Assembly (NCBI GenBank): GCA_002726235.1
Contig: PBSN01000008.1
Coordinates: 448,635 to 512,634, forward strand
Source of the DNA: Nitrospiraceae bacterium
Lineage (GTDB): Bacteria > Nitrospirota > Nitrospiria > Nitrospirales > UBA2166
DNA length: 64,000 nucleotides
Reading direction: 5' to 3'
Shown here: in pieces, positions 1 through 64,000 of the stretch
Numbering within the stretch: the stretch's first letter is position 1
How the letters are laid out: each line of letters opens with the position of its first letter
The notes under the pieces: generated by a model
The model's input: the letters and a program-made list of their open reading frames with translations, nothing else
Told to the model about the DNA's origin: nothing
The model's database searches: none
Translations under genes and position numbers: made by a program

Positions 1-1
1 C

Positions 2-1282
2 GAAGTCGCCAAGAACGGGCCAGAAACACTCCCCCCTATGCCCAAACCGCCATTCCCCTTTCCTCCCGACGCACCATTCCCATTTCCATTTCAACCCCCA
101 GAGCCAGCACCCCAAAAACGCTCGGGATCTGGAATCTTAATTAACCCAAGTGGCTACATCGTCACCAATAATCACGTTGTTGAAGGGGCAACTGAGGTCA
201 CCGTCACACTTTCCGACAGGAGAGAACTTAAGGGAACCATTGCCGGAACAGACCCGCAGACAGACTTAGCTGTTGTTGTCATTCAAGGCGATGATCTCCC
301 CGCAATGAAGTGGAGCGATTCTGACCAAGTCGATGTCGGTGATCTCGTTCTGGCTATTGGAAGTCCTTTCGGATTAACACAGACAGTCACAATGGGGATT
401 ATCAGTGCACTTGGCCGCGGCAACGTTGGAATCACAGAGTATGAAGACTTCATTCAAACCGATGCCGCTATTAATCCAGGAAATTCTGGTGGCCCCCTAG
501 TTAATATGGCCGGCAACCTGATCGGAATAAACACCGCAATCTTTTCCCGCACTGGAGGCTCGGAAGGCATTGGCTTTGCCATTCCAAGTAATATCGCGCA
601 ACACATCGTCAATAGCTTAATCCAAACCGGAAGTGTCGTTCGCGGCTGGCTTGGAGTGTCTATCCAAGATATGACCCCTGCTCTCGCTGAAGCGTTTGGT
701 CTTCAAACGATGAAAGGCGCGCTCATTGGCCAAATACTTGCTGATAGCCCTGCAGAGAAAGCTGGCCTTCAACAGGGAGACATCATCATTAGATACGCTG
801 ATAAGCTGATTGACAACATGAGTCAGATCCGCAATGCCGCCGCGCAATCTCCGATAGGAAAGAGTGTCGATGTCACCGTTATCAGAGATGGACAAGTACA
901 CACCCATCAGGTCATCGTTACGGTCCGACCGGCCGATCTCTCCGCAAGCGCTGGTTCATTTTCAGGAGAGAGCGAAAACCTTAATAATGTCTTGGCTAAT
1001 CTCCGTGTCCGAGATCTTGATCTTGAGACGTTAGAGCGTCTTGATCTTCCAAGCGACACCTCGGGTGTGCTAGTAGAAGCTGTGCGCCAAAACTCTCCGG
1101 CTGACCACGAGGGCATACGACACGGAGACATTATTCAGCAGATTCGATTTGCCGGCACACAGATGCAAATTACGAACATGACCGATTTCCGTGCTGCTGT
1201 GCGAACAATTGAGAAAGACGACATGATCATTCTGCTTATCCAGCGGCGGGGAAGCAACCTGTTTGTCCCACTTCAGCCCTAA
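2..1282 (+). CDS. HtrA/DegP-type periplasmic serine protease (5' end outside window)
   Basis: Periplasmic trypsin-like protease/chaperone of the Do (HtrA) family that degrades or refolds damaged envelope proteins. The frame is open to the left edge, so the signal peptide and true start lie outside. Numbering from the ATG at 38, the catalytic triad is His46 (NNHV), Asp76 (TDLAV) and Ser150 (GNSGGP). Two PDZ domains follow: the first around residues 205-300, the second in the last 95 residues. The segment before the protease domain is very rich in Pro and Phe (PFPFPP repeats), matching the flexible LA-loop region of this family. tatC follows closely on the same strand. A second HtrA paralogue lies at 60050-61558. 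Family assignment is firm; the symbol (degP, degQ or mucD) cannot be settled. Confidence 0.93.
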   Translation, partial: EVAKNGPETLPPMPKPPFPFPPDAPFPFPFQPPEPAPQKRSGSGILINPSGYIVTNNHVVEGATEVTVTLSDRRELKGTIAGTDPQTDLAVVVIQGDDLPAMKWSDSDQVDVGDLVLAIGSPFGLTQTVTMGIISALGRGNVGITEYEDFIQTDAAINPGNSGGPLVNMAGNLIGINTAIFSRTGGSEGIGFAIPSNIAQHIVNSLIQTGSVVRGWLGVSIQDMTPALAEAFGLQTMKGALIGQILADSPAEKAGLQQGDIIIRYADKLIDNMSQIRNAAAQSPIGKSVDVTVIRDGQVHTHQVIVTVRPADLSASAGSFSGESENLNNVLANLRVRDLDLETLERLDLPSDTSGVLVEAVRQNSPADHEGIRHGDIIQQIRFAGTQMQITNMTDFRAAVRTIEKDDMIILLIQRRGSNLFVPLQP

Positions 1283-1290
1283 CAAGATGG

Positions 1291-2184
1291 GTGCCCTCTA
1301 GAGACGACACCATGCCATCGCCCAACTCTGAGCAATCCACATCCACTAGGTTTTTTCAACGGATCCACGACAAAATGTTTCCGTCCATTGATGACAAGAG
1401 GATGCCAATCCTTGTCCATCTGACGGAACTGCGAACACGGCTACTTCGCGCTGCAGTGATCATGAGCATTATCTTTCTAGGCGCCTTTTATTTCGCGCCA
1501 ACTCTTATGACATGGGTCCAAGCTCCTTTATATTCCTATTTCTCACCTTCAAAAATGACATGGGTTGCTTCGGGATTGTCGGACATCACATTTATCTTCC
1601 TCTCCCCGGCTGAAGCATTCTGGAACAGCATCAAAGTCGCAGCGGTTGTCGCAATTTTTATTGTCATGCCTTATGCCCTCTACGAACTATGGAAGTTTGC
1701 CGAGCCTGGCCTTCGTGTCCACGAGCGACGCTTTACGCTCCCCTTTGTCACGTTATGTAGTACCATGTTTTATCTTGGCATCTCGTTTTGTTACCTCGTC
1801 GTTCTTCCGTTTGCGCTCAACTTTCTCGTCGGATACGGCATCGATGCAGGATTTACCCCTCAGCTCTCAATTGGCATTTTCGTTGGCTTTAATTTGTGGC
1901 TACTACTTGTCTTCGGCCTGATTTTTGAACTGCCGATGCTGATGACATTACTGGCCAAGTTAGGGCTTGTAGATGCTCCTTGGCTCCGAAGGTATCGAAA
2001 ATGGGCCTATCTTTGTTTTTTCATTCTTGGCGCTATCCTTACTCCAACGCCGGATCCTTTCAACCAGACATTGATGGCCGTGCCACTTGTTGTCTTCTAC
2101 GAAGTGGGTATCGTCGGTGCACGTTTCTTTGCGAAGCCAGCTAAGTTTGAAGCACCCCACATTGTCCAAAGTACAAACCAGTAA
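1291..2184 (+). CDS. tatC: Sec-independent protein translocase TatC
   Basis: TatC is the multispanning inner-membrane receptor that binds twin-arginine signal peptides and, with TatA/B, exports folded proteins. The HLTELR motif is at residues 43-48, with the conserved Glu at 46. The periplasmic/TM2 motif containing SPAEAF (Glu108) is present, as are about six hydrophobic segments and the C-terminal LTPTPDP motif. The frame opens with GTG at 1291; an ATG at 1312 is an equally plausible start because TatC N-termini vary. No tatA/tatB gene is next to it, so those subunits must be encoded elsewhere. It sits 8 bp after the HtrA gene and 30 bp before moeA, whose molybdenum cofactor product is loaded into many Tat substrates. 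A shared transcript is likely but not proven. Confidence 0.95.
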   Translation: MPSRDDTMPSPNSEQSTSTRFFQRIHDKMFPSIDDKRMPILVHLTELRTRLLRAAVIMSIIFLGAFYFAPTLMTWVQAPLYSYFSPSKMTWVASGLSDITFIFLSPAEAFWNSIKVAAVVAIFIVMPYALYELWKFAEPGLRVHERRFTLPFVTLCSTMFYLGISFCYLVVLPFALNFLVGYGIDAGFTPQLSIGIFVGFNLWLLLVFGLIFELPMLMTLLAKLGLVDAPWLRRYRKWAYLCFFILGAILTPTPDPFNQTLMAVPLVVFYEVGIVGARFFAKPAKFEAPHIVQSTNQ

Positions 2185-2214
2185 AGTACATTCAACAACG
2201 GGAACTCAAATATT

Positions 2215-3459
2215 ATGAGCAACTTCTTCACTCCACTCGTCGAAGCCCAACACACCGTTCTTGAAGCATGTTCTGTTCTCGGAAAAGAAAAGGTCGGCAT
2301 CATAGAATCGCTTGGCCGAACTTTAGCGGAAGACCTCATTGCCAAACGTGCAAATCCTCCATGGAATAATTCCGCAATGGATGGCTTTGCCGTACGAAAC
2401 GCAGATCTTCCGACCGATCATCTAGTTCCAGAACCAGTGACGTTGAACGTAATTGAAGAGGTCCCCGCAGGGCGTTCTGCGACCCGTTCGGTAGGCCGCG
2501 GAGACGCTATTCGAATCATGACCGGCGCACCAGTCCCCGCTGGAGCCGATACCGTGATCAAGATAGAGGACACCGAACCAACAAAAACGCACGTCAAAAT
2601 TTTCTCCGCCGTTAAAACAGGGTCTCATATCCGCAAGCAAGGTGAAGATATTACGAAAGGTGAATGCCTTATCCCACGTGGCACAACTATCCGACCGGCT
2701 GAAATTGGCATTCTCGCGATGATGGGGAAGCCTTTGATCTTTGTTCACCAACGTCCTCAAGTGGCAATCCTTTCCACCGGGGATGAATTAATGGATCTTG
2801 ATGACCAATTCGACGAAGACAAAATTACGAATTCGAATGGGTACGCCTTTGCCGCGCAAACACGCGAGGCCGGAGGGACTCCCATTGTGCTCGGAATTTC
2901 CAAAGATCGCCCTGAAGATTTAAAAGAGAAAATTAGCGAGGCCTCCAACGCAGATATCCTCGTGATCTCCGGAGGCGTTTCCATGGGGGATTATGACTTT
3001 ACCAAATTAGTCCTCAGTGAACTCGGCAAGAACGTTCACGCATGGAAGCTCGCGATCAAGCCAGGACAACCCGTGACATTTGGGACAATACGAGACACTC
3101 TTTGCTTTGGGTTACCAGGAAACCCTGTCTCATCAATGATCACGTTTGAACAATTGGTCCGCCCAGTAATTCTAAAGATGTCAGGACAGACCAATCTTTT
3201 TCGTCTTACCATACAAGCGACCTTTCAAGAGACATTTTCCAAACGGCCGGACCGTCGCCATTTCTTACGCGGTATTGTTCGTATCGAAAACGGAATTCCA
3301 ACTGTTCGAACTACAGGCAACCAAGGATCTGGCATCCTCACCTCAATGCTCAAAGCCAACGCCTTAATTGATATTCCAGAGTCGGTAGAACAACTCAAGC
3401 CTGGAGACATGGTGTCTGTACAGATGTTAAGCGAACACGTTCCACATATTTCAAGTTGA
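2215..3459 (+). CDS. moeA: Molybdopterin molybdenumtransferase MoeA
   Basis: MoeA inserts molybdate into adenylylated molybdopterin to form molybdenum cofactor. The 414-residue length is normal. Visible hallmarks are the N-terminal NNSAMDGFA motif, the MTGAPVPAGADTV motif, the MoCF-biosynthesis domain with STGDEL and SGGVSMGDYD, and the LPGNPVS motif. A C-terminal beta-barrel domain (domain IV) closes the protein. The gene starts with ATG shortly after tatC and is followed after 7 bp by mobB, which makes a compact Moco unit. The pairing with tatC is sensible because many molybdoenzymes leave the cell folded through Tat. No molybdate transporter or other moa genes are in the window. Confidence 0.96.
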   Translation: MSNFFTPLVEAQHTVLEACSVLGKEKVGIIESLGRTLAEDLIAKRANPPWNNSAMDGFAVRNADLPTDHLVPEPVTLNVIEEVPAGRSATRSVGRGDAIRIMTGAPVPAGADTVIKIEDTEPTKTHVKIFSAVKTGSHIRKQGEDITKGECLIPRGTTIRPAEIGILAMMGKPLIFVHQRPQVAILSTGDELMDLDDQFDEDKITNSNGYAFAAQTREAGGTPIVLGISKDRPEDLKEKISEASNADILVISGGVSMGDYDFTKLVLSELGKNVHAWKLAIKPGQPVTFGTIRDTLCFGLPGNPVSSMITFEQLVRPVILKMSGQTNLFRLTIQATFQETFSKRPDRRHFLRGIVRIENGIPTVRTTGNQGSGILTSMLKANALIDIPESVEQLKPGDMVSVQMLSEHVPHISS

Positions 3460-3466
3460 ACCGCAG

Positions 3467-3991
3467 ATGAAAAACACAACCCCGATCCTATGCTTTGTCG
3501 GCCGCTCAAATAGTGGGAAAACAACCCTCATTGAACGACTGATTCACTCACTGACCCAATCAAGATATCGCATCGCAGCCATTAAACATGCCGGACACGG
3601 TTTTGATCTTGATACCGAAGGCAAAGACAGCTGGCGGCACAAACGCGCAGGCGCACGTACAGTTATTGTGAAATCAAAAACTAGCCTTGCGCTCTTCTCG
3701 GACATCGAAGATTCCGTTTCACTCACCACCCTTCGGGACCAATACATTTGCAACACCGACCTGATCATCGCGGAAGGGTGGAAAAGCGAGAATTACCCAA
3801 AGATTGTGGTCGTACGCGACCACTTTGGGGAGATTGATGTCAAGGATAATGGTCTCCTCGCCGTGGTTTCACGCGCCCCAGTTGACGTGGCGGTTCCTAT
3901 TATCCACCCTGACGACATCCCAACCCTCGCTTCCTTGGTGCGCGAATACTTCCCGATCGGAGATATACATCCCCCTATCCTGCGGAAATAA
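3467..3991 (+). CDS. mobB: Molybdopterin-guanine dinucleotide biosynthesis adaptor MobB
   Basis: MobB is a small P-loop GTPase that assists MobA in attaching GMP to molybdopterin, giving the MGD cofactor used by DMSO-reductase-type enzymes. The Walker A motif lies at residues 12-20 (G-R-S-N-S-G-K-T-T). The family's KHAGHGFDLD and EGKDSWRH segments follow, with an IIAEGWK motif further on. At 174 residues it has the usual size. It starts 7 bp after moeA, so co-transcription and coupled translation are likely. mobA itself is not in the window. Confidence 0.93.
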   Translation: MKNTTPILCFVGRSNSGKTTLIERLIHSLTQSRYRIAAIKHAGHGFDLDTEGKDSWRHKRAGARTVIVKSKTSLALFSDIEDSVSLTTLRDQYICNTDLIIAEGWKSENYPKIVVVRDHFGEIDVKDNGLLAVVSRAPVDVAVPIIHPDDIPTLASLVREYFPIGDIHPPILRK

Positions 3992-4059
3992 GTCGCCAAT
4001 TATCAAACACCAATTTGCTCAACATTTATCTTCTGACCCATTCTTAACGGAGCAATATC

Positions 4060-4788
4060 TTGGCTAAAACAATAGTCAGAGTCCGAGAACTCACTAAGAG
4101 ATTTAACGGACTCACTGCCGTTGACCGCATCTCCTTTGACATCTACGAGGGGGAGATCATTGGCTTGCTCGGACCAAATGGTGCAGGCAAAACAACGACG
4201 ATCCATATGCTTTTAGACATCGTGACTCCGAACTCCGGACAAATCTTGATCGATGGTCGAAATCTTAGTCAGTACCGAGAAGAAATTTTACGTCAGATCA
4301 ACTTCGCGTCAAGTCATATCGCCATGCCATATTCATTGACCGTCGAGGAGAATCTGCAGATCTTCGCCAGACTATATGAATTGCCTCACCGCCAAGAGCG
4401 TATCGAGCAGGTTATTGATGAGCTTGACATGGCTTCGCTTCGCGCCAAGCTGACTCGAACTCTATCCTCTGGACAGATGACTCGGCTTTCTCTGGCTAAA
4501 GCCTTTCTAACTCAACCAAAACTTCTCCTCCTTGATGAGCCTACTGCGAGCCTAGATCCCGACAGTGCAGACAAAACACGAGCCTTGGTACGCAAATACC
4601 AAAGACATTTCGGATGTACCATCCTCTACACATCACATAACATGAGAGAAATGGAAGAAATGTCTGATCGAATTATTTTTTTACAACGTGGGAAAGTAGT
4701 AGCAAGTGGTACCACACAGGAAATCATCTCCCAATTTGGCCGACGTGATTTAGAAGACGTGTTTCTCACCGTCGCCAGAACCGGATAG
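4060..4788 (+). CDS. ABC transporter ATP-binding protein (ABC-2 export type)
   Basis: Cytoplasmic ATPase subunit that powers the membrane permease encoded next door. Walker A (GPNGAGKTT) is at residues 38-46, the LSSGQ signature at 135-139, Walker B (LLLLDEP) around 156-161 and a TSHN switch histidine follows. The start is an uncommon TTG, supported by an ACGGAG ribosome-binding site 7 bp upstream and by the family N-terminus beginning just there. The permease starts 4 bp after the stop. Family members export polysaccharides, drugs or haem, but nothing here identifies the substrate. The unit lies between mobB and a TatT-like lipoprotein and probably functions independently of both. Confidence 0.9.
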   Translation: MAKTIVRVRELTKRFNGLTAVDRISFDIYEGEIIGLLGPNGAGKTTTIHMLLDIVTPNSGQILIDGRNLSQYREEILRQINFASSHIAMPYSLTVEENLQIFARLYELPHRQERIEQVIDELDMASLRAKLTRTLSSGQMTRLSLAKAFLTQPKLLLLDEPTASLDPDSADKTRALVRKYQRHFGCTILYTSHNMREMEEMSDRIIFLQRGKVVASGTTQEIISQFGRRDLEDVFLTVARTG

Positions 4789-4792
4789 CACA

Positions 4793-5590
4793 TTGTCACT
4801 GAGCGGAAACCGAATACGCGCACTTATTCTTCGTCATCTTTTTCTATACCGACGAAGCCTTCCTCGCCTCATGGAAATATTTTACTGGCCACTGCTTGAT
4901 CTTATCGTGTGGGGGTTTATTACTGTCTACCTCGCCCAATTCAAGAATGGACTCCCAAGCGTCGTCGCATTCTTTATTGGTGCCCTCATTTTGTGGGACA
5001 TACTCTTCAGAGCCCAACAGGGGATCACCATTTCTTTCTTAGAAGAAATATGGTCCCGCAATCTCATGAATCTCTTCGCAAGTCCACTAAAACCAGGTGA
5101 GTTTCTCGCCGCGACCATGATCATCAGCCTCTCCAAAGTTGGAGCGGTTTTAATCGTCTCAGTGCTTGTCGCATGGGCCTTCTATTCGTTTAACTTGTTC
5201 ATTCTAGGCATCTCCTTGATCCCATTTATCTTAAACCTCATCATTATGGGATGGGTCATTGGAATCCTCACCACTGCAATTATCATGCGCTACGGGCAAG
5301 AAGCCGAAGTTTTGGCATGGGGAATGGTCTTTATTTTTCAGCCCGTTTCCTGTGTATTTTATCCCATCTCTGTTCTTCCAGGGTTTCTCCAAACTGTTGC
5401 GCAATTGATTCCAGCTGCCCACGTATTCGAAGGCATGCGCGATGTCATTACGAACAGCAATTTTCCTCTCACCGAACTCATGTGGGCCAGTGGGCTAAAT
5501 GCCATATATCTTTTCGCGGCCATTCTGTGGTTTCATTATGTTTATGGCGTTGCAAAGGACAAGGGAATATTGGTGCGAGTCGGAGGATAA
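4793..5590 (+). CDS. ABC-2 type transporter permease
   Basis: Integral inner-membrane partner of the preceding ATPase. It has about six hydrophobic segments over 265 residues, and a Glu/Arg-containing motif (FLEEIWSRNLMNLFASPL) typical of the ABC-2 permease cytoplasmic loop. The tail carries the PAAHVFEGMRD motif seen near the end of family members. The likely start is TTG at 4793, only 4 bp after the ATPase stop, so the two are almost certainly translationally coupled; both genes of the pair use TTG. The substrate is unknown. ABC-2 permeases of this size form homodimers. Confidence 0.88.
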   Translation: MSLSGNRIRALILRHLFLYRRSLPRLMEIFYWPLLDLIVWGFITVYLAQFKNGLPSVVAFFIGALILWDILFRAQQGITISFLEEIWSRNLMNLFASPLKPGEFLAATMIISLSKVGAVLIVSVLVAWAFYSFNLFILGISLIPFILNLIIMGWVIGILTTAIIMRYGQEAEVLAWGMVFIFQPVSCVFYPISVLPGFLQTVAQLIPAAHVFEGMRDVITNSNFPLTELMWASGLNAIYLFAAILWFHYVYGVAKDKGILVRVGG

Positions 5591-5705
5591 TTCTCGCAGG
5601 ATATTCAAACAATCTACCCACAAAGTTTTCGCACTCCTGAACTGAGCCACAATTTTTGATCATAACTCCTCACTTCATTGACTTTCCAAAAGACCTCACC
5701 CTATC

Positions 5706-6647
5706 ATGGCAACCGCTATGACCATTAACCCGAAATGGCCTACAGTACTCCTCATTTCAACAGCCGTCGTCTTTGGAATGGGTGGTTGCAGCCTCAATAC
5801 CCTGATGGTGAACCAGATGGCGCCAATTCTCTCTGCAGCTCTCCCATCATTAGAGGTCGAAGAAGATTTTGAGGTTGCACGGGATGCAATCCCAGCTCAG
5901 CTGAAACTGCTTGAAGGCTTTCTCGAATCCTCGCCAAACAACCGCCGTCTGCTCGAACTGCTTGCTCGAGGATGGGGCAATTATGCCTTTGGCTTCATCG
6001 AGGACGCAATCGAAGAGGTTAAGGAAAGTGATCCGGCCCGTGCGGAAGTACTCACAGCTCGTGGGCAAAGGTTATATCTCCGTGGCATGAATTACGGACT
6101 TCGTCTCTTAGCCCTTACGGACGATCGTTTCCCCGCCGTAATGAACCAATCACCAAAAAAACTGGAAAAGGCATTACAGGACACCAATGCCCGTGATCTC
6201 ATCCCTGCGCTTTTCTGGACCGGGTTTGGTCTTGCCGGGGCCGTGAACTTGGGGCGTGATCAACCCGAACTCATCGTCCGCCTCCCACAGGTCGAACTGA
6301 TATTCAAACGGATACAGGAACTCGACGAGAGTTTCTTCTATGCGGGATCACATCTTGCGCTTGGCTCATTCTATGCCTCGCGTATCCAGTTGTTCGGAGG
6401 AGATCTTGAAAAAGGAAGGGACCACTTCGAGCGTGCAATTCACCTGACCGATGGAACATTCCTCATGCATAAAGTACTTTACGCATTCTACTATGCGCAT
6501 CACACCCAAAACCGCGAATTATTTGAAAAGTTACTCAACGAAGTCGTGACAACGCCAGCCACAATTCTCCCGGAGCAACACCTCGCCAACGTAATTGCCA
6601 AACGACGTGCACAGCGCTACCTAGCCTGGGCAGACGATCTGTTTTAG
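5706..6647 (+). CDS. TatT-type TRAP-associated lipoprotein (TPR-like)
   Basis: Predicted lipoprotein with a hydrophobic N-terminus and the lipobox G-M-G-G-C, Cys28. The mature part is helical and carries the family features LLARGWGNYAFGFI and FFYAGSHLALGSFYASR, which point to the TRAP transporter T-component (TatT) family. TatT proteins are periplasmic TPR-like trimers thought to bind hydrophobic ligands, sometimes with TRAP-type binding proteins. No TRAP transporter genes are adjacent, so this is an orphan copy. A 115-bp intergenic stretch separates it from the ABC permease upstream. The convergent CDP-alcohol transferase gene lies downstream. An ATG at 5718 is an alternative start. The family call rests on pattern recognition. 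Confidence 0.72.
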   Translation: MATAMTINPKWPTVLLISTAVVFGMGGCSLNTLMVNQMAPILSAALPSLEVEEDFEVARDAIPAQLKLLEGFLESSPNNRRLLELLARGWGNYAFGFIEDAIEEVKESDPARAEVLTARGQRLYLRGMNYGLRLLALTDDRFPAVMNQSPKKLEKALQDTNARDLIPALFWTGFGLAGAVNLGRDQPELIVRLPQVELIFKRIQELDESFFYAGSHLALGSFYASRIQLFGGDLEKGRDHFERAIHLTDGTFLMHKVLYAFYYAHHTQNRELFEKLLNEVVTTPATILPEQHLANVIAKRRAQRYLAWADDLF

Positions 6648-6708
6648 AATTTACCTCCTTTTTACTCATTCTCCTACCCTCTACACTGTGGCAGAGTGTT
6701 TGTTTAAC

Positions 6709-7335
6709 CTATCGGTTCTGAGACTGCACCCGACGCTGCCACAGATACAGCAACCAATAGATGTGTGAGCCGATCGCTGCAAACCAAATAAACCATTCAG
6801 GTTTCGAAACCAGTGCGAGGAACAGAATCAAGACGGAAAAATCTCGATTCGTCAGCTGCACAAGAAAATTGTTCAGTAGCGATTCAGTGGCTCCATTGGC
6901 TGGAGAATCTCGAAGTATCACAAACAAATCGATCAACATTCCAGTAGCCGCCACCATCCCCAACAGCACGTAAATCAAGCCCTCCTCACGATACGCGGCC
7001 CACGTAATTCCAGCGATGATAGCAATGTGAACCATGTTATCCGCAAGCAGATCAAAACGGTCCCCAAAGGGCGACTCAAGATGTTTGATCCTCGCAACCT
7101 CACCATCACAGCAATCGACAATTAATGAGAGTTGAAAGAGCAAGGCGCCAATGATGCCTCCGGCATACCCGCCATAGGCAAATGCGGCTGCGGCACCTAA
7201 GCCGATAAACATGGCAAGAAGGGTAATGGAGTTAGGAGTAAGGGAAGTCTTCAGAAAAAGCAGGGTAAGAGGACGGGAACACTTGCGGTTTAAATGCCTA
7301 TCGACAAACCCATCTGTACGAACCACAGATGCCAC
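6709..7335 (-). CDS. CDP-alcohol phosphatidyltransferase family protein
   Basis: Membrane enzyme that transfers a phospho-alcohol group from a CDP-linked donor to an acceptor alcohol. The diagnostic CDP-OH motif is complete: Asp74, Asp77-Gly78, Ala81-Arg82, Gly91, Asp95 and Asp99, giving the four metal-binding aspartates. Several hydrophobic segments surround it. The reading frame begins at GTG 7335, two codons after an in-frame TAA, so the N-terminus is short and the start is not strongly supported. It is the last gene on the minus strand of the phosphonate-type cluster. With the LicC/PntC-like nucleotidyltransferase upstream it would plausibly attach CMP-activated aminoethylphosphonate to a lipid. 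A 465-bp gap separates it from the next upstream gene, so it may have its own promoter. Confidence 0.82.
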   Translation of the reverse strand: MASVVRTDGFVDRHLNRKCSRPLTLLFLKTSLTPNSITLLAMFIGLGAAAAFAYGGYAGGIIGALLFQLSLIVDCCDGEVARIKHLESPFGDRFDLLADNMVHIAIIAGITWAAYREEGLIYVLLGMVAATGMLIDLFVILRDSPANGATESLLNNFLVQLTNRDFSVLILFLALVSKPEWFIWFAAIGSHIYWLLYLWQRRVQSQNR

Positions 7336-7800
7336 GGATTATATTACAACTGAGTGAATAATTATTCATCCTCACAACGCATCGGCAATACGTCGAGATT
7401 GTGATGACGTGCGTTGCTATCACCAGCCCAAATATTAAGCGCCAACCCGTAAACTTGGTAGAGAGGATTATGCCAGCCAATATGCCATTCACTGAGTGTC
7501 CAAACGCGATATGGACACTCAGAGTTACTCATAACATTGCCATATCACACTAAAGGTCGCGTTTTTTTCTCTGCCCCCTTTCTTCTGCCTTCACGATATC
7601 ATCAACGCTCACCAATAAGAGTGCCTTTTATCCCAAGGCGTTTTACAACTCTCTCACCAGGCATAACCCTTGATGCTTTGATTGGTCACCAAGCAAATAG
7701 CAGGAACACAGAAGCACAGGGAATGGAGAGAGATGTGATCGAGAAAGAACACCAAGTCTGCTGGTATGGCGAGCAAAGATAGGCCTTTAGGTTGGGAAGC
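7336..7800. other. Intergenic stretch inside the phosphonate-type cluster
   Basis: No convincing gene was found in these 465 bases. Minus-strand reading frames are short and broken by stops. One hydrophobic 64-codon frame at 7298-7492 overlaps the transferase start and has no recognisable family. The only clear structure is the perfect 10-bp inverted repeat at 7492-7522. The stretch may hold a promoter for the CDP-alcohol transferase or the remains of a lost gene. Confidence 0.5.
7492..7522. repeat. Perfect 10-bp inverted repeat (hairpin)
   Basis: CTGAGTGTCC at 7492-7501 is matched exactly by GGACACTCAG at 7513-7522, leaving an 11-base loop. There is no T-run on either side, so it is not a classical intrinsic terminator. 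It lies between the QW-repeat gene and the CDP-alcohol transferase, about 160 bases before the latter's start, and could be an operator, processing site or attenuator. Confidence 0.6.
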
Positions 7801-8778
7801 TTAGTCAAGATATCCCCAACATCTCATGATCTTGATAGAATCCTCTTCACTGTACACGAGAAATTTAAGCATCGTATCAAGTCCGTTACAGGCACGCTCA
7901 AGATTCGTATCCATTCCGGGGAAATCAGGCCACCCTTGCTCGTTCTTGGTCATCATAATCCAATCCATGCCGGCTTGAATCGCGGGATCGCATTGGCGCT
8001 CAATTCCAAGCATGCGAGAAACCAACATCAGCGATCGCACGGAGTCCATAGTATGCTCGACACTGTCATTGTCCCATGACCCGCTTTCTGCCTGCAATGA
8101 CAATAAAAGTTCTGCCCCTTTACGACATGGGCGACTTACTCGCATGACGTTTTCGATCATCACATCGGCGACCAATGAATCTTGTATGAGATGTGCAGTA
8201 AGTGCAACACCCGTCGGATAGAACTCTTGGTCATACCATCCCCCATCCGTTGATTGATTATCGAGAATAAACTGCATCCCTTTCTTCCATGATTCTGTCA
8301 CCTTTTTCCGCATCGTCGTTCCAAATTCCTTCCCTAACACAAGTACCACATTTAAAAAACTTACAGGGTAGCTCGTGGCGTCCAAATCTGACCAGGAAGG
8401 ATCAACCCATCTCCCATCAGGCTTCTGGGCATCAAGAAAATATCGTATCGCGAGTTGAACGGATCCGGAAAGACGTTCATACTTTAGAAGCTGATTTCCA
8501 CGAATAAGCATAAGGCCACAGAAGGCAGATACCCAAACCTTGCTTTCAGTGTCGGTACCAGTTTGCCCCCATCCACCATCCTCATTTTGCTGCGCTCCAA
8601 GCGCAATAAACTCTGGAGTCGATGTCTCGACGACCTTCTTGTGAATCAAAACACGCAACGCATGTGCCACTAACTTCAAATCGTGCTGATCACTTGTGGT
8701 TAGACTCCAATTGTCATATTCTGACCGCAAGTACGCATATTCGCTTTCAATAACTGACTCTATCTCTTCCGGCGTCAT
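7801..8778 (-). CDS. QW-repeat protein with terpene cyclase/prenyltransferase alpha-alpha fold
   Basis: A 325-residue protein with about five repeats of the QW/PFTB type: QNEDGGWGQ (residues 64-72), QKPDGRWVD (118-126), NQSTDGGWYD (174-183), LQAESGSWDN (228-237) and KNEQGWPDF (278-286). Such repeats build the alpha-alpha barrel of squalene-hopene cyclases and protein prenyltransferase beta subunits. This protein is only about half the length of a hopene cyclase and has no signal peptide. No complete DxDD acid motif is visible; residues 131-135 read DLDAT. The start at ATG 8778 has a strong GGAGG-rich ribosome-binding site. It begins 18 bp after the nucleotidyltransferase gene, so it belongs to the phosphonate-type operon, where such a protein is unexpected. 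Its role is unknown: it could act on a terpenoid lipid or merely be a binding scaffold. Confidence 0.75.
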   Translation of the reverse strand: MTPEEIESVIESEYAYLRSEYDNWSLTTSDQHDLKLVAHALRVLIHKKVVETSTPEFIALGAQQNEDGGWGQTGTDTESKVWVSAFCGLMLIRGNQLLKYERLSGSVQLAIRYFLDAQKPDGRWVDPSWSDLDATSYPVSFLNVVLVLGKEFGTTMRKKVTESWKKGMQFILDNQSTDGGWYDQEFYPTGVALTAHLIQDSLVADVMIENVMRVSRPCRKGAELLLSLQAESGSWDNDSVEHTMDSVRSLMLVSRMLGIERQCDPAIQAGMDWIMMTKNEQGWPDFPGMDTNLERACNGLDTMLKFLVYSEEDSIKIMRCWGYLD

Positions 8779-8796
8779 GTATGTACTCCCCTCCTC

Positions 8797-9552
8797 CTAC
8801 AATACCGACATATTGTTGATCGCGTCGAGACGCATAATGCCCGGCAATACATCGTCCTCCGCTCGATCCCGATCAGGCACACAATCAATCTCTATCCATG
8901 GCAAACCACCAATTTCCTCATATCCAACGTCAGCATGCTTGAAAAACATCTCGAGCGCGTCCTCATACTCAAGATCAAGATTCCCACTCGCGATATACGG
9001 ACATAGAGCATCATCAATATACTCCGTATTTGAAGCGGCAACTTTAAGAAACCCAACACCTTCTCCATGGGGAATTGCTCCTACGGGCGGAGTTTTTGTC
9101 AAGCTAACAACTAGGCCATCACGCACCATAACCATCATCTCTTCATCGTGTTGCTTCACGTATTGATCCACAAGAAGCGCATTTGGATGCGCTGATTCTA
9201 ACAAACGACTCAGGAACACTTTGGGAAACAAAATATCGGCATCCATGACCAGAACATCATCATCAAACTCTGTTCGAGCCATCCACAGCGAATAAATGCT
9301 TCCACGGCAAAACTCCTCGTTGATAATCCATCGGATCGACATCGAGGAGTCGACAGCCGTGGTCTCTTTCATAATTTGCTCTTTGCGATAGCCCACTACG
9401 ATCGAGACATTGGAAATCCCTACACTTTGAAGACTATCCAAATACCATGCAATGAGCGAACGACCAGCAAACGGCATAAGACATTTCGGTATGGAGTCAG
9501 TCACGGGAGCCATCCGTCGTCCAAGGCCAGCTGCGAGAATAATCGCTCTCAT
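8797..9552 (-). CDS. Sugar-phosphate/alkylphosphonate nucleotidyltransferase (LicC/PntC-like)
   Basis: NTP-transferase fold enzyme, 251 residues, opening with the nucleotide-binding motif LAAGLGRRM and the SIPKCL lysine region. VMDADILF supplies the metal-binding aspartates and WIEIDCVPD resembles the C-terminal motif of phosphocholine cytidylyltransferases (LicC). In that family the close relative PntC makes CMP-2-aminoethylphosphonate, which fits the adjacent transaminase. Its start overlaps the transaminase stop by 4 bp (ATGA), so translation is coupled. I infer that it activates aminoethylphosphonate or a related amino-alcohol phosphate for transfer by the CDP-alcohol transferase. Substrate specificity cannot be read from sequence alone, and a plain phosphocholine or sugar substrate remains possible. 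Confidence 0.8.
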   Translation of the reverse strand: MRAIILAAGLGRRMAPVTDSIPKCLMPFAGRSLIAWYLDSLQSVGISNVSIVVGYRKEQIMKETTAVDSSMSIRWIINEEFCRGSIYSLWMARTEFDDDVLVMDADILFPKVFLSRLLESAHPNALLVDQYVKQHDEEMMVMVRDGLVVSLTKTPPVGAIPHGEGVGFLKVAASNTEYIDDALCPYIASGNLDLEYEDALEMFFKHADVGYEEIGGLPWIEIDCVPDRDRAEDDVLPGIMRLDAINNMSVL

Positions 9553-10628
9553 CTTCCCACAACAGCCTGCTCACACACCTGCTCCAATGCGCTAATAAAG
9601 CCATCGAAGTCAGCTTGTGTCAACGCCCCCATATTTGCAACACGGAAAATGTTGGAATATAACGCTCCCTGTCCCGCATAAATTACAAACCCACGGACTT
9701 TGAGTTGATCATGAAGTTCAACATAGGTGAGAAAAGGTGGAACTCGAACTGCCGTGATAGTGTTTGAGGCATAATCTTCGGAAACAATGCATTGCAGATC
9801 GAGATCACGAAAACTCCGCCGAAGAAAACGTGATGCCCTATGATATCGATCGATTCGACGATCAACCCCTTCGTCCAAGAGTTCCGCTAAGGCTTCGTGA
9901 AAAGCATAATGGAGTTGAACCGATGGGGTAAACGGAACCCCAGGATCGTGACAATAGGAAGGAAGGTGAAGGGACACCGACCGCTTTGGATAAGTCCGCA
10001 TGGTATCTATAAGGGAATCTCTCACCAATAGGAAAGAGACCCCAGGAAAACCTTGAATACACTTTCCCGCCGTCCCGGCAAGGATATCAATATGACTTGC
10101 GGCAAGGTCAATATTCTCTCCACCAATTGAGCTCACCCCATCAACGAGAAAAATTTTTCCATAGCGGTGAGCCAGCTCGCCAATCTCTTTTACCGGATTC
10201 CGCAATCCAGTCGTAGTTTCGTGGTGCACCACCGCAACAACCTGAATCAATGGGTCAGCATTGAGTGATGACTCTATTTGAGCAAGCGGCGGCGGTTGAG
10301 TCCAATCAAGATTTAATTCTATCTTTCCAAGTCGATACGCTTGAGCAATTTCAGCAATTCGATCGCCATAGACTCCGTTCTTGATCACAAGAAGCTTCTT
10401 TCCCGGTTGGACAATAGATGTGATCGCGGCTTCAACTGCCGCGGTCCCAGAGCACGAAATGACAATCGCACGATAGTCTTGAGATCGTGCAAACGCCTGA
10501 ATGAGCTTCAATTTAATGTCGTATAAAAGAGAATAAAACTCTTCTTCACGATGACAAATATCGTCACGTAGCAACGCTTGCCGCACACGTTCAGACACAT
10601 TGACAGGTCCAGGATTAAGAAGAATCAC
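9549..10628 (-). CDS. 2-aminoethylphosphonate-pyruvate transaminase-like aminotransferase
   Basis: PLP-dependent class V (fold type I) aminotransferase of 359 residues. The N-terminal LLNPGPVNVSERVR and HREEEF motifs are those of the PhnW/AEP transaminase group. Asp163 in LVDGVSS would bind the PLP ring nitrogen, and Lys189 in GTAGKCIQG is the likely Schiff-base lysine. PhnW interconverts phosphonoacetaldehyde and 2-aminoethylphosphonate. Next to a decarboxylase that makes an aldehyde of this kind, the biosynthetic direction is more likely than catabolism. No phnX phosphonatase is present. The gene overlaps both neighbours by 4 bp. A taurine-forming role on sulfoacetaldehyde is the main alternative. 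Confidence 0.83.
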   Translation of the reverse strand: MILLNPGPVNVSERVRQALLRDDICHREEEFYSLLYDIKLKLIQAFARSQDYRAIVISCSGTAAVEAAITSIVQPGKKLLVIKNGVYGDRIAEIAQAYRLGKIELNLDWTQPPPLAQIESSLNADPLIQVVAVVHHETTTGLRNPVKEIGELAHRYGKIFLVDGVSSIGGENIDLAASHIDILAGTAGKCIQGFPGVSFLLVRDSLIDTMRTYPKRSVSLHLPSYCHDPGVPFTPSVQLHYAFHEALAELLDEGVDRRIDRYHRASRFLRRSFRDLDLQCIVSEDYASNTITAVRVPPFLTYVELHDQLKVRGFVIYAGQGALYSNIFRVANMGALTQADFDGFISALEQVCEQAVVGR

Positions 10629-11191
10629 TCTGGCATTCCGTTAGCAGCCTTCATAAAACGTTTGGTCATAACATCGGGCGCTACATCAACACGCAAAACA
10701 TCATCGACCTGCCTCGAGACCTTCACCAATAAAAACCCTGGTCCGTGAGCACTCAACATTCGCTCAAGAGTGTGAGGAAGAAGATGTTCTTCCACTACTC
10801 GATTTACAACAGCATATCCACACGACCGCGCAACAGCGTCAAGCGACACACTATGTGAAAGAGTCGCTTGATCTCCGGTACTTCCATAGACCTCGTTGTC
10901 AAACACAACGTGCAGAAGATTCTTTGGTTGATGCGCTGCAATGGTGGCGAGCGTCCCCATATTCATAAGGACATTGCCGTCACCATCCATAACCACAACG
11001 GTTCGGGTAGGTTTCGCAAGAGCAATACCAACACCGATGGCAGAAGCAAGGCCCATCGACCCGATCATATAAAAACGCTCGGACCGATCGTGAAAAGAAA
11101 ACGCCTCCCGCGAAGGAAATCCGTTACAAACAATTACTAGCTCGTCCGTGAGCTTACTTAGAACGACATGAATCGCTTCCGCACGTGTCAT
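10625..11191 (-). CDS. Phosphonopyruvate/sulfopyruvate decarboxylase, beta (ThDP-binding) subunit
   Basis: A 188-residue thiamine-diphosphate-binding half-enzyme. The ThDP motif runs from Gly70-Asp-Gly72 (MDGDGN) to Asn99 (DNEVYGSTG), with normal spacing. The FYMIGSMGLAS segment is typical of phosphonopyruvate and sulfopyruvate decarboxylases. It pairs with the alpha subunit encoded just upstream, overlapping by 4 bp (ATGA). Phosphonopyruvate decarboxylase is usually one chain and sulfopyruvate decarboxylase (ComDE) two, so the split layout is ambiguous. The aminoethylphosphonate-type transaminase, nucleotidyltransferase and CDP-alcohol transferase downstream favour phosphonopyruvate to phosphonoacetaldehyde. 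Confidence 0.82.
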   Translation of the reverse strand: MTRAEAIHVVLSKLTDELVIVCNGFPSREAFSFHDRSERFYMIGSMGLASAIGVGIALAKPTRTVVVMDGDGNVLMNMGTLATIAAHQPKNLLHVVFDNEVYGSTGDQATLSHSVSLDAVARSCGYAVVNRVVEEHLLPHTLERMLSAHGPGFLLVKVSRQVDDVLRVDVAPDVMTKRFMKAANGMPE

Positions 11192-11670
11192 TCCACCACG
11201 CCTTGCGTCAACATCAACGCCACAGGAGTTCGCCGAGAGTTCATGTGGTCACGCGCCCACTCAATATCAATCTGAAGTGAATCAATTGCAATCAGCCTGG
11301 AGGGAATAGACACGGTTTCAAGAATGCGTGTACAAACCTCACCCATGACAAGATGCTCGGGAGCATCGATTCCTTGATATCCACGCCAAGAGATCAGCAG
11401 GAGACACGGCATGGAATAAATTAAATTGAGAGACGTCAACACGTTGAGACAATTTCCCAAGCCCGAGTTCTGCATTAACACGACAGGTTGCTTGCCGCCA
11501 AGAAACGCACCTGCGGCCATTCCAACAGCTTCATCTTCTCGAACCGATGAAACATATCGTCCTTGAGCAGTCAACACAGCAATGAGACCGGCGAGTGCAG
11601 TGTCTGGCACACCGGTATAGAAATTGAATCCAGAATCGACAAGCATTTGGACAACATCAGTTGAAGTCAT
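11188..11670 (-). CDS. Phosphonopyruvate/sulfopyruvate decarboxylase, alpha (PYR-domain) subunit
   Basis: A 160-residue PYR-domain half of a ThDP decarboxylase. SGFNFYTGVPDTALAGL near the N-terminus, the REDEAVGMAAGA motif holding the glutamate that activates ThDP, and MQNSGLGNCLN are all typical of the ComD/Ppd group. It is the first gene of the minus-strand cluster and overlaps the beta-subunit gene by 4 bp, so the two should form a hetero-oligomer. The divergent sugar dehydrogenase starts 150 bp away, and the shared intergenic region presumably carries the promoter. PEP phosphomutase, which would supply phosphonopyruvate, is not next to it. Confidence 0.82.
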   Translation of the reverse strand: MTSTDVVQMLVDSGFNFYTGVPDTALAGLIAVLTAQGRYVSSVREDEAVGMAAGAFLGGKQPVVLMQNSGLGNCLNVLTSLNLIYSMPCLLLISWRGYQGIDAPEHLVMGEVCTRILETVSIPSRLIAIDSLQIDIEWARDHMNSRRTPVALMLTQGVVE

Positions 11671-11731
11671 AATTTAACCATAGCATGCTTCTAGCAATGG
11701 ATTATCTAAACCGCAAAACATGGATAAAATT

Positions 11732-11753
11732 GCGGGACAATATATCATCCCGC
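11732..11753. promoter_or_regulatory. Inverted repeat in divergent intergenic region
   Basis: GCGGGA at 11732-11737 and TCCCGC at 11748-11753 form a 6-bp dyad around an AT-rich centre. It lies between the divergent starts of the decarboxylase operon (11670) and the sugar dehydrogenase (11823), which is where an operator or overlapping promoter would be expected. No clear -10/-35 pair was identified. Confidence 0.3.
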
Positions 11754-11822
11754 CCTGTATACCGGCTAGGTTTGATAAGATGTGGATATACAGACATCTT
11801 GCCCGCATAATGGAGTAACTTG

Positions 11823-13184
11823 ATGACAAAAGCTAAAATATCATTCGTCACGTCCCTGCTTCTCCTCATCCTATGCCTTGCCTGGCTACACATAGTCATG
11901 GCTGAAAATCTGCCATTAATTACGCTAGAACCTATCGCCACTGGCCTTACCAATCCTCTCGGAATCGTTGATGCCGGAGATTCTTCTGGCAGACTATTTG
12001 TTGTATTGCAAGCTGGGCAAATTATCATTGTGAACAGCACGACAACTTTGAACACACCGTTCCTTGACATTCGTGAGCGCGTACGTAGTGGCGGTGAACT
12101 GGGTTTGCTTGGATTGGCTTTTCACCCGCAATACAGGTCAAACGGATTTTTCTACATCAACTACACCAATCGTCAAGGACAAACTGTCATCTCTCGTTTC
12201 CAAGTTTCAACAGCCACAAATACTGCTGATGCCGAATCAGAACTCATCATACTTACCATCGATCAACCTTTTTCCAATCATAACGGCGGACAGATCCAGT
12301 TTGGACCCGATGGACTCCTGTATATCGGCACCGGGGATGGCGGAGCGGGAGGCGACCCGCAGAATCGTGCACAAAACCTCGGTGACCTTTTAGGAAAAAT
12401 GCTTCGTATCAACGTAAACGAGGATGATTTCCCCACCGATCAAGACCGCAACTACGCGATCCCACCGAATAACCCCTTCATCAATAACCTAGCGGCTCGT
12501 AATGAAATATGGGCCTATGGCCTTCGGAATCCATGGAGATTTAGTTTTGACCGCCTGACCGGTGCGCTTTTCATTGGAGATGTCGGCCAAGGAACATGGG
12601 AAGAGATCAGCCGACAGCCCCCAACAAGTTCTGGCGGCGAAAACTACGGATGGCGTTTGATGGAGGGCACCCACTGCTTCGAGCCGGAAGAGAACTGTCC
12701 AACGGACAACCTAACTCTCCCTATCATTGAATACCCCCAGAACTTTGGAGACGAATTTATTGGTTGTGCTGTCATCGGTGGGTATCAGTATCGTAGCACA
12801 GCCATTCCTCAACTTTTTGGAATGTATATCTACGCTGACTTCTGCTCTGGAAAGATCTGGGGATCGCGTGAATCAAATGGTCAATGGGAAAGTGCTGTCT
12901 TACTGGATTCAAATCGATCGATTACGAGTTTTGGTGAGGATATGAACGGGTCGCTCTATGTCAGCGATGCGGCAACCGGATCAATCTTACGCATCGCTGG
13001 TCCCAATGTTGGCGGATGCATTGCCTTTAACCGTGAACCCCTGGCTAATCAGAAGGTCAATCTAAAACAACTAGAAGAGACCAAGCAAAAAACACGAACA
13101 GATACGGATGGCTGTTTTACCTTCGGCCACGTTGTTCCAGGCAAAAAGTTTGAGATCATTATCAAGGGGCCGATGGCTCCGTGA
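11823..13184 (+). CDS. PQQ-type soluble aldose sugar dehydrogenase (GSDH-like), secreted
   Basis: Exported beta-propeller protein of the glucose/sorbosone dehydrogenase family, which oxidises aldoses using PQQ. After a signal peptide (roughly residues 1-28, ending near VMAEN) come the family motifs GLLGLAFHP, the NHNGGQIQFGPDG stretch with the catalytic-type histidine, GTGDGGAGGDPQ and GLRNPWRFSFD. The C-terminal 70 residues look like a small carboxypeptidase-regulatory or SdrD-type beta domain (TDTDGCFTFGHVVPG). ATG 11823 is chosen because GGAG lies 7 bp upstream; a TTG directly precedes it. The gene is divergent from the phosphonate-type cluster and appears to be a single transcription unit. 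PQQ synthesis genes are not in the window. Confidence 0.85.
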   Translation: MTKAKISFVTSLLLLILCLAWLHIVMAENLPLITLEPIATGLTNPLGIVDAGDSSGRLFVVLQAGQIIIVNSTTTLNTPFLDIRERVRSGGELGLLGLAFHPQYRSNGFFYINYTNRQGQTVISRFQVSTATNTADAESELIILTIDQPFSNHNGGQIQFGPDGLLYIGTGDGGAGGDPQNRAQNLGDLLGKMLRINVNEDDFPTDQDRNYAIPPNNPFINNLAARNEIWAYGLRNPWRFSFDRLTGALFIGDVGQGTWEEISRQPPTSSGGENYGWRLMEGTHCFEPEENCPTDNLTLPIIEYPQNFGDEFIGCAVIGGYQYRSTAIPQLFGMYIYADFCSGKIWGSRESNGQWESAVLLDSNRSITSFGEDMNGSLYVSDAATGSILRIAGPNVGGCIAFNREPLANQKVNLKQLEETKQKTRTDTDGCFTFGHVVPGKKFEIIIKGPMAP

Positions 13185-13243
13185 AACAGTGACTTGCATC
13201 GCATAATGTTTTCCTGTCCCTGGTAAACTTTCTCAAGATCCCG

Positions 13244-14002
13244 CTAAATGTACCCCTGCAGGCGATACACAATCACCCCAACCAGCTCATGAATCATCCA
13301 TGTGACTCTACTTAATGCACCGGCAGAAGGAAGAAAATCGAATATGCTAATAGTGTCTGACGTCCGAAAGTCTACCGGATAGACCTCTGGAAATAGCCCT
13401 TGTTTGTTGAAGGCTGCTTCTGCCCTCCACACATGGAACGCCGATGTGATCAGAAGGATTTTTTTATACCCCCCTTCGCGAACAAGTCCAGCAGTATTGA
13501 CGGCATTTTCATGTGTATTTCTGGAAGTTGGATCAATGATGATCTGGCTGGGGGAAAGACCAGACTCGATGGCAAATTCCTTAAGAAGCACGGCTTCACT
13601 TTTACTTTGATCTAACAGACTTCCACTGCCTCCCGTAATGAGGAGTTTATCTGCAATCCCACGTCTCACCACAAAAATACCAGCTAAAATTCGATCGACT
13701 CCCTCGCCAAATTCAAGATTTTCTTTCTCGCTTAGCTCGATATCGAGCATTCCGGTCAAGACCACGGCAACATCATACTTCTGCGCAAGAATGTCCGAAG
13801 GTGGGCGTGCACTCTCAAGCCATCCCAGTAGCGAATCGGATGTGATCGGCATACACAGCATGTATAGACTAACAATCATCGCCCCAAATATTGCTCGAGC
13901 ATGCTTGCGATGATAAAATAAGAAAGTAGCGATCATGACGAGGAAGAACAAAGTTAATGGAAAAATTAAATACTGCAGTGTCTTGGACAAGACAAAGAAC
14001 AT
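13244..14002 (-). CDS. YdcF/ElyC-family DUF218 membrane protein
   Basis: A 252-residue protein with two hydrophobic N-terminal segments (residues about 10-30 and 36-54) followed by a DUF218 domain. Domain motifs seen are DVAVVLTGM, ADKLLITGGSGS, DPTSRNTHENA and ILLITSAFHVWRA. ElyC-type members affect peptidoglycan and lipid-carrier metabolism in the envelope, but the biochemical activity of the family is poorly defined. The gene stands alone, convergent with the sugar dehydrogenase and divergent from yqgE. Confidence 0.85.
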   Translation of the reverse strand: MFFVLSKTLQYLIFPLTLFFLVMIATFLFYHRKHARAIFGAMIVSLYMLCMPITSDSLLGWLESARPPSDILAQKYDVAVVLTGMLDIELSEKENLEFGEGVDRILAGIFVVRRGIADKLLITGGSGSLLDQSKSEAVLLKEFAIESGLSPSQIIIDPTSRNTHENAVNTAGLVREGGYKKILLITSAFHVWRAEAAFNKQGLFPEVYPVDFRTSDTISIFDFLPSAGALSRVTWMIHELVGVIVYRLQGYI

Positions 14003-14141
14003 GATGTTTCCTTACTTATCCTGTGATTAACTAGAAAGCAATGGCACGCGAAGTTCTGCGTCTTGCCTCAAGCAAAAATTCCTTTTAGCACATCCAAAAG
14101 CCTGGAATTCCTGGAATGCATCGGCAACCACTGAAACCGAT

Positions 14142-14705
14142 ATGTCAAAGCCATTAAAAAGGGGAATGTTTCTCATCGCTGACCCAAAGCTTCGCGATCC
14201 CAATTTCAGTCAAACAGTCATACTGCTATGTGAGCACGATGATCAAGGCTCCCTCGGAGTCGTAGTCAACCGACCAACAACGCTCAGGCTTTCCGAGGCC
14301 ATCCAAAATGTCAGCGATAGTCATTCAATAACTGATGTCCTCTATTCTGGCGGACCAGTTCAACCGGACCACATCATGACACTATACCGTGCTGAAAAAA
14401 AACAGGTTCCAGAATCTGAGCACATAGCAACCGGCATGTACCTTGGAGGCTCTTTAGCCGTTCTCGAAGACATGATTGCCTCGTTGGCATCAACAAATTC
14501 TATTCGCGCCTACGTGGGATATGCCGGCTGGAGTTCAAACCAGTTGGAGTCTGAATTAGGCGAGGATTCGTGGAAGCTAGTTCCCGCAGATCAGAAATTC
14601 GTCTTCGACATGGAACCCGCACGGGTCTGGTCTACACTTCTTGCGTCGTTGGGAGAGGAGTACTCGATTTATGAGAGTATGCCTCCAGACCCAACAATGA
14701 ACTAA
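14142..14705 (+). CDS. YqgE/AlgH family protein (DUF179)
   Basis: A 187-residue cytoplasmic protein beginning with the family pattern KRGMFLIADPKLRDPNF, then GSLGVVVNRPT, LYSGGPVQPDHI and YVGYAGWSSNQLESEL. These are all hallmarks of the UPF0301/YqgE group. The function is not established; the alternative name AlgH comes from an effect on alginate expression in Pseudomonas. Its last 4 bases overlap the convergent oxidoreductase gene on the other strand. No relatives such as ruvX sit beside it, unlike in many proteobacteria. Confidence 0.92.
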   Translation: MSKPLKRGMFLIADPKLRDPNFSQTVILLCEHDDQGSLGVVVNRPTTLRLSEAIQNVSDSHSITDVLYSGGPVQPDHIMTLYRAEKKQVPESEHIATGMYLGGSLAVLEDMIASLASTNSIRAYVGYAGWSSNQLESELGEDSWKLVPADQKFVFDMEPARVWSTLLASLGEEYSIYESMPPDPTMN

Positions 14706-15850
14706 CCCCAAATCCCTTTCTTTTTTATTTCATAGGGCCAAGCCGCGCATGTTGCCCCACTCTTTTGCGTCTGGACACATTCATAGCAATCCGGAATACA
14801 GTGGAACAGATCAGCTGCCCGTCCTTCCTCAGACTTTTGTACCCAATCGGGATCTGCAAACATCCCTCGCGAGATAACGATCACATCCGCAACACCACGA
14901 GTAATCACAGTCTCACCCAACGCTGGATCATAAATCCTCCCGCAGGCAAATACCGGGGTCCCGCGAATACCACGACTAAACTCCTTGATCATGGCAACTT
15001 GATAGGTCTCTATTTGCAATGTCTGTCTGACAGCCGGGTCATTCCATGATTCAATCGTCCCCCCTTGGGGAATGAAATAATCAACTCCTTCCTTCTGCAA
15101 ACGCTGCGCAAATTGGCCAGCTTCAGGAAAGTCCCATCCGTCTGGAACCCACTCCTTCACAAGATACTGATACCCCACGAGAAAGTCCGGACCAACAGCT
15201 TTGCGAACGGCATCATAGACTTCAAGAGGAAATTTCATGCGATTGTCAAAACTCCCCCCATAAGCATCTTCCCGTTTGTTAATCCGAGGTGAAAGGAACT
15301 GACTCAACAGATACCCTGTCGCACCATGTAATTCCACACCATCGAAACCCGCTTCTCTCACCAACGCAGCCGCATCAGCAAAAGCTTGAATGGTCTCCTG
15401 AATCTCCTCCAGCGTCATTTCTTGTGGGGTAGCCTCCATATCTCCGAATAACGGAAACGGCGTGGCTGAGGGAGCTAAACGTCTTGCTTTCTTGTACTGT
15501 TCCCATGGTCCAGCATAACGTCCAGCATGGTAAATCTGTGCAACCCCAACCGGCCCATGTTTTTTGATACACTCCGCAAGTTGAGTGAGTCCTGGCAAAC
15601 ATTTTCGGTCTGATAAGACCACCATGTTAGAAAACTGTGCACCAGCAACATTGACCGCCATATGCTCTGTAATCACCATGGCAGGTCTCCCCTTTGCCCG
15701 TCGCTCATAATGCGCCAACATTCGATCAGAGACCGTCCCATCTGCATTGGCATATCCAACGAACATTGGACCGCAGATCAATCGGTTCCGAAGTTTCAGT
15801 CTTCCAACTTCTAACGGACGGAAAATGAGCTTATACGGAGAACGTAGCAT
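14702..15850 (-). CDS. NADH:flavin oxidoreductase (old yellow enzyme family) with C-terminal cysteines
   Basis: A 382-residue FMN-binding TIM barrel. Motifs include KLRNRLICGPM, the HAGRYAGP active-site region, FDGVELHGATGYLLSQFLSPR and NKREDAYGGSFDNR, then SRGMFADPDW near the end of the barrel. Four cysteines follow in the last 35 residues (CIPDCYEC and, nine residues on, Cys), recalling the iron-sulfur ligands of 2,4-dienoyl-CoA reductases. The C-terminal flavodoxin/NAD domain of that group is missing, so this may be a barrel-plus-cluster enzyme that receives electrons from a separate partner. The substrate is unknown. It stands alone on the minus strand. Confidence 0.85.
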   Translation of the reverse strand: MLRSPYKLIFRPLEVGRLKLRNRLICGPMFVGYANADGTVSDRMLAHYERRAKGRPAMVITEHMAVNVAGAQFSNMVVLSDRKCLPGLTQLAECIKKHGPVGVAQIYHAGRYAGPWEQYKKARRLAPSATPFPLFGDMEATPQEMTLEEIQETIQAFADAAALVREAGFDGVELHGATGYLLSQFLSPRINKREDAYGGSFDNRMKFPLEVYDAVRKAVGPDFLVGYQYLVKEWVPDGWDFPEAGQFAQRLQKEGVDYFIPQGGTIESWNDPAVRQTLQIETYQVAMIKEFSRGIRGTPVFACGRIYDPALGETVITRGVADVIVISRGMFADPDWVQKSEEGRAADLFHCIPDCYECVQTQKSGATCAAWPYEIKKKGIWG

Positions 15851-16383
15851 AGCTATTACCCTTCATACGTATTGCACGCAAATCCTCTCCTCTTCGCAAC
15901 TCATGATTGCTGCGTGGTTTACTGCAACACATACAACTCCACCACACTCAATCATTAGATGCCGACATCGCATGTAAAGCAAGTCGTTGCTGTATCGTAT
16001 CAAGTCCTGCCCGACTCCCTCTCAGCATATTAGAGTTAAAATAGTAACGCGTCAAAGAGCAAACTATCAAAATGCGATACCCTTGGCAGCTAAACACAGT
16101 TCCCGTAAAGCACGCCCAGAAAGTCGAGATGACGATGTCGCAATATTAGATTGCTCGTTTTCAACCGCAAACGTGACACACAGCACATGACTGCAAGAGA
16201 TTGTGAAAGAGTTGTAAAAGAATCCGGGGTCAAAACATTAGCCCTTTCACACTTCTATCCAGTGTGCGAATATTATGATGTGAGAAGTCAGCGACGAAAG
16301 TGTTCAGAGGAGAGATTGTCGTCGGGCAAGATCAAATGGGCATGAGCGTTTAAGTGTTCACCCTGCCACTATATGCAAACACG
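15851..16383. other. Intergenic stretch without a recognisable gene
   Basis: No supported gene is seen in these 530 bases. It holds the upstream regions of the oxidoreductase (minus) and of the secreted protein (plus). An 8-bp dyad, TGTGAAAG at 16202-16209 and CTTTCACA at 16244-16251, is the only notable structure; its arms are 34 bases apart and its meaning is unclear. Confidence 0.4.
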
Positions 16384-17025
16384 ATGCGTACGGCAAGCCG
16401 AGCTAGCATGATATACGTTGGCTGGATGTTGAGTACGTTTTTTTCACTTTCCTCCGCAGCCCTAGCGGAGCCACCTGAAATAAAGATTTCTGTGGACAGC
16501 AGATCCATTAATCAGATGCTCTCGCATCTTCAAGGCTCGATCTTCACCAACACGTGGGATGCAATACCATTACGACCTACCCTTTCACTTCAAGTGAACA
16601 CCGCTAAAGTCATCACAATGCACCACACAAGTGGAACGATTGACCTTCACCTTAAAGGCAAAGTCCAACTTCACTACGCGATCCTAGAAGCTGAGCAACA
16701 CGCATCGTTTGGATTTACAGCACAGCTACAAACACGACCCGTGAGCACTGAAACTGCAATCATTTTGCAAGTCCTAAAAGTCAACACCACGCTCGACGAC
16801 CCACCTATTTCTGACGAGATAGAACTTTTCCCCATTCAAGATCTCATACGCGCGACTCTCCTACCAGAAACTATACCGCTTCTGGATATGCAGAACCTCC
16901 AAAAAATAGGCATACCACTCCCCGGAAAGCCACCAGTCACGGTTCATCCCACGACTCCCCGCATCCGCGTCGGCAAAGATCGGTTGATTCTATTTATAAC
17001 CCTCCAAATCGAATCGTCTCCATAG
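16384..17025 (+). CDS. Predicted secreted protein of unknown function
   Basis: I do not recognise this family. From ATG 16384 the protein is 213 residues long with a signal peptide (hydrophobic stretch about residues 10-25, likely cleavage after SSAALA). The mature part is beta-rich with alternating hydrophobics (LHLKGKVQLHYAI, HASFGFTAQLQT). Its repeating strand pattern recalls elongated lipid-binding or SMP/BPI-like beta proteins, but that is only an impression. A GTG at 16354 gives a slightly longer alternative. Its 3' end overlaps the convergent fxsA-like gene by about 32 bp. It most likely acts in the periplasm. Confidence 0.6.
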   Translation: MRTASRASMIYVGWMLSTFFSLSSAALAEPPEIKISVDSRSINQMLSHLQGSIFTNTWDAIPLRPTLSLQVNTAKVITMHHTSGTIDLHLKGKVQLHYAILEAEQHASFGFTAQLQTRPVSTETAIILQVLKVNTTLDDPPISDEIELFPIQDLIRATLLPETIPLLDMQNLQKIGIPLPGKPPVTVHPTTPRIRVGKDRLILFITLQIESSP

Positions 17026-17410
17026 TTCTTGTACGCATGTATTGATTAAATCTGTATCGTAACCAGCGTTTTAACACGTGGCGCGTTGGTGGAATTAGAA
17101 CCAAGAGTCCAAATGCATCGGTAAGAAAACCCGGGGTCAACAACAACACACCGGCAACACAAATCAAAACTGAATTGACCAGTTCTTCCGCCGGCATCTG
17201 ACCAACCATGATCTGCTGCTGCATACGACGCAACGTGCGTAGTCCCTCAAGTCTTGTGAGAAAAGCACCGGCCACCGCGGTAAACACAACAAAGAGAACG
17301 GTAGGAAGAGCTCCCAAGACAGCCCCCACCTCGATAATCACGTAGAGCTCAAGCAAGGGAAGAATGATGAAAAGAGCCAGAAGCTTTGAAAACACGATGC
17401 AGATCCTCAC
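16994..17410 (-). CDS. fxsA: FxsA family membrane protein
   Basis: A small inner-membrane protein of 138 residues with three to four hydrophobic segments. FIILPLLELYVIIEVG, GAFLTRLEGLRTL and LLLTPGFLTDAFGLLVLIPPTR are the conserved FxsA features. In E. coli FxsA relieves F-plasmid exclusion of phage T7; its normal role is unclear. Its stop lies inside the end of the convergent secreted-protein gene. It is divergent from the small gene preceding glgC. Confidence 0.9.
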   Translation of the reverse strand: MRICIVFSKLLALFIILPLLELYVIIEVGAVLGALPTVLFVVFTAVAGAFLTRLEGLRTLRRMQQQIMVGQMPAEELVNSVLICVAGVLLLTPGFLTDAFGLLVLIPPTRHVLKRWLRYRFNQYMRTRTMETIRFGGL

Positions 17411-17548
17411 AATGAGAGCGGGCTATGCTAAAATGCAACTCGCTGTAGCACTAGCGAGAAATTCTACAGCAATACCATGGACAATTGGAGACCTAATTTA
17501 ATGTACCATGTTTTGTTGCACAGCCCTTACTGAAATATGGAGGAATAC

Positions 17549-17890
17549 ATGGCTCGTATTCGTATTTACCTCGGGAAAAAGCAATACACTGGTTATTACG
17601 ATGATGCACCTCTTGAGGTGTGCGCCAAGAAAATGAAAATCCAGATCTCCACTTGGTCGACCGATCCGCTAAATATTCCGGTGCAAGAGTCTATGGATGC
17701 ACTAAAAGGCGCGACCATACAGATTCTAGAACACGACCTGGAGGAAGACCACGAAGCCGATCCACCGAAACCTATGCTCCCCACAGACATCAAGGTTGGG
17801 TATTACCAATTGGGTGCGGCACCAGACAAACTCAGTAGTTTTTGCCGAAAAAACGGATATCCATTCGTCGAGGCAACATGGCCCGACTGA
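17549..17890 (+). CDS. Small conserved-looking protein of unknown function, overlapping glgC
   Basis: A 113-residue soluble protein that I do not recognise. ATG 17549 is preceded by GGAGG at 17539-17543, which decides the start. It has no signal peptide or membrane segment. It contains an acidic patch (LEEDHEAD), a GYYQLGAA segment and a Cys-containing FCRKNGYPF stretch near the end. Its last 13 bases overlap the start of glgC, so the two are surely translated together, which hints at a link with glycogen or ADP-glucose metabolism. That link is inference from position only. Confidence 0.7.
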   Translation: MARIRIYLGKKQYTGYYDDAPLEVCAKKMKIQISTWSTDPLNIPVQESMDALKGATIQILEHDLEEDHEADPPKPMLPTDIKVGYYQLGAAPDKLSSFCRKNGYPFVEATWPD

Positions 17891-19110
17891 AAAACACACT
17901 AACCATCATCCTAGCAGGGGGAAGAGGCGATCGCCTTCAACCTCTCACACTTGAACGCGCCAAGCCTGCGGTTCCATTCGGTGGAAAATACCGCATCATC
18001 GATTCTACACTGAGCAACTGTATTAATTCAGGCCTTCGAAAAATTGTCGTTCTTATCCAATACAAATCGCTATCTCTTGACCGCCACCTACATCTTGCGT
18101 GGAACCTCCTCAATCCTGAGTTGCACGAATACATTATGGCAGTACCCCCACAACAACGTATTAGTCAAGATTGGTATCGCGGAACCGCAGACGCTGTTCG
18201 CCAAAACATCTTCCTCATCAATGATGAAGATCCAGATTTTGTGTTCGTGCTGAGTGGCGATCACGTATATATGATGGATTACGGTGAGATGTACAATTTC
18301 TCGCTCCTACGTGGAACAGAAGCGGTCATAGGGGCCATTCCAGTACCCATCGAGGAGGCCTCGCGATTTGGCATTCTTGCGGTGGACGAGGAATATAGAA
18401 TCCTCCGGTTTGATGAGAAGCCGAAAACCCCACGCCCTATCCCCGGAAAGCCTACCCACGCCCTCGCCTCAATGGGCATCTATCTATTCAGTACGAGGCT
18501 TCTCAAGCGATATCTAGTAGAGGACACGAGAAAAAAATCCAACCATGACTTCGGACGTGCCATCCTTCCGCAAATGGTTACTGATTGCCCGGTCTTTGCC
18601 TATCCGTTTGAGGATCCAAAAAGTCGTGCACCACACTACTGGCGTGACATCGGAACCCTCGATGCCTATTGGGAAGCCAATATGGATCTAATCACAGTCG
18701 ATCCACCCTTTAACTTGTATGATCAATCCTGGCCGCTTCGGACCTACCAAGGACAATTTCCACCGGCAAAATTCGTCTTTGCCGACAACCCTGATACAAA
18801 AAATGGTCGAATGGGACATGCTCTTGATTCAATCGTCTGCGGTGGCAGCATCGTAAGCGGAAGCAGGGTACAAAATTGCGTCCTCTCTCCAGCTGTTCAC
18901 ATCGATAACTATGCGGACGTTCGAGACTCCATCCTCATGGAGAATGTTATCGTTGGAAAACACGCGAAGATCAAACGCACGATTATCGATAAAGACGTCA
19001 CCATCCCTCCTGGAACCCACATCGGTTATGACCTTGAGACTGACGCCAAACGATTTACCGTTACAGCGTCTGGACTGGTAGTGATTTCAAAAGGAATGAA
19101 GCTCGAATAA
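17878..19110 (+). CDS. glgC: Glucose-1-phosphate adenylyltransferase GlgC
   Basis: GlgC makes ADP-glucose from ATP and glucose-1-phosphate, the committed step of bacterial glycogen synthesis. Hallmarks are ILAGGRGDRLQPLT near the N-terminus, KPAVPFGGKYRIID, SGDHVYMMDY with the metal-binding Asp, FDEKPK, HYWRDIGT and a left-handed beta-helix tail with repeated I/V hexads. The 410-residue length is normal. ATG 17878 is chosen because the conserved N-terminus begins there and a GAGG site precedes it. The gene overlaps the small unknown gene upstream. No glgA, glgB or glgP gene is nearby. Confidence 0.96.
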   Translation: MARLKNTLTIILAGGRGDRLQPLTLERAKPAVPFGGKYRIIDSTLSNCINSGLRKIVVLIQYKSLSLDRHLHLAWNLLNPELHEYIMAVPPQQRISQDWYRGTADAVRQNIFLINDEDPDFVFVLSGDHVYMMDYGEMYNFSLLRGTEAVIGAIPVPIEEASRFGILAVDEEYRILRFDEKPKTPRPIPGKPTHALASMGIYLFSTRLLKRYLVEDTRKKSNHDFGRAILPQMVTDCPVFAYPFEDPKSRAPHYWRDIGTLDAYWEANMDLITVDPPFNLYDQSWPLRTYQGQFPPAKFVFADNPDTKNGRMGHALDSIVCGGSIVSGSRVQNCVLSPAVHIDNYADVRDSILMENVIVGKHAKIKRTIIDKDVTIPPGTHIGYDLETDAKRFTVTASGLVVISKGMKLE

Positions 19111-19147
19111 CTCGCAATACAAGTCGCCAACACTCATAAGCACTCTC

Positions 19148-19708
19148 TCACGACCCGTACACATAGTTCACTTCAGCATCAGCAAGCAACGGAGCAACTG
19201 TATCCTTCTCGGACAGAATGGGCTCCGTCGTTGGCCAATCAATTCCAATGGTCGGGTCATTCCATAGCACTCCACGTTCACGTTCCGGAGAATATTCGAC
19301 CGTCATCTTGTAAACGACCTCCGCCGCCTGGCTGAGCACACAGAATCCATGCGCAAAACCCCTCGGAATATACAACATGTGAAAGGTATCTGCTGATAAT
19401 GTCACCCCAACCCAATTCCCATATGTCGGTGATCCCTGTCGCAGGTCAACCGCAACATCAAATACTTCACCCCTTAACGCCATCACCAACTTGGCTTGAG
19501 CTTTCGGATGAAGTTGATAATGAAGGCCTCTCAATGTCCCGCGAAGTGAATAAGAATAATTGTCCTGAACGAATGTATCAGATATACCGTTGGCAATGAA
19601 CACCGATTGTTTATATGTTTCCATGAACCTCCCTCGCCGGTCTTCAAGCTGTTTAGGCTCAATGAGAACAACATCCGGGATCTTCAATCGCTGAAATGTG
19701 AATGTCAC
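19148..19708 (-). CDS. rfbC: dTDP-4-dehydrorhamnose 3,5-epimerase
   Basis: RmlC/RfbC epimerises dTDP-4-keto-6-deoxyglucose on the route to dTDP-L-rhamnose for surface polysaccharides. The cupin shows DRRGRFMETY, QDNYSYSLRGTLRGLHYQ with the catalytic His, KLVMALRGEVFDVAVDLR, YIPRGFAHGFCVLS and GVLWNDPTIGIDWP. GTG 19708 is preferred over the upstream GTG 19726 because a GGGGAAGG site lies just before it. The other rml genes (A, B, D) are not in the window, so this is an orphan copy convergent with glgC. Confidence 0.94.
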   Translation of the reverse strand: MTFTFQRLKIPDVVLIEPKQLEDRRGRFMETYKQSVFIANGISDTFVQDNYSYSLRGTLRGLHYQLHPKAQAKLVMALRGEVFDVAVDLRQGSPTYGNWVGVTLSADTFHMLYIPRGFAHGFCVLSQAAEVVYKMTVEYSPERERGVLWNDPTIGIDWPTTEPILSEKDTVAPLLADAEVNYVYGS

Positions 19709-19863
19709 TGACCTTCCCCACACCACTTCCGCATGTTCCTCATTCTGGTACGTGCCACATTACCGGATCCCTCATATCGAAACAATGCTAAACTTGTCAT
19801 GCCATATATTCACAAGAACGGCACAACAACTCAGATTATGACATTGAATCCTGTAAATGCTGG

Positions 19864-21036
19864 CTATTCGCTAGAGCCCCCCTCACAATCCTTGGAGGTT
19901 GCTTCTACTTGAAACCCCACTCCTCCTAGAACTGTCATAAGGTTAGCGTGTATTGACGGAACTTGAACCGTTACTACCCAAAATTCGCGGTGGGCAGGGT
20001 ACTCCGTCCGAAGCCGGTCAAATGCAATGCGTCGCTCTTCATCGTTGAGACCCCAGGTAGGACGAAAGGTACAATCGTCATTTCTGACATCATAAACGGT
20101 ATGAACAGCATAAGCGATGGCATCGTGGAGATCCATGTCTGGCGATATAGTGATACTGATGTCATCAGAAAGAGGCCCGAAGTTATCTGGGTTCCATTCC
20201 GGCCCATCACCAAGAAACTCACGCACCGCCTCATAGGCCATACGTGTTCCCGCCACCTTCCCGTCAATGGAGTGACCGGCAATGTGAGGCGTAGCTAACG
20301 TGACAGCACGAAGAAGCTCATTCCTGACTACAGGTTCGCCTTCGAAAACATCCAGAACTGCACCCGCGAGACGTTTTGATCCTAATGTTTTGAGTAGCGC
20401 AACATTATCGACTACCTCTCCTCTTGCCGTATTGATCAGTATTCCATGTGATGGAATCAGCCCAAGATTTGCGTCGTTTAGCAAATGATATGTCGGGTCA
20501 GACCCAGTCGTAGTGATGGGAACATGGCAGGTCACTACATCGCTCTCAGCAAGGAGCGTCGGGAGATCGACGAAATTCTTCCATCCCGTTTTGCGCTGCA
20601 AAGGAGGATCATTTTCTAAAACCTCCATCCCTAACGCGCTTGCTTTTGCAACAAGGCGGCTCCCCACCTGCCCTACCCCAATCACTCCCAGGGTTCGTCC
20701 TTGATAAAATGACGGTCCTAACGCCAACAAAGCTGATATCACATATTCTGCGACAGAGTTTGCGTTACTTCCAAGAGCACTAGCCACACCAATCCCGTGC
20801 GCATGCAGATAGTCAAGATCGAGATGATCTTCACCAGCTGAGGCATTGGCAACGAAACGAACAGATGTCCCATCAAGCAACGTAGCGTCTATGCCCGTGG
20901 TGGAACGAATGACCAGGATATCCGCATCACGAATATGCTCACGCGTGATGGTCCGCCCTGAAACACATTCAACGCTCCCGAACTTTTCAAATGCTTGTTT
21001 CACAAATGGAATGATAGGATCGGCAACAATCTTCAC
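19864..21036 (-). CDS. pdxB: Erythronate-4-phosphate dehydrogenase PdxB
   Basis: NAD-dependent D-2-hydroxyacid dehydrogenase of the DXP-dependent pyridoxal-phosphate pathway. It begins MKIVADP (usually ADEN in the family). The GxGxxG Rossmann motif is at residues 120-125, followed by the NTARGEVVD, VFEGEP and TPHIAGHSIDGK motifs that supply the catalytic Arg, Glu and His. The PdxB-specific C-terminal extension is present (390 residues in total). SerA-type members were considered, but the HIAGHSIDGK form is that of PdxB. The start codon region overlaps the stop of the upstream ABC exporter by 4 bp, so they share a transcript. Confidence 0.9.
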   Translation of the reverse strand: MKIVADPIIPFVKQAFEKFGSVECVSGRTITREHIRDADILVIRSTTGIDATLLDGTSVRFVANASAGEDHLDLDYLHAHGIGVASALGSNANSVAEYVISALLALGPSFYQGRTLGVIGVGQVGSRLVAKASALGMEVLENDPPLQRKTGWKNFVDLPTLLAESDVVTCHVPITTTGSDPTYHLLNDANLGLIPSHGILINTARGEVVDNVALLKTLGSKRLAGAVLDVFEGEPVVRNELLRAVTLATPHIAGHSIDGKVAGTRMAYEAVREFLGDGPEWNPDNFGPLSDDISITISPDMDLHDAIAYAVHTVYDVRNDDCTFRPTWGLNDEERRIAFDRLRTEYPAHREFWVVTVQVPSIHANLMTVLGGVGFQVEATSKDCEGGSSE

Positions 21037-22787
21037 TGAACAACCTCCTCCCTCTCGGCCACACCACGCACGTACAACGATGCATAAAGACCATTGTGAG
21101 AGATAAGCGTATTATGGGTCCCTTCTTCAGTAATCCTCCCCTTGTCTACAACAAGAATACGATTGGCATGGTGAATTGATGTTAATCGATGTGCAACCAC
21201 GATCACTGTGCGTCCAGCCATCACACGAAACAGCGCTTTATGAACACACATCTCGGACTCGTAATCTAATGACGAAGTTGCCTCGTCCAAGAGGAGCATT
21301 CTCGGATTTTTCACGATAGCGCGCGCGATGGCAATTCGCTGACGCTGACCGCCAGACAAGGTCAAGCCTTTTTCCCCAACCACTGTATCGTACCCATCCG
21401 GAGACCGTTGTATAAATTCATGCGCGTCTGCAATCTCACTCGCTTCCAGAATTTGCTCGTCCGTCGCAGACACATTCCCATATTGAATATTGTCTCGAAT
21501 GGTTCCACCAAATAGCATCGTTTCTTGTGGAACTAATGCAATCTGCCGATACAGACCCTCAATGCCTACAGTGCGAATGTCCCGATCGTCAATGAAGATT
21601 GCCCCCTGGCTCGGATCATAGAATCTATGCAGAAGGTTGAGTAGCGTACTTTTCCCTCCACCGGTTGGCCCGACAATCGCAACTACTTCTCCAGGGTACG
21701 CAACAAAGGACACTCCATTCAGTATCGGTTGCTCTCTCTGGTAGGAAAAATATATATTGGACACTTCAATTTTCCCAGCAATAGAGGGAAGCTCAGACAC
21801 TCCCGGCGTATCTACAATTTCGGGTTGGATTGCTAAGATTCCAAACACTCGTTCCATCGCACCTTGAGCCTCTTTAACCTTTGAAAACAATCGCGCCATG
21901 CTCCCGGCAGGTCCAATTAAAATTCCTGCAAAAAGAACAAATGCAAACAGTTCTCCCGGAGTCATTGTCCCTCGAACAACCTGACTCCCGCCGTAGAAAA
22001 AAACCGCAGCGGCAGCGAAAAAGGTTAAAAAGGTGATGACCGGGATGAAGAGTGCAAGAACCATTGCTCGCTGCAACCCAAGAGCGATGACTTGGGAAAG
22101 CACGGTCGAAAAGCGTTGTTGCTCAAAATCTCCTTGGACACACGATTTGACGACGCGAATATTGGAGACAACTTCTTCCACAATGACGGAGAGAGACGCC
22201 GTTTGATCTTGAATCCCTAGCGATAACCTTTTAAGTCGCGTGCCAAACAACCGTCCAACGAGTGCAAGAAGTGGAAGAAGAAAAAAAATAACAACACATA
22301 ATTTCCAATTCATGTAGATCAGAAACGCCGTTGCACCGCATAAAATGACCACGTGTTTTGCAACATCGACCGGGGTTTCCGTGGCTATCACTTGTATGGT
22401 TCCCACATCATTCATTAGACGAGAGATCAATTCTCCAGTCCGACGTGTCGCAAAAAAATTCAGTGAAAGGCCATGAAGATGCTGGAACACATGACGGCGA
22501 ACATCAGCAACGATATGTTGGGAAATCCAAGCTTGCAAATACAGGTGCCAAATAGAAAGCGCGGCTTGAACGAAAAAGAAACTAACCATCATAATGGCCG
22601 TTTGCGCAACCATCGTAGCATCACGATGGACAGTTAACGCATCCCACAGTGGGGCGGTCAATCGGACCAACCAAAGATTGATTCCGGCTGTACCCATAAC
22701 AAGCAATAAGGTGAGCATAAAATTCACACGGTACGGACGAAAAAATGGGAGCAGGTGGCGAAAGCTGGGCATGAGCGTTTCCTTCAT
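21033..22787 (-). CDS. MsbA-like ABC exporter (fused TM and ATPase domains)
   Basis: A 584-residue half-transporter. The N-terminal ~320 residues hold six membrane segments and the exporter coupling region. The C-terminal ATPase carries Walker A GPTGGGKST, the LSGGQRQR signature, Walker B MLLLDEATSSLD and the switch VAHRLTS. The organisation matches MsbA/lipid-A-type exporters, which flip lipid A or other lipids as homodimers. A drug or peptide exporter cannot be excluded. Four-base overlaps join it to rluD upstream and pdxB downstream, forming an rluD-exporter-pdxB operon. Confidence 0.9.
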   Translation of the reverse strand: MKETLMPSFRHLLPFFRPYRVNFMLTLLLVMGTAGINLWLVRLTAPLWDALTVHRDATMVAQTAIMMVSFFFVQAALSIWHLYLQAWISQHIVADVRRHVFQHLHGLSLNFFATRRTGELISRLMNDVGTIQVIATETPVDVAKHVVILCGATAFLIYMNWKLCVVIFFLLPLLALVGRLFGTRLKRLSLGIQDQTASLSVIVEEVVSNIRVVKSCVQGDFEQQRFSTVLSQVIALGLQRAMVLALFIPVITFLTFFAAAAVFFYGGSQVVRGTMTPGELFAFVLFAGILIGPAGSMARLFSKVKEAQGAMERVFGILAIQPEIVDTPGVSELPSIAGKIEVSNIYFSYQREQPILNGVSFVAYPGEVVAIVGPTGGGKSTLLNLLHRFYDPSQGAIFIDDRDIRTVGIEGLYRQIALVPQETMLFGGTIRDNIQYGNVSATDEQILEASEIADAHEFIQRSPDGYDTVVGEKGLTLSGGQRQRIAIARAIVKNPRMLLLDEATSSLDYESEMCVHKALFRVMAGRTVIVVAHRLTSIHHANRILVVDKGRITEEGTHNTLISHNGLYASLYVRGVAEREEVVQ

Positions 22788-23731
22788 TTCACCGCAATTG
22801 CAGCCTCCCTAAACTGGGCAAGACACGTATCCATGTCCTTCGGAATAGGAACTTCATATTCGCAGTACTGCTGGTTGGCAGGATGGACAAAGCCAAGGAC
22901 TGCAGCATGGAGCATGGGACGATCGAATGTCACATTCTCTAACACATGTGCGTGTCGACCACCATAGACGACATCGCCAACGACCGGGTGTCCTATCGAC
23001 GAAAGATGGACTCTGATCTGATGTGTCCTTCCTGTTTGCGGACGAATTTCAAGAATCGTCACGATTTTACCAACACGCTCGACGACCTGAAATTTCGTGA
23101 CAGAAGCCCGCGGTTTTCCTGTGCGCGCCGACATTTTTTTTCGTTCCTTCATATCACGCCCGATCGGAAGGTCAATGGTTCCTTGTGACTTCTTGATAGT
23201 TCCCGCCACTACTGTCTGGTATACACGAGTAACCGAATGAGCCTTGAACTGTTTTGCAAGCAGCTGGTGCGCACTGTCGGTTTTGGCAACCACCATCACA
23301 CCTGAGGTTCCCTTATCCAATCGATGAACCAGACCAGGGCGCTCACGCCCGCCAATTGATGAAAGACTTCCCAAATGACCTAGCAGCGCGTTAACCAACG
23401 TACCCGTCCAATTCCCAGGTGCTGGATGGACGACGATTCCAGCAGCTTTGTTGAGCACCACCACCACTTCGTCTTCATACACGATATCAAGAGGGATTGC
23501 TTCAGGTTGAATCTCAATGGGAGTTGGCGCAGGAATATCTACTGCGATGACATCTAACGGACGAATCCTATAACTCACCTTAGCCGGAACCCCGTTTACC
23601 ATCACCTGCCCCTCCTTGACGAGGCGTTGGATTGTCATCCGACTGAGGGAGAGACCTTTGATCATTAGATAGTGGTCCAAACGCTTGGAGGATTCACCGG
23701 CTGGAACGGTGAAATATTGGGGACGACTCAC
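22784..23731 (-). CDS. rluD: RluD-type 23S rRNA pseudouridine synthase
   Basis: RluA-family pseudouridine synthase of 315 residues. It has an N-terminal S4 RNA-binding domain (RLDHYLMIKG...QRLVKEGQVMVNG) and a catalytic domain with HRLDKGTSGVMVVAKT, where the Asp is the nucleophile, then RTHQIRVHLSSIGHPVVGD. RluD modifies helix 69 of 23S rRNA in E. coli, and the domain layout fits RluD best among the RluA group. It is the first gene of the rluD-exporter-pdxB operon and overlaps the exporter start by 4 bp. Confidence 0.9.
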   Translation of the reverse strand: MSRPQYFTVPAGESSKRLDHYLMIKGLSLSRMTIQRLVKEGQVMVNGVPAKVSYRIRPLDVIAVDIPAPTPIEIQPEAIPLDIVYEDEVVVVLNKAAGIVVHPAPGNWTGTLVNALLGHLGSLSSIGGRERPGLVHRLDKGTSGVMVVAKTDSAHQLLAKQFKAHSVTRVYQTVVAGTIKKSQGTIDLPIGRDMKERKKMSARTGKPRASVTKFQVVERVGKIVTILEIRPQTGRTHQIRVHLSSIGHPVVGDVVYGGRHAHVLENVTFDRPMLHAAVLGFVHPANQQYCEYEVPIPKDMDTCLAQFREAAIAVK

Positions 23732-23764
23732 CGGCTGAAACGCCGCCTAGTGTGTGAAGCGCTA

Positions 23765-24105
23765 TTACCCCTGTGAGACATCAAGGGCGTGTAGGTCTTT
23801 AAAGTAGGTCCAATAATACCCGCGATCCCTTGTCAGTACGCGGTTAACGCCTACGAGTGCACACGCGCCCAGCAAGCAAGCAAGCACATGTGATTTCGCT
23901 TTCCATCCTTCACTCGATAAGATTTCCAGACGATGCCAGATATGAGTGTGCTGTCAAGAAATAGATCGCCAAATTCAACTCCCAATTGGTCCATCGCCCC
24001 CTTTGCTTCATCTCGTAATAGACAGATTCCAGCGACGTGCGCTTCCGCCTCTCGCGGGATCACAAACCCAAACTCCCGCATAGCTACCGATGTAGGTCGT
24101 GACAA
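23765..24105 (-). pseudogene. Frameshifted VapC-like PIN-domain toxin remnant
   Basis: Two minus-strand frames together read like one PIN-domain ribonuclease. The first frame gives ...QLGVEFGDLFLDSTLISG and then WKSYRVKDGKR. After a shift near 23890-23910 the second frame gives VLACLLGACALVGVNRVLT followed by RDRGYYWTYFKDLHALDVS and a stop at 23765. The TRDRGYYxTYFKDL ending is characteristic of VapC-type PIN toxins. The shift lies beside a CTTG-repeated run (CTTGCTTGCTTGC), a natural slippage site. The usual N-terminal DTN motif is not seen, so the start is also degraded. No antitoxin gene is evident. The remnant sits between lspA and rluD. Confidence 0.62.
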
Positions 24106-24137
24106 TCCCTTTCCGAGTAAAACGCCGTCCTAGCATT

Positions 24138-24665
24138 TCATTTCTTTGCAGATACACGTTCCAAATCGGACGGCACTGTCGCCGACAGTGGCCCAAATGC
24201 AAAATTCAGAATTAACGCAATCACTCCAACGCTAATGGAAGAATCTGCGACGTTAAACGCTGGCCAATGATACCCTCGGATAAAGATATCGAGAAAATCA
24301 ATCACCTCCCCAAAGCGGACCCGATCAATTAGATTTCCTATCGCCCCACCTACAATCGCGGCCACACTCAGGTGCCCATACCAGTCATCCTTTGGCAAGC
24401 GAATAAAAATCAGACCAAGAAGCGTCAGAGCAACAATTGATGTAACAAGAAAGAACACAAACCGAAATGCATCACTCCCATCAGCCATGATTCCAAATGC
24501 CGCTCCTGGATTTCTGATATAGGTGAGATGGAAAAATCCTTCAATAACTGGAATCGATTGGTAGAGATGCATCGAGATATGAACCGCATGTTTCGTGACT
24601 TGGTCCAAGATGATAATCACGCTCACCAAAGCACCAAGAACGCCATATTTTACCCATGAATTCAT
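24138..24665 (-). CDS. lspA: Lipoprotein signal peptidase LspA
   Basis: Inner-membrane aspartic protease that removes signal peptides from diacylated prolipoproteins. Four hydrophobic segments are visible. Motifs are IILDQVTKHAV, the RNPGAAFG loop, GGAIGNLIDRVRFGEVIDFLD with the first catalytic Asp, and PAFNVADSSI with the second. ATG 24665 is preceded by a GGAGGAG site and overlaps the ileS stop as ATGA, so translation is coupled. The ileS-lspA order is common across bacteria. Its substrates here include the several lipoproteins encoded in this window. Confidence 0.96.
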   Translation of the reverse strand: MNSWVKYGVLGALVSVIIILDQVTKHAVHISMHLYQSIPVIEGFFHLTYIRNPGAAFGIMADGSDAFRFVFFLVTSIVALTLLGLIFIRLPKDDWYGHLSVAAIVGGAIGNLIDRVRFGEVIDFLDIFIRGYHWPAFNVADSSISVGVIALILNFAFGPLSATVPSDLERVSAKK

Positions 24666-27538
24666 GCATTCTCCTCCGAACGCATTATGATCGCATCTAC
24701 ACACCGAGCGCACAAATTAGGATGGTCTGCGTTCGATCCAAGTGTTAGGTGGTACATCCAACAGCGCACACACTTCGACCCCTCAGCTCGCGCAATTTCA
24801 ATACCAAGTTTCAACACCTCATCACTGTCGGGATGTGCCAAAACAACAAGCGGCAAAGTGACAGGGCACGCCGACATAGGAAGAACCGTAAGTTGAGAGA
24901 CAATAAAAAGGGGAGTAAGCTCCTGAGAAGTTTCGTCTAGGAACTCCATCAACTGTGAATCTGCATACAACACCACCTTGGCCTCAAGTGGGGAACCAAT
25001 AATGTTATTGCGACGTGCGTCTTCCAATTTTCCGCTAACTTCATTGCGAATCGCAAGAAGACGATCCCAGCGTTTCGAAAGTTCATAATCTCGATATTCA
25101 GCACATACAATTGGAAAATGTGATAGAAAGACTTCAGGGCATTGACGAAGATGACTTGGCAACGCACGCTCTACTTCGTCGACCGTAAACGGAAGAATTG
25201 GCGCAAGCAATTTCATCACAGCTGTGAGAATTTCATACATCACGGTTTGAGCAGCTCGCCGCCCTCGAGAGGCTTGACCGAATGTATACAGTCGGTCCTT
25301 AAGAACATCGAAGTAGATCGCACTCAAGTCGACGACGAAGAATTGATTGACCCGATGAAAGATCAGGTGAAATTCAAACTCATCATAAGCCCTAATGACA
25401 CGCTCAATGCACTCATGGAGCCGAAGTAGCGCCCACCGATCAATGTCAAAGAGGTGTTCGTACGACACCCGATCAGTATCGAGGTTAAAATCTGCGATAT
25501 TTCCAAGCATGAAACGAAACGTATTTCGTATCTTTCGATATGCATCAGCCTGTTGCTTGAGAATATCAGAAGAAATACGGATATCCTCTCGATAATTTTG
25601 CGCAGCAATCCACAGCCTCAGAATTTCGCTCCCGTATTCTTTAATGACTTTTTGAGGCGAAATGACATTTCTTGCCGATTTCGACATCTTCTTACCTTCG
25701 CCATCGACAACAAAACCGTGGGTTAGCACCGCACGATAGGGTGCCTTGTCATCCGCAACCATCCCTACGAGCAAAGAACTCTGAAACCATCCACGGTGCT
25801 GATCTGATCCCTCTAGATAAAGGTCTGCAGGCCACCAGTGTTCACGCGGTTTTAACACTGCGGCATGCGTTACTCCAGATTCGAACCATACGTCGAGAAT
25901 ATCCGCAGTCAATTCCCACTTTGATTGGCCACAATTGGGATTGGGGCATGCCAATGCATCAGGAAGGAACGTGGAGACGGGTTGGGAAAACCAGATTCCC
26001 GCACCCTCCTTACTAACTAGATCCGCAACGTGATTAATATGATCCGCTTCCATTACCGTCTCATGACATGCAGCACACCGAAACGCGGGAATGGGAACAC
26101 CCCAAACCCTTTGGCGCGACAAGCACCAGTCAGGCCTCGCTTCAATGGTTCCAGACATGCGATCTTCTCCCCATGGCGGAATCCACTGAACCTTTCTCAC
26201 CTGCTCAAGCGTCTTGGATCGGAGTTGGTTTTTTTCCATGGCTACGAACCATTGTTCCGTCGCCCGGAAAATAATCGGTTTGCGGCATCTCCAGCAATGA
26301 GGATAGGAATGATCGATGGTGGCAACATGAACCAAGGTCTCACGCTCACGAAGCGTGTCAATAATGCTCTCATTAGCATTAAGGACACGACTAGGAAATA
26401 AGAAGTTCACCTCATCCGGGATATCGGACGTGAATCGGCCCATGTGATCGACAGGAGCCCAGGGTTCCAATCCATATTGCTTCCCAACAGCATAATCCTC
26501 TTGTCCATGACCTGGCGCAGTATGAACACAGCCTGTTCCTTGTTCCAGCGCAACATGCCGACCAAGGATCACCACTGATGATTTGCCTTTTCCTAGTTCA
26601 TCGCCAAACGACGATCGAAGTGGATGACGACACATAAGGCTCTCGAACCTCGCGCCTGCGTACGTTGCCGTCGCAACAAGATCAGGAAGATTCAACGCAC
26701 TAGCAAGCAATGGCAAACACGCCTTTGCAATGATCCAGGACTCACTCTCGCCCACGTTGACGGTGGCATAATCAAACTCAGGGTGAAGACAAACAGCTTG
26801 ATTAGCCACAAGGGTCCACGGAGTCGTCGTCCAAATCACAAAAGAAACTTTCCGATTCCCTACCGTTGTCTTCAACCAATCTGGAACATTCAACAACGAG
26901 AACTTGACGTAAATTGACGGCGACACATGGTCGTCGTATTCGACTTCTGCCTCTGCTAATGCAGTTTCGCAAGAAATACACCAAAACACTGGCCTCTTCC
27001 CACGATAGACCATGCCACGATCCACAAATTTGGCCAGCTCGCGAAGAATGGTGGCCTCGTAATCAGGAGCCATGGTGAGATATGGATTGGTCCAATCCCC
27101 CCAGACTCCTAATCGTATGAATTCATCACGTTGAAGATGAACATATTTTTCGGCATAGTCGCGACACATCTCCCGGATCTTCTGGTTCGAAAGTTCCTTA
27201 CGTTTTCCACCTAAGTCTTTCAAAACTTGATGTTCAATAGGCAACCCATGGCAATCCCAACCGGGAAGAAATGGGGCATCGTACCCTTGCATGGTTTTAG
27301 CTTTGAGAATAATATCCTTAAGCACTTTATTGACTGCGTGTCCAAGGTGGAGATGCCCGTTCGCATACGGAGGCCCATCATGAAGAATATAGAGGGGGCG
27401 CCCTTGCACAGCGACACGAATTTTCTCGTAGATATTTTCTTCTTCCCACCGCGCAATTGTTTCAGGCTCGCGGACGGGCAAATTCCCTTTCATTGGAAAT
27501 GAGGTTGTCGGAAGATTAAGCGTCGACTTATAGTCCAT
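24662..27538 (-). CDS. ileS: Isoleucyl-tRNA synthetase IleS
   Basis: Class I aminoacyl-tRNA synthetase of 958 residues, charging tRNA-Ile. The HIGH motif appears as HLGH at 64-67 and KMSKS at 617-621. The editing CP1 domain lies between, with WTTTPWTL around 236-243. A C-terminal zinc site has Cys923, Cys926, Cys943 and Cys946, placing it with the shorter bacterial (type I) enzymes. It is directly followed by lspA with a 4-bp overlap. The upstream 240 bases contain the repeat element described at 27575-27780. Confidence 0.98.
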   Translation of the reverse strand: MDYKSTLNLPTTSFPMKGNLPVREPETIARWEEENIYEKIRVAVQGRPLYILHDGPPYANGHLHLGHAVNKVLKDIILKAKTMQGYDAPFLPGWDCHGLPIEHQVLKDLGGKRKELSNQKIREMCRDYAEKYVHLQRDEFIRLGVWGDWTNPYLTMAPDYEATILRELAKFVDRGMVYRGKRPVFWCISCETALAEAEVEYDDHVSPSIYVKFSLLNVPDWLKTTVGNRKVSFVIWTTTPWTLVANQAVCLHPEFDYATVNVGESESWIIAKACLPLLASALNLPDLVATATYAGARFESLMCRHPLRSSFGDELGKGKSSVVILGRHVALEQGTGCVHTAPGHGQEDYAVGKQYGLEPWAPVDHMGRFTSDIPDEVNFLFPSRVLNANESIIDTLRERETLVHVATIDHSYPHCWRCRKPIIFRATEQWFVAMEKNQLRSKTLEQVRKVQWIPPWGEDRMSGTIEARPDWCLSRQRVWGVPIPAFRCAACHETVMEADHINHVADLVSKEGAGIWFSQPVSTFLPDALACPNPNCGQSKWELTADILDVWFESGVTHAAVLKPREHWWPADLYLEGSDQHRGWFQSSLLVGMVADDKAPYRAVLTHGFVVDGEGKKMSKSARNVISPQKVIKEYGSEILRLWIAAQNYREDIRISSDILKQQADAYRKIRNTFRFMLGNIADFNLDTDRVSYEHLFDIDRWALLRLHECIERVIRAYDEFEFHLIFHRVNQFFVVDLSAIYFDVLKDRLYTFGQASRGRRAAQTVMYEILTAVMKLLAPILPFTVDEVERALPSHLRQCPEVFLSHFPIVCAEYRDYELSKRWDRLLAIRNEVSGKLEDARRNNIIGSPLEAKVVLYADSQLMEFLDETSQELTPLFIVSQLTVLPMSACPVTLPLVVLAHPDSDEVLKLGIEIARAEGSKCVRCWMYHLTLGSNADHPNLCARCVDAIIMRSEENA

Positions 27539-27574
27539 GACTTCCGGGTTGCGTGAAGGTGAGAAAACTCGCGT

Positions 27575-27780
27575 CTAACAGGCTGTTTAAAAACTCAGAA
27601 TGCATCCAAATTGCACCTGGATAATCGTAACACCCAAATGATGAAGAAAACCTACGGAATGCTCAAAGCGGCCGTCCATCAAGACCGTAGTAAACAAAAA
27701 AACGAACCGTACTCTTGCACGTTGAGCCTCGGAGCAAAGCGAAAGCGAAACTAGCGGACTGTTTCAACCTCCTGCTAGCA
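27575..27780. repeat. Candidate dispersed repeat/MITE-like element with imperfect inverted ends
   Basis: The left end reads CTAACAGGCTGTTTAAAAA. The right end, read on the opposite strand, is CTAGCAGGAGGTTGAAACAG. These match imperfectly as terminal inverted repeats of about 20 bases. The roughly 200-bp interior has no coding potential. It contains the purine-rich run GAGCAAAGCGAAAGCGAAAC, which recalls interspersed intergenic repeats of Nitrospira-type genomes; that comparison is from memory. It fills the gap between ileS and nadA, and its right edge touches the end of nadA. Confidence 0.5.
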
Positions 27781-28890
27781 ACCTACCGACATCATGCGGT
27801 CAAGCGCACGACCAGCCCAGAGCTTATCATCGGCAGGCACCGAGATGCGGTTGACCACATGCCCATCGACGAGGTTTTCAAGCGACCAAAGCAGATGGAT
27901 AGGGTCAATACGAAACATAGTAGAACATTGGCACACGGTGGGTGAAAGAAAGAAAATCTTCTTATCCGGCTGTAATCTCTTGAGGCGATTGACTAGATTT
28001 AGTTCCGTTCCGATCGCCCACACCGTTCCAGAAGCAGCATCACTCACCGTCTGAATGATTAATTCTGTAGACCCAACAAGGTCTGCTTGTTCAACAACTC
28101 CTTCACAACATTCCGGGTGAACAATCACCTGCAGATCCGGGTAGTTAGATCGAAACGTACGCACGTGCTCCGGACGGAACATCAGGTGAACACTGCAAAA
28201 TCCCTTCCAGAGCAAAACTGTTGCGTGGCGAATTGCCTCAGGTGTGTGCCCCCCATTCGGCAAATAGGGATCCCATACGATGAGATCGCTCTCCTGTAAC
28301 CCCACGCTTTTTGCTGTATAGCGTCCCAAATGTTCATCAGGAAAGAAAAGAATCTTTTCCCTGCGTTCGAAAGCCCACCGAAAGACCGCTTGTGCGTTTG
28401 ACGACGTACATGTTATCCCGCCGTGTTTGCCACAAAATGCCTTGAGATCTGCCGCAGAATTCACATACACGACTGGCATCACCAGCTCTTCGACGGGAAG
28501 AAGAGTACGCAGAGAGTCCCACACCATTTCGACATGTTCGAGATCTGCCATATCGGCCATGGAACAGCCAGCGGCCAAATCCGGGAGAACCACGGCTTGA
28601 TCAGAGGAGCTGAGAATGTCAGCCGTTTCTGCCATAAACGATACGCCGCAAAAAACGATATATTCTCGATCCGGAAGTTCCGATGAAATTCGAGCAAGCT
28701 TCAGCGAATCACCTTGAAAATCTGAGAATTCAATGACCTCATCACGCTGGTAATTATGTCCTAAGATGACAAGACGGTTCCCAAGGAGCTCCTTTGCTTG
28801 AACGGTTCGCTCGTGAATTTCCTCAGGCGTAAAAGACTGGTACTCTTGAATTTCCCGTGCGACCTTATGAAGAACTGCCGGAGGACCCAT
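27775..28890 (-). CDS. nadA: Quinolinate synthase NadA
   Basis: NadA condenses iminoaspartate with dihydroxyacetone phosphate to quinolinate, the precursor of NAD, using a [4Fe-4S] cluster. The ILGHNYQRDEV start of the domain, the FCGVSFMAETA cysteine, HPEC(C) and the late CQC motif containing the third cluster ligand are visible. At 371 residues it is of the longer bacterial type. ATG 28890 is chosen because GAGGTG precedes it at good spacing; an ATG 24 codons further upstream would add a non-conserved leader. nadB and nadC are absent from the window. Confidence 0.95.
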   Translation of the reverse strand: MGPPAVLHKVAREIQEYQSFTPEEIHERTVQAKELLGNRLVILGHNYQRDEVIEFSDFQGDSLKLARISSELPDREYIVFCGVSFMAETADILSSSDQAVVLPDLAAGCSMADMADLEHVEMVWDSLRTLLPVEELVMPVVYVNSAADLKAFCGKHGGITCTSSNAQAVFRWAFERREKILFFPDEHLGRYTAKSVGLQESDLIVWDPYLPNGGHTPEAIRHATVLLWKGFCSVHLMFRPEHVRTFRSNYPDLQVIVHPECCEGVVEQADLVGSTELIIQTVSDAASGTVWAIGTELNLVNRLKRLQPDKKIFFLSPTVCQCSTMFRIDPIHLLWSLENLVDGHVVNRISVPADDKLWAGRALDRMMSVGC

Positions 28891-29505
28891 AATCACCTCG
28901 TTGTGTTGCACACTACACGCACTCCTTGAAGTCTTAAAGCTTGCCATTATATTTTGGGGCACAAAACTATGTCAATTCACTCATCGCATAAAACCATCCC
29001 CGTCCTCGCCAAATCAAACCATGTGCAGATCACGGTTCTACCACCTGGGAAGTTTAAAACACAAAGTCCTCACCTCCCTGCAATATATTATTTCATCACT
29101 ACAAAACGTGGACGTCTAAAATGTTCGAGCAAGCTCTTGGCACGCCATCTCCAGGCGTTGTTCGGAAAAGCAAGAGCCACCCGTATAGCTATTCGAGGTT
29201 CTCTGCAACGCCCAGCCCAACGATCCTCCACTTCCAGACACGCTCACCGCGCTGAGGCACTACCGGAACTGAGGCATATCGAGCCGACATCATCGCCACC
29301 TTACCCGCATTAAAGCAAAGCCCCGACTCGTTTTGTTTACGACAAACAAAAAAGTCGGACAATAAATTTTCTCCTTTCGCAAGCAAGTTGATGTGAAAAG
29401 ACAAGAGATTTATTAGTATTTTAGCTTGACCTCACCGGTAAAAACTGTCAATTGACACCTTTGAAACCGTGTGCTAACAATGCGCATAGTCTGGAGATTT
29501 TTATC
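28891..29505. other. Divergent nadA/yebC intergenic region
   Basis: A 119-codon plus-strand frame (28954-29313) is open here, but it has no recognisable family, ribosome-binding site or protein-like composition in its second half. I do not call it a gene. The only clear structure is the hairpin at 29323-29358. Promoters for nadA and yebC must lie in this region. Confidence 0.45.
29323..29358. repeat. Hairpin upstream of yebC
   Basis: CCGACTCGTTTTGTTT and AAACAAAAAAGTCGG pair over about 14 base pairs with one bulge and a five-base loop. A short AT-rich stretch follows. On the plus strand it would form about 150 bases before yebC, so it may act as a terminator of antisense transcripts or as a leader structure. 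Confidence 0.45.
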
Positions 29506-30261
29506 GTGGGCGGACACTCACATTGGGCAACCACAAAACGGCATAAAGCCGTCATTGACGCCAAACGCGGAAAAACTTTTAGCAAAATCATTCGCGAGAT
29601 TACCATTGCCACGCGTCTCGGTGGCGGAGACCCCGACACCAACCCTCGGCTCCGACTCGTGATTTCAAAAGCCAAAGACGCCAATATGCCTGCTGACAAC
29701 ATAAAGAAAGCCATCCAGCGAGGCACCGGCGAACTTCCCGGGGTCACATATGAGGAAACTATTCTCGAAGGGTATGGTCCAAACGGCGTCGCTTTACTGG
29801 TTGAAGTTGCAACCGACAACCGAAACCGAACAGTTGCTGACATCCGACACATTTTCACCAAACATGGCGGGACCTTAGCAGAAGCTGGAGCTGTCTCTTG
29901 GCAATTCGAAAAAAAGGGATGCATCGTCACTGATCGATGTACGGTTGATGAAGAGACATTGATGACAGTTGCGCTCGCAGCAGGTGCAGACGATATTCGC
30001 ACTGAAGATGACACCTACACCGTGTTGACAGAACCCACAGACTTCGAAGCGGTGAAACAGGCAATTGTTAATCACTCGATTGCAATCGAGCATGCCGAGG
30101 TGACGTCAATACCCAGCAATACCGTCACCATCGATGAGAAACCAGCCGAACAGATTCTCCGTCTCATCGACAAAATTGAAGATAATGACGATGTCCAAAA
30201 GGTCCATGCTAATTACAATATCCCCAACGAAATCATGAAAAGGCTTGAGGCTACGGTCTAA
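29506..30261 (+). CDS. yebC: YebC/PmpR family protein
   Basis: Conserved bacterial YebC family protein of 251 residues, associated with transcriptional control and, in recent work, with translation of difficult peptide motifs. The GGHSHWATTKRHKAVIDAKRG start corresponds to the usual [21 protein letters not shown] pattern. RGTGELPGVTYEE and EGYGPNGVALLVE follow. The start is GTG 29506, supported by TGGAG nine bases upstream and by the conserved N-terminus; an upstream ATG would add 18 residues not typical of the family. It is followed by ruvA after a 65-bp gap. The ruvC gene often found between these two is absent. Confidence 0.95.
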   Translation: MGGHSHWATTKRHKAVIDAKRGKTFSKIIREITIATRLGGGDPDTNPRLRLVISKAKDANMPADNIKKAIQRGTGELPGVTYEETILEGYGPNGVALLVEVATDNRNRTVADIRHIFTKHGGTLAEAGAVSWQFEKKGCIVTDRCTVDEETLMTVALAAGADDIRTEDDTYTVLTEPTDFEAVKQAIVNHSIAIEHAEVTSIPSNTVTIDEKPAEQILRLIDKIEDNDDVQKVHANYNIPNEIMKRLEATV

Positions 30262-30326
30262 TGTACGTACTTTATCTTCACGAGGAACACCACTCAGCCT
30301 CGTGATAACCGATCATTAGATAGCAA

Positions 30327-30923
30327 ATGATCGCATCACTGACCGGCCAGCTTCTCTCGAAAACACCCAGCCGTTCGATCATCGACAACCACGGCATCGC
30401 ATACGAACTCTGGATTCCTTTAAGCACTTTTTTTCATCTTCCGGAACCGCCATCAACCGTCACCCTCTATACCTGCCTCACGCTCAAGAACGATGCGGCT
30501 CAACTCTATGGTTTCCTTTCCCAACAGGAGAAACACGCATTCACCATCTTACTCGATGTCTCTGGCGTCGGTCCAAGATCCGCACTCGCGGTCCTTTCAA
30601 CACTGTCGATCACGGAATTGGTATCAGCAGTACTCGACAACGACATCGTGAGACTCTCTGCGGTCCCAGGTATTGGGAAAAAATCGGCTAGCCGATTGGC
30701 CCTCGAACTCAACGACAAAATCAAACTCTTGGTCACAGCTGACCAGTCTCCTTCAATCTCTTTAAAGCCTGACAGTGACGAGATACTGGTCGACGCCCAA
30801 TCAGCGCTGGTCAACCTCGGATATAAGCCTGCCGAAGCAAAAAAGACCCTCCAAGCCATCAGAAGTGAACATCGCGATCTACAGGAGTTGATTAACGCTG
30901 CGCTCAAGGCACTTGCGAAGTAA
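30327..30923 (+). CDS. ruvA: Holliday junction branch-migration protein RuvA
   Basis: RuvA binds four-way DNA junctions as a tetramer and loads the RuvB motors. It has the N-terminal OB fold (MIASLTGQL...), tandem helix-hairpin-helix motifs LLDVSGVGPRSALAVLS and LSAVPGIGKKSASRLALEL, and the C-terminal UBA-like domain III that contacts RuvB. The 198-residue length is typical. ruvB follows about 1 kb downstream on the same strand, separated by two doubtful small genes, and no ruvC is next to either. Confidence 0.96.
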   Translation: MIASLTGQLLSKTPSRSIIDNHGIAYELWIPLSTFFHLPEPPSTVTLYTCLTLKNDAAQLYGFLSQQEKHAFTILLDVSGVGPRSALAVLSTLSITELVSAVLDNDIVRLSAVPGIGKKSASRLALELNDKIKLLVTADQSPSISLKPDSDEILVDAQSALVNLGYKPAEAKKTLQAIRSEHRDLQELINAALKALAK

Positions 30924-30969
30924 TACCACGTACTATGCCGACGGAAAACCCAACAATATCCACTTTAAT

Positions 30970-31296
30970 ATGGCTAAAGAATTGGCGTTCGTAACGCTTG
31001 GAGGGAACGGAAAAGAGATAACAAGATCGTCAGCCGTTTTTCATGCAGTTGCATTTGTAGGTTCCACAGCTCACCATTTTTTTCTCCTCCAAGATTCTCC
31101 GGCAGAGCTTCTCCCTTGTGATGAAACCTCAAGCGTAGTCATCATTGGAGAAATCATCGGCACGCACCGTACTAGCGTGGGCACGTATATCACGCCCATG
31201 CCAATCAAAGTTCCCGGCTACAGACAAGCTATCAGGAAGGCACGAGGGTCAGACACGTCGAAATGTGAAATTCGCATGAGACAAAATCACAAGTAA
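30970..31296 (+). CDS. Possible small hypothetical protein after ruvA
   Basis: An open frame directly behind ruvA encodes about 108 residues from ATG 30970, and the frame itself overlaps the end of ruvA. I do not recognise the sequence. It reads like a folded protein in its first two-thirds (AVFHAVAFVGSTAHHFFLLQ) with a basic tail. No good ribosome-binding site precedes the ATG. It could be genuine and translated by coupling, or a chance frame. Confidence 0.3.
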   Translation: MAKELAFVTLGGNGKEITRSSAVFHAVAFVGSTAHHFFLLQDSPAELLPCDETSSVVIIGEIIGTHRTSVGTYITPMPIKVPGYRQAIRKARGSDTSKCEIRMRQNHK

Positions 31297-31348
31297 AAGA
31301 GCGCCAGATTCAGCCGCACAGTACGCGACTACATTTTCCGCAATGATA

Positions 31349-31519
31349 CTATTGGAACACTGAATAGACGAGAAGCACGAACAGGAATGCAAGAACGGCT
31401 GGGATTACCAGCTTGATAAACGCAAGCTGAACGAAACAGACGGCGATGACGACCACCGACGGCAGAACAATGGTTATCCAAGGAGAGATTTTAAGAAACT
31501 TTGCAAACAAGGTATCCAT
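31349..31519 (-). CDS. Small two-helix membrane protein (56 residues)
   Basis: A minus-strand frame from ATG 31519 to TAG 31349 encodes 56 residues. Two strongly hydrophobic stretches, about residues 13-35 and 38-54, are separated by a lysine (AFIKLVIP), so it would form a membrane hairpin. The N-terminus MDTLFAKFLKISPW has positive charges suited to insertion. GGAG lies about 14 bases upstream, slightly far. It sits between ruvA and ruvB on the opposite strand. The family is unknown; the hydropathy pattern is the main evidence. Confidence 0.45.
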   Translation of the reverse strand: MDTLFAKFLKISPWITIVLPSVVVIAVCFVQLAFIKLVIPAVLAFLFVLLVYSVFQ

Positions 31520-31905
31520 GGCACTACATCGAACTCCGCTAGCCTATCACGCCCAAGGGCGATCGTTCAACTACCGCCGGCAATGACCTAGAAGAGCCTC
31601 TGTTTGGAATCCCATGCGTAAAAAGACTGCACTGTGTACATTCGCACAAGGATCTGGTTAGAATCCAGTCTTTCCACTCCCCCACCAGGAGCATTTTCTA
31701 TGAAAACACATCTCAGCCAGTTCAGTGAAGTTATTTTGTTACCCTAATCTCTTCTTTTTGGAATTTGGAATGTGAAAACAACCTTCTCATGGTCGTAGAA
31801 AGAGTGTTACCACAAAAACACCAAAGTTTTACCCCTAAGGAGCATCATAAAAACTCCATGTGAACATTATGTCACAGGTGTAATCTTAATGAATGCAGAG
31901 TTCGT
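31520..31905. other. Intergenic region upstream of ruvB
   Basis: No gene larger than a 15-codon frame is seen here. That mini-frame (ATG at about 31700, preceded by AGGAG) is too short to support. The region presumably contains the ruvB promoter, but no convincing -35/-10 pair was identified. Confidence 0.35.
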
Positions 31906-32961
31906 ATGGAGAAAGGTACTTGGGAGCAATTCACAGTGAGTGAACAGGCCTTGACACCGGGATCGGAAGATGGTGAACGGGTCTTTGAGACGACCCTCCG
32001 ACCCCAGACATTTTCGGAGTACGTGGGCCAGTACCGTCTTAAGGAGCAACTTCACGTCTGCATCCAGGCGGCCCTAGGACGTGGGGAAGCCTTAGACCAT
32101 GCAATTTTCTATGGTCCACCAGGACTAGGCAAAACGACCATCGCGCATGTAATCGCCAATGAACTCGGCGTGAAGATTCGAGCAACATCTGGCGTGGCAC
32201 TAGCCCATGCCGGAGATCTTGCAGCCCTTCTCAGCACGCTCACTGACCGCGAAGTGTTATTCGTTGATGAAATCCATCGCTTGCCTCGAGCAGTCGAGGA
32301 AGCATTCTATCCCGCAATGGAGGACTACCATCTTGACATCCTGATCGGAAAAGGGGCTGGGGCGAGAACCATGAAACTTGACATTCCCCCCTTTACCCTC
32401 ATTGGCGCAACAACTCAAGCAGGATTGCTTACATCGCCCTTGAGAGATCGCTTCGGCCTTGTACACCGACTTGAATTCTATACCCCTCAGGAACTCGAAA
32501 ACATTATCACAAGATCCGCGCGAATTCTCAACGTCGCAATCGAACTGAAAGGAGCTGAAGTCATCGCACAACGTTCGCGCGGGACACCTCGCATTGCCAA
32601 CCGAATACTCAAACGTGTCCGTGATTTTGCACAGGTGAAAGCTGACAGTCAGATTACCAAACTAGTCGCAGAAGAGGCGCTTGCGTGGATTGGCGTTGAT
32701 CCTGAAGGCTTTGATGACATGGATCAGAAATTGCTGCTTGCGATTATCGATCGCTTTGCAGGCGGGCCAGTCGGCCTCGACACCCTTGCGGCCGCAATCA
32801 GCGAAGAGAGAGCGACTCTCGAAGACGTTTACGAACCCTATCTCCTTCAAGCTGGATTTATTGAGCGCACCGCAAGAGGACGGATCGCCACAGCAAAGGC
32901 CTTTGACCACTTTGGCCGTAAGAGTCCCCCACGTCAACAAATCTTGACAGAAGGGACATGA
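31906..32961 (+). CDS. ruvB: Holliday junction helicase motor RuvB
   Basis: AAA+ hexameric ATPase that drives branch migration with RuvA. Walker A (GPPGLGKTT) is at residues 70-78 and Walker B reads VLFVDEIHR. The family segments [12 protein letters not shown] and [18 protein letters not shown] are present, the latter usually SGPALE. The C-terminal winged-helix domain ends with TARGRIAT. Its 351 residues match the family. The first ~25 residues are variable, so the exact start is uncertain. It stands about 1 kb from ruvA. Confidence 0.97.
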
Positions 32962-33084
32962 TGTTGAAAAAAGCCCAGAAGCATTCTCGTTCTGCTGTCA
33001 TGCTCACGTACATCGCGCGCACTCTACATATCAACGGAACTACGATTTGCTGAATGAATATTTTTGAATATTCTACCTTTCACA

Positions 33085-33111
33085 TTGTATTTGGAGTGTT
33101 TCATGTATAAT
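33085..33111 (+). promoter_or_regulatory. Candidate sigma-70-type promoter for the lipoprotein/DUF350 operon
   Basis: A perfect TATAAT lies at 33106-33111, 51 bases before the lipoprotein ATG, with TG immediately upstream. A weak -35 (TTGTAT, 33085-33090) has a short 15-base spacer. A dyad, GAATAT (33056-33061) and ATATTC (33068-33073), lies just upstream and could be an operator. Confidence 0.45.
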
Positions 33112-33161
33112 ACGCCTCATCCAAGACTTATTTTGCATTTCAACATTCTTCTAAGAAGGTT

Positions 33162-33905
33162 ATGAAGACTTTTTCTTCCCCCAGCCAAACTTATAAAAAA
33201 GGAGCAAGAAATACGAGAGTACTGTTCGGAGCATCAATTGCTACCCTGACACTCGCCATCACTCTGAGCACCATCGCTTGCTCAATCGCCCCACCGCTTG
33301 AGCAACTCAAAACGAAACTCGCATCCGCACCCGACTACTCTATTGTTCTCGAAGACATGCAAGAATCTGGTACGTTCGTTCCAATCTATTATCATAAGTA
33401 TCGAATCGTTCAAGGTGACCGTACTGTCACGACGGAGTGGCTCAAGGTGCCAAAGGCTGACTATCACGCGAACAAGCCATTTCTTGGCATGACCCTCGCC
33501 TCAAAAACCGCCGGCGGTGTCGATACGACAGCACATCCTCCAGGATATGGCTACGTGGGGAACTCACAATATGGGTCATGGCAAACTGGCAGCGGAGGAT
33601 CATTTTGGGTGTTTTATGGCCAGTACGCCATCATGCGAGACCTGCTTGGCATGGGACGCGGACGGATCTTTCAACGCGACTACGACACCTATCGAACCCA
33701 TCGTACGCAGCAACGTCCCTATTATGGCCCAAACAAAGAATACGGAACCCATGGCACAGTCACCCGGAAAACTAAACCAACCTTTTTTGATCGCCGCACT
33801 GCCAAAGACCGAATGAAACGCGACAGTTTTCAGAAGAAATTTCAGCGTCGAGCTGGTCGCAGTAGTTTTCCCAGTCGTGGTGGCGGAATGGGATTTGGAA
33901 AATAG
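33162..33905 (+). CDS. Predicted lipoprotein with Gly/Arg-rich tail, partner of DUF350 protein
   Basis: A 247-residue exported protein with a hydrophobic signal segment (about residues 20-38) and a lipobox-like T-I-A-C, Cys40. A well-ordered middle (VPIYYHKYRIVQGDRTVTTEWLKVP) is followed by a Gly/Tyr-rich stretch (PPGYGYVGNSQYGSW, GSGGSFWVFYGQYA). The tail is strongly basic and ends RSSFPSRGGGMGFGK. I cannot name the family. It begins a three-gene unit with the DUF350 and aminopropyltransferase-like genes, starting 20 bp before the former. Similar small lipoproteins accompany such pairs elsewhere, but their function is not established. Confidence 0.6.
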   Translation: MKTFSSPSQTYKKGARNTRVLFGASIATLTLAITLSTIACSIAPPLEQLKTKLASAPDYSIVLEDMQESGTFVPIYYHKYRIVQGDRTVTTEWLKVPKADYHANKPFLGMTLASKTAGGVDTTAHPPGYGYVGNSQYGSWQTGSGGSFWVFYGQYAIMRDLLGMGRGRIFQRDYDTYRTHRTQQRPYYGPNKEYGTHGTVTRKTKPTFFDRRTAKDRMKRDSFQKKFQRRAGRSSFPSRGGGMGFGK

Positions 33906-33925
33906 ACTGAGATGAAGGAAAGAGG

Positions 33926-34771
33926 ATGACGCTAGACACCGCCATATTCTCGCTAATCTATCTCGCCTGCGCGTACACTCTCTTCTGGTTAGGCAAGATA
34001 GTGTTCGATCTCATTCATCGGGAGTTTCGGGTTAATGAAGAGCTCCTTCAGAAAAACAACGCGGCGCTCGCGGTAAGCCTTGCAGGATACTATTTTGGAC
34101 TGATTCTTGTGATCGGAGGCGCTCTCGTTGGCCCATCGGTTGGTTTAGCAGACGACCTCATCGATATTTTTCTCTATGGCCTACTCGCAATTGCATTGCT
34201 GAATATTTCAACCGTGATCAACAATCGCCTGATTCTCTACCAGTTCGATAATACGACGGAGATTATTCGTGATCAGAATGTCGGAACTGGCGTAGTTGTA
34301 AGTGCAACATACATCGCCACAGGACTGATTCTTTTCGGAGCAATTTCAGGAGAAGGTGGAACCATCTGGACCGCCCTAGCATTCTGGGGGCTCGGTCAGC
34401 TCGCCCTTGTCATTGTCAGCCTTCTCTACGAGCGTATTACACCGTATAGTATCCACGAGCATATTGAACGCGATAACACAGCTGTGGGCGTGGCGTTTGC
34501 GGGCGCCCTCATTGGCATGGGCAATATCCTTCGCTATGCGGTCAGCGGTGACTTTGAATCTTGGAACGCAAACTTGACAACCTTCGGGCTCTATGCCGGC
34601 ATCGGCCTTATCGCCCTTCCACTCATCCGCGTCGCAACGGACAAGATTTTGTTGCCCGGCGCGAGCATGGCTGCTGAACTTGTCGAGCAAGAACGCCCAA
34701 ACCTCGGCGCAGCCTACATCATCATGTTCTCCTATATTGGATCGTCCTTCATCATCGGCTGGTGTCTCTAA
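33926..34771 (+). CDS. DUF350 (YjfL-like) integral membrane protein, duplicated domain
   Basis: A 281-residue inner-membrane protein with about eight hydrophobic segments in two internal repeats. NNAALAVSLAGYYFGLILVIGG in the first half corresponds to DNTAVGVAFAGALIGMGNILR in the second. This duplication is the signature of DUF350 (YjfL/UPF0719). The family function is unknown; relatives cluster with phage-shock-like envelope stress genes and aminopropyltransferases. ATG 33926 follows a GAGG site. Its 3' end overlaps the next gene, implying coupled expression and perhaps a complex. Confidence 0.82.
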   Translation: MTLDTAIFSLIYLACAYTLFWLGKIVFDLIHREFRVNEELLQKNNAALAVSLAGYYFGLILVIGGALVGPSVGLADDLIDIFLYGLLAIALLNISTVINNRLILYQFDNTTEIIRDQNVGTGVVVSATYIATGLILFGAISGEGGTIWTALAFWGLGQLALVIVSLLYERITPYSIHEHIERDNTAVGVAFAGALIGMGNILRYAVSGDFESWNANLTTFGLYAGIGLIALPLIRVATDKILLPGASMAAELVEQERPNLGAAYIIMFSYIGSSFIIGWCL

Positions 34772-36293
34772 CCTTCTAAAGATCTGCCTTTTTGCCACAG
34801 GCTTTGCTGGCATTGTGGCGGAGTTTGTCCTCTGTACACTCGCCACATACCTCATTGGTAACGCGGTCCTGCAATGGACCCTTATCATCTCGTTCATGTT
34901 ATTCGCGATGGGCTTGGGTAGCCGACTGAGTCGCCACTTCACGACCCATCTCCTTGAAACATTTATCATTCTTGAATTCATCCTTTCGATCCTGTGCGCA
35001 ACATCCGCAGTGGCAGCCTATGCTCTGTCGCCATTCTTCCGAACCATTGAACTAGTGATCTATCCGTGGGCGATCGGAATTGGCCTATTGATCGGCCTCG
35101 AAATTCCGCTTATTACACGCATCAATGCGACCTACGAAGAACTGCGAACAAATATTTCTGGAGTAATGGAAAAAGATTACTACGGCGCACTCTTCGGGGG
35201 ACTATTTTTTGCCCTCATCGCTCTCCCCTATCTAGGCCTCACCTACACCCCAATTATCCTGGGAACCATCAATGCTGCTGCTGCTGCACTCCTCCTCTTT
35301 CGATGCTATGGAAAACTCACGGCCCCACGAAAACTATCAGCCGGATGGACCGCAACATCTATCATACTAATCGGACTCCTTGTGACCGCAAACCCGATCA
35401 TCCTCTATGGGGAAAAGGCGAAATATCGGGATACTGTTATCTTTTCTGAACAGACCCAGTATCAGAAAATCGTGATGACTCGCTGGAAAAATGAATTTGC
35501 ACTCTTTATTAATGGAAACCAGCAGTTCAGCACGTACGACGAGGAACGCTACCACGAGCCACTTGTTCACCCAGCACTGTCACTCCTTCCCCATCGAGAG
35601 AATATTCTGATTATTGGGGGAGGGGATGGGCTAGCGGTGCGTGAGGTGTTGAAGTATTCCGATGTCAAGCGCATCACCCTCATTGACCTGGATCCAAGCA
35701 TGACCAAACTTGGATCAACCCATCCTGTCCTCCTTCGGATCAATCAAAACGCATTGAACAATTCGCTGGTAACAGTGATCAATCAAGATGGCGCGGCCTT
35801 TCTTCAGAACACCGCTGAGCAATTTGATGCCATTATCATCGACCTTCCCGACCCACAATCCGTCGACCTCGCACGAATGTATTCGTTAGAGTTCTATCGC
35901 TTGAGCCTCAAGCACCTGAACAAAGGCGGAACCATCGTCACCCAGGCGACAAGTCCGTTCTTTGCACCACTGGCTTTTCTTTCAATCAAGAAGACGATGG
36001 CTGAAGCCGGCTTTAGCGTTCTTCCCTACCACAACAACGTTCCAACGCTTGGAGACTGGGGATTCGTCCTAGGGATCGACAAGGAAGTGATGTCCAACAC
36101 GACACTGAAACAGGCGATGCTCGGATTGCAGTTCGACAACGTCGAAACGCGCTTTCTCAATCGCGAAGCCATCGTTGGGATGGTGCACTTCGGCAAGGGG
36201 CTGTTTGAGCGAGAAGATGAGGTCGCAGTGAACCGCCAAAGCCGTCCCGTCTTCCCCGCTTTCTACAATAAAGGCCGGTGGGAGATTTACTAA
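34737..36293 (+). CDS. Membrane-bound spermidine-synthase-like aminopropyltransferase
   Basis: About 518 residues. The N-terminal ~230 residues hold roughly seven membrane segments (FAGIVAEFVLCTLATYLIGN, IGLLIGLEIPLI). The C-terminal half is a SAM-methyltransferase-fold polyamine synthase domain. It carries YQKIVMTRW, FINGNQQFSTYDEERYHEPLVHP, the IIGGGDGLAVREVLKY nucleotide motif, LIDLDP and IIIDLPDPQS with the catalytic-type Asp. This matches membrane polyamine aminopropyltransferases, which might modify polyamines or another amine at the membrane. The frame overlaps the DUF350 gene. TTG 34737 is a reasonable start, but no clear ribosome-binding site fixes it, and an ATG at 34593 is also in frame. 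No speD gene is in the window. Confidence 0.82.
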   Translation: MDRPSSSAGVSNLLKICLFATGFAGIVAEFVLCTLATYLIGNAVLQWTLIISFMLFAMGLGSRLSRHFTTHLLETFIILEFILSILCATSAVAAYALSPFFRTIELVIYPWAIGIGLLIGLEIPLITRINATYEELRTNISGVMEKDYYGALFGGLFFALIALPYLGLTYTPIILGTINAAAAALLLFRCYGKLTAPRKLSAGWTATSIILIGLLVTANPIILYGEKAKYRDTVIFSEQTQYQKIVMTRWKNEFALFINGNQQFSTYDEERYHEPLVHPALSLLPHRENILIIGGGDGLAVREVLKYSDVKRITLIDLDPSMTKLGSTHPVLLRINQNALNNSLVTVINQDGAAFLQNTAEQFDAIIIDLPDPQSVDLARMYSLEFYRLSLKHLNKGGTIVTQATSPFFAPLAFLSIKKTMAEAGFSVLPYHNNVPTLGDWGFVLGIDKEVMSNTTLKQAMLGLQFDNVETRFLNREAIVGMVHFGKGLFEREDEVAVNRQSRPVFPAFYNKGRWEIY

Positions 36294-36405
36294 GCGTCAA
36301 ATAAATGGCCCCAAACAAAAGCGCTGAGTAGTCATTGTCATGAGCCAACTCACAATAGCTCACGACAAACTCTGCCGGCGGAACCACATCAATTTTCACC
36401 TTCAC

Positions 36406-38313
36406 TTAGTCTGAAAGAGTTGTCTGGATATCGAGGGTGTAGTTTCCGATTCCACTAAGCGGAGAGATGATAATAGCCAGTGGTGTATTTTCTCCGTCAG
36501 GGAGCACAAACGAACAAGCCGCCTCGCAGAGTGCCACTTGGCCGAGACCAAAAATAAGAACATCAAACTCGTTGGCCGTGTCGTGTGTCAGCATAATCTC
36601 AAGCGTAGCAGGCTGCTTGACGATTATTCGAAACACGTCCTCATCAACCACCGAAGCATTATTGTTCGTGAGCGTACCACGCACGGTTAGACATTCATTG
36701 AGTCCAATTTTTCCCAACGATTGTGCTTGTGCCAGACTGTCATTTGATTCATGCTCGAGACGAAACGAATCCTTGTCACAGCCTCGTCCACCAATCTCCT
36801 GAACCACTTGATTCATCAGCTTGGCTTGCTGAGCGTTTTCATCCTCACTTTCAATAACGAAAATCGCGAACTTTCCATCAGCAGAGGAGAGTTCTTCCGA
36901 TTTCAATTTGACATCAATGGGTGCAGCTAAAGGAAAATTAACAGGATTGATTTCGTTCATCGCGACAAGATCGTCGCGACTAATATCGAGAATAGGATCA
37001 TTTGAAATCCACATTTGAATCGACACAGGGCTAGTGATCACACCCCCGTCAAGATTGGAGACACGAAGTTTTGCGATTATTCGATCGCCAAACTCTCTAA
37101 GTTTGTATTTAAGCTTTGTCAGCACAAGTGCAAGTCCAATGTCACTATCCCCCACCTCTAACGTATTAAGAAAAATATCAATGCCATCAACGATTTCCCC
37201 GGCAGCAACATTAATTTCTGTCTTATCGGTCGGGTCATCAAGTGCAATCGACCCGGCTTCGCGCGCTCCGTTATAAAACTCTTCCGGGCCAGGAAGAATG
37301 GCGGGTGGGTCAAGTGGATTCAAACTCGACCCCCCAGTAAAGGTAGGATCAATCTGTTCGACTTCAATCGTATAATTACCAGGCGGCAGGCCTGAGATCT
37401 TGTACCATCCTTTGAGCGCAAGATCGCCAGTTCCCCCACCAAAATCGTTCTTGAATAACGCACCGGAAACATAGGATGTTGCATCGTTGATGGGATCAGC
37501 GGTGCGCCGCGCAATCACATTCGCGCCTTGAAATGGCACTATTCCGTTCCCAAGCAAGATTTCACCTTCGATTGCTCCAGTCGATACCGCAAAATCCGGC
37601 GCGGGATAGAGCGTAGAAACCGTTGCAATGTCATCAAAGTGCAAGATGCTCTTACTCTCACTATCCGAAGCGATGGGAAACATTGTCGGAAGACTATCGT
37701 CATTGCTCACATCGAAATCAAATGCAAATTCGCTATTAATCTGCGAGTGATCAAGATTGATGTAATGTCCAAATTCGTGAATGATTGTCGCGAGAAAAGT
37801 ATCACGTGACACATCGAGATTGGGAGGCTTGCCATCAAGGACGGAGCCATTCAAAATAGCCTGCGCTTCAAGGATCTGACTGGACTGACTCAATTCAATC
37901 GCCGTCAGCCCCAAAATATCACGACTTGCCCCGACCCCCAATATGGCATCAATGACCGTGCCATCATGATCGAATATAATCGGGCTAATCCTATCGCCTG
38001 GGATATCTAATAGGTCGAAGACATTGTTGCCTGTCACATCAACAGGAAGCGAACCCGCTGCAGCAAATGAAATCGATGCCGAGGGAACATCTTCCCACAC
38101 CTGCAATGCCTCCTCGACCAATGCAATAGCCTCTTCATTGCTCAGAAGTCCCAACGGCCCAAGATCAGTGTGAAACGGAACAGGTTGTATCGTACTCCAT
38201 AACTGTGGCTCTCCATCAGTGTTGATCACAAACGGTCCACCGGCCAAAACCGCATCAGAGAAGAGGAGCAGAGCAGTCAGTGCAAATATCCCAATCTTAT
38301 ACCACCGCTCCAC
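36406..38313 (-). CDS. Secreted metzincin-like zinc metalloprotease with PPC-type C-terminus
   Basis: A 635-residue exported protein with signal peptide (about residues 6-24). The zinc site reads His179-Glu180 with His183 and His189 (HEFGHYINLDH), and Met211 in PTMFP is the Met-turn. The Gly usual at the seventh position of HExxHxxGxxH is Asn here. After the catalytic domain comes a carboxypeptidase-regulatory-like beta domain (GLPPGNYTIEVEQ) and a CARDB-like segment. The last ~110 residues look like a pre-peptidase C-terminal domain (DEDVFRIIV... TLEIMLTHD). Its substrate is unknown. A secreted protein gene precedes it by 17 bp on the same strand, probably as a partner. Confidence 0.78.
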   Translation of the reverse strand: MERWYKIGIFALTALLLFSDAVLAGGPFVINTDGEPQLWSTIQPVPFHTDLGPLGLLSNEEAIALVEEALQVWEDVPSASISFAAAGSLPVDVTGNNVFDLLDIPGDRISPIIFDHDGTVIDAILGVGASRDILGLTAIELSQSSQILEAQAILNGSVLDGKPPNLDVSRDTFLATIIHEFGHYINLDHSQINSEFAFDFDVSNDDSLPTMFPIASDSESKSILHFDDIATVSTLYPAPDFAVSTGAIEGEILLGNGIVPFQGANVIARRTADPINDATSYVSGALFKNDFGGGTGDLALKGWYKISGLPPGNYTIEVEQIDPTFTGGSSLNPLDPPAILPGPEEFYNGAREAGSIALDDPTDKTEINVAAGEIVDGIDIFLNTLEVGDSDIGLALVLTKLKYKLREFGDRIIAKLRVSNLDGGVITSPVSIQMWISNDPILDISRDDLVAMNEINPVNFPLAAPIDVKLKSEELSSADGKFAIFVIESEDENAQQAKLMNQVVQEIGGRGCDKDSFRLEHESNDSLAQAQSLGKIGLNECLTVRGTLTNNNASVVDEDVFRIIVKQPATLEIMLTHDTANEFDVLIFGLGQVALCEAACSFVLPDGENTPLAIIISPLSGIGNYTLDIQTTLSD

Positions 38314-38329
38314 GCCGCTTCTCCTTGTG

Positions 38330-38953
38330 TTACTCCTTCACTTGCTCATTACTACCAATCAGCGCCTTGGTGACTAATCGAAAATCCTCGTACGAAATTG
38401 GCCCGCGCTTGACCCTTAGCAGTTTTTGTATGGCCTTTCTCTGAGATTCATCGATATCTTCATCGTTCGTGAGAACGTGAGGATCAAGACCAGCCAGCAA
38501 CCCTCTGTTGTTAATGCCATTGACTATCATCAATGACGAAGATAATTCTTCACCAGTGACGAAGGTAAATTTACCTTGCAAAATCCCAACCGGACTAGTG
38601 AAGCCATATTGACTTTCCCCATATAAAAAGAGAATGACATCTTCTCCTGGTGTGTAGGTCGGCATTCCAGCGATACGATGTGACTTGCTTTCCACCGTGC
38701 CTCCATACTGCTTGACCGTATGGGTTTCGCCAAGCCGTCCCTTCAATGCTTCCACCACTTCAAACTCGGCCACCGTGACAGTTCGTCCAAAGTGTAGATC
38801 TTCCTGTGATCTGCTTGTAAGACATTGCCCAACAAATATGACCGTGGCGTTCGCAATCATCTGATCAAGCGTCAGCAGCTTGACCTGCATCGCAGATCCT
38901 TGCTCCGAAACATGCAACAGAAGGAACAGTACCGCTGGTAAAACAATTTTCAT
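38330..38953 (-). CDS. Predicted secreted protein, partner of the metalloprotease
   Basis: A 207-residue exported protein of no recognised family. ATG 38953 follows GGAGGT at good spacing and is preferred over the GTG five codons upstream. The signal peptide spans about residues 1-20 (VLPAVLFLLLHVSEQGSA). The mature protein has a short beta-rich core (VIFVGQCL, VAEFEVVEALKGRLG, VILFLYGES). This resembles small secreted proteins found beside matrixin-type proteases, perhaps as an inhibitor or exported companion. It is the first gene of the two-gene unit with the protease 17 bp downstream. The inhibitor idea is inference. Confidence 0.6.
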   Translation of the reverse strand: MKIVLPAVLFLLLHVSEQGSAMQVKLLTLDQMIANATVIFVGQCLTSRSQEDLHFGRTVTVAEFEVVEALKGRLGETHTVKQYGGTVESKSHRIAGMPTYTPGEDVILFLYGESQYGFTSPVGILQGKFTFVTGEELSSSLMIVNGINNRGLLAGLDPHVLTNDEDIDESQRKAIQKLLRVKRGPISYEDFRLVTKALIGSNEQVKE

Positions 38954-39070
38954 CAGAGGTACCTCCACTGTGTCACGAGCATCTCACATCAATCCAACAT
39001 CTTGATATTCCGACGAGGCTGGGATAACCTGTCGATCTTATCACCCACTATAGATTGAGGCACAAACAGA

Positions 39071-39490
39071 GTGAGCTTGCGACCATCTCTTCAAGCAATC
39101 GTGGTATGCGACACGATTATTGAAGACCGGAATACCGGGAAAAAAAGTCTTGTCGGAATTTTTACGCATCTTGCATCAAAAGCCTTCCCCTGCAACTACC
39201 CCTCGATGAGCATCTATTTTTGCGTCACCGATGCCGAGGGCGACTACACCTTTTCGCTAACACTCGTCCATTTGGATCAGAACAAGCAAATTGCAGAAAA
39301 CACTCTTCCCACGATCACGATCAAAAATCGATTGCAAATCGTCGATTACGGTATCACCATTCTACATGTCCAGTTTCAATCGCCAGGTCGTTATGATTTT
39401 CGATTATTTGCGAACAATGAGTTCATCGGCAACAAAGACTTTGTCGTCATCCAAGCGAAGCAGCCAGCCCAGCACTCGCCCAACCTTTGA
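39071..39490 (+). CDS. Small beta-rich protein (DUF6941-like)
   Basis: A 139-residue soluble protein without a signal peptide, starting at GTG 39071. The pattern IVVCDTIIEDRNTGKKSLVGIFTHL near the N-terminus resembles DUF6941 proteins, small bacterial proteins of unknown function. It is followed by alternating beta strands (MSIYFCVTDAEGDYTFSLTLVHLD, PGRYDFRLFANNEFIG). It is a single gene whose 3' end overlaps the remnant of the methyltransferase on the other strand. The family match is from memory. Confidence 0.6.
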   Translation: MSLRPSLQAIVVCDTIIEDRNTGKKSLVGIFTHLASKAFPCNYPSMSIYFCVTDAEGDYTFSLTLVHLDQNKQIAENTLPTITIKNRLQIVDYGITILHVQFQSPGRYDFRLFANNEFIGNKDFVVIQAKQPAQHSPNL

Positions 39491-40148
39491 CACACGAAGG
39501 AACGCACCCCCATACGCGGAAGGACCAAGACAATCCCGGCTTCTGTACGATGATGCTTGCATGCGACTCTTCTCCGTTTATTATTCGCTTAATACGCATG
39601 ATAATACAAGCTTCGAAGTGATGTAACAGCTCATTGGTGTCCAGCAGATACTGTCGCGTAAATGTCGATCGATATTTCAAGTGATCAACACTGTGGGTTT
39701 CCGCGACCGCCATGTCTCCAAATTTTACTGCAACTTTGATATGTGAATAAATCCTGTTGTATGTACTACGACACGATAATCACGTCGCACATATTCTGTT
39801 TAAGCGTGATCCCCTCCAAGGCAATCACGCGAGTCTCAATCAACACATTCTTTGCTGAGGCAAGGCTTTAGGCTTTTGCAACCCGGCTTGTGAAATATCG
39901 ATGCCCATGACCTGAAATCCATCAATGCAAGAAACACCCCGTTGCACCCCTCCCCCATCGCAATATCAAGAACCTTACCTTTCAAAAGAAGCCCAACATA
40001 TTGCTTGAGAAATGGAATCTCCTTTACCAAAAACATAGCAATCCGTCGCATACTTTTCATTCCACCGATCCTTGTCCGTGGGATTAGCTCCTGCTCCCAC
40101 CGAAACAAACAAGACGAGCGAGGCAATCACTATGACAGTTGCTTCCAC
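39447..40148 (-). pseudogene. Multiply frameshifted SAM-dependent methyltransferase (TehB-like) with signal-peptide-like start
   Basis: Four minus-strand fragments in different frames join into one methyltransferase. It starts near 40148 with a hydrophobic leader (VIVIASLVLFVSVGAGA) and DRWNEKYATDCYVFGK. After a shift near 40020 it continues IPFLKQYVGLLLKGKVLDIA, then MGEGCNGVFLA with the SAM-binding GEGCNG. A shift near 39920 gives DGFQVMGIDISQAGLQK. After further lesions near 39745-39765 come DHLKYRSTFTRQYLLDTNELLHHF and ASIIVQKPG. The order and motifs match the TehB-like family closely. At least three frameshifts plus in-frame stops mean it cannot be translated as one protein. An active copy may exist elsewhere. 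Confidence 0.7.
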
Positions 40149-40298
40149 GCTTCTCAGTCTCCTAAAACCGTATGCTGACACCCAAAAACGTGCGGGGAAA
40201 TTGCCGCCCATAGCAATCATGTGGTATTGCATATCGTCTTCAATATGCCCAGTTTATCGACAAGGTTGCCTCTCCAATCCTCGGACAGAAACTTTCTG

Positions 40299-40329
40299 TT
40301 GATCACATGATCAATGGTAGTTTTATAAT
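40299..40329 (+). promoter_or_regulatory. Candidate promoter with overlapping dyad, ankyrin gene
   Basis: TATAAT at 40324-40329 lies 92 bases before the ankyrin ATG. TTGATC at 40299-40304 could be a -35, with a long 19-base spacer. TTGATC and GATCAA (40309-40314) form a 6-bp dyad across that spacer, a typical operator position. Confidence 0.4.
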
Positions 40330-40341
40330 TCAAAGGAGAGT

Positions 40342-40407
40342 ATGATTTTACTTAGCGAGGCGACAGACTGCCGCACTTCGAACGACAACGAACCATCAGA
40401 GTTCTAG
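40342..40407 (+). CDS. Short leader ORF (21 codons) overlapping the ankyrin gene's ribosome-binding site
   Basis: ATG 40342 is preceded at 3 bases by AGGAG and encodes 21 residues, MILLSEATDC... ending NEPSEF. Its TAG stop at 40405-40407 lies directly against the AGGAGG used by the ankyrin gene, 14 bases before that gene's ATG. This arrangement suits translational coupling or attenuation. The peptide has no hydrophobic segment and no run of a single amino acid. Its length makes a chance frame possible. Confidence 0.35.
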   Translation: MILLSEATDCRTSNDNEPSEF

Positions 40408-40420
40408 GAGGGAGGACACC

Positions 40421-41179
40421 ATGGCCAGACATCTCATTTGCAGCCTTGTTTTCCTTACACTGGGATTTATCGTGCCAACACAAACATTCGCAGAATCACT
40501 CCTTGATCTTGCACTTCACGATGCTGCGAAGAAAGGGTCCGTCGCCGAAATTGATGGCCTTATTAGCGCTGGTGCCAATGTCAATTCGGTTGACGAGGCA
40601 AAAACTACGCCATTGCATCTGGCAGCACTTGCTGGATACGATGCTGTCGCACGACGATTAATCTTTGCCGGAGCACAAGTCAACATCAAAAATGACCTTG
40701 GCCTCACGCCTCTTCACGTCGCCGCAGACCGTGGCCATCTTCCAGTAACCGATATGCTGATTGCCGCAGGCGTAGATATCAACGCCAAAACGAATGATGG
40801 AAAGACCCCCTTACACATGGCAGCATTTTTTGGGCATAAAGCTGTGGTGACTCGCCTTATTGATAAAGGCGCAAATGTCGATACCGAAGACAAGGGCGGA
40901 ACCACCGCGCTTCACCTCGTCGCATTTCATGGTCGAGAAGATGTTGTAGATCTGCTACTTGCCAAAGATGTTAACGTGAATGTGAAAACCCTTGACGGTA
41001 TCACCCCTCTCCACGTTGCAGTCGTAAAATCCCATCACCAAATCGCAATACGACTCATCGCAGCAGGGGCAAATGTGAATGCCAAAGACAACGATAATGA
41101 GACCCCGTTACATGTCGCGACAATGATAAGCAACAAAAGCATGGTGGAATTGTTAAAAAAACATGGCGCGACAAAATAA
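40421..41179 (+). CDS. Exported ankyrin-repeat protein
   Basis: A 252-residue protein with a signal peptide (about residues 1-24, ending QTFAES), then seven ankyrin repeats of 33 residues covering nearly all the mature chain. Each follows the pattern (D/N)xxxTPLHxAAxxGHxxVVxxLIxxGANVNAK. It should be a periplasmic or surface interaction module; bacterial exported ankyrin proteins have protective, binding or toxin-neutralising roles. ATG 40421 follows a strong AGGAGGGAGG site. Upstream is the short coupled ORF at 40342. The binding partner is unknown. Confidence 0.9.
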   Translation: MARHLICSLVFLTLGFIVPTQTFAESLLDLALHDAAKKGSVAEIDGLISAGANVNSVDEAKTTPLHLAALAGYDAVARRLIFAGAQVNIKNDLGLTPLHVAADRGHLPVTDMLIAAGVDINAKTNDGKTPLHMAAFFGHKAVVTRLIDKGANVDTEDKGGTTALHLVAFHGREDVVDLLLAKDVNVNVKTLDGITPLHVAVVKSHHQIAIRLIAAGANVNAKDNDNETPLHVATMISNKSMVELLKKHGATK

Positions 41180-41205
41180 CCGGCTGAGAGTCCATCATGA
41201 AAGAG

Positions 41206-41222
41206 CCAGTCAAATTGACTGG
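41206..41222. repeat. Short perfect inverted repeat after the ankyrin gene
   Basis: CCAGTCAA and TTGACTGG flank a single base about 27 bases after the ankyrin stop. No T-run follows, so it is not a standard terminator, but it is well placed to block 3' exonucleases or to bind a protein. Confidence 0.4.
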
Positions 41223-41371
41223 AGACAATTGTGGGGTGATCCGAAAAGCGTGCCGCCTCTATCCTCCCGATATGAGGATGTCCATACGCGAAGTACGTGA
41301 GCATGACAACGGGTCAAGGCGTTTCTGTCGACCTCTGTCGACAGCCCGATAGATGCTAACAAAGCGTTGCT

Positions 41372-42736
41372 ATGACCATGAACGCCAAACAGCTTAAAAG
41401 CTACATTGATGCTGCGAAACCTCGCTTCGAGGAGATGCTTGCTGAACTGGTCGAAACTCCATCAATCAGTGCAGATCCGCAATATTCCGGAGACGTCCAT
41501 CGATCAGCAAAGCTTGCCGCGCAGTTTTTCAAACTTCTTGGTGCAAAAGTACGCATTATCCAGACAGGAGGATATCCTGTCGTCTCTGGAGGGTGGACCA
41601 TTGATTCTCGTTTTCCAACGGTCACTATCTACAATCACCTTGATGTCCAACCCGCTCAAGAGCTGCAATGGCGTCATTCCCCATTCTCATTTCGAAAAAA
41701 TGGCGACATCTACTATGGGCGAGGCACCACAGACGATAAGGGCCCAGCCATCACGGCGTTGCTTTCCGCCCAATATGCGGCCGAGGCAGGGCTCCCGATC
41801 AATGTGCAGTTCTTATGGGAGTGTGAGGAAGAAATCGGAAGCCCGAACTTTGGAGATGCCTTCAAGCAAAAGGGACTCATTCCCAAGCCCAACTCAGTTC
41901 TCGTCTCAGACACTATCTGGATTTCTCGAACACGGCCTGGCATTCCATATGGACTCCGTGGGATGCTCGGGGCCAGACTTTGCCTCCAGACAGGACAGAA
42001 TGACGTTCATTCAGGCGTAACCGGAGGTGCCGCACGAAACCCGCTTGCCGAGTTATGTGCCGTCGCCGCTGCCTGCGCAGATGCACGTACTGGTCGTGTA
42101 AAAATCCCAGGTTTCTACAACGCAGTGATTCCACCATCTCGGAGTGAGCTTCAAGGCTTCCTCGCTTCGGAGTTTCGGGTCACGCACTTTAAGAAAACCC
42201 ATGGCTTGCGTGCAATTCTGACGGAAGACCCCGCAGATCTGCTCAAACGAATTTGGGCACGGCCAACCTTTGAAGTACACGGCCTTCTTGGCGGCTACAC
42301 TGGTCCCGGAATCAAAACTGTGATCCCTGGCCAAGCGGAGTTAAAAGTCAGTATGCGTCTCGTCCCAGACCAGAAGCCCCAACAAATCCTCAAGTTACTT
42401 CGAGATTTTGTAGCGAAGATAAACCCTTCAGTCCGCGTCCAAGGCGAAGGTATGCTTCATCCCTATAAAAGCTCAATTACCAGCCAATATGCTAATGCTG
42501 TCCGCGAGGCGCTCAAAGAAGGATTTGGCAAAAACCCTGTCTTTATTCGAGAAGGCGGATCCATCGGTGCCATTCCAAAGCTCGCCAAGCAATGGAACGT
42601 CCCCATTGTCTTCCTAGGTCTCAGCCTTCCTGAGCACGGCTACCACGCACCAAACGAGCAATTCGATTGGGGTCAAGCGAAGGGAGGCATGCGAGCATTC
42701 GTCTCTTACTTTTCGAAACTAGCCAACATGTCCTGA
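41372..42736 (+). CDS. M20-family dipeptidase/metallopeptidase
   Basis: Zinc metallopeptidase of 454 residues, of the M20 (ArgE/DapE/CNDP) family. NHLDVQP supplies His and Asp ligands, GRGTTDDKGP the bridging Asp, WECEEEIGS the catalytic Glu pair and HGYHAPNEQFD the late His ligand. A lid/dimerisation domain lies in the middle (about residues 195-330). The 454-residue length and the GYTGPGIKTVIPGQA segment match the CNDP-type dipeptidases. The exact substrate is unknown. No signal peptide is present. It is a lone gene with an ATG start. Confidence 0.9.
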   Translation: MTMNAKQLKSYIDAAKPRFEEMLAELVETPSISADPQYSGDVHRSAKLAAQFFKLLGAKVRIIQTGGYPVVSGGWTIDSRFPTVTIYNHLDVQPAQELQWRHSPFSFRKNGDIYYGRGTTDDKGPAITALLSAQYAAEAGLPINVQFLWECEEEIGSPNFGDAFKQKGLIPKPNSVLVSDTIWISRTRPGIPYGLRGMLGARLCLQTGQNDVHSGVTGGAARNPLAELCAVAAACADARTGRVKIPGFYNAVIPPSRSELQGFLASEFRVTHFKKTHGLRAILTEDPADLLKRIWARPTFEVHGLLGGYTGPGIKTVIPGQAELKVSMRLVPDQKPQQILKLLRDFVAKINPSVRVQGEGMLHPYKSSITSQYANAVREALKEGFGKNPVFIREGGSIGAIPKLAKQWNVPIVFLGLSLPEHGYHAPNEQFDWGQAKGGMRAFVSYFSKLANMS

Positions 42737-43144
42737 CCGCGCCAGCCATACCACCCGAGCGCCCAAAGCCAAATCCACCAAAAACCCATGCCCTTGAGAC
42801 TAAAAACTTTCCTCCATCCCCGGTGTGAAACCTCGAGAGATTTGCATTGAACCGCGAGAGTCCTTCATGCCTCCTCTTCAGTTTTCGCGCGAGAAAGCCA
42901 GATTTCTCAGCTAGACTAAGGATATTAAACCACTGCAATGAGCCAGGCAAACAAACTCCGTCCCGAAAACAACTAGGACACATTGCACCCAAAACACCAG
43001 CATCAATCGCATACGGCATACTGCATGAACTCGTCAAAGAAAACCTCAGGGTCTCACGGGAGCACTGTTAACCATGCATACTTGCAACCTTCTCGCTCTA
43101 TTGTGTATTGTCAGATGCTTACACAACACCGAATCGAAAAACCG
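42737..43144. other. Intergenic region before the propeller/dihaem gene
   Basis: No independent gene is supported in these 400 bases. The frame of the downstream gene is open back to 42983, but those extra residues lack a signal peptide or conservation-like pattern. A convincing promoter or ribosome-binding site was not seen. Confidence 0.35.
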
Positions 43145-46100
43145 ATGAACATCCCACATATCAAGCATTGCGGTACCAGGATCAGTCAGCATGTTGTTCT
43201 GACTATGTTGCTTACCGCTCTCCTCTCCCTCTCCCTTGGCTCACAGATGTCCTTGGCATCGTTTATGACGTTCGAGAGCGGCCAGGTTCGCCCACTTGCG
43301 CTCTCGCCAGATGAGACTCTCCTTTTTGCAATCAACACACCAGATAACCGCATCGAAGTTTTCAGTGTTGACGATGAAGGAATCAGCTATCGGCATTCGA
43401 TCCCAGTAGGAATGGAACCAGTTGCGGTGGCAGCACGAACGAATACCGAAATATGGGTGACCAACCACCTGTCAGACAGCGTCTCAATTATCGACCTCAA
43501 CTCAACACCACCACGCGTGATCAGGACGCTCCTGCTTGGCGACGAACCTCGTGATATTGTCTTTGGTGGGCTTGACAAACGCCGCGCCTTTATCACCACC
43601 GCACACCGTGGCCAACATCGCACCCACCCATCCATTGCTTCTGTACCCGGAGCCGGAGACCCGCAACTCACCACTCCAAGTATTCCACGCGCCGACGTCT
43701 GGGTGTTTGATGCACTCAATCTTGGAGAAACGATTGGGGGAACCCCGTTAAAGATCATAGAATTATTCGGAGATACCCCACGCGCCCTTGCCGTAAACCC
43801 CGACGGAAGCACCGTCTATGCCGCTGTATTCCATTCGGGAAATCAAACGGCAACGGTAACTGACACAGCGGTATGCGACACCAACGATACCAACATCGCC
43901 AATAACATCGTCGAAGGTCCCTGTCTGGTTTCAGGAATTCCCATGCCAGGAGGAATGCCACTGCCTCACCACAATGCCAACGGCGATCGACGCCCTGAAA
44001 CAGGTCTTGTCGTAAAGTTCGACAACACGGCCAGTGCATGGCTCGATGAACTTGACCGCAATTGGAACAATGCAATTCGCTTTCACCTCCCCGATCTCGA
44101 TGTCTTCGCTATTGATACGACGACACTCGAGGAAACAGCCTCCTTCGCCCACGTTGGCACCATACTCTTTAATATGCTGGTCAACCCGATAAACGAGAAG
44201 GTGTATGTTTCAATGAGTGACGCACACAATGAGGTTCGCTTCGAAGGATCGGGCGCGTTTGTGCAAGCAGTGGGAGCAAAGCCGGACGAAGAGCCTACGT
44301 CAGTCCAAGGCCATCTGCACGAAATGGGAATTACTATCCTCGACAGAACGCAAGTTCTCCCTCGCCACCTCAATAAACATATCAATTATGATGTACGTCC
44401 AGCTTCGCCAGAAGTAAAGCAACATAGCTTATCCACTCCCCTGGGCATGGCTATTTCAAGAGATGGGACGACGCTCTATGTCGCCGCATTTGGATCCAGT
44501 ACAATCGGAGTATTTGACACAGCTGAGCTCGAAACTGATACGTTCGATCCAACAACCACAAGTGCAAACTACATCAAGGTAAGCGGAGGCGGTCCAAGTG
44601 GGGTTGTCCTCGATGAAACACGCCAACGTTTATATGTGCTCACACGGTTTGACAACTCTATCTCAGTCATCGATCTTACAACCCGAAACGAAACTGCTCA
44701 CATCGGAATGTTCAATCCGGAGCCTCTCCACGTCATCAACGGACGTCGTTTCTTGTACGATGCACCATTGTCATCGAGTAACGGCGAAGCCTCCTGCGCG
44801 AGTTGTCATATATTCGCAGATTTTGACAGCCTCACTTGGGATCTCGGAAATCCAGATGGCCACGTCGTGAACAATCCGATTGAAATCAAACGACAAGGCC
44901 CCCCAGAGCTATTCCCTAATATCAACGGCACAGGAAATGTGCCAGAACTCCACCCAATGAAAGGGCCCATGACCACTCAGACCATGCGTGGCATGGCTAA
45001 CAATGGTTCGATGCACTGGCGAGGCGATCGCACAGGTGGAAACGATCCAGGGGGTGATGTGGATGACGAATTTGCCGCATTCATCAAGTTCATTGGGGCC
45101 TTTGAAGGCCTTATGGGCAACGATCCAGCGACTCCATTTCGCGGCAACGACATGGCTGCCTTTGCGAAGTTTAGTTTAGACATCGTTCTTCCCCCCAACC
45201 CTGTGCGACCGCTGAATAATACATTAACCCCATCGCAACAGACCGGACGCGACTTCTACATTAAACCAACAAACCCTGGATTCTCATGCAAAGAATGTCA
45301 TAGTCTTGACCGGCCCTTTGGCCAATTTGGCGCCGATGGAACGGTCGGGTTTAAAAACGAACCACAGATTGTGAAAATTCCTCATCTGAGAAACATGTAC
45401 CAAAAAGTGGGTATGTTCGGCATGCCGCAAACTCCATTTTTCGATGCAACTACTATGGACCACCAGGGCGATCAGGTTCGAGGGTCAGGATTCTTTCATG
45501 ACGGAAGCATTGATACCCTTTTTCGACTCAATGAGGCTACGGTATTTTCCGAATTGCGCCGCGCAGCGTTTAACACCGACCAAGAGCGGAGAGAGGTTGA
45601 GAAATTCCTTCTGGCATTTGACACTGACCTCGCACCAATCGTTGGCCAGCAAGTGACCCTGACATCCACAAATCCAGCAACCGTTGGACCCCGCATTGAC
45701 CTACTGATTGAGCGTGCACAGACCGATTTCATCCTCCTGAACCACCAAAGACCAACAGAATGTGATCTCATCGTTAAAGGGACAATCAATGGCAAAGCAC
45801 GCGGCTGGGTCATGAACAATAGTACTGGAATGTTCACTAGCGACCGCGCCGATGAGCCTCCTCTTACCGATATAGAGTTGCGAGAGTTTTCCGCTCAACA
45901 AGGGCAAGAACTGACCTACACCTGTGTTCCACCAGGATCAGGGTGGCGGATGGGGGTCGACAGGAACAACGACGGTATTAGTGATGGTAGCGAACGAGCA
46001 GATCTCACCGTGGTATTCACCACTGTGAAGCGGAAGGTCCAATCATCAGGCGACAAGCTCGTGATGAAATTTACGGTGAAAAATATAGGGGAAGAGACAG

Positions 46101-46345
46101 CTCGTGGCCCCTTCCCCATCTCAGTGTTCCTCTCCGATGACAATACACTTGATACTCAAGATCAACTCCTTGAGACATTCACCATTAAACGCATTAAACA
46201 AAATAAGCAGAAATCACGAGTACTCAAACGTAAGGGATTCCCACCGCTAAATGGAAAATACGTCCTCGTCGTAATTGATTCTCCTGGAGTGATTCAAAAC
46301 AGGAATCGCAATAGCAATATAGTTGCTCATCAAATACCGAGATGA
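43145..46345 (+). CDS. Very large secreted YVTN beta-propeller/dihaem cytochrome-peroxidase-like protein
   Basis: About 1066 residues from ATG 43145, which starts the best signal peptide (hydrophobic about residues 18-34). An N-terminal beta-propeller built from YVTN-like repeats (PLALSPDETLLFAINTPD, VYAAVFHSG, TLYVAAFGSSTIGVFDT) runs to about residue 530. It is followed by a MauG/CcpA-type dihaem domain with Cys551-Ala-Ser-Cys-His555 and Cys715-Lys-Glu-Cys-His719. The tail (about 930-1066) is a CARDB-like adhesion-type beta domain (DLTVVFTTVKRK...GPFPISVFLSDD). A homologous fold is known in large proteins of unknown redox function. The start is somewhat uncertain because no good ribosome-binding site is seen. 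Confidence 0.82.
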   Translation: MNIPHIKHCGTRISQHVVLTMLLTALLSLSLGSQMSLASFMTFESGQVRPLALSPDETLLFAINTPDNRIEVFSVDDEGISYRHSIPVGMEPVAVAARTNTEIWVTNHLSDSVSIIDLNSTPPRVIRTLLLGDEPRDIVFGGLDKRRAFITTAHRGQHRTHPSIASVPGAGDPQLTTPSIPRADVWVFDALNLGETIGGTPLKIIELFGDTPRALAVNPDGSTVYAAVFHSGNQTATVTDTAVCDTNDTNIANNIVEGPCLVSGIPMPGGMPLPHHNANGDRRPETGLVVKFDNTASAWLDELDRNWNNAIRFHLPDLDVFAIDTTTLEETASFAHVGTILFNMLVNPINEKVYVSMSDAHNEVRFEGSGAFVQAVGAKPDEEPTSVQGHLHEMGITILDRTQVLPRHLNKHINYDVRPASPEVKQHSLSTPLGMAISRDGTTLYVAAFGSSTIGVFDTAELETDTFDPTTTSANYIKVSGGGPSGVVLDETRQRLYVLTRFDNSISVIDLTTRNETAHIGMFNPEPLHVINGRRFLYDAPLSSSNGEASCASCHIFADFDSLTWDLGNPDGHVVNNPIEIKRQGPPELFPNINGTGNVPELHPMKGPMTTQTMRGMANNGSMHWRGDRTGGNDPGGDVDDEFAAFIKFIGAFEGLMGNDPATPFRGNDMAAFAKFSLDIVLPPNPVRPLNNTLTPSQQTGRDFYIKPTNPGFSCKECHSLDRPFGQFGADGTVGFKNEPQIVKIPHLRNMYQKVGMFGMPQTPFFDATTMDHQGDQVRGSGFFHDGSIDTLFRLNEATVFSELRRAAFNTDQERREVEKFLLAFDTDLAPIVGQQVTLTSTNPATVGPRIDLLIERAQTDFILLNHQRPTECDLIVKGTINGKARGWVMNNSTGMFTSDRADEPPLTDIELREFSAQQGQELTYTCVPPGSGWRMGVDRNNDGISDGSERADLTVVFTTVKRKVQSSGDKLVMKFTVKNIGEETARGPFPISVFLSDDNTLDTQDQLLETFTIKRIKQNKQKSRVLKRKGFPPLNGKYVLVVIDSPGVIQNRNRNSNIVAHQIPR

Positions 46346-46384
46346 TGAATTGAAACTCGGAATGATGAAGGTCTGCAACACTCG

Positions 46385-46798
46385 TTACAGCGTCGTTTTA
46401 CCCATTTCTAACAAGATCTTCCACTCATGGTCTCGAATCGGCATGACCGAGAGCCGAGATTGCCGCACCAACGGCAAATCAACAAGGACAGGATTTGCCT
46501 TGATAGCATTGAGCGAAACGGGATTTTTCATCGGCTTGACTGCTTGCACATCCACCATTCCAAAACGGCACGATGCATCGGTGGGGTCAGGATAGTACTC
46601 CTTGACCACGATCACGATCCCAACAATCTCCCGCCCCTCATTCGAATGGTAGAAGCACGCGTGATCACCACACTTCATGGCCTTCATATTGTTTGCAGCT
46701 TGATAGTTCCGAACACCGTCCCACGACGCGCGACATTCCTGCAACATCTCATCCCACGAATACGCTGATGGCTCCGATTTGATTAACCAAAAGGCCAT
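46385..46798 (-). CDS. EVE-domain protein
   Basis: A 137-residue EVE (PUA-like) domain protein. It begins AFWLIKSEPSAYSWDEM and continues WDGVRNYQAANNMKAMKCGDHACFYHSNEG, typical of the family. EVE domains bind modified nucleobases and are linked to RNA modification or defence in many contexts. ATG 46798 follows GGAGG closely and is preferred to the GTG four codons upstream. It is a single gene convergent with the dihaem protein and divergent from RNase D. Confidence 0.92.
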   Translation of the reverse strand: MAFWLIKSEPSAYSWDEMLQECRASWDGVRNYQAANNMKAMKCGDHACFYHSNEGREIVGIVIVVKEYYPDPTDASCRFGMVDVQAVKPMKNPVSLNAIKANPVLVDLPLVRQSRLSVMPIRDHEWKILLEMGKTTL

Positions 46799-46871
46799 GA
46801 CACCCTCCACTATTTACCAACAAGACGAGAACATATCCAACGTCATCAGATACATCTAACGGACTCTGTTT

Positions 46872-48104
46872 GTGCATAAGCTCGATACCACATTTCAATA
46901 TATTGATACCAACTCCGGGTTGGACGCGCTAATCCCCCGACTTGGACACGCGGAGAGAATTGCACTTGATACAGAAGCGGACAGCCTACACCATTACTTT
47001 GAGAAAATCTGTTTGATCCAGCTTTCGTTTCATGGTGAAGACTATCTCCTTGATCCTCTCTCAAAAATTGACCTCTCCCAATTTCTCAACGTGCTGTCGA
47101 CAAAACCACTGATCATTCATGGTGCAGACTACGACCTCCGAATGCTACGAACCTCCTTTGGGTTTAGACCACAACGTGAGGTCTTCGACACCATGCTCGC
47201 CGCACAGATTCTGGGATACGAGCAATTCGGCCTCGCCGCCTTAATCCATCGTTATCTCGACACTACCGTCACGAAACAAGGACAGAAATCGGATTGGTCA
47301 CTGCGTCCCTTAAACCCCATGCAATTGGACTACGCATACACCGATACACGATTCCTAGAAGTAATTGCGGATCGTATGGGTACCGAGATGGACCACGCTG
47401 GAAGATCCGAGTGGCACCGGGAGACATGTCACGCTTTGGTTATCGCCACCGGCCAAGACACACAACGCAACCCTGATGATGCATGGCGAATCAAACACAT
47501 CGGACAGCTGACACGGCAGCAACTCACATATTTACGAGAGTTGTGGCATTGGCGGGATCAAGAAGCACGACAAGCCGATCGACCTCCATTCAAGATTCTT
47601 AATAATCAACACCTGTTCGCGTTAACCACCTGGGCCGCGTCACATCCAGATCAACTACTAACCAACGACGCGCAGTTGCCTTCCCACATCAAAGGCCGAC
47701 GTTTGGAATTGCTGAAAGCCGCAATACAAAGAGCGGCGGCGCTTCCAGAGCACGAATGGCCACAACAAAAAAAGCGCGCCAAAGCAAAACATATGATTCC
47801 AGACGAAACCCAAGACGTGGACGCACTCCGTAAAGAATGTTCACGGATGGCAAAAGAACTCGGCATTACCGCGTCCGTACTCGCACCCCGAGCCGCACTC
47901 AAGTCCATTATCGGCGCCAAGGCAAAAACCATCGAAGACATCATCACGCACGGACCACTACTACGATGGCAAGCCGCACTCCTTCAACCTGCAGTCACAC
48001 GCATCATGATCGCGCGGGAGCAACGTGAGAACTCTCTCAACATGGTTACCGGTTCCCCGAAGCCATCTTCACCGCCTCAGGCAACCGACGTAACCGCGTC
48101 ATAA
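46872..48104 (+). CDS. rnd: Ribonuclease D with HRDC domain
   Basis: 3'-5' exoribonuclease of the DEDDy group that trims tRNA and other stable RNA precursors. The ALDTEAD motif gives Asp33 and Glu35, HGADYDLRML gives the second Asp, and YAYTDTRFL holds the final Tyr/Asp pair. An HRDC domain follows at about residues 215-295 (LRELWHWRDQEARQADRPPFKI). GTG 46872 is the start. Its 3' end overlaps the convergent MFS gene by 59 bp. At 410 residues it is a little longer than E. coli RNase D (375). Confidence 0.92.
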   Translation: MHKLDTTFQYIDTNSGLDALIPRLGHAERIALDTEADSLHHYFEKICLIQLSFHGEDYLLDPLSKIDLSQFLNVLSTKPLIIHGADYDLRMLRTSFGFRPQREVFDTMLAAQILGYEQFGLAALIHRYLDTTVTKQGQKSDWSLRPLNPMQLDYAYTDTRFLEVIADRMGTEMDHAGRSEWHRETCHALVIATGQDTQRNPDDAWRIKHIGQLTRQQLTYLRELWHWRDQEARQADRPPFKILNNQHLFALTTWAASHPDQLLTNDAQLPSHIKGRRLELLKAAIQRAAALPEHEWPQQKKRAKAKHMIPDETQDVDALRKECSRMAKELGITASVLAPRAALKSIIGAKAKTIEDIITHGPLLRWQAALLQPAVTRIMIAREQRENSLNMVTGSPKPSSPPQATDVTAS

Positions 48105-49263
48105 ACCAAAGACCGACAGCTGGGCCCGCTGCTAACACCGAAAATGCCACTCCCCATCCAAACTGCTCCACAAGCGAAGGAACCCACCGAATGGTAACCA
48201 CCGTCAGAAGAAACCCAATACACGTCTGCATCGTCAGCGCAGTTCCAACATAACGTTGGTCGCAGAGTTCGCTAACCGCCGTACTGTACTGCGCACTTTC
48301 CGCGACTACTACAAAACCCCACGCGAGACAAATGACGGTTAGAAGCCCGGGGGCAGGAATCGCAAATCCGGCCAGAAGCGCACATGTACCCGAGGCACAT
48401 ATGCTAACAATAGCAATGCAGGTACGACCAAACTTGTCCGCCAATCTCCCCGCAATGGCACTACCAAGTCCGCCAATAGCAATTGCGGAAAACCCAGCCA
48501 CATGAGCTCGACTACCATCCCACCCGGCAGCTTGATAACTGGCCAGTAAGCAGAGCGGAACCCACGCCCACATAGCGTACAATTCCCACATATGACCAAA
48601 GTATCCAAAATTGGCAAAACGGACTGCCTTGTCTTTCCACATGCGACCGGCATATTGCCAGTCAAACTGGCTCACAGCGGGAAGAAGAGGCCCTGCGCGC
48701 ACACCAAAAAACGTAATGATGGCTCCACATACGGCGAGTCCTGATGCGATCACAAGGACCTGACGCCACGGCACAATCGCATCAGCCTTTCCGAACACGT
48801 CAACACCCACAATCAAATGTGGCGCAGCCGAACCCACAGTTAAGGCTCCAACAAGAAGCCCAATGGCAAGACCCCGATCTTCTTTGAACCACGATGCCAT
48901 CAACTTCATCCCCGGAGGATACACTCCAGCCAGCATAGCTCCCGTCAAAAAACGACAGAGCAGAACCCACCCAAAACTCATCGATAGCAGTGCAATGCAC
49001 ACCGTCATCACCGCACCAATGACGGCAGAGATGGCAAAAACCCATTGAGCAGGAAATCGATCGGGAAGATTCCAGAGTGCGCTGGCAAGAGCTCCAAACA
49101 CAAAACCAAGTTGAACACTTATGGTCAGCCACGATTGCTGAGCAGCGTTCAAGTCCCATTCAATGGCAAGCTGAGGAATGACGGCAGATGCGGAAAACCA
49201 TAATGCCATAACGAGAAGCTCCGCCATCGCAATCAACCAGAGAATTCGCCATTTCAATATCAT
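48046..49263 (-). CDS. Major facilitator superfamily transporter
   Basis: A 405-residue integral membrane protein with about twelve hydrophobic segments. LWNLPDRFPA in the 2-3 loop and the related GRLADKFGRT motif in the second half are typical MFS motif A positions. GAMLAGVYPPGMKLMASWF is a family-like TM4 to loop segment. The substrate is unknown; the arrangement resembles nitrate/cyanate-type or generic drug-type MFS carriers. The triplicated 13-bp repeat 8 bases upstream suggests local regulation. It is convergent with RNase D. Confidence 0.87.
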   Translation of the reverse strand: MILKWRILWLIAMAELLVMALWFSASAVIPQLAIEWDLNAAQQSWLTISVQLGFVFGALASALWNLPDRFPAQWVFAISAVIGAVMTVCIALLSMSFGWVLLCRFLTGAMLAGVYPPGMKLMASWFKEDRGLAIGLLVGALTVGSAAPHLIVGVDVFGKADAIVPWRQVLVIASGLAVCGAIITFFGVRAGPLLPAVSQFDWQYAGRMWKDKAVRFANFGYFGHMWELYAMWAWVPLCLLASYQAAGWDGSRAHVAGFSAIAIGGLGSAIAGRLADKFGRTCIAIVSICASGTCALLAGFAIPAPGLLTVICLAWGFVVVAESAQYSTAVSELCDQRYVGTALTMQTCIGFLLTVVTIRWVPSLVEQFGWGVAFSVLAAGPAVGLWFMTRLRRLPEAVKMASGNR

Positions 49264-49270
49264 AGGTCGC

Positions 49271-49309
49271 TTGAGTCGTTAACTTGAGTCGTTAACTTGA
49301 GTCGTTAAG
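49271..49309. repeat. Three tandem 13-bp repeats in the MFS/arfB divergent promoter region
   Basis: The unit TTGAGTCGTTAAC occurs at 49271-49283 and 49284-49296, and with a final C-to-G change at 49297-49309. Each unit junction contains the palindrome GTTAAC. It lies between the divergent MFS gene (start 49263) and arfB (start 49365). This is a plausible iterated operator for a dedicated regulator, although a replication-slippage origin is also possible. Confidence 0.7.
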
Positions 49310-49364
49310 ATAATACACGTATAAGTAATTCCTCACATACACATTTCACGGAACACACCGAGCC

Positions 49365-49787
49365 ATGATTCCAATCACGCCCACATATTCGATTGATGAA
49401 GCGGCCATTGAATGGCAATTTATCCGTGCATCTGGACCGGGTGGCCAAAACGTCAACAAGGTCGCGACGGCGGTTCAACTCAGATATACACTCCCAGAAG
49501 CACACACGCTCCCAGATGGCATGTATCCCCGATTGGTTCGTCATGCTGGAAAACAAATCACAGAAGGCGGGATAGTAATTCTCAATGCACGCCGATTCCG
49601 ATCCCAAGAACGAAATCGTCAGGATGCTATGGAAAAACTTATCGTACTTATCCGGACTGCGCTCGAACCACCACGGCCAAGGAAAAAAACACGACCAACG
49701 CAGGCATCGCAACAACGAAGACTCGTAGCCAAACAACGGCGTCACATCATTAAACAATTACGAAGAACTGTGACTCATGTACCCTGA
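49365..49787 (+). CDS. arfB: Alternative ribosome-rescue peptidyl-tRNA hydrolase ArfB (YaeJ)
   Basis: Class I release-factor-like hydrolase that frees peptides from stalled ribosomes. It is codon-independent because it lacks the codon-recognition domain. The catalytic GGQ is at residues 26-28 (SGPGGQNVNK). The C-terminal 40 residues are strongly basic (RPRKKTRPTQASQQRRLVAKQRR), as in ArfB, where the tail enters the empty mRNA channel. The 140-residue size is right. It is divergent from the MFS gene. Confidence 0.94.
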   Translation: MIPITPTYSIDEAAIEWQFIRASGPGGQNVNKVATAVQLRYTLPEAHTLPDGMYPRLVRHAGKQITEGGIVILNARRFRSQERNRQDAMEKLIVLIRTALEPPRPRKKTRPTQASQQRRLVAKQRRHIIKQLRRTVTHVP

Positions 49788-50023
49788 CCAAAATCCATAT
49801 ACTTTACTCCTCAATGCCACCATCATTTTCAAGAAAGTGAATCCTTTGCATACAAAATAGCCCCTCACACGCAAATCTGTCCCATTGGCACCCCTATTCG
49901 TCGACGATACTTCACATCTCCTCATGAGTCCGGATCGTCTCTACACTCTCACCATTCCGGTCTTCAGCAAACTCAGAATAAATTCTACGAAGACACTCAA
50001 GTATTTTCCTCTGGAAGCAGCGT

Positions 50024-51019
50024 TTAATTTTTACATAAGGGGGAGGGGGAGGGGGGATCTGTAAAGGCAAACACGCTATGGGAAGAGAGTTCAAAGCAGG
50101 GACTTTTCTTCACAATCCAGATGGCATTTAGATGCTCAATGAGTCGTTTCAGCTCATCTCTGTTTTCTGGATCAATCCGTTTGTTCCGTTGGATCGCGTA
50201 CTGAAGCTTGGGACGAATTTCGATGAAGCGTGGTTCATCCCAGAGACTCCAACTTTCCCTCAAGAACGGCTCAAATCGATGCCACATGTCTTCGGAGACG
50301 ACCAAACAGGCAATCCTAACTTTTTCGCAATAACGTAATTTGTCAGCAGCCTCCAAACCCCGTAGCAAAACAAGATTTGATGCCTGATACGGAGACACCG
50401 TTCCTGATGCATCACGCCAGTCAGGATGGCTCACATCGGCAAGGTAGTCCGCGTCTTCTGAGACAATACTTTTGACCTCAATGGCACACTCGATTCGAGT
50501 TGGAGAAGCACATTCAATATCCAACTTTCCTCCCCACGCCTCAAGGTTTGTAATCCTCCACCCCATCTTCTCGATCCACTCAGTCACATGCAACTCTGTC
50601 AATCGTCCCCAAAAGGCACGTGTTTTTTGGCGGCGCTTTACACCAAGATCCTGTAGAGCCCAAGCCTCCCGGATATCTTTGAGGTGTTTTTTGTTTAACC
50701 GTATCCGGCTCCGCCCAGAGTTGATAAGGTAGCGATGAACAGGAGTCGTAATCTGACTTAAGCCCCCCTGGCGATAGGCCACAAGAAGAATGTGTTGATG
50801 TAGCATATCTTCATCCGATTCGAGAACGACAGTGCGAAAATCATCCCAGACCTCATTTGGAGCAAGCACTTCCTTAAGCGCGAGGCACTGTCCACGAATT
50901 ACCTCGAAGCGCCGTATCACCTCCTGATAATCAACAGAGGTAAAATTGTGTTCTTGAGGAAGACTTTGACACGGACAATTGTGAAAAAATAGTTCCACAG
51001 GTTCTTTAGGCTTCTCCAA
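50024..51019 (-). CDS. Orphan PD-(D/E)XK-type nuclease-like protein
   Basis: A 331-residue cytoplasmic protein I cannot name. In the middle is a pattern consistent with a restriction-endonuclease-like core: Glu147 (HVTEWIE), Asp167 (KLDIEC) and Glu181-Val-Lys183 (IEVKS), separated by predicted strands. The rest has no clear domain. It has no neighbouring methyltransferase, helicase or toxin-antitoxin partner, so it is an orphan. The C-terminal region ends in Pro/Ser-rich DPPSPSPLCKN encoded by a G/C-run (50039-50057). Function could be DNA repair, defence or degraded phage-type nuclease. Confidence 0.6.
   Translation of the reverse strand: MEKPKEPVELFFHNCPCQSLPQEHNFTSVDYQEVIRRFEVIRGQCLALKEVLAPNEVWDDFRTVVLESDEDMLHQHILLVAYRQGGLSQITTPVHRYLINSGRSRIRLNKKHLKDIREAWALQDLGVKRRQKTRAFWGRLTELHVTEWIEKMGWRITNLEAWGGKLDIECASPTRIECAIEVKSIVSEDADYLADVSHPDWRDASGTVSPYQASNLVLLRGLEAADKLRYCEKVRIACLVVSEDMWHRFEPFLRESWSLWDEPRFIEIRPKLQYAIQRNKRIDPENRDELKRLIEHLNAIWIVKKSPCFELSSHSVFAFTDPPSPSPLCKN
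50039..50057 (+). repeat. G-rich tract (G5A-G5A-G6A)
   Basis: The plus strand reads GGGGGAGGGGGAGGGGGGA. It lies inside the last codons of the orphan nuclease-like gene on the minus strand, where it encodes the Pro/Ser tail. Such tracts are prone to replication slippage and can form G-quadruplexes. Confidence 0.6.
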
Positions 51020-51198
51020 GAAAATGAGTTAAGTCAAGGCGATACTGAATCATCTTCTCAAGTTGGGTATGAAAACAGCAAGCGCTATAATGTCCCATGA
51101 GTGCAAGCGGTAGATATGACAACGCCTCATTCCCACCGGCCAACAAGATTGGCCTTCACCACAATAGGACATCCATTACATCCTATCGGAATTATTTT

Positions 51199-51735
51199 AT
51201 GTACTCCGTCACAATGATTTTCGTCGTCATCACAGCACATGCTATCTCTGGATGTATGTCGAGCACAGTCCAGATCGAACATGCTCCGGCGATAGCAAAG
51301 GTACCAACCGCAACATACCCTAACTGCTCATCTGATCGCAAAGACCGGTATACAATCATCGAAGTTCCGAAAATTCATGACATCAAACAAGCTCCCCAGG
51401 AATTCTTTTCTCTTCTTCATCAGGCAATCATGGAAGAAGGTCGCCGACGAAACATCTACAATGTCGTTCCAAGCACTACGGAACGAGACAAAGTCGTGCT
51501 GTTGATAATGTTCGTCGAGTCCTGGAGACCGGATGTTACGCAAGGTGGTACTACAGGGCTTCTCTCGATGAAACTCTTTCTCATCGACAAAACGCATCAC
51601 TGCCAGGTCGGGCAGACAACCGGTCATGGAAAAATCCGTCACGATCCGGAAACTGGATTTAACCATGACGATATACATACGATTGCTGAAAGTGCAGGGT
51701 GGTTCGTTGGAATAACGCTCATGCACGATCCATAG
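51199..51735 (+). CDS. Predicted lipoprotein (DUF4410-like)
   Basis: A 178-residue exported protein from ATG 51199; the frame is open to 51097, but the earlier residues lack a signal. The lipobox ISGC (Cys about 19) follows a short hydrophobic segment. The core (TYPNCSSDRKDRYTIIEVPK ... SLLHQAIMEEGRRRN ... VVLLIMFVESWRPDVTQGG) recalls DUF4410 lipoproteins, which are of unknown function. Pairs of cysteines in the mature part may form a disulfide. It stands alone before yajQ. Confidence 0.62.
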   Translation: MYSVTMIFVVITAHAISGCMSSTVQIEHAPAIAKVPTATYPNCSSDRKDRYTIIEVPKIHDIKQAPQEFFSLLHQAIMEEGRRRNIYNVVPSTTERDKVVLLIMFVESWRPDVTQGGTTGLLSMKLFLIDKTHHCQVGQTTGHGKIRHDPETGFNHDDIHTIAESAGWFVGITLMHDP

Positions 51736-51875
51736 CAGAGTGTGGAAAAAGGCTTCAACCCCTTACACCAAGGCCTGAAGCAGAGAATCGAGACTTGACT
51801 GCATTGGAACAGCGACACAAAATCTGCTACTGTCTCGGAAGTTGCTTTGTGCAATAACCCAACGCGAGAGGAACC

Positions 51876-52358
51876 ATGCCATCCTTTGATGTTGTTTCAG
51901 AAGTCGATACGCAAGAAGTGACCAATGCGATTGATCAGGCAACTCGAGAGCTGGGAACCCGGTTTGACTTCAAAAACACGGATTCAAAATTTGAGTTGGA
52001 TGGGACCACAGTCACCATGCGAGCCCCCAATGAGTTTCAGCTCAAGCAACTGTTTGACATTCTTACCAAACGCCTTTCGAGTCGATTGATCGACATCCGT
52101 TGCCTACAACTCAATCCACCACAAATTAATGTGGGGAACGCGTGGCAAGTTGTAAAAATTCGGCAGGGAATAGAGTCAGAACTGGCGAAGAAAATGGTCA
52201 AGATGATAAAAAACGAAAAGTTTAAAGTACAAGCTGCAATTCAAGGCGACAAAGTCCGCGTCTCAGGTAAAAAGCGAGATGACCTGCAGGATGTAATTGC
52301 CTTTCTCAAGGAAGCAGAATTCGACATGCCGCTACAATTCGATAATTTCCGCGACTGA
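51876..52358 (+). CDS. yajQ: YajQ family nucleotide-binding protein
   Basis: A 160-residue cytoplasmic protein with the family pattern MPSFDVVSEVDTQEVTNAID, then RFDFKNT, LKQLFDILTKRL and the repeated RxxSGKKRDDLQDVIAFLKE at the end. YajQ proteins bind nucleotides, and in some bacteria cyclic di-GMP. The conserved length and the twin alpha-beta domains agree. It is a single gene, convergent with the VTT-domain gene. Confidence 0.95.
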   Translation: MPSFDVVSEVDTQEVTNAIDQATRELGTRFDFKNTDSKFELDGTTVTMRAPNEFQLKQLFDILTKRLSSRLIDIRCLQLNPPQINVGNAWQVVKIRQGIESELAKKMVKMIKNEKFKVQAAIQGDKVRVSGKKRDDLQDVIAFLKEAEFDMPLQFDNFRD

Positions 52359-52381
52359 CATTAGAATTTCCAACACCTTGC

Positions 52382-53113
52382 TTATTGCTTAACGCCGTCC
52401 TCTAGCTCGCGTCCAGTGAACTTCCGATAGGCAATGGGAAGCAACGCAAGTAGCGCAAGTAGCGCAAAAGCCCCCAGTACACGGGGAGATGCGATCTCAC
52501 TCAGTGAATCGATCATGCCAAGCTGTCGGCCCGCATTCGTATAGACAAAACTGGCTGGAAGAATCCCAATAGCCGTCGCAAAGACATACGTCGTGAGCCG
52601 AATTCGCGTTAGCCCGGAAACCATGTTCACCAAAAAAAAGGGGAAGAGCGGCACCAGACGCAAGATCAACAAATAGTTGAATGCATTCTTGGAGAATCCC
52701 CGTTGCAAAGGCCCAAGCCGATGACCAAACTTTTGTTCCACCCAATCGTGCAGAAGATACCGAGCCGCAAAAAATGCGAGGGTTGCTCCTGATGTTGCCG
52801 CAATATTCACAAAGAAAGCCCCCAAGACACTTCCAAAGAGCAACCCCGCACCCAATGTCAGAATGGTTGCTCCAGGAAGAGAAAGCGCTGTTTGAATGCA
52901 GTAAAGACACACGAATAGCAATGCCACTGCAGTGTAATGCGCTTCCGTATACGCGAGGAGTTGGTTGCGATGGCCCTTTAACGACTCGAGTGTCAAATAC
53001 TGCTGCAGGCCAAAGTAAAAGAAAACGCCAATTCCAGTCGCGACAAAAAGTAGCAACACAACCTTTCCAACTAGCGATTTTGAATACGAGAAACTAGTCA
53101 CTTCATTTTCCAA
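52382..53113 (-). CDS. TVP38/TMEM64 (VTT-domain) membrane protein
   Basis: A 243-residue integral membrane protein of the DedA-related TVP38 family. About six hydrophobic segments are visible, with the VTT core (LSLPGATILTLGAGLLFGSVLG) and the second-half motif RLVPLFPFFLVNMVSGLTRI. DedA/VTT proteins act as lipid scramblases or flippases in several organisms and affect membrane potential and drug sensitivity. The specific role here is unknown. It is a lone gene convergent with yajQ. Confidence 0.88.
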   Translation of the reverse strand: MENEVTSFSYSKSLVGKVVLLLFVATGIGVFFYFGLQQYLTLESLKGHRNQLLAYTEAHYTAVALLFVCLYCIQTALSLPGATILTLGAGLLFGSVLGAFFVNIAATSGATLAFFAARYLLHDWVEQKFGHRLGPLQRGFSKNAFNYLLILRLVPLFPFFLVNMVSGLTRIRLTTYVFATAIGILPASFVYTNAGRQLGMIDSLSEIASPRVLGAFALLALLALLPIAYRKFTGRELEDGVKQ

Positions 53114-53866
53114 TACTACAAAACATTGCAGATCTTACCTGAAAACCAACCCGACAAAATACAAGAAAAGGAGTGCTCAGCACGGCCCATCCCGCAATCC
53201 ACTAACGAACTTTTCACCCGAATCATTGTCTCGCATTTTCTCTTCCGCATTTCCATCGTACTGTACTCCGTATACGAAGCACAATATGCGGAAGTCCAAC
53301 ATGAGTGAAGAACATGATGCTTCCCGATGAAGATTGGGAAGCGTTTTATCACGCACCAGCCCCGCAGAGTCAATACGCATGTTGCAAGCCACCTTCAACC
53401 ACTACCTAAAGTCACATCAGTAAATAACAGAAACGTTTCTCTCATAGCACATTAACACTGACCTCCTCACGCGAAGCAACATCAATGCTCCTGTAGCATC
53501 GACGTATTGATACGTATCGCAAGAAAGCCGCACGAACACTTCTACTTTTCCTTAGCCCAATCTTCCAAAATCCTTAAACTCAAGCCACCGTGGGTAAAAT
53601 CTGAAACAGCAAGGTTCTGAAACATTCCTGCTTCTGAATGCCTTGTACCGTGTGATGACTCCAAGATATGCGTGATCTGCGCCATAGCTCTCAATGCAAA
53701 AAACAATCGAATTAAACGATTGTACCTGCAGTACGAGTTCCATGGAGCCCCAAGGAATGACTCTTTCAGAAATACAAGAGTGCTGGATAAGAAACACGAG
53801 GATCAAGCTGACGAAACGTCGCTATCAGCTTCTAATAGTAGCTATGAGATCAAACCGATTGTCTTG
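53114..53866. other. 750-base intergenic stretch without a supported gene
   Basis: Several short frames are open on both strands but none has a ribosome-binding site or family resemblance. A 47-codon minus-strand frame (starting about 53685) reads somewhat protein-like (MAQITHILESSHGTRHSEAG), but it is unsupported. The region follows the end of the alcohol dehydrogenase gene and may contain remnants of an older gene. Confidence 0.4.
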
Positions 53867-54823
53867 TCAATCACCGCGCATATCGAGAAGCACTTTTAGC
53901 ATCCCTGCTTGTCGACTTTGACTGAGCGCGTCGATAGCCTGACTCAGGGGAAAGATGTGCTCAATCAATGCAGTGAGATCGACATGACCGGACTCTAAAA
54001 GACGAATAGCTGCTACAAACGGGCCACAGCGTGAACCGACGATAGTCACCTCATCGACAACCAAGGATGTGAAGTCGATCTCGAGTGCCCCAGGGTAAGT
54101 GCTTTTCATCACCAGCGTCCCTGCGGGACGGACTGCATGCCGTGCAATTTTAAAGCCTTCCGAGTTTCCCGTACATTCAACGACGATATCGAATTGCGTA
54201 TCCGGCAATTGTTCGACATGATACAATTCCACGCGTTTGGGACACAGAATGAGCGTTCGCTTACTACGTCCAATACAGCTGAGTGCGCATCCCGTCAACA
54301 TCAGCGTCCGAAGGATAAGCTGGCCAAGTTTCCCGGAACCCACAACAAGAACACGGTCTTCAGAGGTGATATGGACTTGCTCAAGAATCTGAAGCGCTGC
54401 GGCAAGCGGCTCAATAAAGGTCGCGATCTCAGTTGAAACGGACTCAGGAACAACATAAAGATTTTCGATGGGAAGTGCTATATATTCAGCGAATGCACCA
54501 TTTCGATTGGTAATGCCCAACACTGTTCGATGTGGACAGTGCGATGTCCTCCTCTTTTGACAGACTAGACATCGTCGACATGCCACAACAATTTCACCTA
54601 CCACCCGTCGTCCAGCGACAGATTCTGGTCCTTCTTCAACCACACCAACAAACTCGTGTCCAATTACGCCCACATAGGGAAACATCCCGGAAATCAATCC
54701 ATGATCGGTGCTACAGATACCTGCACACAGCACCCGAATGATCGCCTCATTCTCTCCTCCGATTGGGTGAGGCAGGTCGTCGCGGAGAGATACGATGCCA
54801 TCTTCTAGCCATACTCCATTCAT
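53867..54823 (-). CDS. Zinc-dependent alcohol dehydrogenase (MDR family)
   Basis: A 318-residue medium-chain dehydrogenase. The catalytic-zinc region has CAGICSTDH and GHEFVGVVEEG; the structural zinc site has four cysteines, CRRCLVCQKRRTSHC (spacing 2-2-7). A Rossmann VVGSGKLGQL segment follows. Substrates of this subgroup (threonine, polyols, other alcohols) cannot be told apart. The start overlaps the stop of the dicarboxylate symporter gene by 4 bp. It is the last gene of the RlmD-symporter-ADH unit. Confidence 0.87.
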   Translation of the reverse strand: MNGVWLEDGIVSLRDDLPHPIGGENEAIIRVLCAGICSTDHGLISGMFPYVGVIGHEFVGVVEEGPESVAGRRVVGEIVVACRRCLVCQKRRTSHCPHRTVLGITNRNGAFAEYIALPIENLYVVPESVSTEIATFIEPLAAALQILEQVHITSEDRVLVVGSGKLGQLILRTLMLTGCALSCIGRSKRTLILCPKRVELYHVEQLPDTQFDIVVECTGNSEGFKIARHAVRPAGTLVMKSTYPGALEIDFTSLVVDEVTIVGSRCGPFVAAIRLLESGHVDLTALIEHIFPLSQAIDALSQSRQAGMLKVLLDMRGD

Positions 54824-56127
54824 ATTTCTTCACCGTTGCTGTCGGGTGGATTCAGACCGTTTTCCATCGAGGCAACTACAGTTGCGACCGTGGCGTCACC
54901 CGTCACATTCACTGCGGTGCGACACATATCCAAGATCCGATCGACGCCGAGGACAAGCGCAATCCCGGCTGTTGGAACTCCAACTGCCTCAAGAATAATG
55001 ACCAAAATGATGAGGCCTGCCCCAGGAACGGCAGCTGCACCAATTGATGCAAATACGGCGGTGAGAAGAATCTGCAATTGCGCTCCAATGTCCAAGCTCA
55101 TGCCAATGGCCTGAGCAATGAATACAGCTGCAACAGCTTGGTACAATGCCGTTCCATCCATATTGATGGTGGCACCGAGTGGCAGAACAAAGGACGAGAC
55201 TTCCTTGGAAACGCCAACCCTCTTCTGACAGACTTCCATGGTGACGGGGAGAGTTGCACCGCTCGAACTCGTCGAAAATGCCAGAAGTTGGGCAGGGGAA
55301 ATGGCATGAAAGAAATTCAAGATGGAGATCGATGTGAACACTTTGAGAAGCAACGGGTAGGTAATCACTGCATGGAAAACAAGGCCTCCAATGACCACAA
55401 AGCAATAAAACCCAAGTGCTCCTAAAAGCTTGACAGCCGCGCCAATATCATCCGAGGCAACCTCATTGATCGTCTTGGCGATCAGCCCAAACACCCCAAT
55501 AGGCGCCATGATCATAATCATCTGAACAATCTTGATGACCACTGTTGTGAGGCTTGCAAACACATCAATCAGCGGCTTTGCTTGCTTCTGAGGAGTCATG
55601 ACTAACGCGAGGCCGAACAAAAGTGAGAACACCACGACCTTCAGCATATTCCGATTATCACCCGCAGCGCCAACAATATTGGTTGGAATTATGTCGACGA
55701 AAATTTGTAACGGGCCACGAGACTTGGCCTCCTCAGCCTGATCCATTCCAGATACAGCATCCGCCTGATAGGTTGTCTGCAACTGCTGCTGCAAAACGTG
55801 AGGAACAGCCTTGCCTGGCTGAAGAATATTCACCATTAGCAAGCCAATGGTAATAGCAAATGCCGTTGTTCCGATATAAATTACGAGGGTTTTTCCACCA
55901 ATTCGTGAAAGCTTTCGTATATCCGACAGCGATGCAACGCCGGTAATGATTGATCCAACGATGAGCGGAACAGCGATGACCTTCAGCAGATTCAGAAAAA
56001 TATCACCGAAGGGGGCCACCCAGTTCGAGGTAAATTGGCTCCAGCCTGCTGTCGCTGAGACAAGGCCATAGATAACACCCAAACCCATTCCGATGAGAAT
56101 CTGCCAATGTAAGGAAACCTTTTTCAC
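54820..56127 (-). CDS. Dicarboxylate/amino acid:cation symporter (DAACS/GltP family)
   Basis: A 435-residue inner-membrane Na+ or H+ symporter. The N-terminal segment WQILIGMGLGVIYGL is typical, and the serine-rich reentrant loop reads FSTSSSGATLPVTM. NMDGTALYQ and the C-terminal VGVPTAGIALVLGVDRILDMCRTAVNVTGD are strong DAACS motifs. The start is GTG 56127, overlapping the rlmD stop as GTGA, so it is tightly coupled. Dicarboxylates such as succinate or aspartate/glutamate are the likely substrates. An upstream frame extends further but lacks the family N-terminus. Confidence 0.95.
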   Translation of the reverse strand: MKKVSLHWQILIGMGLGVIYGLVSATAGWSQFTSNWVAPFGDIFLNLLKVIAVPLIVGSIITGVASLSDIRKLSRIGGKTLVIYIGTTAFAITIGLLMVNILQPGKAVPHVLQQQLQTTYQADAVSGMDQAEEAKSRGPLQIFVDIIPTNIVGAAGDNRNMLKVVVFSLLFGLALVMTPQKQAKPLIDVFASLTTVVIKIVQMIMIMAPIGVFGLIAKTINEVASDDIGAAVKLLGALGFYCFVVIGGLVFHAVITYPLLLKVFTSISILNFFHAISPAQLLAFSTSSSGATLPVTMEVCQKRVGVSKEVSSFVLPLGATINMDGTALYQAVAAVFIAQAIGMSLDIGAQLQILLTAVFASIGAAAVPGAGLIILVIILEAVGVPTAGIALVLGVDRILDMCRTAVNVTGDATVATVVASMENGLNPPDSNGEEI

Positions 56128-57422
56128 AGTGTGAACACGCGATCTACAATCGCGACACATTCGATGTGTTGGGTGTGGGGAAACATGTCGAGAAGTTGCA
56201 CTTCGGTCAATTTGAATCCGCAATTTACTAGTCGCCGTAAATCGCGAGCAAGAGTTGCTGGGTCGCAGGATACATAAATAATCCGATATGCTGGAGATGC
56301 AACTAGTGAACCAAGCACTTCTGGTGGAAGGCCTCGACGCGGCGGATCAACAATCACTACATCAGGTGAAAAATCACGCCTTGGCAATACATCCTCGACA
56401 CGCGCAATCATCCACTCTACATTTGACAACCCCATCAAATTCACACCCGCATCGGTTGCTGCTGACGGAGACTCTTCAATAGCAAATACTTCACTCACAT
56501 GTGCAGCAAGATGTGAGGCAAAGACACCCACTCCCGCATAGGCATCAACGACAACACGTGGGCTCACCTCGTTAACCTTATCGATAACGTACCCAAGAAG
56601 CCGCTCTGCCTGTATGGTATTCACTTGAAAAAATGCTGCGACTGAAATCTGATAACGGCGTCCTAGTAAAGTCTCTCGCACAATCTTCTGACCACTTTCG
56701 AGTGACGGATTCGTGGCATTGTCACGCCACGCTAATCGGGGATGGATCAGCACATCCCCCGTGTTCTGGCCAACCCGCATGACTAGTTGTTTGGTCCCCG
56801 TCGTCGCATCTTGAACCATTCCAAGCGCCTGATTGATCTGATCACACGCAATGTCACATTGATCGACACGCAACAATTGATGGGTTCCTTGCTGCATCAA
56901 CCCCACCTGTCCCTTGCGCCACACCGTGAACCTCATATGATTTCGATAATTCCATGGCATTTCCATCCCAATTGCAGGAGGGAAGGTTAGCTCATGATCA
57001 TCCGAGAATCGACCGACCCGTATCAGTTGATCCCGCACAATCTGTGTTTTGATCCGTAATTGCTCATCATATTCCACATGCTGAAGCTGGCACCCTCCAC
57101 ACCGCCCAAAATACTGGCACCGAGGCTTGACACGAAATGAAGACGGTCGTAGCACGCGAACTGTACGCGCTTCAAAATACTGTGTGTGCGTTTCCGTGAC
57201 TTCGGCCACCACCTGTTCACCTGGAATAGCATACGAGACAAACACTACCCGACCATCGGGGGCCCGGCCCATAGCTTTACCACCCGCCACAATGCCGGTA
57301 AGTGCAACTTCAAGCATTGCTGGTGGACGATCATTAGCGAAATGATTCCTTCGCTTGTGTCGACTAGACGCTGACTTTATTCGGCTTCCCTCTGGCATCT
57401 TGCGCATCAAAATCCCAAACAC
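56124..57422 (-). CDS. TrmA/RlmD-family 23S rRNA (uracil-5-)-methyltransferase
   Basis: RumA-type methyltransferase of 432 residues. An N-terminal TRAM domain (LTGIVAGGKAMGR...) is followed by an iron-sulfur cluster region with Cys102, Cys108 and Cys111 (CQYFGRCGGC) and a further Cys in VDQCDIAC. The SAM-dependent domain contains VVVDAYAGVGVFA, the VDPPRRGL loop and VSCDPATLARD with the catalytic Cys. The E. coli RlmD enzyme methylates U1939; the exact position is not predicted here. The start GTG 57422 has GGAG seven bases upstream; ATGs at 57407 and 57317 are alternatives. It leads a three-gene overlapped unit. Confidence 0.92.
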   Translation of the reverse strand: MFGILMRKMPEGSRIKSASSRHKRRNHFANDRPPAMLEVALTGIVAGGKAMGRAPDGRVVFVSYAIPGEQVVAEVTETHTQYFEARTVRVLRPSSFRVKPRCQYFGRCGGCQLQHVEYDEQLRIKTQIVRDQLIRVGRFSDDHELTFPPAIGMEMPWNYRNHMRFTVWRKGQVGLMQQGTHQLLRVDQCDIACDQINQALGMVQDATTGTKQLVMRVGQNTGDVLIHPRLAWRDNATNPSLESGQKIVRETLLGRRYQISVAAFFQVNTIQAERLLGYVIDKVNEVSPRVVVDAYAGVGVFASHLAAHVSEVFAIEESPSAATDAGVNLMGLSNVEWMIARVEDVLPRRDFSPDVVIVDPPRRGLPPEVLGSLVASPAYRIIYVSCDPATLARDLRRLVNCGFKLTEVQLLDMFPHTQHIECVAIVDRVFTL

Positions 57423-57566
57423 AAATCGTCTCCGCAGAAGAAGGCTTTAGAAACAATCACGTCATATATACCATATGGAGCATTCCTTACCGCACTTACA
57501 TTCATCATAACGATACTCTTTGACTACCCATACTTTACGACTCTCCCGCGATTGTACGAACATATG

Positions 57567-57595
57567 TTGACAAGATAGGCAAGGTGGAATATTCA
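57567..57595 (+). promoter_or_regulatory. Weak candidate promoter upstream of the LolA-like gene
   Basis: A perfect TTGACA at 57567-57572 and a poor -10 (TATTCA, 57590-57595) are separated by 17 bases, about 110 bases before the ATG. The -10 match is only partial, so this is a weak candidate. Confidence 0.25.
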
Positions 57596-57703
57596 ATACT
57601 GAACATATCTTCACCAGGGTCACGGAAGGGAGACTCGAGATATATAATATGCCAGCACGTAAACAGCTGGAAGTGTGCAATAGTGAATATAAGGAGATGC
57701 GCT

Positions 57704-58516
57704 ATGATCGTTCAGCGATATATCATGTTCTTCACCCTCCTCGGAATTTTCGCGCCGGCAGTCACCATTGCTATTGCTGCTCCGCCACCAGGAGCGACAC
57801 CGGAAGAACAAGGCCAGCATGTCTTCGTTGCACGCGACACAATGGACACTGGCTATACTGACGCGATGACAACATTGTCTATGACATTGTTCAATGCCGC
57901 TGGACAGAAGAGCACTAGAAAAATGCTGACCCACTATCTTGAGGTCCAGAACAACGGAGACAAAACCATCATCACCTTCAAATTCCCACGCGACATCAAG
58001 GGAACCGGCTTATTGACCTTCGAACACGTCGAAAAGGCTGATGATCAATGGCTCTACCTCCCAGCCCTTAAGCGAGTCAAGCGAATTGTGTCGAAAAACA
58101 AAAGCGGTAGCTTTGTCGGCTCTGAATTCAGCTATGAAGACATCTCCTCAACAAAACCTGAGAAATATACCTACTCCTACAAACGTGAAGATGAACACCA
58201 AGGCATCAAGGTCTGGATCATTGAGCGATATCCCAAGGATCCGAACTCAGGGTACACGAAGATCATATCCTGGATTGACCAGTCGAACTTTCAGCTAGTC
58301 AAGCAGGAGTACTTTGACCGAAAAGGAAGCCCATTGAAATTCTCACTTGACAACGGGAATACTCTATACCTTGGAAAGTTCTGGCGACCATCTGAAATCA
58401 TCATGGAGAACCTTCAGACTCAGAAAAAGACTACCTTAACCTTTACCGATTGGGCATTCCAACAAGACCAAGAAGCCTCGTTTTTTTCAAAACGCTCCCT
58501 TGAGCGACAGCGATAA
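57704..58516 (+). CDS. LolA-like outer-membrane lipoprotein-sorting protein
   Basis: A 270-residue exported protein with a signal peptide about residues 1-24. Its core belongs to the LolA-like 'outer membrane lipoprotein-sorting' group: FKFPRDIKGTGLLTFEHVEKAD, LYLPALKRVKRIVSKNKSGSFVGSEFSYEDIS and VKQEYFDRKGSPLKF. Such proteins bind lipidic cargo in the periplasm and often lie beside RND/MMPL transporters. ATG 57704 follows AAGGAG seven bases upstream. It is followed after about 105 bp by the beta-barrel protein gene on the same strand, and the two may form an export or lipid-transfer pair. Confidence 0.85.
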   Translation: MIVQRYIMFFTLLGIFAPAVTIAIAAPPPGATPEEQGQHVFVARDTMDTGYTDAMTTLSMTLFNAAGQKSTRKMLTHYLEVQNNGDKTIITFKFPRDIKGTGLLTFEHVEKADDQWLYLPALKRVKRIVSKNKSGSFVGSEFSYEDISSTKPEKYTYSYKREDEHQGIKVWIIERYPKDPNSGYTKIISWIDQSNFQLVKQEYFDRKGSPLKFSLDNGNTLYLGKFWRPSEIIMENLQTQKKTTLTFTDWAFQQDQEASFFSKRSLERQR

Positions 58517-58622
58517 TCTGTCATAGATTACGACGGATTAGCACCTTTCATGATTAGGCTCTGACAGGACGTGCTAAAAGTCTGCCAAAGTTTTTTCAAG
58601 ACCTACTGGTTCCTCTGACGTC

Positions 58623-59903
58623 ATGACTACGGTCACAAGGCTGATAAGCTGCATCTCGTTCCAGTTCATCGTGCTTCTCGTATCCTCTACAACAGGATTG
58701 GCTCTTGAAGAGGATCTCAAAGTTACCTCCACCACCCATGTCTCCGTATTTCCACAATCTGGAGAAGGAGATCAACAAGACGCGTTCGCTTCCACCGAAC
58801 TGAAGCCAGACCTTGCATTAACCTTTGATGAGTCGTGGCAAGCCATTATCGCACCTCGATTTCGCTTTGGCCTTACCGATCCTGAATACGACCTCCTGTC
58901 ACTCGATGACCTTTATGCAGAATATGTCTCCGATCGATTTGAAGTTCGCGTAGGATATCAGACCCACTTCTGGGGAGCTGCCGAGTCTGCCAATATCATC
59001 GATACTCTCAACCAGAAAGACTTTGCTGTCGACTTCTTTGATCCGAAGGAAAACAAATTTGGCGAACCCGCTGTCCGACTACGCCTTGCCTTCGGTGAGA
59101 ACCAATTTGACATATACCATTTTAGTTATTTCACACCAGCCTCTCTCCCAAATAAAGTGAACCGCTTTAACTTCTTCGATGGGCAACTCGACTTCTCTGA
59201 TGATCCGATCTATACCCATGGGGACGAACGCCTTCGCCAACAGGTTGCTTTGCGCTGGGATCGAACCATTGGATCAGCCGATATCGGGATCTCATATTTC
59301 AACGGGTATGAGAAATTCCCCGTCATTCATGTTAGGCCTGGAGCCGTCGAAGCCGACACCCTTTACTACGAGATGCAGCAGTTTAGCTGGGATCTTCAGA
59401 TGCCCGTGGGAAACTGGCTTCTCAAAGGCGAAGCGTTATTTCAGGATACGTCTTTGGGAGGCACATTTATAGCAGATTCCGTGACATCAGGAGGGCAAGT
59501 GCTTCGGAGAAACCTGGTCCCGAAAAATCATACCGCTTTTGTCGGCGGTTTTGAATATACTTTCTATGGCGTAATCGGCCAAAGCGACATCGGGCTTATC
59601 GGAGAGTATCTCTATGACTCTGAACAACGACTTGATGCGGTTGCATTTCGCCCATTTCAAAACGATGCATTCGGTGGGATACGATGGGCTCAAAACAATG
59701 CCGGCGACGGGGAACTGCTGATCGGAGGGATTGTCGACGTGAGGAATCAAACACAAGTGTGGCGAGCAGAATATTCGGAACGGTTTTTTGACCGTCTCAT
59801 CCTCACCGCCAATTACGATCATATCAACGCTGCACCAGACGACCCCGTCGCGATTTTCGACAACGATAATCGTCTCGCAATTGAACTGTCATATAGCTAC
59901 TAA
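58623..59903 (+). CDS. Outer-membrane beta-barrel protein (DUF1302-like)
   Basis: A 426-residue exported protein, with signal peptide about residues 1-27, rich in amphipathic strands ending in aromatic residues, closing with LAIELSYSY. Features include LDDLYAEYVSDRFEVRVGYQTHFWG, VRLRLAFGENQFDIYHFSYF and WRAEYSERFFDRLILTANYDH. This fits a porin-like beta-barrel of the DUF1302-type found beside LolA-like proteins and RND transporters. The transported substance is unknown. No strong ribosome-binding site precedes the ATG. Confidence 0.78.
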   Translation: MTTVTRLISCISFQFIVLLVSSTTGLALEEDLKVTSTTHVSVFPQSGEGDQQDAFASTELKPDLALTFDESWQAIIAPRFRFGLTDPEYDLLSLDDLYAEYVSDRFEVRVGYQTHFWGAAESANIIDTLNQKDFAVDFFDPKENKFGEPAVRLRLAFGENQFDIYHFSYFTPASLPNKVNRFNFFDGQLDFSDDPIYTHGDERLRQQVALRWDRTIGSADIGISYFNGYEKFPVIHVRPGAVEADTLYYEMQQFSWDLQMPVGNWLLKGEALFQDTSLGGTFIADSVTSGGQVLRRNLVPKNHTAFVGGFEYTFYGVIGQSDIGLIGEYLYDSEQRLDAVAFRPFQNDAFGGIRWAQNNAGDGELLIGGIVDVRNQTQVWRAEYSERFFDRLILTANYDHINAAPDDPVAIFDNDNRLAIELSYSY

Positions 59904-59990
59904 AATCCCCTCAATCCTAGATATTCATGATTGACGCTCCAAGCATATCTTGGGTTTCACTCTACACATTCCTTACTACGCAATCCTCGC

Positions 59991-60018
59991 TTGATTCCTA
60001 GAGCAAAGCCGCTACAAT
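59991..60018 (+). promoter_or_regulatory. Candidate sigma-70-type promoter of the second htrA gene
   Basis: TTGATT (59991-59996) and TACAAT (60013-60018) are separated by 16 bases and lie 31 bases before ATG 60050. Both boxes match the consensus in five of six positions or close to that, so this is a good housekeeping-type promoter candidate. Confidence 0.5.
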
Positions 60019-60049
60019 TGATCGTCATCTGCATAGACTGCTAGAAGAT

Positions 60050-61558
60050 ATGAACACACGCATAAGTCAAATCGCCTATACCCCTCTAATGTGCGTTGTC
60101 CTCATCGGGATTGCCGCATTGCTTGTTCAGTGCTCGGATCAACCCGTTGAAATTTCGCCTGCTCCATTCGTACAAGAAACCCCTCCCCCTAATGATGTCA
60201 CAGTGACTTCAGCACCAATTGTTCCCGGAACCAACCTCGCTGCGGCCAATGAAACATTTATCCGCGTAGCAAAAGCAGCACGCCCAGCCGTAGTCACTAT
60301 CGTATCGGTGACAACGGCATCAGGGAACACCCCGCCAACGTCCCAATTTTTCAATGATCCGTTTTTTCGCCGTTTTTTTGGCGATGAATTCGGACGACAT
60401 CAGCAGCCACAGGAACGACGGCAACAGGGTATGGGGTCAGGCGTAATTGTCAGTTCGAACGGATATATCCTCACAAACAACCATGTCATCGACCAAGCCG
60501 ACGAAATTCGAGTACTGTTCGGAGATAAACGAGAATTTCAAGGCACATTAATTGGCACCGATCCCAAGACCGACATCGCCATCCTAAAAATTGACGCCAC
60601 AGACCTTCCCAGCCTACCGTGGGGCAATTCAGATCAGCTTCAAGTTGGCGAAATGGTCTTGGCCGTTGGAAATCCGTTTGGCCACCTGAATCAAACTGTT
60701 ACCATGGGAATTATCAGTGCGGTGGGACGTGCCAACATGGGCATCGTCGATTATGAAGACTTTATCCAAACTGACGCCGCTATTAACCCAGGTAACTCCG
60801 GTGGTGCCTTAGTCAATTTGAGCGGGGAACTTATTGGAATCAACACAGCCATTTTCAGTCGCAGTGGGGGATACATGGGGATTGGCTTTGCAATTCCAAG
60901 TCGAATGGCTAAGGCTGTGATGACCAGCCTGATCGAACATGGCGAGGTCATCCGAGGATGGCTCGGTGTGTCCATTCAAGATTTGAATCCAACGCTTGCG
61001 GAGCAGTTTAGCGCGCCAGATACCAAAGGAGTTTTGGTCGGAGACGTCATCGAAAACAGTCCTGCTGATGAGGCTGAACTTCAACGTGGCGACATCATTC
61101 GACAATATCATGGCAACGTCATCGATGACGCTGCTCACCTTCGCTCACTGGTTGCAGAAACTTCACCAAAAACCTCAGTCCATCTGATCATTCTGCGGAA
61201 TGGACAATCGCAAACGGTAGTCGTTAATATTGGAACGCTACCCAAAGACCTCACAGCACTCAGCCCCACTCAAAGGACACAAGAGACGCATCCTCTTTCT
61301 GCTATCACAGTCGCTCCCGTACCACCCGAGCATACCCGGGGAAATATTGGTGTCATAGTGCGAGACGTGACACAAGGAAGTCCCGCTCAGAGAGCGGGAT
61401 TGAGGCAAGGCGATATTCTGCTTGAGATTAATCGCGAGAAAATTTTAGACGTCCTCTCATTTAAGCAGCTGGCGAGCAGACTTGATCATCAGAAGCCAAT
61501 TTTGGTGTTGCTCCGTCGTGGCAACACGACACTTTTTATGACCATCAGTCCGAACTAA
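60050..61558 (+). CDS. HtrA/Do-family serine protease (second paralogue)
   Basis: A complete 502-residue periplasmic protease/chaperone. It has a hydrophobic N-terminal segment (residues 12-27, ending in a Cys28 that is only a poor lipobox) and a Pro-rich linker with FFRRFF. The protease domain carries His145 (NNHV), Asp175 (KTDIAI) and Ser250 (GNSGG). Two PDZ domains follow, about 305-400 and 425-500. It differs from the truncated copy at the left edge by its extended N-terminus. It sits after the LolA-like and beta-barrel genes and before hsp20, which suggests an envelope-stress theme. Confidence 0.95.
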   Translation: MNTRISQIAYTPLMCVVLIGIAALLVQCSDQPVEISPAPFVQETPPPNDVTVTSAPIVPGTNLAAANETFIRVAKAARPAVVTIVSVTTASGNTPPTSQFFNDPFFRRFFGDEFGRHQQPQERRQQGMGSGVIVSSNGYILTNNHVIDQADEIRVLFGDKREFQGTLIGTDPKTDIAILKIDATDLPSLPWGNSDQLQVGEMVLAVGNPFGHLNQTVTMGIISAVGRANMGIVDYEDFIQTDAAINPGNSGGALVNLSGELIGINTAIFSRSGGYMGIGFAIPSRMAKAVMTSLIEHGEVIRGWLGVSIQDLNPTLAEQFSAPDTKGVLVGDVIENSPADEAELQRGDIIRQYHGNVIDDAAHLRSLVAETSPKTSVHLIILRNGQSQTVVVNIGTLPKDLTALSPTQRTQETHPLSAITVAPVPPEHTRGNIGVIVRDVTQGSPAQRAGLRQGDILLEINREKILDVLSFKQLASRLDHQKPILVLLRRGNTTLFMTISPN

Positions 61559-61804
61559 CCTCACTGAACTGTTTTTCGCACATCTGCTCCATCCCCTCTT
61601 TTCCATCTTAGTATCACGGCGCGTTTTTTCTGACAAAGTGATACAAAAACTTCCCCGCCAACACACCGAAAACAGATAACGCCACTTGACCTTCGAAAAT
61701 TCAGACTTATTGTTCAATCATCGATCATGCATGACGATACCTTGAAAACAATACACTCACTTCAGGGCAACAGCGTGGTGCTCTGAGTACACGGGAGGAA
61801 TATC

Positions 61805-62251
61805 ATGATTTTGACGAGATGGAACGCAAATGCTGACGTTGAACAATTATTGCAAACAGTATTCGATGACTCATACGGTACATGGGATCGATGTGACGCA
61901 CCATCAACATGGTCCCCGCACATGAACGTGCATGAAAACGGTGAGAACTTCTATGTCGAAGCTGTAATGCCTGGTCTCAACATGAATGATATTGAGATCA
62001 CGACGCATAAACAGGTACTCACGATTAGAGGCGAGCGAAAAACCAAAGACCACGACCCCAATACCTATACGATACATCTCCAAAATATCGTTCCTGGAAC
62101 CTTCTCTCGCTCTCTACGGCTTCCTGAGTACATCAATACAGATTCAGGATCCGCACAGTACGAACAGGGGATCCTCAGGCTGGCATTTCAAAAAAAAGAA
62201 GACGTCAGGCCAAAACCGATTGCCATTACATCCAATCGCAACCCGGCCTAA
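61805..62251 (+). CDS. Small heat-shock protein (Hsp20/alpha-crystallin)
   Basis: A 148-residue ATP-independent chaperone holding unfolded proteins. The alpha-crystallin domain spans about residues 38-140, with NVHENGENFYVEAVMPGLNMNDIEI, RGERKTKDHD and the late GIL motif (YEQGILRLAF), then KPKP-like PIAI. The start ATG 61805 follows a GGGAGGAATATC site. A partial sigma-32-like -35 (CTTGAAA, 61741) is upstream, without a good -10. It faces the RND gene, with the hairpin at 62255-62302 between them. Confidence 0.94.
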   Translation: MILTRWNANADVEQLLQTVFDDSYGTWDRCDAPSTWSPHMNVHENGENFYVEAVMPGLNMNDIEITTHKQVLTIRGERKTKDHDPNTYTIHLQNIVPGTFSRSLRLPEYINTDSGSAQYEQGILRLAFQKKEDVRPKPIAITSNRNPA

Positions 62252-62254
62252 GTC

Positions 62255-62302
62255 TCACGGAGCGTGATCTGAGCCTTCCCTTTGTCAGACCACGCTCCGT
62301 GA
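62255..62302. terminator. Candidate bidirectional terminator hairpin
   Basis: TCACGGAGCGTGATCT (62255-62270) and AGACCACGCTCCGTGA (62287-62302) pair over 16 bases with one mismatch and a 16-base loop. It lies between the convergent hsp20 and RND genes, an ideal place for a shared terminator. No T-run follows on either side, so Rho-independent action is uncertain. Confidence 0.55.
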
Positions 62303-62328
62303 ATAACAAGCGTACCTCACTCTACGGC

Positions 62329-64000
62329 TCAACGTTGCCCGCTTCCAGCATCATCCTCGTTAACTCCGGGTAAAGTGAGTCCCAACACATTTGCTAATAT
62401 GCCCTTCACATCTTCAAGCACCAAATACAAGGAGGGAACAAGTACCAGAGAAATAATAGTTGAGAAGATCACTCCGAATCCCAAGGTTGCGGCCATGGGA
62501 ATAAGAAACTGTGCTTGCACGCTCTTTTCCAGCAGCATCGGTAGCAATCCAACAAAGGTGGTCAGCGAAGTCAACAAGATGGGTCGAAATCTAGCAACCC
62601 CAGCTTGATGGACAGCATCAAATATCGACCGCCCAGCCGCTCGAGTTCGATTGACAAAGTCGACTAAAACTAAGTTATCATTCACAACAACACCCGCCAG
62701 TGCCACCATGCCTACCATTGACAAGATACTTAATGCCATGCCAATGACAAGGTGGCCCATTACGGCACCCACAATTCCAAACGGAACAGCAGAAATGATA
62801 ATTAGCGGTTGCACATACGATCGTAGTGGGATTGCCATCAATGCGAAGATCCCAATTACTGCAAAGATAAAGCCGCGGCCCAAGGCCTCGAGCGACTCTT
62901 CTTGCTCACGTTGCTGGCCCTCGAAGGAATACCGCAATCCACGGTGCTCAGCCAGAAGCTCGGGTAACCAGCTATCCACTAATTCGGATACAATGGCACC
63001 GGTATCGGTTGTGGCAGTATCAACATCAGCGGTAACGTTAACCACTCGCAAACGATCGACACGATTTATGGTTGCTGGACCTCGACCAATATCAGCACTT
63101 GCAACCAAATGAAATGGCACTTCATCCCCCTCAGGCGTTCGAATCTTCATCTTCTCCAAATCACCCAATGACCGACGGTGACCTGCAGGATATCTCACCA
63201 TGACCCGAACATCATCACGACCCCGCTGAATCCTCTGCGCTTCTTCTCCATAGAATCCTTGTCGAACCTGCCGCCCAAGATCAGAAAGGGTAAGTCCAAG
63301 CGTTTCTGCGGCCGGAGTAATCGCGAGTTTGATTTCCTGTGCCCCTTCACGAAACGAGTCTGTCACTTCATACACACCCTCATAGGTTTTTAGCCTGGCT
63401 TTGAGCGTATTCGCTGCACGTCGAAGCTCTTCAGTATTTGGCCCCGCAAGTTGAACATTGATATCTTCACCAGGATCAAATAATGACGAGGTAAAGGTCA
63501 AATCCACTGCATCAGGAATGGGTCCAGTCAACGCTCTCCACCGATTGACAATTTCTTGACTACTCATGGTGCGTTCTTCCGATGGCACCAGCTCAATAGT
63601 AACCTCACCCAAATTCGAGCCGGAAAACACTTCTGCTCGTCCCATATTCATCCGTTGCGTTGTCCGATACGGTTGCTCACCAATCGCTCCCATAATGTGA
63701 CGAAAGACCTCACGTTGATCATCATCGCGCCCCCCCTCAACTACTTCGCGTAAAGCGAGAGCACTCCGCTCTAACTGCGCAACGGCCTTTGCCGTCACAT
63801 CCGCCGGCGTTCCTTGCGGCATAGTCAACATGGCAACGGCATAATCTGCCTCCACGTTCGGCATGAACACAAACTTGACCCATCCACCAAACACTAACCC
63901 AAGGATGAGAAAGAACACTGCAACAAATGTCGATACAGTGACATACCGCCAATGCAAAGCCCAAACCAATCCAGGACGATAGATATGCTCAATGACCCAA
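62329..64000 (-). CDS. RND-family efflux/heavy-metal transporter permease (5' part outside window)
   Basis: C-terminal half of a large inner-membrane RND permease; the frame is open to the right edge, so the N-terminal half lies outside. Visible parts are the second periplasmic docking region (VDLTFTSSLFDPGEDINVQL, TRRQxFYG-type stretch) and a group of about six C-terminal membrane segments with GMALSILSMVGMVALAGVVVNDNLVLVDF and FRPILLTSLTTFVGLLPML. These are typical of AcrB/MexB/CusA relatives. It would form a trimeric pump with a membrane-fusion protein and outer-membrane channel encoded elsewhere. The substrate cannot be told. Confidence 0.9.
   Translation of the reverse strand, partial: WVIEHIYRPGLVWALHWRYVTVSTFVAVFFLILGLVFGGWVKFVFMPNVEADYAVAMLTMPQGTPADVTAKAVAQLERSALALREVVEGGRDDDQREVFRHIMGAIGEQPYRTTQRMNMGRAEVFSGSNLGEVTIELVPSEERTMSSQEIVNRWRALTGPIPDAVDLTFTSSLFDPGEDINVQLAGPNTEELRRAANTLKARLKTYEGVYEVTDSFREGAQEIKLAITPAAETLGLTLSDLGRQVRQGFYGEEAQRIQRGRDDVRVMVRYPAGHRRSLGDLEKMKIRTPEGDEVPFHLVASADIGRGPATINRVDRLRVVNVTADVDTATTDTGAIVSELVDSWLPELLAEHRGLRYSFEGQQREQEESLEALGRGFIFAVIGIFALMAIPLRSYVQPLIIISAVPFGIVGAVMGHLVIGMALSILSMVGMVALAGVVVNDNLVLVDFVNRTRAAGRSIFDAVHQAGVARFRPILLTSLTTFVGLLPMLLEKSVQAQFLIPMAATLGFGVIFSTIISLVLVPSLYLVLEDVKGILANVLGLTLPGVNEDDAGSGQR

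Follow-up and report, generated by a model that had tools for sequence, protein, structure and literature searches.

The locus at positions 6709–11670 of the window (the whole 64,000-nt stretch of Nitrospiraceae DNA that was analyzed, from an uncultured relative of Nitrospira) raises the question of what its phosphonate-type enzymes make, where their substrate comes from, and why a terpene-cyclase-like protein is encoded among them. A sequence-only reading had described five packed minus-strand genes followed, after 465 bp, by a CDP-alcohol transferase. ORF and domain calls confirmed six intact minus-strand ORFs, with coordinates, overlaps and gaps as first described: three 4-bp overlaps, then an 18-bp gap, then the 465-bp gap. 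The features are as follows.

11188..11670, minus strand: PpdA, decarboxylase alpha subunit (TPP_enzyme_N half, ComD/RhiE type), 160 aa; PF02776, 1e-8
10625..11191, minus strand: PpdB, decarboxylase beta subunit (TPP-binding half, TPP_enzyme_C, ComE/RhiF type), 188 aa; GDG...N TPP motif
9549..10628, minus strand: AEP transaminase, class V (Aminotran_5, PhnW/AepZ-like), 359 aa; TIGR03301, 334 bits
8797..9552, minus strand: LicC/PntC-type cytidylyltransferase (NTP_transf_3), 251 aa; PF12804
7801..8778, minus strand: QW-repeat single-domain terpene-cyclase-fold protein (SQHop_cyclase_C), 325 aa
7368..7526, minus strand: Rieske [2Fe-2S] ferredoxin gene remnant (pseudogene), inside the 465-bp gap; tblastn
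6709..7335, minus strand: CDP-alcohol phosphotransferase, head-group enzyme (CDP-OH_P_transf), 208 aa; PF01066

We ran the comparison across genomes that had been proposed with the sequence-only reading. Gene order is kept in the sister species UWMA-0026 (G001), with proteins 78–89% identical, and in a second family, at ~48–61% protein identity. Between the window and G001, dN/dS is 0.06–0.15 across all six genes, all of which are under purifying selection. Given this conservation of order and the low dN/dS, the cluster is not a product of chance.

The 465-bp gap has exactly the length first reported, but it is not empty: it holds a decayed gene. The intact Rieske gene of G001 matches the gap in tblastn (36% over 53 aa, E 6e-10), and DNA similarity around the remnant reaches ~7590. 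One Cys is kept, the other ligands are lost, and there is an in-frame stop codon; intact homologues match PF00355 (E 4e-20 and 1e-18). The remnant rules out a merely regulatory spacer. In relatives, the Rieske ferredoxin gene comes after that for the QW-repeat protein (QW), and the pair adjoins the head-group transferase gene in G001 and in one family, f2. This arrangement suggests that QW was ancestrally paired, and co-transcribed, with a Rieske ferredoxin whose gene is dead in the window. The remnant, together with nearly complete loss of the cluster from another sister genome (G003), could mean that the entire cluster is decaying and non-functional in the window genome. We regard this as extremely improbable: the six ORFs are intact and constrained, all inspected catalytic motifs are kept, and the gene for PEP mutase (PepM) is intact as well.

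Where PepM is encoded bears on another claim of the sequence-only reading, that no PEP mutase accompanies the cluster. This holds within the window, where none was found inside or beside the cluster, but not genome-wide. A search of the genome recovered a 538-aa PEP mutase–nucleotidyltransferase fusion on contig C2 (L004:9094-10710; the window lies on C8), which scores 378 bits against TIGR02320 (NCBIfam cut-off 319.55) and carries the EDKxxxxxN(S) signature as EDKVFPKTNS. Complete absence of PepM, which had been posed as evidence against a phosphonate pathway, is thereby ruled out, and the supposed anomaly of a pathway without its first enzyme was wrong. The C2 gene has surface-glycan-type neighbors (SIS, DAO, aldolase/SDR, ABC-exporter and nucleotide-sugar genes), and in a tree used to ask whether it was acquired by horizontal transfer, its long branch makes its placement unsure. 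Of 36 listed relatives that have a divergent PEP-mutase-family–NTase fusion, at least 25 encode it 1.8–6.3 kb from PpdB, and the order at such loci is PepM / PpdA-PpdB-AEPT-NTase-(NT)CDPAP-HpnL. These divergent fusions, the only type physically linked to the cluster in relatives, bear EDN...KRCS instead of EDK...N and, in some Nitrospirales, take the place of canonical PepM.

The fusion on C2 would convert PEP to phosphonopyruvate, and PpdA and PpdB would then form a heterodimeric, TPP-dependent, RhiEF-like enzyme yielding phosphonoacetaldehyde. PpdA scores 127 bits against TIGR03297 versus 121 against TIGR03845, and PpdB matches the sulfopyruvate profile TIGR03846 slightly better than the phosphonopyruvate profile TIGR03297 (197 versus 185 bits); the scores of both subunits, and that of the transaminase, fall under the NCBIfam equivalog cut-offs. 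PpdA has a catalytic Glu within a VREDEAVG segment and a dN/dS of 0.06. For PpdB, the best solved relative is the beta subunit of RhiEF (9iz3, E 6e-28), by a wide margin over the next match (E 9e-6). In the rhizocticin pathway, RhiEF has been proven to decarboxylate phosphonopyruvate as a two-subunit enzyme (PDB 9IZ3; PMC12141560), and like PpdAB it is a TPP enzyme. The settings differ, in that RhiEF is encoded among antibiotic genes and PpdAB among cell-surface genes, and for PpdAB the substrate is a prediction. A search of the window genome assembly for a single-chain Ppd found none, which leaves PpdAB as its sole decarboxylase candidate.

The beta-subunit scores could also indicate that PpdAB is a sulfopyruvate decarboxylase of the ComDE type, which is likewise split, and that the transaminase converts sulfoacetaldehyde to taurine; some genera retain PpdAB and the transaminase without PepM. 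Such a sulfonate route is very unlikely. ComA (PF02679), a source of sulfopyruvate, was absent from all 21 genomes searched, the window's included. Moreover, the transaminase is PhnW-like, PEP-mutase-family genes adjoin the cluster in relatives, a LicC/PntC-type enzyme would have no role on taurine, and RhiEF proves that the split form can act on phosphonopyruvate (PMC12141560).

The next two enzymes are consistent with the phosphonate route. The transaminase, predicted to convert phosphonoacetaldehyde to 2-aminoethylphosphonate (AEP), falls short of the TIGR03301 cut-off of 360.8, and its best solved relative is PhnW (1m32, E 5e-62), with Treponema PntC-AEPT also matched (6pd1, 3e-54). The cytidylyltransferase, which would make CMP-AEP, is closest among solved structures to LicC (1jyk, E 9e-19) and PntC (6pd1, E 9e-12), and it retains the GLGRRM, PK and DAD catalytic motifs. 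A pathway with PntC has been described in Treponema denticola and relatives (PMC6697681). Both systems have a PF12804 cytidylyltransferase and an AEP transaminase. In contrast to PntC, the window enzyme is free-standing, and in the alignments its amine pocket combines an Asp at the LicC-type position with a Glu at the PntC-type position; the head-group enzyme of the window also differs, being a CDP-alcohol transferase.

That transferase would move the AEP group onto a lipid alcohol, probably diacylglycerol. CDP-alcohol transferases are membrane proteins whose acceptors are mostly lipids. The window protein carries the complete DxxDGxxARx8Gx3Dx3D motif (DCCDGEVARIKHLESPFGDRFDLLAD), and its best NCBIfam and PDB matches are IPCT-DIPPS (4mnd) and AF2299 (4o6m, E 4e-21). 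It lacks the N-terminal pseudo-nucleotidyltransferase domain of ~250 residues that most homologues of the order have, and corresponds to the C-terminal part of 448–514-aa proteins in other genomes. HpnL-type membrane proteins come after the transferase in most relatives: their genes adjoin the cluster in f2, f3 and f4 relatives and lie elsewhere in the genome of G001, and none was found in the window genome.

The closest solved relatives of each cluster enzyme are enzymes of phosphonate or phosphocholine pathways. The route predicted earlier, from phosphonoacetaldehyde through AEP and CMP-AEP to a lipid head group, is supported by the best homologues (RhiEF, PhnW, LicC/PntC and the AF2299 type), by the catalytic motifs and by the linkage to PEP-mutase-family fusions. 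We conclude that the cluster probably encodes the later steps of a surface-tailoring pathway based on AEP, and most likely one that makes phosphonolipids; the substrates, the acceptor and the role of QW are inferred. A cluster of pepM, ppd, AEPT, NTPT, CDP-APT and hpnL has been proposed to make phosphonolipids in lichen Nostoc and in Burkholderia (PMC5987646). It resembles the Nitrospirales clusters in enzyme set and proposed reaction order, and most Nitrospirales copies share the HpnL-type protein. The window departs from it in having a split decarboxylase, PepM on another contig, a QW insert and a Rieske remnant, with no HpnL found and no 2-oxoglutarate oxidase in the cluster.

Several observations count against this reading: the sub-cut-off scores of PpdA, PpdB and the transaminase, the lack of detectable PepM in genera g12 and g149, the unlinked PepM amid glycan-type genes, and the missing HpnL. 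The surroundings of PepM on C2 and the transferase's best matches, IPCT-DIPPS and AF2299, would also suit a phosphonoglycan, made by transfer from CMP-AEP to a glycan or soluble polyol in the manner of inositol-phosphate (DIPP) synthases. This is unlikely, in view of the lipid acceptors typical of this membrane-protein family, the HpnL-type proteins that come after the transferase in most relatives, and a cluster with no glycosyltransferase.

What, then, does QW add to this probable phosphonolipid pathway? It had been flagged as unexpected here and related to terpene cyclases, and profile, hhalign and fold matches all uphold this. QW scores 33 bits against SQHop_cyclase_C, above the cut-off, and matches squalene-hopene cyclase in a profile search (E 2e-12) and in hhalign (probability 96.6%), with D-L-D-A aligned on DxDD. 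Its repeats read QQNEDGGW, QKPDGRW, QSTDGGW and QAESGSW. The AF2 model (pLDDT 85) is a single alpha/alpha barrel, and its Foldseek neighbors include drimenyl diphosphate synthase and the single-domain class II cyclase MstE, which is similar in length, but equally the non-catalytic complement C3d/C4 thioester domains, with structural matches at 12–18% identity. QW thus shares with squalene-hopene cyclase and MstE the barrel, QW-type repeats and an Asp at the catalytic DxDD position, but has DxDA: each of the seven full-length QW proteins keeps the Asp at the third position and has Ala in place of the last one. It is not the hopanoid cyclase of the genome, which encodes a separate full-length squalene-hopene cyclase (C8:75198-76148).

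QW could nonetheless be a genuine class II terpene cyclase with a single domain, or a modifier of prenyl lipids, and act together with the Rieske protein; the phosphonate head group would then go onto a cyclized or modified isoprenoid lipid. The retained Asp, the cyclase neighbors, the QW–Rieske pair beside the head-group transferase gene and the strong purifying selection on QW (dN/dS 0.065 versus G001) all fit. We consider this a slim prospect, given the altered DxDD, the single domain, the complement-like folds and the dead Rieske gene. Its distribution also argues against it: G003 has lost the phosphonate genes and PepM yet keeps QW intact, so this protein may not belong exclusively to phosphonate metabolism; G016 has a second copy away from the phosphonate genes; and most Nitrospirales have the core without detectable QW, which was seen in only two families among the order genomes examined. 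A contig scan for QW outside the order, made with a single sequence and thus sensitive to close relatives only, returned two sister genomes and 17 weak QW-repeat proteins, none of the latter encoded near a homologue of Ppd, AEPT or PepM. A joint reading, in which QW and a dedicated Rieske ferredoxin modify an isoprenoid acceptor to give an AEP-headed terpenoid lipid, and the EDN...KRCS fusions are a second, Cys-bearing type of C–P bond-forming mutase, is more doubtful still; we know of no such lipid class. QW appears instead to be an accessory, lineage-specific insertion into an otherwise standard phosphonolipid-type pathway, perhaps with an isoprenoid or another lipid as its substrate or cargo.

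The Nitrospirales include nitrite oxidizers and comammox Nitrospira, and the papers searched on Nitrospira phosphonates gave one loosely related match and no report of phosphonolipids in the group. Nearly every sampled genome has an apparent AEP surface-tailoring pathway: the PepM-family fusion occurs in 207 of 236 genomes and the split decarboxylase in 213 (141 and 151, respectively, of the 154 of high quality), normally as one copy of each. If the pathway works as proposed, reduced organophosphorus would have a source in these abundant nitrifiers. Its core spans the order and belongs to a known kind of pathway; the oddity is the conserved terpene-cyclase-like QW with its ancestral Rieske partner. 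If real, this insertion and the existence of two alternative types of PEP mutase would offer leads on how such pathways diversify. In genera g12 and g149, PpdAB-AEPT is kept without detectable PepM, so there it can serve another purpose or be a relic. It is also kept in G026, where PepM, the NTase and the CDP-alcohol transferase are lost, and in G003 PepM and the cluster were lost together.

The cluster lies on contig C8 of a 1.87-Mb, 27-contig assembly that is ~91% complete; the sister genomes UBA2166 and UWMA-0026 carry the labels Nitrospiraceae and Nitrospirales. The layout described in the sequence-only reading was borne out: six minus-strand ORFs with three 4-bp overlaps, an 18-bp gap and a 465-bp gap. 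Pfam and NCBIfam assigned them to TPP_enzyme_N, TPP_enzyme_C, class V aminotransferase (PhnW-AepZ), MobA-like NTP transferase, SQHop_cyclase_C and CDP-OH_P_transf. Compared with UWMA-0026, dN/dS was 0.06 and 0.10 for the decarboxylase subunits PpdA and PpdB, 0.15 for the 2-aminoethylphosphonate (AEP) transaminase (AEPT), 0.13 for the cytidylyltransferase (NTase), 0.065 for the QW-repeat protein (QW) and 0.13 for the CDP-alcohol transferase (CDPAP). All six genes are therefore maintained.

The closest solved chain to PpdB was the beta subunit of RhiEF (9iz3, 6e-28), a ComDE homologue proven to decarboxylate phosphonopyruvate as a heterodimer (PMC12141560). AEPT was closest to PhnW (1m32, 5e-62), and NTase to LicC (9e-19) and Treponema PntC (9e-12). 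By alignment, two residues of NTase face the amine (roles in PMC6697681): Asp104, which matches LicC, and Glu197, which corresponds to PntC Glu196. CDPAP, whose motif is complete, was closest to AF2299 (4e-21). Most relatives carry it as the C-terminal part of 448–514-aa proteins, the N-terminal part being nucleotidyltransferase-like but lacking the usual signature. This ~250-aa domain is missing from both the window's CDPAP (6709–7335) and that of UWMA-0026. The window genus has lost it, which suggests that it is dispensable.

No PEP mutase (PepM) gene adjoins the cluster, but the possibility that the genome lacks one did not survive a genome-wide search. A 538-aa PepM–NTase fusion is encoded on contig C2 (156096–157709), with an EDKVFPKTNS motif and a TIGR02320 score of 378 bits (cut-off 320). 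Another of the three PF13714 matches carries KRCGH, the methylisocitrate-lyase signature. The fusion's neighbours are SIS, DAO, aldolase/SDR, ABC-exporter and nucleotide-sugar genes, surroundings seen in part as the contig ends close by. The assembly yielded no single-chain Ppd, making PpdAB the sole candidate consumer of phosphonopyruvate.

The earlier interpretation is partly supported: its phosphonate route agrees with homology, motifs and, in relatives, linkage to PepM-family fusions. Alongside the observed gene content, motifs, conservation, linkage and selection, we infer the steps from family membership: PepM would convert PEP to phosphonopyruvate, PpdAB would yield phosphonoacetaldehyde, AEPT would form AEP, NTase would form CMP-AEP, and CDPAP would generate an AEP-lipid. 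Of these steps, the lipid acceptor is the least secure. Phosphonolipid synthesis in Nostoc and Burkholderia has been proposed to rely on the same gene set plus hpnL (PMC5987646), so this kind of pathway is already known. The novel elements are the near-universality of the pathway across Nitrospirales, a split decarboxylase in a phosphonolipid-type setting, the existence of two alternative forms of PepM, and the insertion of QW/Rieske; the literature searched, with subscription papers mostly outside it, gave no account of these.

A PepM-family–NTase fusion occurs in 207/236 Nitrospirales genomes and PpdB in 213/236, the latter as a single copy in each genome listed. The core PpdA–PpdB–AEPT–NTase–(pseudo-NTase)CDPAP–HpnL was found again at most loci inspected in families f3 and f4. 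The fusions are of two types, canonical EDK...N and divergent EDN(V/I)(F/Y)PKRCS (37 of 38 sequences checked). Among genomes listed, 87 have the canonical type, 63 the divergent and none both. By the match counts there is one fusion per genome, save in genome G019, where one gene is in two pieces, and G335, which has a truncated fusion and a stand-alone relative. The divergent type lies 1.8–6.3 kb from PpdB in 25 of the 36 listed genomes with both placed, versus 0 of 63 for the canonical type (Fisher value 3e-15, which overstates independence, the genomes being related). Among the genomic evidence, this linkage speaks most strongly for the decarboxylase cluster belonging to a PEP-mutase pathway.

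The divergent fusion (L116:10840–12519, L070:2615–4288 and about 60 further genomes) takes the place of canonical PepM in part of the order, often beside the decarboxylase cluster. It has Cys at PepM's Asn position, as in methylisocitrate lyases; mutase and C–C lyase are both possible, and the usual EDKxxxxxN filter would overlook it. The G025 fusion (L182:5034–6725) is 44% identical to the divergent type yet has the canonical EDKLFPKVNS, and is possibly an intermediate between the two. In locus L114, and in about eight genomes, canonical PepM–NTase adjoins a single-chain Ppd (G023, G012, G041, G037, G055, G052, G039, G008), giving two different phosphonopyruvate-decarboxylase-type enzymes per genome.

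PpdA–PpdB–AEPT is kept in G026, G403 and G404 (L107, L170, L171), genomes with no detectable PepM-family fusion. Neither NTase nor CDPAP was seen at these loci, which in G403 and G404 sit on 12-kb contigs. Nothing argues more strongly for a second substrate than such retention of PpdAB–AEPT without detectable PepM.

Families f1 and f2 were the only ones in which QW was detected (window genome G000, UWMA-0026 (G001), UBA2166 (G003), G010, G013, G016 with two copies, and G022, plus a 26-residue fragment at a contig edge in G019). QW lies between NTase and CDPAP wherever the cluster is complete enough to judge. The AF2 model is an alpha/alpha barrel (pLDDT 85, pTM 0.87), with Foldseek neighbours (TM about 0.5–0.65) among drimenyl diphosphate synthase, squalene-hopene-cyclase-like proteins, MstE, farnesyltransferase beta and complement C3d/C4. 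Profile searching returned squalene-hopene cyclase (E 2e-12), and hhalign against Nitrospira cyclases (probability 96.6%) aligned D-L-D-A-T-S to D-V-D-D-S-A. These profiles favour placing QW on the cyclase branch. All seven full-length proteins keep the catalytic-position Asp but lack the final Asp of DxDD.

The gene after QW in G001, G010, G013, G016 and G022 encodes a ~108-aa Rieske ferredoxin (PF00355). It is intact in UWMA-0026 (L063:8546–8872) and f2, always between QW and CDPAP. The window's 465-bp gap (7336–7800) holds a decayed Rieske [2Fe-2S] ferredoxin gene:

7526–7368, minus strand: Rieske remnant (similarity E 6e-10, ligands lost, in-frame stop codon)

No PepM-family fusion was found in UBA2166 (96% complete). 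At its syntenic site (L064), QW alone is intact (dN/dS about 0.11 versus the window copy), and what else is left consists of part of NTase, interrupted by a stop codon, and a short scrap of PpdA. The phosphonate genes have been lost or have decayed at this site, between a TRAP T-component gene and a glucose/sorbosone-dehydrogenase-like gene. The second QW paralogue of G016 (contig C108, L068:2093–3259), 46% identical to the window's, is distant from the cluster's phosphonate genes. Persistence of QW in UBA2166 and this off-cluster copy suggest a role not strictly bound to phosphonate.
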